A stretch of DNA of 30,362 nucleotides from Bacteroidaceae bacterium (GTDB lineage: Bacteria; Bacteroidota; Bacteroidia; Bacteroidales; Bacteroidaceae), in contig JAFZKR010000039.1 in the NCBI GenBank assembly GCA_017551845.1, positions 1-30,362 of the forward strand, written 5' to 3'. The notes under the pieces are model-generated. The model was not told the origin of the DNA. It ran no database searches and saw nothing but the letters and a program-made list of their open reading frames with translations. Position 1 is the stretch's first letter. Every line of letters begins with the position of its first letter. Positions 1-30,362 of this stretch are shown here, one piece after another. The position numbers and the translations under genes are program-made.

Positions 1-818
1 ACCGTTGAGAAATAGCAGGGACGTTTGCTCTCACGTATAATGTGCATTACTGCATCGTCAGTCCATTTATCATAATTCTGGTAGTCGGGCTCCGGAATTT
101 GGCTTATTCCTAGTTCCTTGCTTACGGCACTTCTGTATTCGGGCGTGGCCAGTAGAGGCATGCATATTACTGTTTTGTCAGCAAACAGGTCCTTGCCGTA
201 TTTGACCAGCAGTTTGGAATAGGTTGGAGTATCGCCGTTTACGAATATAATACCATTCTGCTGCATTCCTATCATTTCATTATAGGCATAGTTGAGCAGG
301 TTGTAGGAGTACTCACCGATGTTGTACCACCTTTTAAGAATGTCATCCATCTGTTCCTGATTACCGTTCTTGAGCAGATAAGCCACATAATCAGGATAGA
401 GGACTCTGTTGTCGGGCCTCATTGTGATGGCCTTGGACATGTTGTCTTCATAATTTTTAGGACCCTGAAGCCACATAGTGCAATAATAGTCCAGTATGTA
501 TTGGGCATAACTGTCGGGACGTTGCTTTCTGACAGTCTGGGCTATTTCGGAAAGCTTTGAGTCATCAACGTTGTCAAAACCATCGGACAGGATCATGTTG
601 TATCGGGTGGCACGGAACCAGTTTATCCATGCATCGTCATTGGACGGATTCTTGAGTGCTTCTTTGTGCCAAAGTTCAGCCTGAGTAGCGTACCAATCAG
701 GTTCATACTCAACTTTTACAAATGATTCTATGGGCTGCGGTGTCATATCGGCATTTTGAGCATGGATTGATACTGATGCCAGTGCCAGAACTACTGCGGT
801 AATTATGCTTCTTTTCAT
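1..818 (-). CDS. Secreted protein of unknown function, C-terminus beyond window edge
   Basis: The reading frame is open from an ATG at 818 down to base 1, giving about 272 residues without a stop, so the 3' end lies outside the window. The N-terminus (MKRSIITAVVLALASVSIHA) is a clear signal peptide with probable cleavage after Ala20, so the product is exported to the periplasm or beyond. The mature part is rich in Trp and Tyr and looks helical, with stretches resembling TPR-like packing in the first 150 residues. A later segment (VNGDTPTYSKLLVKYGKD, then a hydrophobic strand ending in MPLLATPEY) resembles the soluble C-terminal part of the Bacteroidetes DUF2723 family, but this is a by-eye impression. 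No catalytic motif is recognised. The gene ends a minus-strand series and has palindromic boxes upstream at 855-898. Function is unknown. Confidence 0.8.
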   Translation of the reverse strand, partial: MKRSIITAVVLALASVSIHAQNADMTPQPIESFVKVEYEPDWYATQAELWHKEALKNPSNDDAWINWFRATRYNMILSDGFDNVDDSKLSEIAQTVRKQRPDSYAQYILDYYCTMWLQGPKNYEDNMSKAITMRPDNRVLYPDYVAYLLKNGNQEQMDDILKRWYNIGEYSYNLLNYAYNEMIGMQQNGIIFVNGDTPTYSKLLVKYGKDLFADKTVICMPLLATPEYRSAVSKELGISQIPEPDYQNYDKWTDDAVMHIIRESKRPCYFST

Positions 819-854
819 TTTCAGTCTAAATGTAAGTTGAACAAAACGGTTTTT

Positions 855-898
855 TGAAGCGCTTCATTATTGCATACACTTTGCTTTTGAAAACGTTT
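855..898. promoter_or_regulatory. Paired palindromic boxes, possible LacI-type operators
   Basis: A perfect 12-base palindrome TGAAGCGCTTCA lies at 855-866 and an 8-base palindrome AAACGTTT at 891-898. Both lie upstream of the secreted-protein gene that starts at 818. Central CG steps inside such palindromes resemble LacI-family operators. No regulator gene of that family is in the window, so this is suggestive only. Confidence 0.3.
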
Positions 899-914
899 GG
901 TTTCCAATGCACTT

Positions 915-956
915 TTTTACTGCCTAACTAGAGAAATTTTACTGCCTAACTAGAGA
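915..956. repeat. Tandem duplication of a 20-base unit over a stop codon
   Basis: The unit TTTTACTGCCTAACTAGAGA occurs at 915-934 and again, identically, at 937-956, separated by AA, giving a 22-base period. The copy at 937-956 contains the TAA stop and the last four codons (LVRQ) of the minus-strand TfoX-like gene. The other copy is just downstream of that gene. The origin could be replication slippage or a short target duplication. Confidence 0.85.
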
Positions 957-1280
957 GTCTGTTTTTTTCTTCTTGGTTTTGGGTGCTGGAAGGTTGGGGA
1001 GCGTGACCTTTATCAGTTCAGTAAGGTAGTCGCTGTCATCAAGGTCATCGATGAAGAAATGCTCCTTTGCGCCTGGGTAGGGTGAGCGCATTATTTCTTC
1101 TCTCAGAATGGCCCTGCCGGCATCGGTGGGCTTGATGTAGAGGTTGTTGTCACAAATTAGGTCGAACAGGATTCCGTCACAATAGATGCAATAGTCTCCC
1201 ATCATTTTCTTTGCGTCAATGCGGCCGGCGCCGGAGCACTGGTCAACTATGTATTGTACTATGTCTGTATTACTTGCCAT
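939..1280 (-). CDS. TfoX N-terminal domain protein
   Basis: This 113-residue protein matches the small stand-alone TfoX/Sxy N-terminal domain family by its pattern: an N-terminal helix, then RIDAKKMMGDYCIYCDGILFD, NLYIKPTDAGR and a basic C-terminal tail (KTKKKK). In gamma-proteobacteria TfoX regulates competence. Stand-alone domains in Bacteroidetes have no established role, so no competence function is claimed. The start ATG at 1280 lies inside the end of the upstream hydrolase gene (11-base overlap), which suggests translational coupling in one minus-strand transcript. The last residues LVRQ and the stop fall within a duplicated 20-base unit, so the C-terminus may have been altered by that duplication. 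Confidence 0.75.
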   Translation of the reverse strand: MASNTDIVQYIVDQCSGAGRIDAKKMMGDYCIYCDGILFDLICDNNLYIKPTDAGRAILREEIMRSPYPGAKEHFFIDDLDDSDYLTELIKVTLPNLPAPKTKKKKTDSLVRQ

Positions 1281-2013
1281 AATAGATTGATTTTATTCGT
1301 TTTGCAATTTCATCGGGATGATCCACAAGAAATTGGCCATGGTTCATCTTGGGGAATACCTCTACGTGGGTATCGGGGTGGAGCTTGAACAGATGCTCTA
1401 CTTGCGGTTTGGCAACGAATGCCTCCTTTGTGCCGTACCAGAAGTGTATGTCTGAACCCTTTATACTCTCCAGTTTGGAGGTATAGACCGATTTGTATCC
1501 GTCGCGGACGGCTTTGCCCTTGCCGTATGGCCATACTTTCTTGCACTCGTCCAGGAGAACGTCCATGTAGTGTGAGTGGAAGACAAAACGCCAGAATCCA
1601 GTCCAGTGGTAGCAGGTCCACACGTTGAAACTCTGGTAGTAGCGCAGCGGGTCAATGCTCCAGCGGGGCAGGGGCAGCAGGGGTGCGGCATCCATAATGG
1701 CGTGGTCTATTGCTATCTCATTGCGCTCCAGAATGCGTGACAGTATCTTGCCGCCTAGAGAGAGTCCATAGGCAACATCCATTTTGCTGTCAAGGTTCTC
1801 CTGTACATATTTTATAATCTGCACGGCTTGGTCATCGACCGATGTAAACTGTGATGGCTTGCCGATAATAAATCCGTCATTATCGACCGTAGTGATGCTG
1901 AACTGTTCTTTAAGGAGCTCAATGAGCGGGAGAAATATCTCATGTGATACTCCAAGTCCCGGAATCAGCAGCAGCGTGGGTTTATTGGCCTCTCCGTATG
2001 TGTAGAACAGCAT
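1270..2013 (-). CDS. Alpha/beta hydrolase
   Basis: The protein has about 247 residues from the chosen start (MLFYTYGEANKPTLLLIPGLG). The classical alpha/beta-hydrolase layout is visible: an oxyanion-side strand ending LLLIPGLG, a nucleophile elbow GLSLGG with the catalytic Ser, and a late MNHGQFL supplying the likely catalytic His. The acid is probably an Asp in the strand before it. No signal peptide is seen, so it is probably cytosolic, and the substrate is unknown. An upstream in-frame ATG at 2058 would add 15 residues unlike the family (MHSFFLVNSQKKNQG). The ATG at 2013 is preferred because the fold begins right there. The gene overlaps the downstream TfoX-like gene by 11 bases and faces the AbrB operon divergently. 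Confidence 0.8.
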   Translation of the reverse strand: MLFYTYGEANKPTLLLIPGLGVSHEIFLPLIELLKEQFSITTVDNDGFIIGKPSQFTSVDDQAVQIIKYVQENLDSKMDVAYGLSLGGKILSRILERNEIAIDHAIMDAAPLLPLPRWSIDPLRYYQSFNVWTCYHWTGFWRFVFHSHYMDVLLDECKKVWPYGKGKAVRDGYKSVYTSKLESIKGSDIHFWYGTKEAFVAKPQVEHLFKLHPDTHVEVFPKMNHGQFLVDHPDEIAKRIKSIYYGK

Positions 2014-2076
2014 TCCTTGATTTTTTTTTTGCGAATTTACTAAAAAAAAAGAGTGCAACCGTATTGCAAAAAGAAC

Positions 2077-2084
2077 TACATTTG
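2077..2084 (+). promoter_or_regulatory. Promoter -7 element of the AbrB operon
   Basis: TACATTTG matches the Bacteroidetes -7 consensus TAnnTTTG. It lies about 30 bases before the AbrB-like start and overlaps the left arm of an inverted repeat. No good -33 element is seen at the usual spacing. Confidence 0.6.
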
Positions 2085-2112
2085 TGGGAAAATTCTAACT
2101 ATTCCCACAAAT
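2080..2112. promoter_or_regulatory. Inverted repeat over promoter, probable operator
   Basis: ATTTGTGGGAA (2080-2090) and TTCCCACAAAT (2102-2112) form perfect 11-base arms around an 11-base spacer. The left arm overlaps the -7 element and the right arm ends three bases before the AbrB-like ATG. This placement fits autorepression by the dimeric AbrB/MazE-type protein encoded immediately downstream. In RNA the same arms would form a 5'-leader hairpin. Confidence 0.6.
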
Positions 2113-2115
2113 AAT

Positions 2116-2328
2116 ATGCAAGAAAAAGACGGAAAATACATCTTCGGAGTAGTGAAGGTGGGCGATAAGGGGCAGATTGTGATTCCTAAGGACGTTCGTA
2201 AAATGTACGATATCAAGTCGGGAGACTCACTTATGCTTCTGGGTGACGAGAAGGGCATTGCCATGCTCAAGACAGAGATTTTTCAAAAAATAATTGACCA
2301 GGCCATGGGAGGGCTTACAACGAAATGA
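2116..2328 (+). CDS. AbrB/MazE/SpoVT-type DNA-binding protein
   Basis: This is a 70-residue protein. Residues around GVVKVGDKGQIVIPKDVRKMYDIKSGDSLMLLGD are the swapped-hairpin AbrB domain with its hallmark G-Q-I-V-I-P-K-D-V-R segment. A short helical tail follows (FQKIIDQAMGGL). Such proteins bind palindromic DNA as dimers and usually repress their own operons. The in-frame extension up to 2053 was rejected because it would start upstream of the -7 element at 2077-2084. The stop overlaps the next gene's start as ATGA (2325-2328), so it is the first gene of a coupled operon. No toxin gene of the MazF/PIN type follows, which argues against a toxin-antitoxin module. Confidence 0.88.
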   Translation: MQEKDGKYIFGVVKVGDKGQIVIPKDVRKMYDIKSGDSLMLLGDEKGIAMLKTEIFQKIIDQAMGGLTTK

Positions 2329-3428
2329 GGAAAAATTGGATTGACAATCTGCGCTGGGCAACAGTGCTGCTGGTGCTGTTTTATCATGTAATCTATTTTT
2401 ACAACAACAAGGGCGTGTTTGGCGGTATAGGCGGCTTTGGGGAGTTTCCAGAGACGCAACAGTATCAGGATGTTGTGATGTATATGGTATATCCATGGTT
2501 CATGCCGCTGTTGTTCCTGCTGGCAGGTATGAGCACCCGATATTCACTGCAGCGCAAAACGGGTATGGAGTGGTTCCGCTCACGTACACTTAAACTGCTT
2601 GTGCCCAGTACTATAGGCCTGTTTGTGTTCCATTGGATGGTGGGCTATTTCAATACGGTTACTGCGGGCGAGATTATCTTCAAGGATATGCCGCTCGTGG
2701 CCAAATACATGATATTTGCCATTTCCGGTACGGGTCCGTTGTGGTTTGCGCAGGATCTGTGGTTGTTCTCACTGTTATTCCTGCTGGTGCGTAAACTTGA
2801 CGGAAAGGACAAACTCTGGAACCTTTGCGGCAAGAGTGGAATAGTTGTGATTGTTTTGCTGCTGGGCGTGCTGTTTTGGGCAGCAGAGCAGACACTGATC
2901 AAAAATCCGCGCCCGGATTCGGCCGACGGACTGGCAAATCTGTATAAGCCACTGTTCTATTTTACCGTATTCCTGATGGGCTATTTTGTATTCTCACATG
3001 ATGAGGTGCAGGAAAAGGTAAAGAAAGCATGGATTCCGCTGATGATTTGTGCAGTTATTGCCGGCATCATCCTTATTGTGACCACATGGGGTGAGAACAA
3101 TACATCACCGGAGTACCTGTGCAGTCCTATGAACTGTATATTCGGCTGGCTGATGTGTCTTGCAATGATGGGCTGGTTTAATGCCTGTTATGATTGCACC
3201 AATGCATTCTCACAGTATATGATCCGCAGCAGCTACGGCCTCTATATTGTTCACTATCTGGTGGTCGCATCCTTGGGCTATCAGATGAAGGTTCATACTG
3301 ATCTGCCGCCGGTTGCAATGTACATTATCCTTACAGTTGCGGTGTTTACGCTTACTCCTGCCATCTACGAGGTACTGCACAGAATTCCATTTATAAGATG
3401 GTGCGTATTTGGTGAGAAAAAAGCGTAA
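2325..3428 (+). CDS. Acyltransferase family 3 membrane protein
   Basis: This 367-residue multi-spanning membrane protein begins RKNWIDNLRWATVLLVLFYHVIYFY, the typical opening of acyltransferase-3 (OafA/NolL/MdoC-like) proteins. His21 sits at the expected catalytic position in the first helix. About ten hydrophobic helices follow, including SSYGLYIVHYLVV near the C-terminus, another recurring family feature. These enzymes move acyl groups (acetyl or succinyl) across the inner membrane onto extracytoplasmic glycans or glucans; the substrate here is unknown. It is translationally coupled to the AbrB-like gene by an ATGA overlap and lies 9 bases before the methyltransferase-like gene. Regulation by the upstream AbrB-type protein is inferred. 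Confidence 0.88.
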   Translation: MRKNWIDNLRWATVLLVLFYHVIYFYNNKGVFGGIGGFGEFPETQQYQDVVMYMVYPWFMPLLFLLAGMSTRYSLQRKTGMEWFRSRTLKLLVPSTIGLFVFHWMVGYFNTVTAGEIIFKDMPLVAKYMIFAISGTGPLWFAQDLWLFSLLFLLVRKLDGKDKLWNLCGKSGIVVIVLLLGVLFWAAEQTLIKNPRPDSADGLANLYKPLFYFTVFLMGYFVFSHDEVQEKVKKAWIPLMICAVIAGIILIVTTWGENNTSPEYLCSPMNCIFGWLMCLAMMGWFNACYDCTNAFSQYMIRSSYGLYIVHYLVVASLGYQMKVHTDLPPVAMYIILTVAVFTLTPAIYEVLHRIPFIRWCVFGEKKA

Positions 3429-3437
3429 ATTAGCGAC

Positions 3438-3917
3438 ATGAAATTATTACGTGAAATTCTGGGCTACGTCCTGGGAGGAGTGTTGTTTGTTGGGCTGATG
3501 CCCGCGGTGATGTGGCTTGCCACGGGCATGCCTGCGTTGGAGCATATTGGCGCTTTACGCGCATCAATTACAGGCGTTCTGATGATTGGCGGCCTGTCGC
3601 TCAGTGTGTGGACAATTGTTTACATGAAGCGTCAGGGTAAGGGAAATCCCATGGATGCCTTTGGCCATGAGGTGGCTCCGCGCACAAAGCATCTGATGGT
3701 GGCTGGCCCGTACAGAATCAATCGCAATCCCATGCTCACAGGCACGCTAACATATCTGGCCGGCGCTGCCGTCTGGCTCTGGAGCTGGCAGGCTGTAGTG
3801 GTTTGGGTGGCATTCTTCTGCATCATGTTCGTGCAGGTCCTGAGCGAGGAAAAGCGCCTGCGCCGCGACTTTGGCAGCGAGTATGAGGAGTATTGCAAAC
3901 ATTTACGCAGATTTTAA
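3438..3917 (+). CDS. Isoprenylcysteine/phospholipid methyltransferase-like membrane protein
   Basis: The protein has 159 residues with four probable membrane helices. The C-terminal half carries the ICMT/PEMT signature: VAGPYRINRNPMLTGTL, a further hydrophobic pair, then EEKRLRRDFGSEYEEYCK. In this superfamily the R-N-P segment and the E-E-R-L pattern surround the S-adenosylmethionine pocket next to the membrane. The substrate in bacteria is usually unknown, and lipid or isoprenoid thiol methylation is possible. It lies in the operon between the acyltransferase and the interrupted GNAT gene, with gaps of 9 and 7 bases. Confidence 0.82.
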   Translation: MKLLREILGYVLGGVLFVGLMPAVMWLATGMPALEHIGALRASITGVLMIGGLSLSVWTIVYMKRQGKGNPMDAFGHEVAPRTKHLMVAGPYRINRNPMLTGTLTYLAGAAVWLWSWQAVVVWVAFFCIMFVQVLSEEKRLRRDFGSEYEEYCKHLRRF

Positions 3918-3924
3918 GGGATTT

Positions 3925-4809
3925 ATGAATATAAGATTAGAAGAGAAAAAGGACTGGCGTGAGGTTGAGAACCTTACGCGTGAGGCATTTTGGAACGTTT
4001 ATAAGCCGGGATGCGTGGAGCATTATGTGCTTAACCGGTAAAGGAGAAATCCGGATTTCATTTCGGGACTGGACTTTGTGATGGAGGAGAACGGCAAGAT
4101 AATTGGCCACGTCATGTTCTCAAAGGCAGAGATTGTGCTTGATGACGGTACAAAGTTTCCGTCATGGACATTCGGGCCCATAAGCATTCACCCGGACTAC
4201 AAGCGCAAGGGCTATGGCCTCAAACTGCTCCAGTATGCACTGGATAAGGCCCGCGGTATGGGCATCGGCCTTCTTTGCATGGAGGGTAACATTGAGTTTT
4301 ACAAGCATGCGGGCTTTGATCTGGCCAGCAAGTTAAAGATACATTATCATGCTGAACCCAGGGAGTCTGATGTGCCGTATTTTCTGGCTCAGGAACTCAT
4401 TCCGGGATATTGGAGTGAGCGAGAGGGTACTTACTGTCCGCCGGCCGGTTACTTTGTGGCCGATGCCGATCCCGCAGGATTTGAGGCCTATGAGGCTACG
4501 TTTCCGACTAAGGTCAAGGCTTTCCAACTCAGCCAACTGCCACAGTTCTGCCAGAGCTGCGGTATGCCACTTACCAAGGATGAGGATTGCGGTACAAACG
4601 CTGATGGCAGTATAAACTATGACTACTGCAAATACTGTTTTGCTGATGGCCACTTTCTGCAGGAAATGACTATGGATCAAATGATTGAGCATTGTGCTCA
4701 ATTTGTGGATGAAGTCAATAAGAACATGCCCAAACCTATGACCAAGGATGAGTACAAGCAGATGATGTACGGATTCTTCCCGATGCTAAAAAGATGGAGA
4801 AATAAATGA
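3925..4809 (+). pseudogene. GNAT acetyltransferase with zinc-ribbon tail, interrupted by in-frame TAA
   Basis: From ATG 3925 the frame reads MNIRLEEKKDWREVENLTR and continues to NR, then hits TAA at 4039-4041. It resumes in the same frame as RRNPDFISGLDFVMEENGKI and runs to 4809. The two parts join into one uninterrupted GNAT pattern, including the acetyl-CoA loop HPDYKRKGYGLKLL, so a single nonsense change is the simplest reading. A C-terminal domain with CQSCGMP and CKYC pairs is a putative zinc ribbon, a known fusion in this family. Re-initiation at GTG 4078 or ATG 4081 would give about 242 residues lacking the first GNAT strand and helix, probably inactive as an acetyltransferase but retaining the ribbon. 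A sequencing error or readthrough is possible. The 3' end overlaps the next gene as ATGA, which would favour keeping translation going. Confidence 0.8.
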
Positions 4810-5327
4810 TTCTTACAAGTGAGATAATACGGGCAGTTCAGGGTGAGGCCGATGCACAGGCGGTTTACCGTGAGGTGTGTAAGACTGGGGATTTTACTGG
4901 TTTTGCGCGGCAGTTTGCGTTTGACGAGGATTACCGTGTGTCCAGAAATGCGTTGTGGACGCTTACCAAGGCTACAGATAAGGAAATATCTCAACTTCAG
5001 CCAATGCTTGATGAACTGATAGACCTGGTGTTGAAGACTGATAGTTCATCGGTCCGCAGGTTGTCACTAAATGTTGTCGATATGCTTGAGATGAAGGAGG
5101 AGGATTTGCGCTCTGACCTGTATGATTTCTGCCTGGACCATGCGGTTGATGTTGAGGAATTGCCGGGTATTCAAGCTATTTGTATTAAGATTGCGTACCG
5201 CATAAGTACCTTCTATCCAGAGTTGATGGCGGAGCTTAAACGTATTCTGGAAGGAATGGAGATAGAGTATTATAAACCGGCCGTGAAGAGCATCAGAAAC
5301 AGAATATTAGCTGGAAAGTATCAATGA
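4806..5327 (+). CDS. HEAT-repeat-like helical protein of unknown function
   Basis: The product is 173 residues and entirely helical in appearance, with repeated amphipathic pairs (for example YRVSRNALWTLTKATDKEI, SSVRRLSLNVVDMLEM and YKPAVKSIRNRILAG) in the style of HEAT or ARM repeats. Cysteines are few and no catalytic motif, signal peptide or membrane segment is visible. It overlaps both neighbours by ATGA (start at 4806, stop at 5325-5327), so it is clearly part of the operon and probably made in a fixed ratio with the following GNAT protein. HEAT scaffolds bind proteins or nucleic acids. A DNA-alkylation-repair-like role cannot be excluded but nothing specific supports it. Confidence 0.75.
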   Translation: MILTSEIIRAVQGEADAQAVYREVCKTGDFTGFARQFAFDEDYRVSRNALWTLTKATDKEISQLQPMLDELIDLVLKTDSSSVRRLSLNVVDMLEMKEEDLRSDLYDFCLDHAVDVEELPGIQAICIKIAYRISTFYPELMAELKRILEGMEIEYYKPAVKSIRNRILAGKYQ

Positions 5328-5872
5328 TGGAAACTGAGAGAATATTGTTGCGCCCGTGGCGTGAGAGTGATGCTGACTCACTATTTAAATATGCCAGTGA
5401 TCCTGATGTGGGACCGCGTGCGGGCTGGCCTCCGCATAAAAGTGTTGAGGAGAGCCTGCTGGTTATACGCACCGTTTTCAATACACCTACGATGTGGGCT
5501 GTGGAACTTAAAGAAACGGGTGAGACAATAGGGTGCGTAGGGTATCTTCCTGCATCATCTTCCAATCTTAAAATATCTGAAGATCAATGTGAAGTGGGTT
5601 ATTGGATAGGCAAACCATTTTGGGGCAGGGGTATATGTACCGAAGCTATGCGCCTTGTCATTGACTACTGCTTCAACGTAAAACACTTTACAACACTTTG
5701 GGGCGATTTTTTTCCAAGCAACCCTGCATCAGGTCGAGTGATGGTTAAGTGCGGATTTGTTGATATTGGCTATGATGTTCTTTGTCCGAATCTGGAAGTA
5801 GGTTCGGATTGTCCGGTCAGAGTGATGAAACTGGAGAAGATAATGGCTTTGTATCGGGAGAAAAAATATTAA
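5324..5872 (+). CDS. GNAT acetyltransferase, RimJ/RimL type
   Basis: This 182-residue protein opens METERILLRPWRESDADSLFKYASDPDVGPRAGWPPHKS, the standard N-terminus of RimJ/RimL-like N-acetyltransferases. The central block EVGYWIGKPFWGRGICTEAMRLVIDYCF contains the acetyl-CoA-binding G-R-G loop, and PSNPASGRVMVKCGF is the usual C-terminal motif (SxRvmeKcGF). It probably acetylates a small molecule or a protein amino group in the cytosol; the acceptor is unknown. Two ATGs stand in tandem at 5324 and 5327, and the first overlaps the preceding stop. It is the last gene of the AbrB-led operon. No strong terminator is seen before the serpin promoter at 5901. Confidence 0.87.
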   Translation: MMETERILLRPWRESDADSLFKYASDPDVGPRAGWPPHKSVEESLLVIRTVFNTPTMWAVELKETGETIGCVGYLPASSSNLKISEDQCEVGYWIGKPFWGRGICTEAMRLVIDYCFNVKHFTTLWGDFFPSNPASGRVMVKCGFVDIGYDVLCPNLEVGSDCPVRVMKLEKIMALYREKKY

Positions 5873-5900
5873 CTTTCTTTTATCTCCACTCGACTTACAC

Positions 5901-5908
5901 TATATTTG
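5901..5908 (+). promoter_or_regulatory. Promoter -7 element of serpin 1, near-leaderless
   Basis: TATATTTG is a perfect TAnnTTTG match and only 7 bases separate it from the ATG at 5916. With the usual distance from this element to the start of transcription, the mRNA leader would be only a few bases. No clear -33 TTG is present. Confidence 0.6.
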
Positions 5909-5915
5909 CAGTATT

Positions 5916-7217
5916 ATGAAGGAAAAAGTAATAACTATTTGGGGTGTCATTACTCTTGCAACGGTGATAATAGTAACTGGTTGTGGTCTTAATGGCGACA
6001 ACAAAGATCCTGGAATGATAATTGATCCTGTTTACCTTCCTGAAACTCTGGAATTGACACGTGCTGAACTTGAAATGATTAATCACAGCAATGATTTCGC
6101 GTTTAACCTGTTCCGGCAGATAGTCAGTTCAAGAAGTTCCAATGAGAGTTTGAAAACCAAAAGTATAATAGTTTCTCCGATAAGTATAACCTTTGCTCTT
6201 GGCATGCTTAACAATGGTGCGGGCGGAGATACTCAAGCTCAGATTAATAAAGTATTAGGATTCAGCGATACTGGAGCCGACGGTATCAACGCATTCTGCT
6301 ATAAGATGCTGAACAGAGAGTCAGTACTTGATTCGCTTACAAAGGTTATGATAGCTAATACCATCTACATGAACAAAGGCTATGAACTTAAGCCCGCATT
6401 CTTACAGATAGCCAACAGATATTACAACGCCTATCCCGAGACACGTGATTTTCATGACGGAAAGACAATGAATGTCATAAATCAATGGGCTAGTGACAAT
6501 ACAGATAAAATGGTACAGAAGGTACTTGATGAGGACTCCTTTAATCCCAATTCAGCCAGTTACCTATTGAACGCTATCTATTTCAAAGGTGTATGGACCA
6601 AGAAGTTTGATAAAGAAAGCACAAGGGAAAAGGATTTTTACCATTCAGGTAGTACTCATGAGAAAAATAAACTCCCGATGATGCACATGATTGAGGAATT
6701 TGAATATGCTGAGTCTGATGGTTACCAGGCCCTGCGTCTTCCATACGGAAATGGATCATTCCTGATGACAGCTATTTTGCCGATAGCAAAGAAAGGAGAG
6801 AGTATAAATATGTTACCATCTGTTCCTTCGACGGATATATGGAAGCATATTAATGAGCAGATGAGCACAATAACGGTTGATTTGACTTTTCCTCGCATTG
6901 AGACTGATACAGACATCAATCTTAAGGAAATTATGTCTGATCTCGGTATGCCGGATGCATTTGATGGGGATAGAGCTGATTTCAGTAACTTCTGCAACGA
7001 GCCAGTTTATATCGATCTCATGAAGCAGGTCGCTAAGATAAAACTAGATGAGGAGGGTACGGAGGCAGCAGCAGTGACCGTCATCGGCATGCGGAAGAAT
7101 TCAGTCGGAGATTCACCTGATTTTGTTACTTTCTGTGCCAATCATCCGTTCCTTTATGTAATAAGTGAACAAAACACAGGGGCTATTCTTTTCATAGGTC
7201 AATATACTGGTAATTGA
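5916..7217 (+). CDS. Serpin-family protease inhibitor lipoprotein (copy 1)
   Basis: The protein has 433 residues. The N-terminus has a hydrophobic stretch ending VTGC with Cys23 as lipidation site, so it is probably membrane-anchored and exposed to the periplasm or surface. The rest is a full-length serpin: NDFAFNLFRQI start, IIVSPISITFALGMLNNGA, LLNAIYFKGVWTKKFD, LPYGNGSFLM, and the C-terminal HPFLYVISEQNTGAILFIGQ. The reactive-loop hinge DEEGTEAAAVTV (from about 378) has the small residues needed for loop insertion, so inhibition is likely. Aligned with alpha-1-antitrypsin the P1-P1' bond would be Asn395-Ser396, with Arg393-Lys394 just before; the true bond is uncertain. Bacteroidales serpins such as miropin of Tannerella inhibit host and bacterial proteases. 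A close paralogue lies at 11541. The YpfJ-type metallopeptidase follows 53 bases downstream. Confidence 0.93.
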   Translation: MKEKVITIWGVITLATVIIVTGCGLNGDNKDPGMIIDPVYLPETLELTRAELEMINHSNDFAFNLFRQIVSSRSSNESLKTKSIIVSPISITFALGMLNNGAGGDTQAQINKVLGFSDTGADGINAFCYKMLNRESVLDSLTKVMIANTIYMNKGYELKPAFLQIANRYYNAYPETRDFHDGKTMNVINQWASDNTDKMVQKVLDEDSFNPNSASYLLNAIYFKGVWTKKFDKESTREKDFYHSGSTHEKNKLPMMHMIEEFEYAESDGYQALRLPYGNGSFLMTAILPIAKKGESINMLPSVPSTDIWKHINEQMSTITVDLTFPRIETDTDINLKEIMSDLGMPDAFDGDRADFSNFCNEPVYIDLMKQVAKIKLDEEGTEAAAVTVIGMRKNSVGDSPDFVTFCANHPFLYVISEQNTGAILFIGQYTGN

Positions 7218-7270
7218 TTTGATGCGAACCACTCAGAAACATTTTTTAAATAGATTCAAATTAAAAATAT

Positions 7271-8122
7271 ATGAAACTCGAAGGACGAAGAGAGAGTACG
7301 AATGTTGATGACCGTCGTGGTCAGACAATGAGAAAGGCTGGTGGCCTTGGTTTGGGGGGTGCTTTGATTGTAGGTCTGCTGACATTGATTTTCGGAGGTG
7401 ATCCGTCGGAGGTGATCAATCAGCTTGGTGGCGGAGTCGAATATTCGCAGAATTATACCCCATCTGCCGAGGAAGAGGAACTGGCCACATTCTCAAAAAA
7501 GATTTTGGCAGGTACTGAGGATGTATGGACGAAACTATTCAGACAAATGGGCAGGGAATATATTCCACCCAAACTAGTCCTATATTCCGGTTCAGTACAA
7601 ACTGGAGGCGGTGTTGCCACATCGGATTGCGGACCATTCTATTATAGTGTGGATCAGGCAGTCTATATTGACCTTTCATTCTTCATGAACATGAAACGCG
7701 AGATAGGGGCCGATGGGGATTTCGCTTATGCATACGTTATTGCACATGAAGTAGGACACCATGTCCAGAACCTTTTAGGAACGCTTAATCAGGTCCACTC
7801 CAGACAACAGAGAGTCAGTGAGACCGAAAAGAACCAGTTGAGTGTCCGCCTGGAACTTCAGGCCGATTTCTATGCTGGAATCTGGGCTTATTATGACAAC
7901 AAGCTGTTCGGCTCACTTGAGGATGGTGACATAGAAGAGGGACTTGCAGTAGCCGCCAAAATAGGAGATGATTATCTGCAAAAGAAAGCTTACGGACGCA
8001 CTATGCCTGAAACGTTCAACCATGGAACTTCGGCCCAGCGTTCCAAATGGCTTAAGAAAGGAATACATGGCGGCAACCTGAACGATGGAGATACGTTCTC
8101 GCCGTCATATCAAAGCTTATAA
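7271..8122 (+). CDS. YpfJ-type neutral zinc metallopeptidase
   Basis: This 283-residue protein of the putative neutral zinc metallopeptidase family (YpfJ/KPN_00595) has an Arg/Asp-rich N-terminus (MKLEGRRESTNVDDRRGQ). A single helix follows (residues about 24-43, GGLGLGGALIVGLLTLIFGG), so it is an inner-membrane protein with most of its mass probably outside the cytoplasm. The active site is AYVIAHEVGHHVQNLLG, an HExxH motif. LQADFYAGIWAYY downstream matches the conserved E/D-A-D-x-x-A-G block that provides the third zinc ligand. Family members have no well-defined substrate. It follows serpin 1 on the same strand with a 53-base gap and no recognisable promoter, so cotranscription is likely. 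Its 3' end overlaps the convergent AraC-type gene by 13 bases. Confidence 0.9.
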   Translation: MKLEGRRESTNVDDRRGQTMRKAGGLGLGGALIVGLLTLIFGGDPSEVINQLGGGVEYSQNYTPSAEEEELATFSKKILAGTEDVWTKLFRQMGREYIPPKLVLYSGSVQTGGGVATSDCGPFYYSVDQAVYIDLSFFMNMKREIGADGDFAYAYVIAHEVGHHVQNLLGTLNQVHSRQQRVSETEKNQLSVRLELQADFYAGIWAYYDNKLFGSLEDGDIEEGLAVAAKIGDDYLQKKAYGRTMPETFNHGTSAQRSKWLKKGIHGGNLNDGDTFSPSYQSL

Positions 8123-8613
8123 TTGGACATCTGCTTGGTGTATTGGCGCATGTTCATGCCGGTCTCGTTTTTGAAAGCACGGTGAAAAGCCTGCCTTGAA
8201 TTGAATCCGCACAAACGACCAATAGATTCCATCTTGTATGATTGTGCGCTGTTGTCATTGAGGAGTCTGATGGCTTCCCTTATCCTGTAACTGTTCAGAA
8301 AAGTGGAAAAATTCACGCCTAATCCTGTATTTATTGCTTTTGATAGAGTCGAGCGGTTGGTGCCAAGCATCTTTGCAATTCTGTCAAGGTTTATTTTGCT
8401 GTCGGTGAAAACCCGTTCTTTTTCCATTTTTGCTTTCAATGACATGATCAGTTTCACATCATTGTCATTATGGTTGTAGTTTATAGGCTGGGAGTGAAAC
8501 AGGTATCTGCGGAGAGTCCGGTCACGCCTTATGAACAGAATAATGAACACCGTCAGAGCTATGGCAAGTATTGCAATAACAGCTGATTCGGCAATGATGA
8601 AATATGTGATCAT
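8110..8613 (-). CDS. Small membrane-anchored AraC-type HTH protein
   Basis: The product is 167 residues: one N-terminal membrane helix (about residues 3-28, ITYFIIAESAVIAILAIALTVFIILF), a basic juxtamembrane stretch (RRDRTLRRYLF), a linker, and a C-terminal AraC-type double helix-turn-helix (NLDRIAKMLGTNRSTLSKAI and MESIGRLCGFNSRQAFHRAFK). It resembles the end of the membrane-bound TPR-AraC regulators of Bacteroidetes, but the TPR/sensor part is missing. The frame upstream closes at the TAA of the nitroreductase gene ten codons away, so no sensor lies directly in front. It would tether DNA-binding to the membrane. It probably shares a transcript with the nitroreductase (30-base gap) and overlaps the convergent metallopeptidase gene by 13 bases. 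Confidence 0.85.
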   Translation of the reverse strand: MITYFIIAESAVIAILAIALTVFIILFIRRDRTLRRYLFHSQPINYNHNDNDVKLIMSLKAKMEKERVFTDSKINLDRIAKMLGTNRSTLSKAINTGLGVNFSTFLNSYRIREAIRLLNDNSAQSYKMESIGRLCGFNSRQAFHRAFKNETGMNMRQYTKQMSNYKL

Positions 8614-8620
8614 AGCTTGA

Positions 8621-8648
8621 TGGTTACCGCTTTTGAAGAGTGGTTACC
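8621..8648. repeat. Two TGGTTACC boxes 20 bases apart
   Basis: TGGTTACC occurs at 8621-8628 and 8641-8648, exactly 20 bases apart (about two helical turns). The second overlaps the nitroreductase stop and the first lies just upstream of the AraC-type gene start. GGTNACC is itself palindromic. Spaced direct boxes like this suit AraC-family binding, but this is inference. Confidence 0.4.
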
Positions 8649-9270
8649 ACTTCTCCCAGTGGATATTCTGGGGATTCCATTTGTCTTTAGGTTCCGGGGC
8701 CTCAGCCGGTACTCCTATAGGTATAATGCAAAGTGGAACTATGTTCTCGGGAAGTCCAAGTGCATTGGATACGGGTGCAGTGCGGTCTTCGGCAGGATAT
8801 CCGGCTGTCCATACAGCACCTAATCCGATAGCCTTTGCTGCCAGCAGAATGTTTTCGGCTGCTGCAGAGCAGTCTTCAAACCAGAACATGTTGGGCTGTG
8901 GAGTTTCGGGGCTATCGGGCTGACCGAAAGGTTTGGCCATACGAGAGGTTTCACCACAAACAACAATCACTGCACCGGCCTTGGTGAACATGTCAGCACC
9001 GCGTGGGTTATTCCCGAAAGTATTTGCAATCTTTTCTTTATCAGTAAGCACGACAAACCTCCAAGGCTGGATGTTGATGGCAGAAGGAGCAGCCATACCA
9101 GCCTTAAGGATGGTCTCCAACTGCTCACGACTAACAGGATCACCAGTGAAACTGCGAATGCTGGTTCTGGACATTATTACATCTATGGCCGATATCTCAT
9201 CCTTCTGGCTTTTACAGCCGGACAGAAGAGTAACCGCAATGATAGCGACCAAAAAACAATTCTTTCTCAT
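8644..9270 (-). CDS. Nitroreductase-family lipoprotein
   Basis: The protein has 208 residues. MRKNCFLVAIIAVTLLSGC is a lipoprotein signal with lipidation at Cys19, unusual for a nitroreductase because most are cytosolic. The flavin-binding pattern follows: SRTSIRSFTGDPVSREQLETILKAGMAAPSAINIQPWRFVVL at about 34-75, with the R-S-x-R and P-S-x-x-N-x-Q-P-W blocks that contact FMN, and AAAENILLAAKAIGLGAVWTAGYP in the second half. Exported members of this family occur in Bacteroidetes, but how an FMN enzyme is supplied with cofactor and electrons outside the cytoplasm is unclear. Likely reactions are flavin-dependent reduction of nitro or quinone compounds. It precedes the AraC-type gene on the same strand and diverges from pepT. 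Confidence 0.9.
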   Translation of the reverse strand: MRKNCFLVAIIAVTLLSGCKSQKDEISAIDVIMSRTSIRSFTGDPVSREQLETILKAGMAAPSAINIQPWRFVVLTDKEKIANTFGNNPRGADMFTKAGAVIVVCGETSRMAKPFGQPDSPETPQPNMFWFEDCSAAAENILLAAKAIGLGAVWTAGYPAEDRTAPVSNALGLPENIVPLCIIPIGVPAEAPEPKDKWNPQNIHWEKW

Positions 9271-9310
9271 CTTAATATTTAATATGGGTTCTGGAAATAT
9301 ATCATTTCTG

Positions 9311-9339
9311 CAAAAATAGTGTTTTTATTCTCAAATATA
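9311..9339 (-). promoter_or_regulatory. Candidate promoters of the nitroreductase gene
   Basis: On the minus strand two TAnnTTTG matches stand in line: TATTTTTG at 9318-9311 and TATATTTG at 9339-9332. The first is 40 bases before the ATG at 9270 and is the more likely -7 element. Confidence 0.5.
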
Positions 9340-9341
9340 AA

Positions 9342-9369
9342 TTGTCAATTCTCAATTTTTGTATGTTTG
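9342..9369 (+). promoter_or_regulatory. Promoter of pepT
   Basis: TTG at 9342-9344 and TATGTTTG at 9362-9369 form a -33/-7 pair of the Bacteroidetes type with 17 bases between. The ATG at 9402 is 32 bases downstream. It is back-to-back with the nitroreductase promoters. Confidence 0.6.
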
Positions 9370-9401
9370 CATATTATTGAAAAATGTTGAGTTCGTAAAG
9401 T

Positions 9402-10631
9402 ATGGATTTGATAAAAAGATTTTTTTGCTACACAGCTGTAGATACGCAATCCGACGAGAATTCGGAAACTGTTCCCAGCACTGCCAAGCAGATGAATCTG
9501 GCTCGCCTGCTGAAGTCCGAGCTGGAGAGTATGGGACTTGAGGATGTGTTTATGGATGAAATGGGGTATGTATATGCCACTCTTCCTGCAAACACGGATA
9601 AGAAAGTACCCACAATTGGTTTTATTTCCCATATGGACACCAGTCCGTCAATGAGCGGAAAAGATGTTAAACCTCGTATTGTAGAAAAATATAACGGTGA
9701 TGACATACTCCTTAACAAGGAGCAGAATGTTGTGCTTTCACCGGATATTTTCCCTGAACTGCTCGCCCACAAGGGCGAAGACTTGATTGTAACCGACGGC
9801 ACGACTCTTCTTGGGGCTGATGACAAAGCCGGTATTGCCGAAATCATTACTGCTGTGGAGTATCTGCAGCAGCATCCCGAGATCAAGCACGGTAAGGTGC
9901 GCGTGGGCTTCAACCCCGATGAGGAGATTGGCATGGGTGCCGCCCACTTTGATGTGAAGCGTTTTGGGTGCGAATTCGGTTATACCGTTGACGGCGGTGA
10001 GGTAGGAGAGATGGAGTATGAAAATTTCAACGCCGCCAAGGCCGTGTTCAAGATTCAGGGTCTTGAGGTTCATCCGGGTTACGCCAAAGGCAAGATGGTA
10101 AACGCATCGCTGTTGGCTGCAGAACTGATACAGATGTTCCCCGCAAACGAGACTCCTGGCACAACCTGTGGTTATGAAGGTTTCTACCACATTGTAGGTC
10201 TGTCTGGTGAAGTTGACCACGCGCAGGCTGTTTTCATTATCCGTGACCATGACCGTGCCAAGTTTGAGGCCCGCAAGGAGTTCGCCAAGGCAGTGGCCGA
10301 TAAGATGAACGCCAAATACGGCAAGGGTACCGTGGTGGCCGAGGTTACAGACCAGTATTACAACATGAAGGAGCAGATTGACAAGGTTCCGTTTGTGGTG
10401 GATATAGCATGTGAGGCTATGAAACTGGCAGGAGTCAATCCCGTCAAGGTTCCCATCCGCGGCGGTACAGACGGCGCACAGCTCTCATTCAAGGGACTGC
10501 CTTGTCCCAACCTATTTGCTGGCGGCATGAATTTCCACGGCCGCTATGAGTGGGTTCCCGTACAGAGCATGGAGAAGGCCATGATGACGGTTGTCCGCAT
10601 CATCGAACTTGTAGCAAAGCGTGACTGGTAA
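9402..10631 (+). CDS. pepT: Peptidase T (tripeptide aminopeptidase)
   Basis: This 409-residue protein is the standard length for PepT, a cytosolic zinc aminopeptidase of the M20 family that removes the N-terminal residue from tripeptides. All M20 landmarks are present in order: [14 protein letters not shown] (first zinc His and Asp), [13 protein letters not shown] (bridging Asp), [11 protein letters not shown] (catalytic and metal Glu pair), [19 protein letters not shown] (dimerisation-domain entry), [11 protein letters not shown], and [33 protein letters not shown] (late His ligand and substrate contacts). Its promoter at 9342-9369 is divergent from the nitroreductase. The gene ends in a 32-base tail-to-tail overlap with the dehydrogenase gene, and its terminator lies inside that gene at 10691-10735. 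Confidence 0.97.
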
Positions 10632-11442
10632 CCAGACGCATTATCCAGTCCCACCATCTGGCGGGCAGAACAGCGTGCAAGAATACTATCAGCCCGGATC
10701 CGGCACCCAAGCGGTAACGGATCCGGGGCTTTTTTGCGTTTACGGCGCGGGCTATGGCTTTGGCAATTCTCCTGGGGTTAGAGAGCAGGTTTGAGGTATA
10801 TCCTTTGCGCAGCAGACGGGCCATGCTCAGGCCTGCATTTTGGTAAGCGGTCTCTTTTGATGATGCTTCCAGGTTATCGGCCGCAATGATACCCCAATCA
10901 GTCTTGATTCCTCCCGGCTCGATGAGGCAGACCTTGATTCCGAACGGCTTTACCTCTATGCGCAGGGCATCACTCAGGGCCTCTACGGAATATTTTGAAA
11001 CATTGTACCAGCCGCCGAACGGGATGACCGCCTTGCCTGCCACAGATGATGTGTTTATTATCCTGCCTGAATGCTGCTTGCGCATATACGGCAGAACCAG
11101 TTGCGTAAGTCGGGCCAGTCCGAACACGTTCACCTCAAGCTGGCGTTTTGCCTCGGCAATTGTTACGTTCTCTATGGCTCCCATGTAGCCGTAACCGGCG
11201 TTGTTTATGAGCACGTCTATTCGGCCTTCAACATCGATTATGCTGTTCACTCCGTCCACCATCGATGCTTCATCGGTCAGATCCATGCGTATGGGCGTCA
11301 CACCGCGCTCCCGCAGTTGTTCCAGCAGTTCCCCCCTGCGGGCCGCACCATAAACCTTGTGCCCCTGCTCAGCCAGCATCAGAGCCGCATCATATCCAAT
11401 CCCGCTGCTGGCTCCGGTAATCAGAATCACTTTCTGTTGCAT
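10600..11442 (-). CDS. Short-chain dehydrogenase/reductase (SDR)
   Basis: The protein has 280 residues from ATG 11442. The cofactor motif ITGASSGIG near the N-terminus is the classical TGxxxGxG. LINNAGYG, the catalytic Ser in INTSSVAG and YNVSK (the catalytic Tyr and Lys) follow in standard SDR order. An Arg after the second strand (GAARR) suggests NADP(H) preference, inferred only. The C-terminal third contains a hydrophobic segment, so membrane association is possible. An in-frame ATG at 11457 was rejected because the -7 element TATATTTG (11454-11447) would lie inside that extension. From 11442 the mRNA would be essentially leaderless. The 3' end overlaps pepT by 32 bases and the coding region contains the pepT terminator on the other strand. 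Confidence 0.92.
10691..10735 (+). terminator. Rho-independent terminator of pepT, inside the SDR gene
   Basis: CCCGGATCCG (10693-10702) and CGGATCCGGG (10718-10727) form perfect 10-base arms, extendable by AG/CT with a bulge, followed by T6 at 10730-10735. It lies about 60 bases past the pepT stop on the same strand, wholly within codons of the opposing dehydrogenase gene. Confidence 0.8.
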
Positions 11443-11446
11443 GCCG

Positions 11447-11454
11447 CAAATATA
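11447..11454 (-). promoter_or_regulatory. Promoter -7 element of the SDR gene, near-leaderless
   Basis: On the minus strand TATATTTG is followed by only four bases (CGGC) before the ATG at 11442. This fixes the start codon and implies a leaderless or nearly leaderless mRNA. Confidence 0.6.
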
Positions 11455-11524
11455 CAATTTTCAAAAAATATTGTTTCATCATGCAAGATTTATCCTGTTG
11501 ATGGATTTATTATGCAGAAACATT

Positions 11525-11532
11525 TATTTTTG
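11525..11532 (+). promoter_or_regulatory. Promoter -7 element of serpin 2 operon, near-leaderless
   Basis: TATTTTTG matches TAnnTTTG and is 8 bases before the ATG at 11541, nearly the same geometry as at serpin 1. A TTG at 11498-11500 is a possible -33 element although the spacing (24 bases) is long. Confidence 0.55.
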
Positions 11533-11540
11533 TAGGTGTT

Positions 11541-12845
11541 ATGAAGAAAAAAGATAAAAGAACAGCCATTGTCTTAACCTTATTATCGGCATTATTGACG
11601 GGTTGCAGTCTTGATGCTGATGGCATTAAGGAGCCGGAACCCGAAAATGAACCGGTAATATCACTTGTTGGCAATTTGGAACTTACTCCGGCGGAACAGG
11701 AGTTGGTAAACCATAGCAATGAATTTGCCTTTAATCTGTTCAGGCAGATTCCCGATTCTGCATTGAATTACCTGAAAAGCAAAATAGTGTCGCCTTTAAG
11801 CATTACATACGCCCTTGGTATGCTCAATAACGGTGCAAACGGCAATACCCAGGCACAAATAAATGAGGTATTGGGATTTGGAGACACAGGAGCCGACAGC
11901 ATCAATGAATTCTGCTATAAGATGATAAAAACGGCACCAGCGCTTGACACACTGACCAAGGTGTTGATAGCCAATAACATCTATATGAACAAAGGCTACA
12001 CACTCAAAGACGGTTTTATAAAGAAAGCCAAGTCTTTCTATAACGCTGAGCCCGAAACCCGCGTTTTTTATGACGGAAAGACTATGGATGTCATAAACAA
12101 ATGGGCAAGCGACCATACCGAGCGGATGATTGACAGAATACTTGATGAGGATTCTTTTGATCCCCAGACCGTCAGCTATCTACTTAATGCAATATACTTT
12201 AAGGGCAGTTGGACTTATAAGTTCGATAAGTCTCAAACAAAGGTGGAGGAGTTTATATTACCGGATGATAAAGATGGCCTGTTATCCTGTGAAATGATGC
12301 AAATGCATTCGGAAATAGATTATGCGGAAACGGACCAATACCAGGCTGTCAGCCTGCCATATGGCAACGGCTCATTCCAAATGACGGTATTATTGCACAA
12401 GATCAAACAGGTGGAACCGCCATTACCTATTGGGGAACTGGATATAGCCCCCAAAGTTCCTACTCTTGAACAATGGCAGGAATTGAACCGCAACATGAGT
12501 CAACGTGAGGTAATGCTCAAACTGCCCCGTTTTGAGACCGAATCAAACATAGATCTGATTGAAATCATGAAACGGTTGGGTATGACCGATGCATTTAATG
12601 TACATGATGCCGATTTCAGCAACTTCTGTAATGTACCTGTCTATATAGGCCTTATGAAACAGGTTGCCAAGATTAAGCTTGACGAAGAAGGTACTGAAGC
12701 TGCGGCTGCTACTGTTATAGGAATCGAAAAGACATCGGAATTACCCAGTTATACCAAATTCTATGCCAACCGCCCGTTCATCTATGTAATCAGCGAGAAA
12801 AAAACAGGTGCAATCTTCTTTATAGGCCAATACACAGCCCGTTGA
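11541..12845 (+). CDS. Serpin-family protease inhibitor lipoprotein (copy 2)
   Basis: The 434-residue protein has a signal ending LLTGC with Cys22 as lipidation site, then an acidic, Pro/Glu-rich spacer and a complete serpin fold (NEFAFNLFRQI, IVSPLSITYALGMLNNGA, LLNAIYFKGSWTYKFD, RPFIYVISEKKTGAIFFIGQY). It is a clear paralogue of the serpin at 5916, with long shared runs such as LMKQVAKIKLDEEGTEAAA. The hinge DEEGTEAAAATV is of the inhibitory type. By alignment with alpha-1-antitrypsin the scissile bond would be Thr398-Ser399, so the loop (GIEKTSELP) differs from that of copy 1 (GMRKNSVGD), suggesting a different target protease. A lysine-rich 20-residue insert is also seen near the middle (KIKQVEPPLPIGELDIAPK). 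The ECF sigma gene starts three bases after the stop, so it heads an operon. Confidence 0.93.
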   Translation: MKKKDKRTAIVLTLLSALLTGCSLDADGIKEPEPENEPVISLVGNLELTPAEQELVNHSNEFAFNLFRQIPDSALNYLKSKIVSPLSITYALGMLNNGANGNTQAQINEVLGFGDTGADSINEFCYKMIKTAPALDTLTKVLIANNIYMNKGYTLKDGFIKKAKSFYNAEPETRVFYDGKTMDVINKWASDHTERMIDRILDEDSFDPQTVSYLLNAIYFKGSWTYKFDKSQTKVEEFILPDDKDGLLSCEMMQMHSEIDYAETDQYQAVSLPYGNGSFQMTVLLHKIKQVEPPLPIGELDIAPKVPTLEQWQELNRNMSQREVMLKLPRFETESNIDLIEIMKRLGMTDAFNVHDADFSNFCNVPVYIGLMKQVAKIKLDEEGTEAAAATVIGIEKTSELPSYTKFYANRPFIYVISEKKTGAIFFIGQYTAR

Positions 12846-12848
12846 TAC

Positions 12849-13415
12849 GTGACATCTCCGGATAATCATGAACAGCGTTTAGCAAAACGGCTGCAGGATG
12901 GAAATAGGGCGGCCGCAAGGGAGTTTTACGCCCTTTATGCCGATTTCTTGGCTGGTATTTGTGCACGATATATCGTAAATGAGGAGGACCAGAAGGATGT
13001 GTTTCAGGAATCATTCATAAATATTTTCTCCAATATAAGACAATATACATATCGTGGAGAAGGCTCCCTTAAGGCTTGGGCTGCCAGAATAGTAGTGAAT
13101 GAATCGCTCAAGTACATCAGGAGCGGACATCAGCATGAACTCATACCCATAGATATGGATATTGCCGATAAGGAAGAAGACGATCCGCTCATAAACGCTA
13201 TACCTCCCGATGCCATCATGGAGATGCTGAGCCGTCTGCCCATAGGATATCGTACAGTATTCAATCTTTATGTATTTGAAAACAAAAGTCATCAGGAGAT
13301 AGCAGACCTGCTGGGCATCAAGGAGAACAGTTCGGCGTCACAACTGCACAGGGCAAAGAATATGCTTGCCAGGATGATAAAAGAGTATAATGACAAAAAC
13401 AACCCGCGACAATGA
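12849..13415 (+). CDS. ECF-type RNA polymerase sigma factor
   Basis: The product is 188 residues from a GTG at 12849; no ATG is available upstream of the conserved region. Sigma region 2 spans about residues 20-85: REFYALYADFLAGICARYI, then EEDQKDVFQESFINIFSNI with the core-binding D-x-x-Q-E-x-F motif, and YRGEGSLKAWAARIVVNESLKYIR for -10 recognition. Region 4 is at about 120-180: LSRLPIGYRTVFNLYVFENKSHQEIADLLGIKENSSASQLHRAKNML, a helix-turn-helix for the -35. No extra C-terminal domain is present. It starts three bases after serpin 2 and overlaps the next gene by ATGA, so the three genes are almost certainly cotranscribed. The downstream membrane protein is the probable anti-sigma factor. 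Confidence 0.95.
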   Translation: MTSPDNHEQRLAKRLQDGNRAAAREFYALYADFLAGICARYIVNEEDQKDVFQESFINIFSNIRQYTYRGEGSLKAWAARIVVNESLKYIRSGHQHELIPIDMDIADKEEDDPLINAIPPDAIMEMLSRLPIGYRTVFNLYVFENKSHQEIADLLGIKENSSASQLHRAKNMLARMIKEYNDKNNPRQ

Positions 13416-14629
13416 AAGAAGAATGGAGACTTGAAATGCAACAGAAGATGGAAGGCTACAGAAAGCCTGCCCCTGAGTTGTCGTGGAGTGAGATTTATCG
13501 TGTTATGCCAGCTCCACATATCGTTTTACCACTTTGGATAAAGCATACTGTTGCAGCATCTGTTGTACTGCTTATAGCGGGTATCGGCTACAGGTTCCTT
13601 AATGTCAATGATGCTGTGCCTATGCCTGATCTGCCCATTGAAACGATTAAAATTGATGAACTGCAACAGATGGAGCAAGAGCAACCTATCATTGAAAAAG
13701 AGAATCCGGTTTCTGCTCAGTTAGAAAAAGTAAGGCGCAACCAAAGGCTTGTATCATTGGAGACAAAGACTGATGTTGCTCCAGAATATCCTGCAGATTT
13801 AATTGATTCAGAAAATACTTCCGTATCCCAGTCGGTGGCATCGGAATCCGTTGAACAGGCGCCCGCAACAGACGATCAGCAACCCTCTGTTGTCCGCAAA
13901 ACCGAACCGGTTTATCCTAATTTGGATTTACCTCAGCGTAAACGTAAAAAAGAGAGCCGCCTGATGGCTATGGCATATGTTTCAAACTATATGTCCGATA
14001 GCTATAGGTCGGAATCTCACACACAAACTGGTATTACACAGGATATTTCCAGTAGAATCGTTTATCAAGATCCATCTACGGGTCGTGTCTGCGATTTATT
14101 AGATGTAGATTGGGAGGGAGAAATGATTCCGATAACTGTATATGACACTGTTACTACAAAGACAAACACCTTGATCGACCATGAATACAGTCATCATCAG
14201 CCCATCAGATTCGGTTTGATGTTTCTCTATAGGCTCAATGACCATTGGAGCCTGGAGAGTGGACTTTCATATACACGCCTTTTATCGGATATCACTACTA
14301 GGGTTGATGGCCAGGTGACGGCTGTATCCGAACAGCGCCTACACTATATTGGAATACCGCTTAATCTGGGTTATCAGTTCAGGATATACCGGCGTGTGGG
14401 CATGTATGTAAAGGCCGGCGGATCCATAGAAAAGATGTTGAATGCAAGTCCATGGCAATTCTCATTGAATAGTGCAGCTGGAGTCAATTATGAACTGACG
14501 GACAGGTTCAGTCTTTATTTTGAACCTGGTGTGGGTTATTATTTCAATGACGGCAGCAGCATATCAACGCTGTACAAAGATCATCCGCTAAATTACAATC
14601 TCAGCATTGGATTGCGCATCAGTCTTTGA
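13412..14629 (+). CDS. Probable anti-sigma protein fused to an outer-membrane beta-barrel domain
   Basis: The 405-residue protein has three parts. Residues 1-40 form a short charged cytosolic segment (MKEEWRLEMQQKMEGYRKPA, then WSEIYRVMP) of the kind that precedes the membrane helix in Bacteroidetes anti-sigma-like proteins. Residues about 41-63 are one membrane helix (WIKHTVAASVVLLIAGIGYRF). Residues 64-180 are a low-complexity Glu/Gln/Pro/Ser linker. From about 185, and strongly from 254 to 405, alternating strands (RFGLMFLYRLNDHWSLESGL, LHYIGIPLNLGYQFRI, LYFEPGVGYYF, LSIGLRISL) match the PorT-like outer membrane beta-barrel domain. The protein could reach from the inner to the outer membrane. 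It is coupled to the sigma gene (ATGA), which supports an anti-sigma role; that role is inferred. It ends directly at a GGGGAC-core palindromic element. Confidence 0.8.
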   Translation: MKEEWRLEMQQKMEGYRKPAPELSWSEIYRVMPAPHIVLPLWIKHTVAASVVLLIAGIGYRFLNVNDAVPMPDLPIETIKIDELQQMEQEQPIIEKENPVSAQLEKVRRNQRLVSLETKTDVAPEYPADLIDSENTSVSQSVASESVEQAPATDDQQPSVVRKTEPVYPNLDLPQRKRKKESRLMAMAYVSNYMSDSYRSESHTQTGITQDISSRIVYQDPSTGRVCDLLDVDWEGEMIPITVYDTVTTKTNTLIDHEYSHHQPIRFGLMFLYRLNDHWSLESGLSYTRLLSDITTRVDGQVTAVSEQRLHYIGIPLNLGYQFRIYRRVGMYVKAGGSIEKMLNASPWQFSLNSAAGVNYELTDRFSLYFEPGVGYYFNDGSSISTLYKDHPLNYNLSIGLRISL

Positions 14630-14690
14630 ACACATTGGGGACGGTTCTCTGTGTGTTCGCCAACACGCAGAGAACCGTCCCCAATGTGTT
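14629..14690. repeat. Long perfect-type hairpin, REP-like element and bidirectional terminator
   Basis: The arms 14629-14657 and 14662-14690 are 29 bases each with a single mismatch (a G-T wobble), around a four-base loop. The core ATTGGGGACGGTTCTC resembles two other elements in this window. It starts in the stop of the barrel gene and ends in the stop of the convergent Hsp15-like gene, so it fills the entire junction. It probably ends transcription in both directions, although no T-run follows. Confidence 0.85.
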
Positions 14691-15102
14691 ACTCATCAAA
14701 GTCGAATTCGTCGGGGAGATCAAAGGGGGCGTCGGAGAGGAAGTCCTCCATATCGCGGCGGTCCTTCTTGGTGGGGCGGCCCAGGCCGGCGGCGCGTTTT
14801 ACGAATCCGCCTATGCGGTTCATTTCCAGCAGGTCATACTGATCTTGCGGGGTGATGTTCTCCATCATCTGCGGGACTAGTTTGGCGCCTACGCGGTTCT
14901 CAATTGCTTGCAGGACCTTGAAGGTGTAGGTTACGGGGGCTTTGCGGACCGATACGGTATCACCCTCCTTTACGGTCTTGGAGGGCTTGCACTGGACTCC
15001 GTTTATCTGGATGCGGCCTTTCTTGCAAGCCTCGGATGCGATTGTGCGGGTCTTGAAGATACGCACTGACCAGAGCCACTTGTCAATCCTTGCCTCTGCC
15101 AT
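14689..15102 (-). CDS. hslR: S4-domain RNA-binding protein, Hsp15-like
   Basis: The protein has 137 residues. The opening RIDKWLWSVRIFKTRTIASEACKKGRIQINGVQCKPSKTVKEGDTVSV is a textbook S4 RNA-binding domain of the Hsp15 (HslR) type. In E. coli this protein binds stalled 50S subunits carrying nascent chains and helps recycle them. The C-terminal part (FVKRAAGLGRPTKKDRR) is basic as in Hsp15, followed by a long acidic tail (DLPDEFDFDE). The gene lies 12 bases after pth on the same strand and ends within the REP-like hairpin. Placement next to pth, which frees peptidyl-tRNA, fits a shared ribosome-rescue role. Confidence 0.9.
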   Translation of the reverse strand: MAEARIDKWLWSVRIFKTRTIASEACKKGRIQINGVQCKPSKTVKEGDTVSVRKAPVTYTFKVLQAIENRVGAKLVPQMMENITPQDQYDLLEMNRIGGFVKRAAGLGRPTKKDRRDMEDFLSDAPFDLPDEFDFDE

Positions 15103-15114
15103 TTTTTTGCAAAA

Positions 15115-15678
15115 TTACTTGTTGTTGAATTTGCACATTGTGTCGTCAATGCCGGCCAGGCAGAAGTTCTTTACGGCCTCAACGGCTACGGGAATGCGTT
15201 CATCAAGAATCTTGCGCTCATCGTCACTGAAGGGATCAAGCACGAACTTTATCTGCGCACCCATGGGGAAATCATTGCCTATGCCAAACCTCAGGCGGCT
15301 GAACTGCTCGGAGCAGAGCACCTGGATGATATTGCCTATGCCGTTGTGTCCGCCACCGCTGCCTTGCTTGCGCAGGCGGATCTTGCCAAGGGGTAGGGCC
15401 AGGTCATCGGCCACGACCAGAAGGTTCTCGGGCTCAATGTTCTCCTTGTTCATCCAGTAGCGCACTGCGTTGCCGCTCAGGTTCATGAAGGTTGTGGGTT
15501 TTAGGAGCACAAGCTCACGGTTCTTTATGCGCATCTGGGCAACAAAACCGTATCGCCTGTCCTCAAAATCAGTATTGGATGCCTTTGCGAGGGCATCCAA
15601 TACCATAAATCCTATGTTGTGGCGGGTATCTTGGTATTCGTCGCCCGGGTTACCCAACCCCACAATCAAGTATTTCAT
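15115..15678 (-). CDS. pth: Peptidyl-tRNA hydrolase
   Basis: The protein has 187 residues, the usual length for Pth, which cleaves the ester bond of peptidyl-tRNA released from ribosomes. Conserved blocks are [24 protein letters not shown] (catalytic His in TRHNIG), [15 protein letters not shown] (Asn contact), [26 protein letters not shown] (catalytic Asp region and GGHNG loop), and FSRLRFGIG. The start is unambiguous because the first strand begins at residue 3. It sits 8 bases downstream of rplY and 12 bases upstream of the Hsp15-like gene. All three are probably one transcript from the promoter at 16397-16404. Confidence 0.97.
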
Positions 15679-15686
15679 TCTTTATA

Positions 15687-16310
15687 TTACTCAGCGGCAG
15701 GAGCCTCAGCACCCTCAGCGCCCTCCTCAGTTGTAGCGGCAGCAGCTGAACGGGTTGACATAACTGTGCAGATCACAGCGTCCTTGGGGCTTACAAACTC
15801 AATGCCCTCAACGTTCAGGTCACCAACCTTGAATGACTTACCGATGGTAAGAGGTGTAACGTCTATCTCAACCTTCTCAGGAATTGCAGTGTAGAGAGCC
15901 TTGGCCTTGACGCGGCGCATTATCTGCTCCAACTTACCGCCAGCCTTAACACCGGCTGCCAGTCCGTTCAGTTTTACAGGAACTTCCATGACGATAGGCT
16001 TGTCTTCAGTGATCTGATAGAAATCTATGTGGAGAATATTGTCCTTGACAGGATGAAACTGAATCTCTCTCATCACGGCCAGAACAGTTTTGCCGTCGAT
16101 TGTAAGGTTGATAGAGAAAATATCAGGTGAATAAACCAGGTTACGTACTTCCTCATTTGTTACGCTGAAAGCCTTTGCAACAGGAAGGCCTTTGTCGTCT
16201 TTCTCTACACCGTACAGGTTGCAGGGAATGAGATTCTGCTTCCTGAGAGCCTTTGCACCTTTCTTTCCAAACTCGTTGCGGGCTGTACCCTTTACATTGA
16301 TTGACTTCAT
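15687..16310 (-). CDS. rplY: Ribosomal protein L25/TL5 (general stress protein Ctc)
   Basis: The product is 207 residues. The N-terminal domain (about 1-92, INVKGTARNEFGKKGAKALRKQNLIPCNLYG) is the 5S-rRNA-binding L25 fold. The second domain (about 95-185, ITEDKPIVMEVPVKLNGLAAGVKAGGK, then the I-x-V-D-V-T segment around EIDVTPLTIG) is the TL5/Ctc extension. An Ala/Glu-rich tail follows (about 190-207). It is part of the large ribosomal subunit. Transcribed before pth, the usual Bacteroidales order. The leader is about 80 bases and contains a small hairpin at 16361-16381 that could be used in control of expression. Confidence 0.96.
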   Translation of the reverse strand: MKSINVKGTARNEFGKKGAKALRKQNLIPCNLYGVEKDDKGLPVAKAFSVTNEEVRNLVYSPDIFSINLTIDGKTVLAVMREIQFHPVKDNILHIDFYQITEDKPIVMEVPVKLNGLAAGVKAGGKLEQIMRRVKAKALYTAIPEKVEIDVTPLTIGKSFKVGDLNVEGIEFVSPKDAVICTVMSTRSAAAATTEEGAEGAEAPAAE

Positions 16311-16360
16311 TTTGTTACGTGTTACTCTAAATTGTAAATACTCAATTCACCATCACACAG

Positions 16361-16381
16361 ACACAACCAATACAGTTGTGT
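16361..16381 (-). promoter_or_regulatory. Hairpin in the rplY leader
   Basis: ACACAAC (16361-16367) and GTTGTGT (16375-16381) form perfect 7-base arms with a 7-base loop, between the rplY promoter and the start codon. It could serve autoregulation by L25; no T-run follows, so it is not a classical terminator. Confidence 0.4.
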
Positions 16382-16396
16382 TTCGTAAAAGCGCCG

Positions 16397-16404
16397 CAAA
16401 GTTA
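16397..16404 (-). promoter_or_regulatory. Promoter -7 element of rplY-pth-hslR
   Basis: On the minus strand TAACTTTG matches TAnnTTTG, with an AT-rich upstream stretch. It lies 87 bases before the rplY ATG. Confidence 0.6.
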
Positions 16405-16519
16405 ATAAAAAAAATTGAGTTTTTAAATTAGAAAATGATTTTTAGAAAAAAGGGTTGCGATTAAATTCACAAGCCTTTTTCATCTTAATGGCTTAAGCAG
16501 GTTCTGTTTTATTAATTAT

Positions 16520-16891
16520 TCAGAATTCTATCTTGAAGTCATCCGATTCAGCTTGTTCATCTGATTGCCTATCGGTAGTTACCTTAGATTTGGGAACATC
16601 GTGCTCTGTCTTCTCAGTCTCGTGAATGAATTTGATTGCTTTTGTCAGACCATCAATAAAATTGCTGAAATCCTCCCTGTAGAGAAAAATCTTATGCTTT
16701 TCAAAACTAACCTGAGCGCCTTCGCCTTCTCCGGTAGTTATCTTCTTGCTTTCCGTTACAGACAGGTATAACTCATCTTTCCTTGTCTTGCGTACATCCA
16801 TATAATATATACGCTTGCCGGCCTTAACCGCATGGGAGAACAATACATCCTTCTCCATCTCCTCATTATTTCTTTTTTTGAAATCATCCAT
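16520..16891 (-). CDS. PUR-like nucleic-acid-binding protein (DUF3276)
   Basis: This 123-residue protein contains a compact segment at about residues 18-95: VLFSHAVKAGKRIYYMDVRKTRKDELYLSVTESKK, then FEKHKIFLYREDFSNFIDGLTKAIKFI. It matches the Bacteroidetes DUF3276 family, related to PUR-alpha repeats that bind single-stranded DNA or RNA. The C-terminal 28 residues are charged and probably disordered. An internal Met12 could also be the start; the first is retained because a weak promoter-like CATATTTG (one base off consensus) lies upstream on the minus strand. Its function in bacteria is not established. It stands alone between rplY and the divergent nusB. Confidence 0.82.
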   Translation of the reverse strand: MDDFKKRNNEEMEKDVLFSHAVKAGKRIYYMDVRKTRKDELYLSVTESKKITTGEGEGAQVSFEKHKIFLYREDFSNFIDGLTKAIKFIHETEKTEHDVPKSKVTTDRQSDEQAESDDFKIEF

Positions 16892-16962
16892 GGATGTCTT
16901 TTTTTAATTCACTACAAATATGGTTATTTGGATTAGAATATGCAAGAAATAGAAAGGGTATG

Positions 16963-16994
16963 TTGTCTGTGTGACGAAAAAAGATGTATTTTTG
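16963..16994 (+). promoter_or_regulatory. Promoter of nusB-yajC-ybbR-coaE-DUF5606
   Basis: TTG at 16963-16965 and TATTTTTG at 16987-16994 match the -33/-7 pattern. The -7 element falls inside the longest nusB frame, which shows that the ATG at 17023 is the true start. Confidence 0.6.
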
Positions 16995-17022
16995 CACTCG
17001 TTACATCGTTTTTTATAAGGAA

Positions 17023-17940
17023 ATGGTCAACAGAGTTCTCATCAGACTGAAAGTGGTGCAGGTGATTTACGCTTATTACCAGAACGGATGCGGAAAACCG
17101 GAATCTGCCGAACGTGAACTTGCACATAGTCTTGACAGCGCTTATTCCTTATATAAGACTCTCCTGTATCTACCGGTTGCGCTCTATTCATTATCACGCA
17201 AGTCCGTGGCGCGAAAAAGTCGCTTGAACGAAGAACATATTTCAGGCAAGGAGATCCGCTTTTCTGAAAACACTTTCATAAGTCAGTTAGAATCGAATGT
17301 ATATCTTTCAGAGTTCAAGGAATCTACGGATCTTTCATGGATACTGGAGTCCGATTTTCTGATAAATGTTTACGACCGTTTTTTGGAAAGTGATATTCTT
17401 GAAGAGTACTGGCAAGAAGAACACTTTGACTATGAGTCCGATAAAGAACTCTGCAAGAAACTTTACAAGACATTCCTCATGGACAATGAAGAATTGGATA
17501 CACTGCTTGAGGAACAGAACATTTATTGGAACGGTGACAGGGATTTGATTGACTCGTTCGTGCTCAAGACTTTCCGTTCGTTTACATTTGAAGGAGGTGC
17601 GGAACAGCCTCTTCAGGCCGAATTCAAGGATGAGGAAGACCGGAATTTCGCCATGGGGTTGCTGCATGCCGGACTTGCCGCTAATGATGAGCGTGAGAGA
17701 GTAGTTGCTGCCAATTGTCGCCGATGGGACCCGTCAAGACTGGCTTTGCTTGATGTGATTATTATTCAGGTCGCCCTTGCTGAGCTTACAGGTTTTCCTG
17801 GAATTCCGCTTAAGGTTACAATAAACGAATATGTTGACCTGGCAAAATACCTTAGTACACCGGCCAGCGGAAGTTTTGTAAACGGCATGTTGGATACTAT
17901 TGCAAAGGAACTGGCTACCGAGGGACGGCTTAACAAATGA
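17023..17940 (+). CDS. nusB: Transcription antitermination factor NusB, long form
   Basis: The protein has 305 residues from ATG 17023 (MVNRVLIRLKVVQVIYAYYQN), with AAGGA just upstream. The longer frame from 16984 is rejected because the promoter -7 element lies within it. NusB of E. coli has only about 140 residues. Here, as is usual in Bacteroidetes, a divergent N-terminal half of about 160 residues precedes the helical NusB domain, whose signature is in the C-terminal half (DVIIIQVALAELTGFPGIPLKVTINEYVDLAKYL followed by SGSFVNGMLDTIAKEL). NusB binds boxA RNA with NusE and prevents early termination in rRNA operons. It is the first gene of a five-gene cluster. Confidence 0.93.
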   Translation: MVNRVLIRLKVVQVIYAYYQNGCGKPESAERELAHSLDSAYSLYKTLLYLPVALYSLSRKSVARKSRLNEEHISGKEIRFSENTFISQLESNVYLSEFKESTDLSWILESDFLINVYDRFLESDILEEYWQEEHFDYESDKELCKKLYKTFLMDNEELDTLLEEQNIYWNGDRDLIDSFVLKTFRSFTFEGGAEQPLQAEFKDEEDRNFAMGLLHAGLAANDERERVVAANCRRWDPSRLALLDVIIIQVALAELTGFPGIPLKVTINEYVDLAKYLSTPASGSFVNGMLDTIAKELATEGRLNK

Positions 17941-17964
17941 TTATTCATAAAAAAATATAGTTCT

Positions 17965-18414
17965 ATGGCAAAAATGCTTTTGTTGAATCCTTCCATGCTT
18001 ACTTGGCAGGAAGTGGAGAGTGAGAACATCGTTACATTGGTACAGCAGGATGTGAATCTTGGTGACATCCAGGAGACCCAGGCCGGCAAACCTGCCGGAG
18101 GCGGTATGATGGGATTGTGGATAATAGTCCTTCTCTTCTTGATGTTCATGATGTTTATGCCCCGCCGCCAGGATAAGGAGGGCGATAAATTCCGCAATGC
18201 ACTGCAGAGAGAGCAGGATGTGGTGACGAGTTCCGGTATTTTCGGCAAAGTCAAGGACATTGACGATGTTTCTGTGACTTTGGAGTTAGCTCAGGGTATT
18301 AAAATCAAGGTTGACAAGCGTTATGTCAATCCAGTCCCGACTCCTCAGCCTGCCAAACCTGAAAAAGCATTGAGAAGAAGGAAAAAAGACCCTTCCAAGG
18401 ACGAAAAAGCCTGA
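17965..18414 (+). CDS. yajC: Preprotein translocase subunit YajC
   Basis: This 149-residue protein has one membrane helix (about residues 47-66, GGMMGLWIIVLLFLMFMMFMP) followed at once by RRQDKEGDKFRNALQREQDVVTSSGIFGKVKDIDDVSVTLELAQGIKIKVDKRYV. That is the YajC signature, with the G-I-x-G-K-V loop. YajC is an accessory part of the SecDF-YajC complex in the inner membrane. The N-terminal extension of about 45 residues is longer than in E. coli, and the C-terminus is strongly basic. It follows nusB after 24 bases and precedes the YbbR-like gene by 12 bases. Confidence 0.95.
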   Translation: MAKMLLLNPSMLTWQEVESENIVTLVQQDVNLGDIQETQAGKPAGGGMMGLWIIVLLFLMFMMFMPRRQDKEGDKFRNALQREQDVVTSSGIFGKVKDIDDVSVTLELAQGIKIKVDKRYVNPVPTPQPAKPEKALRRRKKDPSKDEKA

Positions 18415-18426
18415 CAAGCAGTTGTT

Positions 18427-19458
18427 ATGAGGGGAGATAAGTCCTTCCCGGAGACATCGGCCGGTACAAATAAGAAAAAAAGGAAATCACTGCTGAATTT
18501 ATTCAGGGGTGATTTTCCGGTTTTTCTACTGTTTCTGGCCATTGCCTTTTTTTTCTGGTGGTCACGCGCTATGACTGACACGTACGAAGCCAGCATCATG
18601 TTTTCTGTTGAATTGGAGAATGTACCACAGGAGATTCGAGTAACATCTGCTCCTCCCAGCCAAGTGTCGGTTTCGTTCGGAGGTAAGGGGACTGCCTTGT
18701 GGAGGGTTAAGACAGGTTCCCGTAAACGTATTATCGGGCTGGATTGCAATCAGTTTTCCATGAGACAAGGCATGGCATCATATCTCACGATGAACTTGAG
18801 GGATTCGCTTTCAGGGACTCTTCCATCGTCTGTTACCATCAAACGGATTGATCCAGATTCAATCAGCTTCCGATATTTGCTTCAGAAAGCAGTAATGCTT
18901 CCTGTGGCATACAGCGGTACATTTGACAGCTATGACCAGTATTCACTTGAGAGGGTTATTTTCAAACCGGACAGCGTTTTGGCACTAATCCCTCTTGATA
19001 AGGTCGATTCGTACGATGCAGTATATGTGTCAATTGATAACCTGAAACTTGCTACCGACACTCTCTCACTGAAAAGTACTCTCAAACCTGTAAGTGAAAT
19101 AATTCTGGAAACTTCGGAGGTTGAGATGACAGTTGTGTCACAGCAATATACAGAGAAAAGCATTGATGTGCCGGTTACAGGAGTCAATTTTCCTGACGGG
19201 GTGACACTAAGGACATTTCCTTCCAGAATTCCTCTGATTTTCTGGGTTAAGATGGCTGATTTTGAACATGTGGCTGCCAATGATTTCAGGGTTGTGATTG
19301 ACTACAATGATATTGAAGGGCGTGATATCGACAGGGCAGAACTCCATTTATATTCCCAACCTGCAAATGTAACCAATGTCCGTCTCCAGACTCACGATGT
19401 GGGTTTCCTAATGGAGATGAACCGTATTGACAGTGTTAATTGGAGTAAGTCATGGTGA
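18427..19458 (+). CDS. YbbR-like domain protein
   Basis: The 343-residue protein has a basic N-terminus (KKKRKSLLNLFRGD), one membrane helix at about 30-48 (FPVFLLFLAIAFFFWWSRAM), and an extracytoplasmic region of beta-rich repeats that fits two to three YbbR-like domains. The domains include the W-x-x-x-M-x-D-x-Y transition and a later VPVTGVNFPDGVTLRTFPSRIPLIF. In Firmicutes YbbR/CdaR controls the cyclic-di-AMP synthase CdaA next to it. No cdaA is adjacent here, so that role is not shown. It overlaps coaE by 7 bases, so the two are translationally coupled. Confidence 0.88.
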   Translation: MRGDKSFPETSAGTNKKKRKSLLNLFRGDFPVFLLFLAIAFFFWWSRAMTDTYEASIMFSVELENVPQEIRVTSAPPSQVSVSFGGKGTALWRVKTGSRKRIIGLDCNQFSMRQGMASYLTMNLRDSLSGTLPSSVTIKRIDPDSISFRYLLQKAVMLPVAYSGTFDSYDQYSLERVIFKPDSVLALIPLDKVDSYDAVYVSIDNLKLATDTLSLKSTLKPVSEIILETSEVEMTVVSQQYTEKSIDVPVTGVNFPDGVTLRTFPSRIPLIFWVKMADFEHVAANDFRVVIDYNDIEGRDIDRAELHLYSQPANVTNVRLQTHDVGFLMEMNRIDSVNWSKSW

Positions 19459-20060
19459 TAATCGGACTGACAGGCGGTATCGGCAGTGGTAAAAGCTATG
19501 TGGCTTCCTTGTTGTCGCTGCGTGGCATCCGGGTCTATGACTCAGACTTCAACGCTAAGCGGATTATATCTTCCGATGCTGATGTCGTCAGTAAATTGAC
19601 TGAAATAGTCGGCCCCAGCCTATACTCCGACGGAGTACTTGACCGGAGTGTCATGGCGCGTTTTATTTTTGGGAACAAAGATCATGCGAGAGAAGTTGAG
19701 GCAGTGATACATCCCAAAGTGAAGGAGGATTTCAGAGAGTGGACCGGACGGTTGGAGAACACTGGAATATGTGCCTTGGAATCGGCCATACTGTTCGAGT
19801 CTGGGTTCAATTTGGAAGTCGATTTGACAGTAGCGGTCTACGCTCCTTTGGAACTGAGGATTGAGCGATGCATGCTACGTGATGGCACTGACCGCAAAAG
19901 TGTTCTGTCAAGGATAATGAGTCAGGGTAATCAGGAAATGATCCTATCCAAATGCGGATTTGTTATCATTAATGACGGGACCAGAGGGCTGCAAGAGCAG
20001 ATAGATGAACTTATCGAGAAATGTAAAGATATTGAATTTCAAATGAATAGAAGATGCTAA
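19452..20060 (+). CDS. coaE: Dephospho-CoA kinase
   Basis: The product is 202 residues. The P-loop GLTGGIGSGKS lies at residues 5-15, followed by the D-S-D motif (RVYDSDFNAK) for the acceptor. The dephospho-CoA-binding and lid segments are IHPKVKEDFREW and APLELRIERCMLRDG. It transfers phosphate from ATP to the ribose 3'-hydroxyl of dephospho-CoA, the last step in coenzyme A synthesis, in the cytosol. It overlaps the YbbR-like gene by 7 bases and the DUF5606 gene by 7 bases. This tight packing shows a single transcript. Confidence 0.96.
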   Translation: MVIIGLTGGIGSGKSYVASLLSLRGIRVYDSDFNAKRIISSDADVVSKLTEIVGPSLYSDGVLDRSVMARFIFGNKDHAREVEAVIHPKVKEDFREWTGRLENTGICALESAILFESGFNLEVDLTVAVYAPLELRIERCMLRDGTDRKSVLSRIMSQGNQEMILSKCGFVIINDGTRGLQEQIDELIEKCKDIEFQMNRRC

Positions 20061-20488
20061 ATGACATTTTAACAATTTCCGGCAAGCAAGGTCTCTTCAA
20101 ATTGCTGACCCGCGGCCGTGGTGCACTTATTGTCGAGAATATCGACGAGAGCAAGAAACGTTTTCCCATACAGAGTACAGACAAAGTGGTTTCTCTGGGT
20201 GATATCTCTATTTTTACTGAAGGAGGTGAAATGCCGCTCAGGCAGGTTTTTCAGGCGATGGAGAAAAAGATAGGTAAGGATATACAACCGGAGGAGAATA
20301 TTAACAAGGGTTCCAATGGTGAGCTTGTGAAGTTCTTTGCCGGTATTATCCCCGATTTTGACAGAGAGAGGGTGTATCCAAGCCATATCAGGAAGATAGC
20401 CACATGGTATGGCCTGCTCGTGCGCTACGGCGAAAATGACTTCTCCGAGCCCGAAACTGAACAGAAGGCAGATGTTTCCGGCGAGTGA
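20054..20488 (+). CDS. DUF5606 family protein
   Basis: The protein has 144 residues and opens MLNDILTISGKQGLFKLLTRGRGALIVENID, a compact beta-rich domain of about 70 residues ending VSLGDISIFTEGGEMPLRQVF. A helical region with ELVKFFAGIIPDFDRERVYPSHIRKIATWYGLLV follows. This matches the DUF5606 family, found almost only in Bacteroidetes and usually beside coaE. The acidic C-terminus looks disordered. No enzyme motif is seen and no function is known. It is the last gene of the nusB operon, followed by a clear terminator at 20537-20580. Confidence 0.87.
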   Translation: MLNDILTISGKQGLFKLLTRGRGALIVENIDESKKRFPIQSTDKVVSLGDISIFTEGGEMPLRQVFQAMEKKIGKDIQPEENINKGSNGELVKFFAGIIPDFDRERVYPSHIRKIATWYGLLVRYGENDFSEPETEQKADVSGE

Positions 20489-20536
20489 CTCCGGCTGGAT
20501 ATTGAACTGCCATCATTTCCGGTGTTTGATATTATG

Positions 20537-20580
20537 AATAAGAATGCGATAGGGAAACCGTCGCATTCTTATTTCTTTTC
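20537..20580 (+). terminator. Rho-independent terminator of the nusB operon
   Basis: AATAAGAATGCGA (20537-20549) and TCGCATTCTTATT (20561-20573) are perfect 13-base arms with an 11-base loop, followed by TCTTTTC. Confidence 0.88.
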
Positions 20581-20616
20581 AGCGAAAAATCATATCCGAA
20601 TCGTAGAATCCAAAAT

Positions 20617-20639
20617 CATATAAAATAATATTTTATATG
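20617..20639. promoter_or_regulatory. AT-rich 23-base palindrome upstream of the DUF4954 promoter
   Basis: CATATAAAATA and TATTTTATATG (11 bases each) flank one central A, ending nine bases before the -33 element. A perfect palindrome at this place could bind a dimeric activator. As DNA that is 90 percent A+T it may also be fortuitous. Confidence 0.45.
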
Positions 20640-20648
20640 TCATTTATA

Positions 20649-20679
20649 TTGCTCGTGTGGAAATAATACCGTAACTTTG
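20649..20679 (+). promoter_or_regulatory. Promoter of the DUF4954/SIS genes
   Basis: TTG (20649-20651) and TAACTTTG (20672-20679) form a -33/-7 pair with 20 bases between. The ATG is 27 bases past the -7 element. Confidence 0.65.
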
Positions 20680-20705
20680 AAGCCGGAAAAAACAAAATCG
20701 TCATA

Positions 20706-22919
20706 ATGGAAAAAGTAACAGTTCTTTCTTCAGACAAGTTGTTCAACAGCTTTCTTGATCCCAAGTATATTCCTTCAGGACAGGACAAATACTATTTACG
20801 CAACACACAAGTATGTGCTCCCAAAAACGGATGGCGTCATCTGACAAGTTTTGAAATAGAGACTCTTGTCAAGAATGACAACACAGCCATGAGTTGGGAC
20901 AACATCATGGTCACTGATGAATTTGATCCCATGATGCTAAAGAACAATAAGTTCTACGGATTTGTACGTATAGGACGTGTTACTTCAAACGGACTTCAAT
21001 ATCATGATCTGAGACTCTCCTGCGGAATTACCAACAGCTCAATCCATTCTTGCGATATTGGTGATGACTGCGCCATCCACAATGTGCACTATCTCTCACA
21101 TTATATAATAGGTGACCGCTGTATGCTATTCAATATACAGGAGATGTCCTGCACAGACCATGCCAAGTTTGGTAACGGTATAGTCAAGGAGGGAGAGGAT
21201 GAGGATGTCCGTATTTGGCTTGAGCTAATGAACGAGACCGGTTGCCGCAAGGTGCTTCCGTTTGACGGCATGATTGCTGCTGATGCCTATATGTGGGCGA
21301 AATTCATTGATGACAAGCGGCTTCAGGACCGTCTGAAGGCAATTACTCAGAACTCTTTCGACAGCCGCCGCGGTTTTTACGGTACTATCGGATATGGCAA
21401 CGTCATCAAGAACTCATGGATCATCAAGGATGTTAAGATAGGCAATTGCTGTTACATCAAGGGTGCGAGTAAGCTTAAAAACATAACAATTAACTCATCA
21501 GAAAAAGAACCCACCCAGATTGGCGAGAATGTGGTTCTGGTGAACGGAATAATAGGATACGGATGCCGACTGTTCTATTCGGTCATTGCGGTCCGTTTTG
21601 TGCTTGGAAGCCATTCCAACCTCAAGTACGGTGCCAGACTTATGAATTCCTTCATGGGTGACAATTCAACCATTTCTTGCTGCGAAGTCCTGCATAATCT
21701 TATTTTCCCGGCTCACGAGCAGCATCATAACAACTCGTTCCTGATTGCCAGTGTTGTGAAGGGGCAGTCAAATCTGGCAGCCGGAGCAACCATCGGCTCC
21801 AACCATAATAGCCGTACTAATGACAATGAAATTGAAGCGGGACGTGGTTTCTGGCCCGGTTTGTGTGTAAGCGTAAAACATTCCTGCAAGTTTGCTTGCT
21901 TCACCATGCTGGCCAAGGGTGCATACCCCGCTGAAATGATTAACCCGTTCCCGTTCGCTCTCATCAGCAATGATGAGGTTCACGGTGAGTTGCATGTCAT
22001 GCCGGCTTTCTCTTGGATGCACAATATGTTCGCTATGGCCAGGAACAACTGGAAATACGCAAACCGCGACACCCGTGTTTTCAAAGTACAGAATATAGAG
22101 TTCGATGCATACGCACCTGATTCAATGGAGGAGGCTATCGAGGCTCGCAAACTGCTTGACAAATGGACTGCTAAAGCATGGCTGCGTAAGGAAGGCAAGA
22201 ATTTCGAGAAAATGGACGATGACTCTCTTATTGAGATTGGACGTAAACTGCTTAATGGGGATCCGGCAAAGGTACATGACCTTGAAGTCTTAGGTGAAAA
22301 TATGGAGAAGTCCAAGCGCAAGGTTGTAATACTGCATCCATACGAGGCATATCATGCATACGGTGATATGCTGATTTATTACTCTGTAAAGAATATCGTA
22401 TCATATCTGGAAGAACATGAGAATGAGTCTTTCCAGAGCATCAGTAATCGGTTTGACGGAGAGCGTAAACGCGTGTGGTTTAACCTGGGTGGCCAACTTA
22501 TGTCAATGGATGATTTTAACCAGCTACGTTCCGACATCAAAGACGGCACCATTAACACATGGAAAGAGATACATCACAGATATACTGAAATCTGGAAACG
22601 TTATCCCATTGATAAACTGCGTCATGCATATCTGTCGCTAAAGCATATGCTCGGTATAATCGAGTTTACTGATGATGATTGGAACAGCGTACTGAACAAG
22701 GGTATAGAAATTCAGAATTATATCTTCCATCAGGTCTATGAGACCCGTAAGAAAGATTATGAGAACAAGTTCCGTCAGGCTACATACCTGAATGAGGACG
22801 AAATGCTGGCAGCATGGGGCAAACTGGACGAGAACAGTTTCATTCTCCAGCAGCGTAAGGAGCTTAAGGAGTTCACCGAACGCATACAGAGCATAAGGAA
22901 ACGCCTTCTCCCAAAATGA
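20706..22919 (+). CDS. DUF4954 family protein with beta-helix region
   Basis: The protein has 737 residues and is of the Bacteroidales DUF4954 family. The central part, about 90-420, consists of repeated short turns with I/V-G-x-x-x-x-I patterns (for example SIHSCDIGDDCAIHNVHYLSHYIIGDRC and VNGIIGYGCRLFYSVIAVRFVLGSH). These resemble the left-handed beta-helix of hexapeptide nucleotidyl- and acyltransferases. The last 270 residues are mostly helical and charged. No signal peptide is present, so it is cytosolic. It is often regarded as a UDP-GlcNAc pyrophosphorylase-like protein, but no catalytic site has been demonstrated. It is followed after 65 bases by a SIS-domain protein, a pairing that suggests sugar-phosphate metabolism. 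A GGGGAC-type repeat directly follows the stop. Confidence 0.9.
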   Translation: MEKVTVLSSDKLFNSFLDPKYIPSGQDKYYLRNTQVCAPKNGWRHLTSFEIETLVKNDNTAMSWDNIMVTDEFDPMMLKNNKFYGFVRIGRVTSNGLQYHDLRLSCGITNSSIHSCDIGDDCAIHNVHYLSHYIIGDRCMLFNIQEMSCTDHAKFGNGIVKEGEDEDVRIWLELMNETGCRKVLPFDGMIAADAYMWAKFIDDKRLQDRLKAITQNSFDSRRGFYGTIGYGNVIKNSWIIKDVKIGNCCYIKGASKLKNITINSSEKEPTQIGENVVLVNGIIGYGCRLFYSVIAVRFVLGSHSNLKYGARLMNSFMGDNSTISCCEVLHNLIFPAHEQHHNNSFLIASVVKGQSNLAAGATIGSNHNSRTNDNEIEAGRGFWPGLCVSVKHSCKFACFTMLAKGAYPAEMINPFPFALISNDEVHGELHVMPAFSWMHNMFAMARNNWKYANRDTRVFKVQNIEFDAYAPDSMEEAIEARKLLDKWTAKAWLRKEGKNFEKMDDDSLIEIGRKLLNGDPAKVHDLEVLGENMEKSKRKVVILHPYEAYHAYGDMLIYYSVKNIVSYLEEHENESFQSISNRFDGERKRVWFNLGGQLMSMDDFNQLRSDIKDGTINTWKEIHHRYTEIWKRYPIDKLRHAYLSLKHMLGIIEFTDDDWNSVLNKGIEIQNYIFHQVYETRKKDYENKFRQATYLNEDEMLAAWGKLDENSFILQQRKELKEFTERIQSIRKRLLPK

Positions 22920-22946
22920 TACAATTGGGGACAGTCCACAATTGTA
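22920..22946. repeat. GGGGAC-core palindromic element
   Basis: TACAATTG (22920-22927) and CAATTGTA (22939-22946) flank the core GGGACAGTCCA. The stretch CAATTGGGGACAGTCC (22922-22937) matches the element at the Tex gene end with one mismatch in 16. It lies one base past the DUF4954 stop. Confidence 0.7.
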
Positions 22947-22984
22947 CTTACTTATTTCGATAAATTACTTTAAACCTTTACAAT

Positions 22985-24001
22985 ATGAATTTGACAGACA
23001 AGAAGTATTCCCAGTACGCACTCGTACAGGAGATGATGGACACTGTAGAGACAGTCAAGAAGTTTGACCCTGCTTGCACAAAGCAGATTGCCGAGAAGGT
23101 TAAGAAGGCAGGCAATGCTTACTTTACCGGTGAGGGTTCGAGCCGTATCTTTCCCGCCAAGAACGCTCTGCGCAAGACAAAGCGTTGGGGGCTTGATCTG
23201 AATGCCCAAACCGACGGCTCATGGCAGTCACGTGAATATGACCTTAGCAAGTTCGCCGTTTTTTTGGCTTCAAACTCAGGCCGTACCAAGGAGGTTACTT
23301 TGCTGGCCAAGAAACTCATGGAGGAGGGTAATCCTCTGCGTTTTGGCTTAACGGCAAATGAGAGAACAATTCTTTCAACTTTCTGTGCTGAGACTCATGT
23401 GCTCAACTGCGGTTGGGAACAGGCCGTTGCCGCAACCAAGAGTGTTGTGGAGCAGGCCCTATACTATGAGTCAGTACTGTGGAATATGGCAGGTAAGGAT
23501 GTCAAGGCTGGTTTGTCTGCTCTTCCTGCTCAAATAGGAAAGGCTCTTACCCTACAGGTTCCTGCAGAGATTGTTGAGTGGGTCAAGAAGGCTGAGACTA
23601 TCTATTTCGCAGGTTACAATGATGGTGTTGCAGAGGAGCTTACCCTCAAGACTAATGAAATTACCCGTCGTAAATCAGACTTCTTGGAGGGCACATACGC
23701 TCTTCATGGAATTGAGGAGGTTATGAAGGAGGGTGATATCATATTCTGGGTTGATCCTATTGCCGATGAGTATCAGAAGATTCAGGATTGTCTAATCAAA
23801 GGTGCTGGTGTAAAGGTTGTCGCTATTGCTGACCACGATACTCCGTTCCCCACTATCAAGACTCCTGCTGCCGGTGATTTCAACCCTTACGTTTATCTGT
23901 GTGCAGGTTGGAATGTGCTGGTTGAAATCGGTATTGCTACGGGAATGGATTTGGATCATCCTAATCGCGCCCGCAAGGTTGGTAACGAGATTCAGCTCTG
24001 A
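22985..24001 (+). CDS. SIS-domain sugar-phosphate isomerase-like protein
   Basis: The product is 338 residues with two sugar-isomerase (SIS) domains. The first holds GEGSSRIFPAKNA and FLASNSGRTKEV, the Ser-rich phosphosugar-binding loops, and CGWEQAVAATKSVVEQ. The second begins about residue 190, with YFAGYNDGVAEELTLKTNEITRRKS, the E-L-x-L-K-T-N-E pattern of the GlmS/AgaS/FrlB group. No glutaminase domain is present, so it is not a complete GlmS. Likely substrates are amino-sugar phosphates such as glucosamine-6-phosphate, with isomerase or deaminase activity. It lies 65 bases after the DUF4954 gene and is followed by a strong terminator, so the two form one unit. Confidence 0.9.
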   Translation: MNLTDKKYSQYALVQEMMDTVETVKKFDPACTKQIAEKVKKAGNAYFTGEGSSRIFPAKNALRKTKRWGLDLNAQTDGSWQSREYDLSKFAVFLASNSGRTKEVTLLAKKLMEEGNPLRFGLTANERTILSTFCAETHVLNCGWEQAVAATKSVVEQALYYESVLWNMAGKDVKAGLSALPAQIGKALTLQVPAEIVEWVKKAETIYFAGYNDGVAEELTLKTNEITRRKSDFLEGTYALHGIEEVMKEGDIIFWVDPIADEYQKIQDCLIKGAGVKVVAIADHDTPFPTIKTPAAGDFNPYVYLCAGWNVLVEIGIATGMDLDHPNRARKVGNEIQL

Positions 24002-24037
24002 AACTAGACTATTTTATTAAAGATTTTTGATTCGTCG

Positions 24038-24078
24038 GGAAGGTCGGCTTGATTAAGTCGGCCTTCCTGTTTTTTTTG
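24038..24078 (+). terminator. Rho-independent terminator of the DUF4954/SIS unit
   Basis: GGAAGGTCGGCTT (24038-24050) and AAGTCGGCCTTCC (24055-24067) pair over 13 bases with two G-U wobbles and a four-base loop, followed by a run of eight T. Confidence 0.92.
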
Positions 24079-24080
24079 AT

Positions 24081-24088
24081 TAATTTTG
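24081..24088 (+). promoter_or_regulatory. Promoter -7 element of pgeF, near-leaderless
   Basis: TAATTTTG matches TAnnTTTG and is only five bases before the ATG at 24094. It comes immediately after the preceding terminator. Confidence 0.6.
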
Positions 24089-24093
24089 CAAGT

Positions 24094-24768
24094 ATGAAGT
24101 ATCAGATAGCCGAAAATATCGTTGCGTTTAGCACAGAGCGGGAGGATGAGCTGCCATTTTATGTGGTGCAGCCGCATCAGGTACACGGGTGTGTGATAAG
24201 GGAGATTACAGATCCTTTTACTACTCGTGAAGAGTTGGATGGGGTTGATGCTCTTACCACCAATATTCCTGGCGTGGCTATATCGGTGCGTACGGCCGAT
24301 TGCATTCCGGTACTGCTTTATGATCCTGTGCATAAAGCTATTGCTGCTGTACATGACGGGTGGCGTGGCACAGTGCAGCGGCTTAGTCAGAAAGTTATTG
24401 GTTTCATGCATGAGAGGTATGGAACAAATGCTGCTTATCTGAAAGCAGTGATTGGACCGGGTATTGGGCCTGACAGTTTCCAGGTGGGGCAGGAGGTTGC
24501 TGATGCTTTTAAAGAGGCTGGATTTCCGATGTCTGTGATTCTCTCAGACAGAGGGGCTAAATGTCCTACTGAGCAGGATCATATGGCCGGAGGACTGCAT
24601 ATTGATCTTTGGAAAGCAAACAGTTGGCTTCTTGAAGAGGCTGGAGTGAAGCCTGTAAACATTCAGGTGGCTGGTATATGTACATATGAAAATAACGACC
24701 GCTTCTTTTCGGCCAGAAGAGAGGGCATGAAGTGCGGTCGTATCATTAATGCAATAAAAATGTTATAA
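24094..24768 (+). CDS. pgeF: Peptidoglycan editing factor PgeF (YfiH/laccase-domain)
   Basis: The protein has 224 residues from MKYQIAENIVAF; the longer frame from 24049 is rejected because it would begin upstream of the promoter at 24081. The three metal ligands of the family are visible: His in QPHQVHGCVI, Cys in RTADCIPVLLYDP and His in AAVHDGWRGTVQRL. Conserved AVIGPGIGPDSFQVG and the C-terminal GICTYENNDRFFSARREG complete the pattern. PgeF removes wrongly incorporated L-Ser from the muropeptide precursor UDP-MurNAc-L-Ser. Other members of this fold act as adenosine phosphorylases. It stands alone after a terminator, with a convergent aqpZ downstream. Confidence 0.93.
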   Translation: MKYQIAENIVAFSTEREDELPFYVVQPHQVHGCVIREITDPFTTREELDGVDALTTNIPGVAISVRTADCIPVLLYDPVHKAIAAVHDGWRGTVQRLSQKVIGFMHERYGTNAAYLKAVIGPGIGPDSFQVGQEVADAFKEAGFPMSVILSDRGAKCPTEQDHMAGGLHIDLWKANSWLLEEAGVKPVNIQVAGICTYENNDRFFSARREGMKCGRIINAIKML

Positions 24769-24778
24769 TTCAAACCAG

Positions 24779-24829
24779 CCTTAAACAATAAAGTCCGAAA
24801 GTTATACTTCCGGACTTTATTGTTTAAGG
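24779..24829. terminator. Bidirectional terminator between pgeF and aqpZ
   Basis: The arms 24779-24797 and 24811-24829 are 19 perfect base pairs. After one mismatch the stem continues with AAGT/ACTT to a three-base loop. Nearly all of the convergent junction is this hairpin, and the AT-rich arm ends can serve as U-tracts in both directions. Confidence 0.85.
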
Positions 24830-24839
24830 TGTTCGGTTA

Positions 24840-25505
24840 TTACTTATCGCAGTCGCAGCCTATCATCTTCCAAAGACCGGCAGCAAGTGCACCGCCGCAG
24901 AGAGGAGCTACGATAAATATCCAGAGCTGGCTCAGAGCTGCGCCGCCTGCAAAGATGGCGGGACCTATTGAGCGGGCGGGATTGACTGATGTGCCTGTGT
25001 AGCGGATGCATACCAGATGTACCAGTACAAGTGAGAGACCTATTGCAAGGCCGGCAAAATTACCTGCACCCTTCTTGGCATCAGTTGTACCCAGAACAAC
25101 AAGAACGAATACGCAAGTGAACACAAGCTCTGCCACGAAACCTACGCCTGTTGAGATGCCCTCCTGACACGCATTCTCACCAAGTCCTCCCGGAGTGATG
25201 GCAAACAGAATGGCAGCGCCGATTATGGCACCGATAATCTGGAAAATCATGTACATGATAGCATCTTTGCCGCTCATACGGCCGGAAAGCCAAACACCAA
25301 GAGTGATGGCTGGATTGATGTGGCAACCAGATATGCCGCCGATTGCGTAAGCCATAGCAACAACGGCAAGACCGAATGCAAGTGCAGTTCCAACTACGCC
25401 GGGAACTCCTACACCGGCAGGTGTGCAACCCAGGCTGACGGCTGCGCCGCAACCCATAAGAACCAGAACCATAGTTCCGATCATTTCAGCTAAATACTTT
25501 TTCAT
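24840..25505 (-). CDS. aqpZ: Aquaporin Z-type water channel
   Basis: The product is 221 residues from MKKYLAEMIGTMVLVLMGC; three extra residues from an ATG at 25514 are less likely. Six membrane helices and the two pore half-helices are present, with NPA motifs GCHINPAITLGVW and TSVNPARSIGPAIF. The His in LVHLVCIRYTGTSVNPAR and the Arg after the second NPA belong to the narrow selectivity filter of water-specific AqpZ rather than glycerol channels. It is an inner-membrane channel for rapid water movement in osmotic adjustment. It lies 70 bases after the Tex gene on the same strand and ends in a shared bidirectional terminator with pgeF. Confidence 0.95.
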   Translation of the reverse strand: MKKYLAEMIGTMVLVLMGCGAAVSLGCTPAGVGVPGVVGTALAFGLAVVAMAYAIGGISGCHINPAITLGVWLSGRMSGKDAIMYMIFQIIGAIIGAAILFAITPGGLGENACQEGISTGVGFVAELVFTCVFVLVVLGTTDAKKGAGNFAGLAIGLSLVLVHLVCIRYTGTSVNPARSIGPAIFAGGAALSQLWIFIVAPLCGGALAAGLWKMIGCDCDK

Positions 25506-25575
25506 AAATATCATTAATTAAATTAATAAGTATTTTTTGTATTGCTAAGATAGGTATTTTTTTAATAAGTATCTT

Positions 25576-27729
25576 TTAAAGAGAACAAAAAGGGATTGTC
25601 CCCAATTGCAGACTTATCCGCTGTCGCTCCAAATCTACGTCCAGTACTTTTACCAGAACCTGCTGTTGCAGGGATACAACTTGTGTGGGATCTTTTATGA
25701 ACTTATCCGGAGCAAGTTGTGATATGTGTATCAAACCTTTTACATGAACACCTATATCAACGAATGCACCGAAGTTTGTTATATTACTTACAATTCCAGG
25801 CAGCACCATGCCTGCTTTGACATCATCAATTGTATGAACCTCGTTTGAAAACTCAAACTTTTTGAGCGGACCGCGTGGATCGCGGCCAGGCTTCTCAAGC
25901 TCTTGCATAATATCAGTAAGGGTGGGTAATCCCACCTTGTCTGTTATGTAGCGGTTTATGTCAATTTTTGCACGCAGTTCAGAGCTTTTCATGAGGTCCT
26001 CAACCTTACAGCCCAGATCTTTTGCCATCTGCTCTACAATGGGGTAACTCTCAGGGTGTACAGCAGAGTTGTCAAGCGGCTGATTTCCGCCGGGAACACG
26101 CAGGAATCCAGCGGATTGCTCAAAGGCTTTGGCTCCCATTCGGGGCACTTTCATGAGTTCCTTGCGTGAGCTGAACGGACCATTATCAGTTCTGTAATCA
26201 ACAATATTCTGGGCAAGCTGGGGCCCCAGACCGCTTATATAAGTAAGCAGATGGGTGCTGGCGGTGTTTACGTTTACTCCCACACGGTTCACGCAGCTGA
26301 TAACGGTCTGGTCAAGTGAGTGTTTCAGTTCTGCCTGGTTTACATCTTTCTGGTATTGGCCTACACCTATTGATGAAGGGTCAATCTTGACAAGTTCTGC
26401 CAGAGGGTCCATAAGGCGGCGGCCTATTGATACTGCTCCGCGTACGGTTACATCAAAATCAGGGAGCTCATCACGGGCGGTCTTGGATGCTGAATAGATT
26501 GATGCACCATCCTCATTCACGCTATATATCTGTACGTTTGCGGGCAAGCGCAGATGCTCTATGAACTCTTTTGTTTCACGTCCGGCAGTACCGTTGCCTA
26601 TGGCTATTGCATCAATCCTGTATTGCTCTACCAGAGCCTGAATCTTGGCGGAAGCTTGTCTGGCCTCATTGTGAGGAGGGTGGGGGTAGATAGTCTCGTT
26701 GTGCAGCAGAGTTCCCTGCGGGTTAAGGCAAACCACCTTGCAGCCTGTGCGGAATCCAGGGTCTATACCCAGTACAGCTTTTTGTCCCAAGGGCGATGCC
26801 ATAAGCAATTGTTCCAGGTTTCGTGCGAATATTCTTATTGCCTCAATATCGGCTGTATTCTTCGATGATGCCGCAAACTCATTCTCAATTGATGGTTGTA
26901 GCAGGCGGTAGTATGAATCCTGCACAGCCTCATCAACAAGCTGTGATATCTGAGCCTTGCCGTGAACATAGCGGCGTGACAGCGCGTCGGCAGTTTTCTC
27001 ATCATCAATCTCTATTGATACGCGCAGCATTCCCTCATTTTCGCCGCGCCGCATCGCCAGCAGGCGGTGTGATGCGCAGCGGTTAAGGGGTTCATTAAAA
27101 TCAAACCAGTCACGGTATTTCTGAGCTTCGGCTTCCTTGCCGCGAACCAGATGGCTATAGATGCGGGCGCTGCGGCGGTATCCGTTTCGTACCAGGTTGC
27201 GAGCACCCTCATCAAGCGAAACCTGCTCAGCAATTATATCCATTGCGCCTTGTAGGGCATCATGAACGCTCTCTACGCCTTTTTCCTTGCTTATGTATTT
27301 TTGTGCTTCGCGGTCAAGCGGAACGTAGGGGTTCTGCTTCATCAAGAACTCAGCAAGCGGTTCAAGACCTTTCTCCCGGGCGGCATCGGCACGGGTCTTG
27401 CGGTGAGGCTTATACGGCGCATAGATATCCTCAAGCTCTGTGGAATCCCAGCAGTGATCAATACGTGTCTTAAGTTCCGGAGTAAGTTTGTCAAGCCCAT
27501 TTATGGTGTTTATTACTGTCTCCTTGCGCTTGGTCAGTGTTTCCAGACGTTCCAGAGCATTGCTTACTTCGGTAACCTTTATCTCGTCCAGGCCGCCAGT
27601 TGATTCCTTGCGGTATCGGCTTATGAATGGAATCGTGGCTCCGTTCTCAAGGAGCTTCAGCGTGTTTTCAACCTGATGTTCCTTGAGTCCGGTTTCACGT
27701 ACTATTATGGATATGTATTCCGCGTTCAT
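25576..27729 (-). CDS. tex: RNA-binding transcription accessory protein Tex
   Basis: The protein has 717 residues. The N-terminus holds the Tex helical region (GATIPFISRYRKESTGGLDE, YAPYKPHRKTRADAAREKGLEPLA). The YqgF/RuvX-like region begins about 320 (KAVLGIDPGFRTGCKVV). The helix-hairpin-helix part is at about 490-550 (VNTASTHLLTYISGLGPQLAQNIV and PRMGAKAFEQSAGFLRV). The C-terminal S1 domain is at about 640-705 (GMVLPGIVSNITNFGAFVDIGVHVKGLIHISQLA). Tex binds nucleic acids and affects transcription and toxin expression in other bacteria. The last ten residues, QLGTIPFCSL, are read from a GGGGAC-type repeat and are not family sequence. It lies 14 bases after the esterase gene and 70 bases before aqpZ, so all three may share a transcript. 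Confidence 0.96.
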   Translation of the reverse strand: MNAEYISIIVRETGLKEHQVENTLKLLENGATIPFISRYRKESTGGLDEIKVTEVSNALERLETLTKRKETVINTINGLDKLTPELKTRIDHCWDSTELEDIYAPYKPHRKTRADAAREKGLEPLAEFLMKQNPYVPLDREAQKYISKEKGVESVHDALQGAMDIIAEQVSLDEGARNLVRNGYRRSARIYSHLVRGKEAEAQKYRDWFDFNEPLNRCASHRLLAMRRGENEGMLRVSIEIDDEKTADALSRRYVHGKAQISQLVDEAVQDSYYRLLQPSIENEFAASSKNTADIEAIRIFARNLEQLLMASPLGQKAVLGIDPGFRTGCKVVCLNPQGTLLHNETIYPHPPHNEARQASAKIQALVEQYRIDAIAIGNGTAGRETKEFIEHLRLPANVQIYSVNEDGASIYSASKTARDELPDFDVTVRGAVSIGRRLMDPLAELVKIDPSSIGVGQYQKDVNQAELKHSLDQTVISCVNRVGVNVNTASTHLLTYISGLGPQLAQNIVDYRTDNGPFSSRKELMKVPRMGAKAFEQSAGFLRVPGGNQPLDNSAVHPESYPIVEQMAKDLGCKVEDLMKSSELRAKIDINRYITDKVGLPTLTDIMQELEKPGRDPRGPLKKFEFSNEVHTIDDVKAGMVLPGIVSNITNFGAFVDIGVHVKGLIHISQLAPDKFIKDPTQVVSLQQQVLVKVLDVDLERQRISLQLGTIPFCSL
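25592..25608. repeat. GGGGAC-core element inside the 3' end of tex
   Basis: On the minus strand CAATTGGGGACAATCCC differs from the element at 22922-22937 at one position in the shared 16 bases. It encodes the Q-L-G-T-I-P of the Tex tail, so the repeat overlaps the coding end. Confidence 0.7.
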
Positions 27730-27743
27730 GCCGAATTATGATG

Positions 27744-28961
27744 TTATAGCGTTTCGTCAAAGAACTTCTGCATCTTCTCTGCATAGGGAACTCCGAAACG
27801 TGCGAAAGTATTCTTAGTGCCCTGATCAGGCTTCCAATCAAAAAAGGCATGACTGGCTCCATCTACTATCAGGAGTTCTGCTCTTTGGCCTGCGGCCTTG
27901 AGGTTTTCAACATATTTCTCCATTGGAGCACGCTGTACGGTGCGGTCCTGGGTACCCAATACAAAGAACTGGGGAGCCTTGCGCTTGCTTGCCTGAGGAA
28001 TATTACTGTCAGGTGTAATAGCCTGTTGTCCATTTGGATTCAGGTCTGCCACGAATCTCTGGAGGCTCTGCAGGTCAAACACGCCGTAACTGGGAGCAGC
28101 AGTTTTTATTGACTTGGTGAGTTCTTCACGTGCCTGTTTTGCGGTCATTCCCTTTGGCATATAAGTGGGTTTGAACTCAAAAACGCCATCCTTTACGCCG
28201 AATCCTCCATCACCTATCAGATCAACCAGGTCAATCATACAAGCTGACAGATGTCCGCCTGCACTGTCTCCCGTCACGCCAATTCTGTTGGGATTAATGC
28301 CATATTCTGCGGCATGTTCGCGGATATGCAGGATTGCGCCGTAGCAGTCTTCTATGAGCTGGTTCATTGTGTTGGGTTTCTGATCTCCGTCACGGTCACC
28401 AATCCAACGGTAATCAATGCTTGCCACCACATATTTGCCACCTTTTATAAGTTCACGTGCAAGACCGCGCATTATGTTCTCATCGTTTGATGACCAGCCT
28501 CCACCATGTATAATAACAATACATGGTAAATCCTTTGCACCATCGGGGATGAACATGTCATATTTGAGCGGTTTTACGCCGGGAGTTGCATATACTACAT
28601 CCTGAATAGTCTTGTACCCTTTGATACGTGATGCTTCTATGATTGATGCGCCTATGCTCATATCATTATCAACCGTAACCTTGAAATCCTGGAGCATTGA
28701 CTCCTTGTAAGTGGGGTAGAACATACCTTTGTCAGTTGAGAGCCAATAACCGCTGTCGAATACCCAGTCAGAATCGGTAACAGCAACTTTTACACTCAGA
28801 ACTGTGCCGGCTTTGACACGGCCATCCTCAGGCACGGACGGGGTTACGGTCACGCTGCCGTGTGCAGGCTGGTCAACACGTACTCTGAAACTCTCTTGTG
28901 CAGCCGATGTGGCGCAGATGGCCAGTGCAGCCAGAAAAACCAATGATTTTGCTTTTTTCAT
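27744..28961 (-). CDS. Secreted esterase/lipase of the alpha/beta-hydrolase fold
   Basis: The protein has 405 residues from ATG 28961 (MKKAKSLVFLAALAICATSAAQE), a signal peptide with likely cleavage after SAA or AAQ. A first ATG at 28970 adds only three residues. Residues about 25-110 form a beta-rich domain resembling the bacterial InlB B-repeat/Flg_new fold (RVDQPAHGSVTVTPSVPEDGRVKAGTVLSV). The rest is a hormone-sensitive-lipase-type hydrolase: IVIHGGGWSSNDEN (HGGG oxyanion hole), GVTGDSAGGHLSAC (nucleophile Ser), and VLGTQDRTV and VDGASHAFFDW (acid and His). It resembles secreted carbohydrate esterases of the BD-FAE type; feruloyl or acetyl ester cleavage is possible but unproven. It lies 14 bases upstream of tex on the same strand. 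Confidence 0.9.
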   Translation of the reverse strand: MKKAKSLVFLAALAICATSAAQESFRVRVDQPAHGSVTVTPSVPEDGRVKAGTVLSVKVAVTDSDWVFDSGYWLSTDKGMFYPTYKESMLQDFKVTVDNDMSIGASIIEASRIKGYKTIQDVVYATPGVKPLKYDMFIPDGAKDLPCIVIIHGGGWSSNDENIMRGLARELIKGGKYVVASIDYRWIGDRDGDQKPNTMNQLIEDCYGAILHIREHAAEYGINPNRIGVTGDSAGGHLSACMIDLVDLIGDGGFGVKDGVFEFKPTYMPKGMTAKQAREELTKSIKTAAPSYGVFDLQSLQRFVADLNPNGQQAITPDSNIPQASKRKAPQFFVLGTQDRTVQRAPMEKYVENLKAAGQRAELLIVDGASHAFFDWKPDQGTKNTFARFGVPYAEKMQKFFDETL

Positions 28962-29074
28962 ACTAAGCATTGTATTTAATATGGTGTTTAAGAATAATTA
29001 GAAATATGTTTCACAAATATCGCATATATTTTTCAGAATCCGGTTTTTGTCTGTTGAAAAAATATGCGATCGGA

Positions 29075-29107
29075 TTTGGTCATTTGTTGAACCGTTTCAT
29101 ATCTTTG
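29075..29107 (+). promoter_or_regulatory. Promoter of recA
   Basis: TTTG (29075-29078) and TATCTTTG (29100-29107) form a -33/-7 pair with 21 bases between, leaving a leader of about 80 bases to the ATG at 29193. No LexA-type SOS palindrome was recognised by eye. Confidence 0.65.
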
Positions 29108-29192
29108 TGCTTGGAGTGTCGGATGGCATTCTGCTGGAGAGATACTGTGAAGAACACTCTTCGGTTATTATATAACTTAAACCATTCATATT

Positions 29193-30272
29193 ATGGCAAA
29201 GAAAGAGATGGAGGGAGCGTCAGGCCCTCAGAATGCAGGTCTTAGTGAGAAACTCAAAGCCTTGCAGGCAGCAACTGACAAGATTGAGAAAAGTTTCGGA
29301 AAGGGTTCTATCATGAAACTTGGCGATGAAAGTATCGAGAATGTCGATGTCATCTCAACCGGTTCAATAGGCCTTAACGCCGCACTTGGCGTAGGCGGTT
29401 ATCCTCGTGGCCGTATAATTGAAATTTACGGTCCGGAATCCAGCGGTAAGACCACTCTGGCAATCCATGCTATTGCTGAGGCCCAGAAGAACGGCGGTAT
29501 TGCAGCTTTCATTGATGCAGAGCATGCCTTTGACCGCTTCTATGCATCAAAACTGGGCGTGGATATTGATAACCTTTGGATCTCTCAGCCCGACAACGGT
29601 GAGCAGGCTTTGGAGATTGCCGAGCAGCTTATCCGCTCCAGTGCCATTGACATTATCGTAATTGATAGCGTTGCTGCTCTAACTCCCAAGGCTGAAATTG
29701 AGGGCGATATGGGTGACAACAAAGTTGGTCTGCAAGCCCGTCTTATGAGCCAGGCTCTGCGCAAGCTTACATCAACCATCAACAAGACCAACACCACCTG
29801 CATCTTTATCAATCAGTTGCGTGAAAAGATCGGTGTGATGTTCGGTAATCCGGAGACCACGACCGGCGGTAACGCACTCAAGTTCTACGCATCCGTACGC
29901 CTGGATATACGCCGTGTTACTTCACTCAAAGATGGTGACAACGTGGTTGGCAACCAGGTTCGCGTAAAGGTCGTAAAGAATAAGGTGGCACCTCCTTTCC
30001 GCAAGGCTGAGTTCGATATCATGTTCGGTGAGGGCATAAGCAAGAGCGGTGAGATTGTTGACCTGGGTGTTGAGTACGGCGTGCTCAAAAAGAGCGGTTC
30101 ATGGTTCAGCTACGGTGATACCCGCCTGGCTCAGGGCCGCGATGCCGCCAAGCAGGTCATGCAGGACAATCCTGAACTCGCTGAGGAACTGGAGCAGAAG
30201 ATTATGGCTGCCATCCTGGGCAGCAACCAGGCTCCAGAACCGGATGATGACTCTGAGATGATGAACGATTAG
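29193..30272 (+). CDS. recA: Recombinase RecA
   Basis: The protein has 359 residues, normal for RecA. Walker A is GPESSGKTT (about 80-88), Walker B is in [10 protein letters not shown], and the remaining landmarks are the L1 loop with [24 protein letters not shown], the [35 protein letters not shown] segment (L2), and the acidic C-terminus [11 protein letters not shown]. RecA forms filaments on single-stranded DNA for homologous recombination and SOS signalling. The start is clear because MAKKEMEG directly precedes the N-terminal helix. Its own promoter lies upstream and the secreted esterase diverges. A palindromic repeat begins about 40 bases after the stop. Confidence 0.98.
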
Positions 30273-30310
30273 TCGGAAGAACTTTTTGGGGTATCAGTAT
30301 CTGAAACTAC

Positions 30311-30347
30311 GCGCTTCGCGCTATCCCTCCCACTCCTTCAGAGTGGG
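30311..30347. repeat. Paired palindromes after recA, repeat element cut by window end
   Basis: GCGC-TTC-GCGC (30311-30321) is followed by CCCACTC (30329-30335) and GAGTGGG (30341-30347) around a CTTCA loop, in a C-rich context that runs to the window edge. The compact double-hairpin layout looks like a REP/BIME-type element. The first hairpin could also help end recA transcription. Confidence 0.6.
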
Positions 30348-30362
30348 CCCCTCCCGTTCACA

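Follow-up and report, generated by a model that had tools for sequence, protein, structure and literature searches.

Linkage of a serpin gene to an ECF sigma factor and a Dma-type anti-sigma gene in Bacteroidaceae

Closest described systems and layout of the locus

The dual membrane-spanning anti-sigma (Dma) family of Bacteroidota is described in the available portion of PMC13088901, which presents the Das1-Dma1 and Das2-Dma2 pairs of Bacteroides thetaiotaomicron as an ECF sigma factor followed by an anti-sigma protein with an N-terminal part, a membrane helix, a disordered tether and a barrel, and which reports that deletion of dma2 most strongly raises the operon's own and neighbouring genes. 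The EcfO-Reo systems of Bacteroides fragilis and Phocaeicola vulgatus also combine a sigma factor with an anti-sigma protein, the five-compartment Reo; according to the accessible parts of PMC9308784 and PMC13114119, they are switched on by toxins as well as inside the gut, and their regulon consists of lipoproteins such as NigD. In the CirY-CirZ-Spy system of P. vulgatus, a sigma/anti-sigma pair is co-transcribed with the gene of a protective envelope protein (accessible part of PMC13114119).

The window analysed here, the whole stretch of 30,362 nucleotides of contig JAFZKR010000039.1 from a Bacteroidaceae bacterium, carries a similar sigma/anti-sigma pair behind a serpin gene (Table 1). Recounting the sequence gave three nucleotides (tac) between the stop of serpin 2 and the GTG of the sigma factor, and an ATGA overlap between the sigma stop and the ATG of the directly downstream barrel gene, which confirms the coordinates on which the original prediction had based the coupling of the three genes. 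The three-nucleotide gap leaves no space for a promoter, although one might lie inside the serpin gene. Behind the barrel gene stands a hairpin whose 29 base pairs are uninterrupted and which is probably a two-way terminator.

Table 1. Features of the serpin 2 locus (positions in the window)
Feature	Positions	Strand	Remarks
Candidate ECF-type promoter	11482-11511	+	-35 TGCAAGATTT 11482-11491, 11-nt spacer, -10 GGATTTATT 11503-11511
TATTTTTG	11525-11532	+	fits primary-sigma -7 box TAnnTTTG; 16 nt before serpin 2 start
Serpin 2	11541-12845	+	434 aa; predicted lipoprotein; stop TGA 12843-12845
Serpin 2 reactive-centre loop	12684-12773	+	hinge EEGTEAAAAT; alignment to miropin
ECF sigma factor	12849-13415	+	188 aa; GTG start; stop 13413-13415; Das type by context
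Barrel protein, Dma-type anti-sigma	13412-14629	+	ATG at 13412
Hairpin, 29 bp	14629-14690		between convergent genes; minimum free energy -54.4 kcal/mol, z -11.9

Serpin 2 matches the Pfam profile PF00079 (E 1.5e-92) over positions 2-367 of 370, that is, as a full-length serpin domain, and its paralogue serpin 1, encoded at 5916, matches the same profile (E 2.4e-95). Miropin of Tannerella forsythia (PDB 5ncs), a Bacteroidota serpin, aligns with serpin 2 over the whole serpin domain, with KTS in the loop. The lipobox LTGC of serpin 2 ends in Cys22 (codon 11604-11606), behind which SLDADG offers a serine and acidic residues. Acidic residues after the lipobox cysteine are an export signal of surface lipoproteins. 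Inhibitory serpins have a hinge with glycine at P15, threonine or serine at P14 and small residues at P12-P9, and the hinge of serpin 2 fits this type. The cleavage region of the loop differs widely among serpins linked to sigma-Dma pairs.

The sigma factor matches Sigma70_r2 and Sigma70_r4_2 (Pfam), both over cut-off, and is likewise over cut-off for the sigma70-ECF superfamily of NCBIfam, while residues 259-380 of the barrel protein match PF13505 and PF13568 over cut-off (Pfam). In an AlphaFold2 model of the barrel protein, built with 75 sequences, helices 3-14 and 25-31 form a cytoplasmic part (residues 3-31), followed by a membrane helix (41-63), a low-confidence stretch of about 66-180, which makes a predicted disordered tether of 115 residues, and a C-terminal barrel (184-404) resembling OmpA/NspA. 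This four-part build is that of the Dma/Reo family, so that the sigma/anti-sigma half of the locus belongs to a known kind, an assignment made on the family's described build. In its build, the barrel protein thus fits the putative trans-envelope regulator for which it had been taken, judging from the model and from the family description in the available portion of PMC13088901.

Conservation of the linkage and the candidate promoter

A search for a conserved gene order in Bacteroidales, proposed along with the original prediction, found the linkage kept beyond close strains. Among the 51 loci found through the barrel, 14 have the serpin-sigma-Dma order, with barrel identities of 28-49%; the other 37, some of which are cut by contig ends, have no serpin ahead of the sigma gene, and in 8 other loci a NigD-like protein occupies that slot (confirmed by Pfam on four of the eight). 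Seen from the serpin side, a sigma-Dma pair stands close to 14 of the 126 serpin ORFs sampled at family level but not to the remaining 112, and in an order-level sample the pair is near 13 of 70 serpin loci vs none of 60 control loci (Fisher p 0.0002). The counts from these two samples led us to reject chance neighbourhood. Applied to 301 unselected family genomes, a strict pattern gave 11 matches vs 6 for the reversed pattern, which is near noise. Differing serpins pair with differing Dma proteins, and both gene orders and clades vary. In Prevotella sp. khp7 (L018), a culturable laboratory strain, a serpin and a Dma match share a contig. Half of the linked loci (7/14, from six genomes) belong to records titled as ruminant forestomach material, and since this compartment precedes pancreatic secretion, the proteases met in these cases would probably come from microbes or protozoa and not from host digestion.

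When the window is left out of matrix construction, the ECF-type site ahead of serpin 2 still scores 28.0, the next best place in the window reaching 9.95. Judged by its -10 box, transcription of serpin 2 would be expected to begin near 11518. With a matrix made from sigma-gene sites only, the same site has 25.4 bits vs -4.1 for serpin 1; promoter scans gave no site for the latter, and the suggestion that it belongs to the regulon was rejected. At 12 bits the sigma-gene-only matrix picks out 17 of the 21 linked serpins and, among 118 others, 9 (0.18 expected), the 14 sigma-gene sites having been chosen only after the motif had appeared at serpins; three linked serpins (L001, L029, L171) score below 10 in the tested interval. 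The promoter type also stands before sigma genes without a linked serpin and, elsewhere, before unlinked serpins, NigD-like and other lipoproteins. For this reason serpin 2 is, judging from sequence, very probably a target of the adjoining sigma factor and co-transcribed with it, and its predicted membership of the regulon is supported by its carrying a promoter type found before serpin-less sigma genes. An Rfam search of two promoter sites without an ORF gave no match.

Outside the family the Bacteroidaceae promoter matrix fails, none of 30 order-wide serpins scoring at least 10 bits. Sigma-Dma pairs are still found near some of the order-wide serpins that this matrix misses. Another ECF-like motif, GCAACCTTTT-N12/13-(A/G)TCT, was derived from 8 order-wide sites and, on 41 serpins outside the derivation set, was present at 7 with at least 8 bits (0.72 expected) and at 2 with at least 14 bits (0.08 expected). 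In three distant genomes a sister promoter has 10 sites, of which 3 stand before unlinked serpins, 2 before sigma-Dma pairs and 2 before NigD-like genes (control 0). Nearer to the serpin 2 start lies TATTTTTG, possibly a basal promoter, which agrees with the primary-sigma -7 consensus quoted in PMC7366714; of the 18 linked serpins in the main clade, 13 have such a box, which in 11 of them lies 12-16 nt before a start codon.

Proposed circuit and rival explanations

We consider it likely, from the sequence and the family's known behaviour, that the three genes form an autoregulated envelope-stress operon, in which Dma would hold the sigma factor and the released sigma factor would drive serpin, sigma and Dma. 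As in the family, the N-terminal cytoplasmic helices of Dma would bind the ECF sigma factor and keep it at the inner membrane, and its barrel and tether would sense a disturbance of the outer membrane. The freed sigma factor would transcribe its own operon from the candidate promoter, so that serpin lipoprotein, sigma and inhibitor would increase together. The serpin may then reach the cell surface or vesicles and trap hostile proteases, taking the effector slot that NigD lipoproteins hold in the studied Das1/EcfO systems. As a default, we take the signal for Dma to be general outer-membrane damage. The pairing of serpin and stress switch recurs in relatives, and this suggests that bacterial serpins are made on demand when the surface is disturbed.

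A more specific signal can be imagined if an outside protease cuts the exposed barrel loops or the tether of Dma and thereby frees the sigma factor, the serpin in turn disabling that same protease. It would fit with this that the recurrent partners are serpins and not random genes (13/70 vs 0/60), that differing serpins accompany differing Dma proteins in differing gene orders, that the tether is predicted to be disordered and that, according to the available part of the review PMC8201313, miropin expression tracks gingipain expression. However, related sigma/anti-sigma pairs answer antibacterial toxins and envelope stress (accessible part of PMC9308784), and NigD or other lipoproteins sit in the serpin slot elsewhere, so that a general stress signal would be enough; we regard the feedback as rather unlikely. 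The same doubt applies to its wider form, in which Bacteroidales would possess closed protease-damage circuits, assembled more than once from differing serpins and Dma proteins, with the both-membrane Dma as the cleaved sensor and the serpin consumed on the protease.

The serpin could also have a domestic role, shielding the Dma/sigma pair against envelope proteases that the cell itself makes, and setting its threshold rather than defending against outsiders. Its probable co-transcription in a fixed unit with sigma and Dma and the possible basal promoter would suit such a role, but the same promoter type at unlinked serpins does not, and the variable cleavage region of the loop would be easier to reconcile with a range of external targets than with a single internal one; we hold this reading to be improbable. 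Least credible of all, and in our view very improbable, is a neighbourhood without function, in which history or chance would have placed the serpin before the sigma gene and the primary sigma factor would drive it. The TAnnTTTG box 16 nt ahead of its start and the serpin-less majority of related loci (37/51) speak for it, whereas a linkage kept across 28-49% barrel identity and repeated in differing orders and clades, with the same promoter type at unlinked serpins, speaks against it.

Comparison with known systems

An anti-sigma role is nothing new for barrel proteins of the Dma class, and it is the link of a serpin to the sigma-Dma pair that appears to be new. The available portions of PMC13088901, and those of PMC9308784 and PMC13114119 with their supplementary tables set aside, make no mention of serpins, and no link of serpins to Dma/EcfO regulators was found in the literature compared, the original Dma1 and EcfO descriptions standing outside this comparison. 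PMC12208373 was rejected as a source on serpin regulators, since the serpins in its available part are host proteins. What bacterial serpins are for and how they are controlled is unsettled, as are the signals and outputs of most Dma systems, and the linkage joins both questions. It predicts that many Bacteroidales serpins would be inducible defence proteins under Dma control, and it supplies a candidate promoter and an output that can be read in the search for the signal of a Dma protein.

In the studied Das/Dma systems the partners are either NigD1 or proteins that lack a known function (available portion of PMC13088901), whereas the partner in the window is a serpin. In CirY-CirZ-Spy, by the accessible part of PMC13114119, the protector is a chaperone encoded downstream of the sigma/anti-sigma pair, and in the window it would be a serpin encoded upstream.

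The serpin-sigma-barrel unit and its conservation

The tight coupling proposed in the original prediction is borne out by the window: the three bases tac separate the end of serpin 2 from the GTG of the sigma gene, and the sigma stop overlaps the ATG of the barrel gene (ATGA). Pfam recognizes serpin 2 as a full-length serpin, the second product as an ECF sigma factor with regions 2 and 4, and the C-terminal part of the third as an outer-membrane barrel, and among the best 25 NCBIfam rows only the sigma70-ECF superfamily stood above cut-off for the sigma factor. The named relatives are mostly from uncultured Prevotella, Prevotellaceae and Bacteroidaceae. Downstream of the barrel gene lies a perfect inverted repeat resembling a terminator or REP-type palindrome, with no further arms anywhere in the window beyond its two. 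Upstream of serpin 2 comes pepT, separated from it by an SDR gene on the opposite strand. In L075 and L079 what was judged by eye to be the end of pepT is directly followed by a serpin from the same clade.

Positions of features in the window and in loci from other genomes
Feature	Sequence	Position	Strand	Remark
Serpin 1	window	5916		paralogue of serpin 2
Neutral zinc metallopeptidase gene	window	7271-8122	same as serpin 1	PF04228 (Pfam); directly behind serpin 1
pepT	window	9402-10631		upstream of serpin 2
Promoter-like site	window	11482		matrix 1
Serpin 2	window	11541-12845		
ECF sigma gene	window	12849-13415		GTG start
Barrel gene	window	13412-14629		
Inverted repeat, perfect, 29-bp	window	14629-14690		GGGGACGGTTCTCTG core; between barrel gene and convergent S4-domain gene
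Short sigma ORF	L081	6105-6287		60 codons
Long sigma ORF	L020	6226-7839		
Long sigma ORF	L023	11912-13555		
Long sigma ORF	L141	2823-4667		
Das-type site	L196	1500	-	no downstream ORF of 80 aa
Das-type site	L197	1500	+	no downstream ORF of 80 aa

The gene order is conserved elsewhere, since a genome scan with the barrel alignment gave 51 loci, 14 of which carry serpin, sigma and barrel genes in this order on the same strand, with 28-49% barrel identity (best segment). The serpin-sigma gap is 3-10 nt in ten of them, 64 and 66 nt in two, and 507 and 662 nt in L028 and L029, which share one contig and have a gene of 161-163 codons in between. The remaining 37 loci, some of which end at contig ends, have no serpin before sigma; a NigD-like protein fills the slot in eight (L018, L030, L037, L038, L039, L042, L045 and L047), and of four submitted to Pfam three scored above the NigD cut-offs and L047 below. 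The pair of sigma and dual membrane-spanning anti-sigma (Dma) genes in L021 has a radical-SAM-like gene, identified by eye, ahead of it.

Sampling from the serpin side was centred on the family of G007, a genome picked for having the operon, where at least 89 of 301 genomes hold a serpin. Among 120 regions from the matches listed, without short fragments and with L027 added, 14 of 126 serpin ORFs had a sigma-Dma pair no more than 4 kb away (serpin upstream in six, downstream in five, divergent in three); the count is 13/125 without L027, and L071 and L074 are near-copies. Order-wide, serpins occur in 108 of 247 genomes, and the pair was nearby in 6 of the best 30 regions and in 7 of 40 lower-ranked ones, places already covered being left out (5/40 once the second set was trimmed to 4.1 kb). 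Ten of these 13 loci are divergent; L258, L286 and L288 have the serpin ahead of the pair in the same orientation. The same test gave 0/60 at control loci (30 peptidase S9, 30 nitroreductase), which are shorter (median about 3.5 kb vs 4.1 and 6.1 kb); 13/70 vs 0/60 corresponds to a Fisher p of 0.0002, uncorrected for relatedness. In 17 genomes the barrel model matched between 1 and 11 segments each, of which several were fragments of a single gene; on this basis we estimate that chance proximity over a few kb would amount to roughly 1% at most. Two serpin domains in tandem share one ORF of some 840-870 codons in each of L085, L098, L099, L100, L107, L110, L111, L123 and L132.

In a sigma-plus-barrel tree of 64 of the 76 sigma hits (barrel present, at least 140 bits, at most 300 aa), the distribution of the serpin label required 8 changes vs 17.1 in shuffles, and serpin-bearing rows fell mostly in one clade. 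A FastTree analysis of 142 serpin domains gave a clade of 28, 18 of them linked to a sigma-Dma pair. Because L060/L063 and L171 fall outside the main clade on both trees, the pairing probably has more than one origin, although L171 sits on a long branch and both trees were quick ones. In L081 the operon may be degenerating, as the sigma ORF behind its linked serpin is so short.

Promoter-like sites

The linked serpins have in common an upstream block, first spotted by eye, of TGCAAG(T/A/G)TTT, 10-11 nt and GGATTTATA, often followed by TAGAA; a sub-group has TGCAGTATTT. It also precedes sigma genes without a serpin (e.g. L004, L005, L009, L010, L013 and L014). A matrix from 27 sites, window excluded, scored 28.0 before serpin 2 and at most 9.95 in the rest of the window, with maxima in 200 order-3 Markov sequences averaging 13.0 (highest 25.4). 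A second matrix, from 14 sigma-gene sites only, chosen once the motif was known and scored 45-90 nt before the start, reached 12 bits in 17 of 21 linked serpins and in 9 of 118 others (0.18 expected for the latter), with 25.4 for serpin 2. Low scores among linked serpins were those of L001, L029 and L171 (below 10) and L024 (10.5). Two of these nine others, L086 and L125, have a sigma-Dma pair in divergent orientation; L052-L054 and L055/L056 are related.

Serpin 1, suggested earlier as a further regulon member, does not appear to be one: it scored -4.1 with the second matrix and has no ECF-type site. It carries a TAnnTTTG box, which is also found near the start of 13 of the 18 main-clade linked serpins (11 at 12-16 nt before a start codon; 135 nt searched, background 0.8% per 30 nt) and would allow basal expression of these. 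Outside the family, another ECF-like motif, GCAACCTTTT-N12/13-(A/G)TCT, was seen at serpins of L238, L239, L247, L249, L250, L256, L257, L260 and L289, with moderate enrichment in a separate test set.

A strict pattern gave 10 matches in 16 operon-bearing genomes vs 0 for the reversed pattern, with none in nine of these genomes. Of these matches, six stand before linked serpins, those in L177, L178 and L179 before genes that by eye resemble lipoprotein genes, and that in L180 before a start resembling that of a serpin, with no long ORF following. In unselected genomes the pattern is near noise, as 301 family genomes gave 11 matches (two in the centre genome) vs 6 reversed. A radical-SAM-like gene, named by eye, lies behind the lipoprotein-like gene of L177. 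A sister pattern gave 10 matches in six genomes, all within three of them (control 0): three before unlinked serpins, two before a sigma gene followed by Dma, two before NigD-like genes (L194 above the NigD_C cut-off, L192 below), one before another lipoprotein-like gene and two, L196 and L197, without an ORF. The last two had no match in Rfam, and a small RNA or short peptide is possible there. Serpins occur in 16 of 17 further genomes, most of which have a gene for Das, the ECF sigma of Dma, without a serpin; of the 29 serpin rows scored, 9 are at 10 bits or more, among them the known L002 operon, and the genome of L013 holds an additional serpin-sigma-Dma unit (L207).

Predicted proteins, probable mechanism and known systems

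Across the 18 main-clade linked serpins the hinge E(E/Q)G(T/S)EAAA(V/I/A)T is conserved and the cleavage region is variable, a pattern that functional inhibitors aimed at diverse targets would show; a hinge of that type was not found in the L171 serpin. Miropin aligned with the window serpin across the whole serpin domain, and the loop KTS is common to both. By a simple pattern all linked rows have a lipobox except L031, which was read from an upstream start, and the residues that follow are mostly Ser and acidic. In Bacteroidota lipoproteins, such residues suggest a location at the surface.

The AlphaFold2 model of the barrel protein (75 sequences, mean pLDDT 69.5) has helices at 3-14 and 25-31, a long helix at 41-63, a low-confidence stretch at 66-180 and a confident barrel at 184-404, for which Foldseek returned OmpA- and NspA-size barrels (target-normalised TM 0.57-0.64). 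P21, S24, W25 and W42 are invariant among the 75 sequences. All 17 barrel proteins inspected, the window's included and some cut before the C-terminal end, have a short soluble start and then a hydrophobic stretch from residue 37-72.

Most likely, outer-membrane disturbance would change Dma, which would release the sigma factor to transcribe serpin-das-dma and, perhaps, a small number of lipoprotein genes; the serpin would be placed at the surface, and additional Dma would reset the system. What the analysis shows is the sequence, the gene order, the promoter-like site and the predicted anatomy, and we infer every dynamic step. None of the papers considered links a serpin to these regulators; the serpin passages of PMC12208373 deal with host proteins, and the word serpin is absent from the main text of PMC13088901, PMC13114119, PMC9308784, PMC12596196 and PMC7366714, whose supplementary tables could still hold such a link.

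An anti-sigma role for such barrel proteins is already known. As described in PMC13088901, the Dma family has an N-terminal anti-sigma part, a transmembrane helix, a disordered tether and a barrel, and its relative Reo, the partner of EcfO, spans all five compartments according to the P. vulgatus work (PMC13114119). The long ORFs of 537-614 aa in L020, L023 and L141 that the sigma model picked up are possible fusions of sigma and Dma resembling Dma3 (PMC13088901), the barrel part having tblastn support in L020 and L023 only. The original prediction of an anti-sigma factor is right in kind, as the predicted build of the window barrel protein is that of Dma, a likeness drawn from the described build (PMC13088901).
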